DNA of 6,596 nt, taken from the NCBI GenBank assembly GCA_024278345.1, contig JAJRTK010000379.1:1-6596 (forward strand), read 5' to 3'. The notes under the pieces were generated by a model. That model did no database searches and was not told where the DNA came from. It saw only the letters and a list, made by a program, of their open reading frames with translations. Each line of letters begins with the position of its first letter. The first letter of the stretch is position 1. This document shows, one piece after another, positions 1 to 6,596 of the stretch. The stretch is from a bacterium (lineage in GTDB: Bacteria; CSSED10-310; JAJRTK01). The translations under genes and the position numbers were made by a program.

Positions 1-3000
1 GCAGCTCAGGGAGTACCTCGAAGGCTTGGCTAAAAAGGAGCGGCGTAAACGTCTGGCCGGGGTTGTGTTCGACGGCGAGCACCTTGTGTTCTTGCGCTTT
101 CGGGCCGGCCACATCTCCCGTGAGCCTCTCGCCCCCGCGGATCGAGATGCTCTGGAGAAGTTCCTGCACTGGCTGGCGGGCCTCTCCTCCGGCACCGCCC
201 TCACCGCCGAGAACCTGGCCCGCGATTTCTCCATCGACCAACCCCGTACCCAGGCCGCCATCGGCGCCCTGTATCACGCGCTTACCAAGCGTCTTCTCTC
301 CGAGCCCGAGGGCATGGTGGCCAAGCTCTTCGAGCAGTGGCGGCTGTTCTTCTCGGAGGCCATCGACTACAAGGAGGCCTTCGGTGGCCGCAAGCTCGAG
401 CCCCTGAAGAAATGGGTGGCCAAGGCCGGGATTAGCGTCGCGACCCCGGAGGAGGCCGAGCGGTTCTTCTTCGCCCTCCACACCTACTTCGCATTGATCG
501 TGAAGCTCATCGCCTGGCTGGCCCTTTCCCGACACCTGGGGCCCAAGGTGGGGATGCCCCTGTTCGGAGAGCTTCTTGATCTCCCCTCCGATGAGCTCCG
601 CCAGCGCCTGCACAAGATGGAACAGGGCGGCATCTTCCGCGACTTCGGGATCGAGAACCTGCTGGAGGGGGACTTCTTCGCCTGGTACCTGTACGGCTGG
701 AACGAGGCTATGGAGCAGGCGATCCGGGAACTTATCTTGCGCCTTGCCGAGTACGACCCCACTACTCTAGTCATCGACCCGGACGAGACACGCGACCTCC
801 TGAAGAAGCTCTACCACTATCTCCTCCCCCGCGAGGTCCGCCACAACCTGGGCGAGTACTACACCCCGGACTGGCTCGCCCAGAGATTGCTCAATCAGGT
901 GGACCAGGAGTTCTTCGACAACCATGAGTCCCTGGTTCAGCGACAGCGGCGCCGGATCCTCGCGCTTCGCTGGTTGGATCCCGCCTGCGGCTCCGGCACC
1001 TTCCTGGTGCTGTTGATCAAACGCTATCGGGAGTTGGGCGACCGGCTGATGGTGCCAGACGAGGAACTCCTAGATGCAGTACTGAAAAACATCGTGGGCT
1101 TCGACATCAACCCCCTGGCGGTGATCACGGCCAGGGTCAATTACATCCTTGCCTTGGGGGATCTCCTCGAGCGCCGTAAGGGGCGCATCACGATCCCCGT
1201 GTACCTCGCTGACTCAGTGCTCCTCCCCGAGCTCGGTGAGGACCTGGAGACGAGCGGCCTCTATCAAGTGCGCACCTCGGTAGGTGTATTCCAGGTGCCC
1301 CAAGCCGTGTTCGCCGCGGGACGGTTCGATCGGTTCTGTACGCTACTCGAGGAGTCCGTGCGCTCGGAGCTTCCGCCCGATGTTTTCGTGGAGCGCGTGG
1401 TAGAGAAGTTGGGCCTCTCCGAGGCGGAGCGGAAGGCCGCGGCCGGCCCCTTGCAAGAGCTTTACGAGCGGCTTCTGGACCTTCACCGCCAGGGCCTGGA
1501 TGACCTATGGGCGCGGCTCCTCAGGAACAACTTCGCCCCGCTGACCGTGGGGGAATTCGATTACGTAGTGGGCAATCCACCCTGGGTGAACTGGGAGCAC
1601 CTTCCAGACGGGTACCGTGATGACACGAAAAAGCTCTGGGATCTGTACGGGCTCTTCCCACATCGGGGCATGGATGTGATCCTGGGCAAGGGCAAGAAGG
1701 ACATCGCCATGCTCATGGCATACGTGGCCATGGATCGGTTTCTGAAACCCGGGGGCAGATTGGGGTTCGTGATCACTCAATCGCTCTTCAAGACCTCCGG
1801 TGCGGGGCAGGGGTTCCGCCGGTTCCGGCTCGGAGAAAATGGCGATCCCATTCGCGTAGTGCACGTGGACGACATGGTGGCCCTCAACCCCTTCGAAGGG
1901 GCCTCCAACCGCACCGCGGTGATGGTCATCATGAAGGGCCAGCGGATCCGCTATCCTGTGCCCTACACGGTGTGGCGCAAGAAGGGGCGCGCTCGGTTCA
2001 CCTGCGACAGCACTTTGGAGGAGGTGAAAGCGGCCACGCGGACCATGAGCTTCTCCGCCGAGCCGGTGGACCCTAAAGATCTCACGTCCCCTTGGCTTAC
2101 GGCCACCAAGCCCGCCCTGCGTGCGATGCGAAAGGTGCTCGGCAAGTCAGATTACATCGCCCACGCCGGCGTTAATACAGGCGGGGCGAACGCGGTTTAC
2201 TGGATGGAGATCGTGTCCCGACGCCCCGACGGCCTGGTAGTGGTGCGCAACATCACGCAGGGGGCCAAGCGCAAGGTGCCCGAAGTGAGTGCGGCAATCG
2301 AGCCGGATCTCCTCTATCCCCTTCTCCGTGGCCGGGATGTGCAGCGTTGGCGCGCGGAGCCTTCGGCATACATCCTGATGGTCCAGGACCCCAAGACGCG
2401 CCGCGGCATCGCCGAAGAGGAACTCAAGGAGCGTTACCCCGAGACGTGGAAGTATCTCAAACGCTTCGAATCGATCCTCCGAGAGCGGGCGGCGTTCAAA
2501 CGTTATTTCACGCGGAAAGACAAAAACGGAAAGGTGGTCGAGACCGGGCCCTTCTACTCCATGTTCGACGTGGGCGACTACACCTTCACCCCCTGGAAGG
2601 TGGTGTGGCTTGGGTTTGGGGCGAGAACGATGAAGGTTGCAGTTGTGGGTGCAGCGAATGGCAAGCCGGTGATAAGCAATCAGGCAATGCACCCGTTTAT
2701 CCCGTTGGAGCACGAAGACGAGGCTCATTATGTATGTGCATCTATGAATTCCTCACCTTTCGAGCTAGCTGTGAGAGCACATACACAAGAGGGTGGCAAA
2801 AGCTTTGCACAGTGCAATATTCTCGATCACATTTACATTCCCAAATACAGTCTAACTGATTCGGTGCATCAAGCGCTGGCCGAGGCCTCCAGAGAGGCCC
2901 ACGAGGCCGCAGCCCGAGGAGACGAGTCCCACCTGCGCGAAATCGAAGAGCGGATAGACTCCCTCGCCGCCCAACTCTGGGGCCTCACCGACAAAGAACT

Positions 3001-3049
3001 CGCCGAAATCCATCGTTCCTTGGCGATCTTGGACGACAAAGGAGGTTGA
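1..3049 (+). CDS. Eco57I-class / type IIG restriction-modification protein with N6-adenine methyltransferase domain (5' partial)
   Basis: Probable combined DNA methyltransferase/endonuclease that transfers a methyl group from S-adenosylmethionine to adenine in its recognition site. The frame is open to the left edge (eight codons precede the first TTG at 26), so the true start and probably an N-terminal nuclease domain are off-window. Numbering from the TTG at 26: a conserved motif-X-like LGEYYTP at 275-281; SAM-binding DPACGSGTF at 318-326; GFDINPLA at 358-365 (acidic motif II region); catalytic NPPW at 517-520; the end of the methylase core near NRTAV (628-632). The C-terminal half is specificity-like, with LLYPLLRGRD at 762-771 and AHYVCASMNSSP at 900-911, followed by a charged helical tail (IEERIDSLAAQLWGLT from 973). 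The visible part is about 1015 residues, consistent with single-chain type IIG enzymes. The stop overlaps the translation signals of the next gene, suggesting coupled expression. Codons about 870-948 are markedly less GC-rich than both flanks. Cleavage activity is inferred from the family, because the nuclease domain is not visible. Confidence 0.92.
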   Translation, partial: QLREYLEGLAKKERRKRLAGVVFDGEHLVFLRFRAGHISREPLAPADRDALEKFLHWLAGLSSGTALTAENLARDFSIDQPRTQAAIGALYHALTKRLLSEPEGMVAKLFEQWRLFFSEAIDYKEAFGGRKLEPLKKWVAKAGISVATPEEAERFFFALHTYFALIVKLIAWLALSRHLGPKVGMPLFGELLDLPSDELRQRLHKMEQGGIFRDFGIENLLEGDFFAWYLYGWNEAMEQAIRELILRLAEYDPTTLVIDPDETRDLLKKLYHYLLPREVRHNLGEYYTPDWLAQRLLNQVDQEFFDNHESLVQRQRRRILALRWLDPACGSGTFLVLLIKRYRELGDRLMVPDEELLDAVLKNIVGFDINPLAVITARVNYILALGDLLERRKGRITIPVYLADSVLLPELGEDLETSGLYQVRTSVGVFQVPQAVFAAGRFDRFCTLLEESVRSELPPDVFVERVVEKLGLSEAERKAAAGPLQELYERLLDLHRQGLDDLWARLLRNNFAPLTVGEFDYVVGNPPWVNWEHLPDGYRDDTKKLWDLYGLFPHRGMDVILGKGKKDIAMLMAYVAMDRFLKPGGRLGFVITQSLFKTSGAGQGFRRFRLGENGDPIRVVHVDDMVALNPFEGASNRTAVMVIMKGQRIRYPVPYTVWRKKGRARFTCDSTLEEVKAATRTMSFSAEPVDPKDLTSPWLTATKPALRAMRKVLGKSDYIAHAGVNTGGANAVYWMEIVSRRPDGLVVVRNITQGAKRKVPEVSAAIEPDLLYPLLRGRDVQRWRAEPSAYILMVQDPKTRRGIAEEELKERYPETWKYLKRFESILRERAAFKRYFTRKDKNGKVVETGPFYSMFDVGDYTFTPWKVVWLGFGARTMKVAVVGAANGKPVISNQAMHPFIPLEHEDEAHYVCASMNSSPFELAVRAHTQEGGKSFAQCNILDHIYIPKYSLTDSVHQALAEASREAHEAAARGDESHLREIEERIDSLAAQLWGLTDKELAEIHRSLAILDDKGG
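2942..3015 (+). repeat. Methylase tail repeat, copy A (inside gene 1)
   Basis: This is the 74-bp segment encoding the C-terminal helix of the methylase. It aligns without gaps to 4223-4296 at 62 of 74 positions by hand count. The encoded peptides match at 21 of 27 residues, including the shared stretch LTDKELAEI. Weaker protein similarity continues upstream to about 2876 with a one-residue gap. The repeat lies in the same orientation and coding phase as copy B. Confidence 0.85.
3038..3045 (+). promoter_or_regulatory. Strong Shine-Dalgarno of gene 2, inside the end of gene 1
   Basis: AAAGGAGG lies in the final Lys-Gly-Gly codons of the methylase. It is 6 nt before the GTG at 3052, which is good spacing, but directly abuts the TTG at 3046, which is too close. 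It therefore supports GTG 3052 as the start of gene 2. With the methylase stop at 3047-3049, it implies that ribosomes finishing gene 1 re-initiate on gene 2. Confidence 0.8.
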
Positions 3050-3051
3050 AG

Positions 3052-4149
3052 GTGAGGTCGGCTGTGCTCACTGAGGAGCTGAGGAAGAGGATCCACGACT
3101 ATATAGGACCCTTTGAGCAGTACTTGAGTTCGCCGGAAGGCAGACGTGACACCCAAGACCGCCTGGAGCGGCGCCGGTTCTTCCAAAGCTTTACCTCGGA
3201 GAAGCTCGCAGAGCTCGAAGAGGCCGAGTTGGGCGAACTAATCAGCCACCTGTGGGCCAGCCGCATCTTCACGAACAAACGTTATCTTGTGGAACGACTG
3301 GTCACAGAAAATGGGCTTCCGAAGCTTCGCCAAGCCCTTCAAGAGCTCATGTGGGGAGAAGGTTCGGTATATGATCGCTACTCTCAGTTCCTCAAAGAAG
3401 TAAAATGGTTCGGTCCTGCGATGGTCACAGAGCTCTTGGCTCACGTCCACCCGCGGCAGTGTGGGGTTTGGAATGATCGGGCGAGAAAAGCCCTAGTGGT
3501 TTTGGGGTTCGGTGAGCTATTGCCGCTCAAGAAGTACACATTGTCGGCGCGAGAGTATGAGAGCTTCTGCCGGGTACTCTCTGCGATAGCCGCTGAACTC
3601 TCGGGCCTTGAGATCCCAGACGAGCCCGACCTGTTGCTTGTGGATTACTTCCTCTACGAAGTGTTCAGCTCACAGAAGCGCAAGCTGATCCCTGAAACGT
3701 TGGTCAAGGAGTTCTACCACGACGAGATTCGAGACATGATCCGCGACATCGGCTCCTGGCTAGGTTTTGAGGCCGAGAGCGAGGAAAAGATCGCGCATGG
3801 AGCCCGGGTAGATGTGGTTTGGCGAGCCCGAATTGGGAACCTTGGTGTTGTTACTTACGTATTTGAGGTTCACAAGGGTGGCTCGATTGACAGCCTCATT
3901 CTCAACCTGCAAAAGGCAAGGAGCAACCCCACAGTGCAGAAGGTGATCGCCGTATCAGACCAGCGGCAACTCGAAAGATTACGGCAGGAAGTGCATGGGC
4001 TCCCAGAGGAGTTCCGCAAGGCGCTTGGGTACTGGAAGGTGGCCGAGGTAGAACAGGTTTACCAGAACCTCGCGGAAGCCACGGAGAGCATCCAACGGCT
4101 GGAGCTTGTGCGTGAGGAGTTTCCCATTGGCCAGGCTGAGCCTTCGTAG
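3052..4149 (+). CDS. Putative PD-(D/E)XK-like nuclease coupled to the type IIG enzyme
   Basis: A 365-residue soluble protein from GTG 3052, with no signal peptide or membrane segment visible. The N-terminal half is helical and charged. Around residues 120-150 it has a helix-turn-helix-like stretch, with WNDRARKAL following W140, that resembles helix-hairpin-helix DNA-binding segments. The C-terminal half resembles a nuclease fold: a helical lead-in (HDEIRDMIRDIGSWLGFEAE), then GARVDVVW with D254, a hydrophobic strand, and FEVHK with E272 and K275, followed by GGSIDSLILNLQKA and a strand (VQKVIAVSD). The acidic-strand-acidic order fits PD-(D/E)XK enzymes, but the expected E-x-K reads E-V-H-K, so the lysine is displaced or replaced by histidine. 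The gene is 2 bp behind the methylase with its ribosome site inside that gene, so the two are probably made together. I know of no assigned name. A role as accessory restriction nuclease is inference; it could instead be a DNA-binding partner without cleavage activity. Confidence 0.6.
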   Translation: MRSAVLTEELRKRIHDYIGPFEQYLSSPEGRRDTQDRLERRRFFQSFTSEKLAELEEAELGELISHLWASRIFTNKRYLVERLVTENGLPKLRQALQELMWGEGSVYDRYSQFLKEVKWFGPAMVTELLAHVHPRQCGVWNDRARKALVVLGFGELLPLKKYTLSAREYESFCRVLSAIAAELSGLEIPDEPDLLLVDYFLYEVFSSQKRKLIPETLVKEFYHDEIRDMIRDIGSWLGFEAESEEKIAHGARVDVVWRARIGNLGVVTYVFEVHKGGSIDSLILNLQKARSNPTVQKVIAVSDQRQLERLRQEVHGLPEEFRKALGYWKVAEVEQVYQNLAEATESIQRLELVREEFPIGQAEPS

Positions 4150-4222
4150 TCGAGTGAGTTTCGCCAAACCCAAAGCCCGCGAGGTAGCCTCCATCCAATA
4201 CGACACGAAACAACTGACCCAG

Positions 4223-4296
4223 ACCGAAGAGCAAATAGACGCCCTCGCCGCAAGGCTCTGGGACCTCACCGACAAGGAACTCGCCGAAATCCGCCG
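4223..4296 (+). repeat. Methylase tail repeat, copy B (in the orphan remnant)
   Basis: Direct-orientation partner of 2942-3015, about 1.28 kb downstream of it. It has 62 of 74 identical bases and no gaps in this block. Differences include third-position changes and a four-base cluster that turns Gln-Leu into Arg-Leu, as expected for two homologous alleles. Confidence 0.85.
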
Positions 4297-4307
4297 AAGC
4301 TTGCAAG
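4295..4307 (+). repeat. Short direct repeat, left of apeA
   Basis: CGAAGCTTGCAAG near the 3' end of the methylase remnant matches CGAAGCTTCCAAG at 5711-5723 at 12 of 13 positions. Together the two copies bracket the AT-rich apeA gene and its ribosome site. The copies are short and may match by chance. Confidence 0.4.
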
Positions 4308-4325
4308 AGCAAGGGTGAACCCAAT

Positions 4326-4333
4326 GGGGGTGA
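4326..4333 (+). promoter_or_regulatory. Shine-Dalgarno of the apeA-like gene
   Basis: GGGGGTGA differs from the ideal GGAGGTGA at one base. Its last core G (4330) is 6 nt before the GTG at 4337 and 9 nt before the TTG at 4340. Either codon could be the start; GTG 4337 is used here. The ATG at 4324 is in another frame and stops after seven codons. Confidence 0.6.
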
Positions 4334-4336
4334 GAA

Positions 4337-5710
4337 GTGTTGATTAGGAAGGTTGAATACAGAGGAGTCTGGTGGTTACCAGAGGATCCTGACAGAGAGA
4401 TTGGTGGGATTCTTAAGTTTTCCCCTAGCGAAGGTGTTCGGCTTGAACTAGCAGGTGCACTAAAAGGGTCAGTAAATGTGAGCGAACCTTTTGCGCCAGA
4501 GTTAATCTTTGGCAAGATTCCTGAAAAAGGACGCGTTACTCTGTATCGCTGTTTAGAAGTCCATCGACTTGTTAGCGCAGGGGAGACCTCTGACATCATT
4601 GCCGGAATAGCGTTTCTTGGAGCCCATATTGACCCACGACATGCTACTTTTTCGTCTATGACAACGGAAGCCGTGGGTCTTGACTTATGGGCAAATATCA
4701 ATTGGGTTGAATTTCCAGAACTACAAGAATTACTTGGCAGGAGCTTCAGTGTTCGTTTTCACAGGCCTGATCCGTTGGAGGCGCAGCTAAGTGACGGTAC
4801 AAAAGTCGTATTAGGTGTTAGGGTGGAATGTCCAAAAATTTCTTGGTTACAGAGAGAAGTGAAGCTGAGGCGAAATACATTTGCTAAAGTGAATCTCCCC
4901 TCAACCCGACCTTTCGAAGAATCTTTGGAATCACTACAAGCAATGCTTGATCTCGCAAGTTTAGGAATCTTACACCCTGTTACACCCAGCCTCATTAAGG
5001 GAACGATCGAAGAAAACGAAGGCGAGAGAAACGAAGTTGAAATTCTATACCAGGTTTCCAACCAACTACCCATCGATGTTTCTGCTCTGAATCTTTATGC
5101 AACGCTTTTTACTTTGGAAGACATATACAATCATTTTCAAGACGTTATCTGCAACTGGTTTGACGTGAGAAATCGATTGAAGCCAGTTCTGACGCTATAC
5201 TTCGCTACAATTCGAGCTCCGAGAATGTACGTTGAAAGTCATTTTTTGAACATTGTCCATGCATTGGAAGCCTATCACCGGTTGACCATAGGAGGCTATG
5301 ACTTGCCAGATGATGAACACCAGAAACGTGTGGATGAAATCATTGACTCAGCCCCTCCTCAATGGCGCCAATGGTTGATGAATAAGCTAAAGAATAGCAA
5401 TGAATTGAGCTTACGCTCGCGATTAATGGAAGTATGTGATATGTTCCCCTCCGTGACCAGCAGACTGATTGGCAATCGGGGGGAGAGGAAGTGTTTTGTT
5501 TCGCGGATAATCGACACAAGGAACTACTTGACACATCATGATACTAAACTTGAGAAAAGAACTGCCCAAGGAATTGCTTTGTTTTACCTGACCGAAAAAC
5601 TAAAAGTCTTGGTTGAGTGTTGTTTGTTGCGTGAACTTGGGTTTTCTAACGAGTGGATCTCGGAGAGGATTGGAAGAGCACGTTTAGATCGAATGCCGAA
5701 GGTTAGATAA
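4337..5710 (+). CDS. apeA: ApeA-like abortive-infection protein with C-terminal HEPN ribonuclease domain
   Basis: A 457-residue cytosolic protein resembling ApeA, an anti-phage protein known to act through a HEPN domain, probably by cutting RNA and halting the infected cell. The N-terminal part opens with a pattern typical of ApeA N-terminal domains: YRGVWWLPEDP (residues 8-18), then G-x-L-x-F and a beta-rich region to about residue 290. The HEPN part runs from about residue 298 (YVESHFLNIVHALEAYHR) to near 445. It carries the R-N-x3-H ribonuclease motif as RNYLTH, with R395, N396 and H400 plus an adjacent H401. All key HEPN residues are present and the frame is intact, so it is probably active. 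The start is GTG 4337 (or TTG 4340), behind GGGGGTGA. Sampled GC is about 37-47%, far below gene 1, which suggests separate acquisition. It lies in the same direction as the restriction genes, 187 bp after gene 2, and may have its own promoter; I could not place one. The trigger is unknown. Confidence 0.85.
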   Translation: MLIRKVEYRGVWWLPEDPDREIGGILKFSPSEGVRLELAGALKGSVNVSEPFAPELIFGKIPEKGRVTLYRCLEVHRLVSAGETSDIIAGIAFLGAHIDPRHATFSSMTTEAVGLDLWANINWVEFPELQELLGRSFSVRFHRPDPLEAQLSDGTKVVLGVRVECPKISWLQREVKLRRNTFAKVNLPSTRPFEESLESLQAMLDLASLGILHPVTPSLIKGTIEENEGERNEVEILYQVSNQLPIDVSALNLYATLFTLEDIYNHFQDVICNWFDVRNRLKPVLTLYFATIRAPRMYVESHFLNIVHALEAYHRLTIGGYDLPDDEHQKRVDEIIDSAPPQWRQWLMNKLKNSNELSLRSRLMEVCDMFPSVTSRLIGNRGERKCFVSRIIDTRNYLTHHDTKLEKRTAQGIALFYLTEKLKVLVECCLLRELGFSNEWISERIGRARLDRMPKVR

Positions 5711-5723
5711 CGAAGCTTCCAAG
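5711..5723 (+). repeat. Short direct repeat, right of apeA
   Basis: CGAAGCTTCCAAG begins at the base after the apeA stop codon and matches 4295-4307 at 12 of 13 positions. Sequence composition returns to GC-rich a few tens of bases further right. It may mark the right edge of the apeA insertion. Confidence 0.4.
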
Positions 5724-6099
5724 TATTCTTAAATTACTACCCGGATCTGGGTCAGTGAGCTGGGGGTCTACCATCGGATTTATGGGCCCACCGCTCGGCG
5801 AGGGACATGTTAATATGGGTTTGAGGCGGGGGTGTGGCTCTTGGGGTCGAAAGCGTGCTGCTCGACTTTGAATTGCCGCCCCCGCCATCTTTTTCATCCA
5901 GGGACGTCCACCGGAATGGTGCCAGCCTGAAGAGGCCGTGGCCCTGCGCGATAGACGTGATGTCCTGGATGAAGACTCCCCAGGCACAAAGAGGTCTGAT
6001 CCTGTTTTTGAAGCGTCGTCCGGGGCTCCCAGAGAGTCAGCCGGAGAAGAAGGCCGTTTTCCCGGATACGACTGCTGCGGTAGGACCGCCCTCGGATGG
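5724..6099. other. Convergent intergenic region without a supported gene
   Basis: About 376 bp lie between the ends of apeA (plus strand) and the DUF4143 gene (minus strand). Several frames are open for 60-180 codons on both strands, but none has a convincing start, ribosome site or recognisable motif. Their peptides are rich in Arg, Pro, Ser and Gly, as expected of frames open only because GC is high. The one clear element is the hairpin at 5825-5894. No tRNA, CRISPR or insertion-sequence ends were seen. It may be an old gene relic, but nothing identifies one. Confidence 0.6.
5825..5894 (+). terminator. Putative rho-independent terminator downstream of apeA
   Basis: An 8-bp perfect stem, GGCGGGGG (5825-5832) with CCCCCGCC (5879-5886), continues inward as GGC/GCC (5836-5838 with 5875-5877) and is capped by GTCGA/TCGAC (5846-5850 with 5862-5866). 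It is followed by ATC and TTTTT (5890-5894) on the plus strand only, so it would stop transcription coming from apeA. It lies about 115 bp after the apeA stop, and the hairpin is longer than usual. Function is inferred from structure. Confidence 0.45.
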
Positions 6100-6596
6100 T
6101 TACCGATCCCGGTGGGGCTGCGCGTTCAGCTCCCATAGCGAGGGCAGCGGCAACGCATGGAGGTCCGCCCCGAAGGGGACATGCTGGTCCCCGGTGTAGA
6201 GCACGATCCCACGTCGGAAGCGATCGCCAAGCAGGTCGCGTCGGAAGCGATCGCCAAGCAGGTCGGCCAAGTACTGCAACCCTTTGAAATCCCGGGGGCG
6301 GACCGTGGCGGACGCCTTGACCTCGATCCCCACTACCCGACCGGCGGCGTCCTCCAACACGATGTCTACCTCCTGGCCACTCCCGGTACGGAAATGAGAG
6401 ATGCTGGGTCGAACCCGGCTCCAAACGATCTGTTTCCTAAGCTCCATGGCTACGAAGACCTCCAGGAACGTCCCCAGGAGCTCCGGCCGGCCCTCAAAGG
6501 CCTGCGTATCGGCCCCCAACAGGTGCGCCATAAGCCCGGTGTCGTTCAGAAGCAGCTTGGGCGATTTCACGAGCCGCTTCCCCAGGTTCGCAGACC
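6100..6596 (-). CDS. AAA+ ATPase, DUF4143 family, C-terminal part (5' partial)
   Basis: The C-terminal 165 or so residues of an ATP-binding protein of the AAA family with a DUF4143 domain. The frame is open to the right edge and reads NLGKRLVKSPKLLLNDTGL, the classic entry to this domain, so the start and the N-terminal Walker-motif ATPase lie off-window. A GTG at 6570 is internal, not a real start. The end of the domain has a nuclease-like pattern: FRTGSGQEVDIVLED (Asp codon 6364-6366), then GRVVGIEVKAS with E-x-K (Glu codon 6322-6324, Lys codon 6316-6318). It finishes with GIVLYTGDQ and LPLPSLWE before TAA, so the C terminus is complete. A perfect 27-bp tandem duplication (6212-6265) doubles the nine residues around LGDRFRR in frame. 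Members are common and often multi-copy in prokaryotes, and their cellular role is unsettled. It converges on apeA and is not in its operon. Confidence 0.85.
   Translation of the reverse strand, partial: SANLGKRLVKSPKLLLNDTGLMAHLLGADTQAFEGRPELLGTFLEVFVAMELRKQIVWSRVRPSISHFRTGSGQEVDIVLEDAAGRVVGIEVKASATVRPRDFKGLQYLADLLGDRFRRDLLGDRFRRGIVLYTGDQHVPFGADLHALPLPSLWELNAQPHRDR
6212..6265 (-). repeat. Perfect 27-bp tandem duplication inside the DUF4143 gene
   Basis: Positions 6212-6238 and 6239-6265 are identical over all 27 bases and directly adjacent. On the minus strand they encode DLLGDRFRR twice before GIVLY. From memory, family members usually have a single LGDRFRRG at this place. The length is a multiple of three, so the frame is kept. 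Perfect identity suggests a recent slippage event. Confidence 0.95.

Follow-up and report, generated by a model that had tools for sequence, protein, structure and literature searches.

A probable displaced 3' end of a type IIG restriction-methylase gene, and recombination in the conserved tail as a likely route of cargo insertion

The window (the whole stretch of DNA that was analysed, 6,596 nucleotides) contains, at positions 4175–4318, what is most likely the displaced former 3' end of a type IIG restriction-methylase gene. We think it probable that this old end was displaced, and the cargo gene ahead of it inserted, through recombination in the conserved type IIG gene tail. This reading draws on a repeat of the gene end within the window, a mosaic gene 1, recurrence of the arrangement and before/after alleles at other loci.

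The window is the entire contig C310 of a 6.1 Mb MAG in 550 contigs, and its features are given in Table 1. The contig start cuts off the 5' end of gene 1, which PADLOC PDLC03580 and PDLC03630 matched across the whole protein (E 0) and Pfam Eco57I matched at E 1e-12, as befits a type IIG enzyme. The ApeA-like gene directly 3' of the stranded tail is possibly an older cargo; no further tail was found 3' of it within the window. A minus-strand DUF4143 gene contains 27 bases (9 codons) perfectly duplicated in tandem and in frame (6212–6265).

Table 1. Positions of the features discussed in the text
Feature	Position	Strand	Evidence
Gene 1, predicted type IIG restriction-methylase	2..3049	+	PADLOC REase_II / REase_MTase_IIG E 0; Pfam Eco57I
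Gene 1 target-recognition segment, common to C431 copy	2560..2799	+	8 differences/240 bases vs C431; ~40% identity to L050 over most
Gene 1 3' tail, apparently replaced	2840..3049	+	42 differences/170 bases vs C431; up to 93% identity to L050
Gene 2, 367-aa putative cargo gene	3046..4149	+	Overlaps gene 1 stop; sub-threshold OGG-like (PF21790) match
Stranded, probably old type IIG 3' tail, 5'-truncated, stop-complete	4175..4318	+	Clear DNA homology 4211–4303
Gene 3, ApeA-like HEPN gene	4337..5710	+	Pfam ApeA_NTD1 E 7e-38, HEPN_Apea E 5e-32; PADLOC PDC-S58 E 2e-94

A repeat search of the window returned 2930–3022 and 4211–4303 as the largest direct repeat family. The end of gene 1 and the stretch behind gene 2 are identical at 73/93 bases in the same reading frame (z ~10.9 against all other placements, runner-up 42/93), which bears out the second copy of the methylase gene end that a preliminary description of this DNA had placed after gene 2. 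The frame of the stranded tail is open from 4052 to 4315, with the stop at 4316–4318. DNA homology is clear from about 4211 on, and 4151–4210 is weakly similar at best, at the protein level. The tail is the C-terminal end common to ~80 gene 1 relatives spread over many phyla; the window copy matched a profile of >70 type IIG tails with E 8e-14 and was the top profile match outside methylase genes among the ~80 related loci. That no methylase body precedes the tail at 4151–4318 also holds, since gene 2 stands there instead and PADLOC type IIG profiles align with the 70-aa stranded frame only over the last ~50 positions of the profiles. Differences between the stranded copy and gene 1 fall nearly evenly on the codon positions (5/7/8 in 93 bases), without third-position bias, a pattern that would suit a relic, small as the numbers are.

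Contig C431 of the same MAG carries a second copy of the gene 1 3' part, with 90% protein identity and without gene 2; it may stem from a paralogue, from strain variation or from misbinning. The target-recognition segment is 97% identical in gene 1 and C431, and the last 170 bases of gene 1 are 75% identical, a significant break (8/240 differences before, 42/170 after, Fisher p 7e-11). By 60-base windows, identity was 95–100% over most of the recognition segment, 77–82% over most of the tail and at most 60% near the end. Comparison with the Bipolaricaulota locus L050 gave the opposite trend (recognition segment ~40%, tail up to 93%), the gene 1 tail resembling that of L050, from another bacterium. 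Because the tail is conserved across the family while the recognition segments vary, relaxed constraint does not explain the drop in identity. We read gene 1 as a gene whose tail has been replaced and whose recognition segment has been retained. As that segment is shared with the gene-2-less C431, target recognition was not switched; the specificity switch first proposed for this locus is rejected, the conserved tail alone being different. The affinities of the stranded copy are mixed, partly C431-like and partly gene-1-like, and the end of C431 is also unlike the stranded end in the window. C431 (L085 = G000:C431, 3575–4330) stops exactly where its sequence turns 100% identical to gene 1 (window 2279 onward), as if one upstream sequence served two 3' ends in the assembly.

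Gene 2 sits between the new end of gene 1 and an old end. No relatives of it were found near the ~80 gene 1 relatives, and those that were found lie on four plasmids (34–44% identity) in varied contexts. On these distributions gene 2 is best read as an independent cargo gene; the idea of a fixed partner of the gene 1 methylase was rejected on the same two grounds, and with it falls the claim that gene 2 travels with a specificity module. Searches for gene 2 recovered just the window copy from 8 genomes of its phylum, and nothing from viral contigs and phages. The structure predicted from the single sequence had a mean pLDDT of 44 and was unusable. Three of the relatives (L089–L092) are on archaeal plasmids and the fourth is on a Monoglobus plasmid; each stands alone and is annotated as hypothetical. 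Judged by eye, D256 and the FEVHK stretch look nuclease-like.

A tail profile built from classic Eco57I-like enzymes (A2) was searched in 147 genomes of the WOR-3 phylum and had matches in 56 of them. Among the ~150 A2 matches listed, ~100 by eye count lay in frames shorter than 380 aa, some of these at contig ends. Dozens of WOR-3 loci showed one to ~seven stranded tails with cargo genes between them. All 34 fetched loci with more than one tail had their tails on a single strand, and in 15/15 loci with a type IIG gene and stranded tails the stranded ones lay downstream; these array loci, all from MAGs, were chosen from search lists, partly for holding several tails, and are not a random sample. 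At G192:C5 a single type IIG gene is followed by ~seven stranded tails in 13.7 kb, with 11 ORFs between. Cargo lies directly beside the restriction-modification gene and on its strand, gene 2 overlapping the gene 1 stop and 58/63 inter-tail ORFs of at least 100 aa lying on the type IIG strand. By contrast with these arrays, the phylum of the Bacillota MAG G018 (249 genomes sampled) yielded four tails, all in long frames and none stranded; arrays are thus no general property of such genes.

The cargo scan covered 55 proteins (54 cargo ORFs and gene 2) and returned TIR, Mrr, AIPR, HepT, nucleotidyltransferase, Fic (SoFic), AbiU and several PADLOC candidate families, as well as ordinary families such as EamA. 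By these family matches many cargo genes look like defence genes. Defence-library matches were obtained for the ApeA-like neighbor and for cargo of other arrays (SoFic, AbiU, TIR, Mrr and candidate families), and none for gene 2. Two cargo ORFs (L223 13015–13461 and L214 7504–8124) are probably the scan's two Y1 (IS200-like) transposase matches, an assignment made by eye.

Most stranded tails keep the whole 3' end with its stop, but their 5' ends are ragged: the match to the 56-position profile can begin at any point between position 1 and ~41. When 50 stranded copies were compared with type IIG proteins, best matches reached no further than ~70 aa from the C-terminus, with two exceptions (one at 92 aa, the other an intact gene end whose frame cuts it short). 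Confinement of the remnants to the tail, together with the ragged 5' ends, points away from general decay of tandem genes and towards events within the conserved tail. We therefore regard as improbable a reading that the preliminary description had offered as an alternative, in which a second, tandem type IIG gene downstream of gene 2 was reduced by deletion to its end. A deletion could leave a gene end, and C431 and C310 do give two copies of the 3' part in the MAG; decay, however, should leave remnants of all lengths, those observed hardly ever extend past the tail, and in G192:C5 the same history would be needed ~seven times in succession.

Still less credible, to a degree that we consider very improbable, is a small translated tail protein with its own function. 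In the window the frame is open and a GTG stands at 4154, just past the gene 2 stop. In the WOR-3 set the third-position share of differences was alike in stranded and intact tails (0.52 and 0.53); this equality means either that tail diversity arose mostly while the tails were functional gene ends, or that some constraint persists. Neither a common start codon nor a common ribosome site was found across the stranded tails, which tells against a free-standing small gene as raised earlier, and a ribosome-site-like motif preceded the first ATG in 11/66 (17%), against a background of 16%. Ragged 5' ends, broken frames in some copies and the near-even codon-position differences of the window copy likewise speak against it.

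Loci that resemble states before and after displacement were found elsewhere. At L014 (WOR-3) a nucleotidyltransferase/HepT-type (MNT/HepT-type) pair, toxin-antitoxin-like, lies between the type IIG gene and a second tail. The stranded tail there (96% identity over 81 bases) ends GAGTTGACGGAATGA, exactly as the intact L016 gene does and nearly as L023 does, and the end of the L014 type IIG gene itself is different and new (GAGTTGCAGGCGTGA); the flanks differ among all three loci. At L169 the type IIG stop and the cargo A start overlap (CGATGAGTTC), and at L165 a stranded tail leads into the same cargo A start, with ~60 bases shared and another gene between that tail and the type IIG end. The two thus compare as gene-cargo A and gene-cargo B-stranded tail-start of cargo A. 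The type IIG end of L226 has an L162-like body and a terminus nearer to the last stranded tail of L162.

Among gene 1 relatives, the stranded-tail pattern with a type IIG gene present was seen only in L014 and the window, and orphan tails of the gene 1 type in three further genomes. The empty-site allele suggested as a check was found in kind at other loci (e.g. L014 vs L016/L023) and not for the window, where an intact gene with the tail end GAGCAAGGGTGA ahead of the ApeA flank was not found. In L162 (1693–5225), an array with two cassettes, the last stranded tail is followed by genes for an OLD-type ATPase and a UvrD-like helicase, which look Gabija-like by inspection only. On the Haloarcula plasmid L171 (2519–8168) a stretch whose start resembles haloarchaeal type IIG N-termini lies on the opposite strand, adjoining a gene that lacks its tail; a free tail and a gene for a tyrosine recombinase follow downstream, and the locus is possibly rearranged or invertible. 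The unannotated tail of this haloarchaeal plasmid was rejected as a stranded-tail case, as it belongs to a rearranged gene instead.

In the reading that we favour, recombination in the conserved tail that follows the target-recognition domain (at most the last ~70 codons) would have given gene 1 a new 3' end and placed gene 2 directly behind it, overlapping its stop, and the former 3' end would have been left downstream as a 5'-truncated, stop-complete relic. Repeated rounds would build arrays of the form IIG-cargo-tail-cargo-tail. We infer that recombination between tails is the cause; it would be RecA-type, or would combine homology on one side with illegitimate joining on the other. Gene 2 would have arrived in the same event as the new tail, the stranded copy in the window would be the former end of this same locus, and the cargo may be co-expressed with the type IIG gene. 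The core of the preliminary description, that a new methylase 3' end recombined into a resident gene and that an old tail now lies past gene 2, finds support in the mosaic gene 1 and in the alleles elsewhere, and the specificity module attached to it is given up.

Two shared units indicate reassortment at tails. In the first, a cargo and its following tail occur at different array positions in G192:C5 and L215 with the same joint, homology ending 2 bases past the tail stop; in the second, a DUF3800-like cargo (named by inspection) and its preceding tail stand behind three different neighbors. These units, and array cargo on one strand, would also be expected of a dedicated cassette system, in which cargo and tail move as a unit (e.g. 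as a circle) and the tail is a recombinase site as in integrons. We consider such a system unlikely. A PF00589 search (G192, G016, G227, G232, G000) came up empty for the array contigs and the window contig alike, all of them incomplete; G016 had one tyrosine recombinase gene against ~31 tail matches; eight tails folded as single-stranded DNA no better than shuffles (z −1.1 to +0.9); and the 5' ends of stranded tails are ragged. Since the array contigs lack a tyrosine recombinase and the tails fold no better, homologous recombination is preferred over a dedicated site-specific system. An integron proper was rejected, the integrase being absent from the array contigs searched and the tails having no hairpin folding. 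Tentatively, and leaning against it ourselves, we raise the wider possibility that a distinct cassette system uses the type IIG 3' tail as its site of exchange: defence genes with their own tail fragment would circulate among restriction loci and insert behind the enzyme gene, and the resulting arrays would resemble those of integrons but have no integron integrase.

These loci bear on the question of how clusters of defence genes form behind restriction-modification genes. Stranded tails, as oriented scars of single insertions, would allow insertions to be counted and ordered and their joints to be mapped, and new defence genes might be found between two copies of a restriction gene tail. No literature was found on tail duplication behind type IIG genes or on arrays built on it; preprints and most subscription journals were outside the scope of the search, and this absence is weak evidence of novelty.

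In target-recognition-domain exchange (domain movement) in type IIG and type I genes, recombination reassorts segments and changes target recognition. Recombination inside restriction-modification genes is common to that process and to the present case, but here the change falls on the tail and spares the recognition segment. Some islands insert at a gene's 3' end and rebuild it, the old 3' end staying at the far side. The order of new gene 3' end, cargo and old 3' end is alike; the present loci differ in that neither the array contigs nor the window has an integrase, in that the cargo is a single gene or a few, and in that the truncation point varies. Integron cassette arrays share with the tail arrays one-orientation cargo, a recurring short element between and the same cargo at different positions, whereas here the repeat is coding sequence from a restriction-enzyme gene's 3' end, without a hairpin, and the integrase gene is absent from the array contigs. 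Defence genes embedded in other defence loci have been described (Payne et al. 2024, preprint, cited in PMC12255303), including DarTG2 between hsdS and hsdR of a type I system, in a gap termed a potential recombination hotspot (PMC12255303); the account given there of these genes does not include duplicated tails. In both cases small genes adjoin restriction-modification genes, many of those here being defence-like, but here the locus is a single-gene type IIG locus, the insertion lies in the 3' end of the enzyme gene, the tail is duplicated and stacking is possible.
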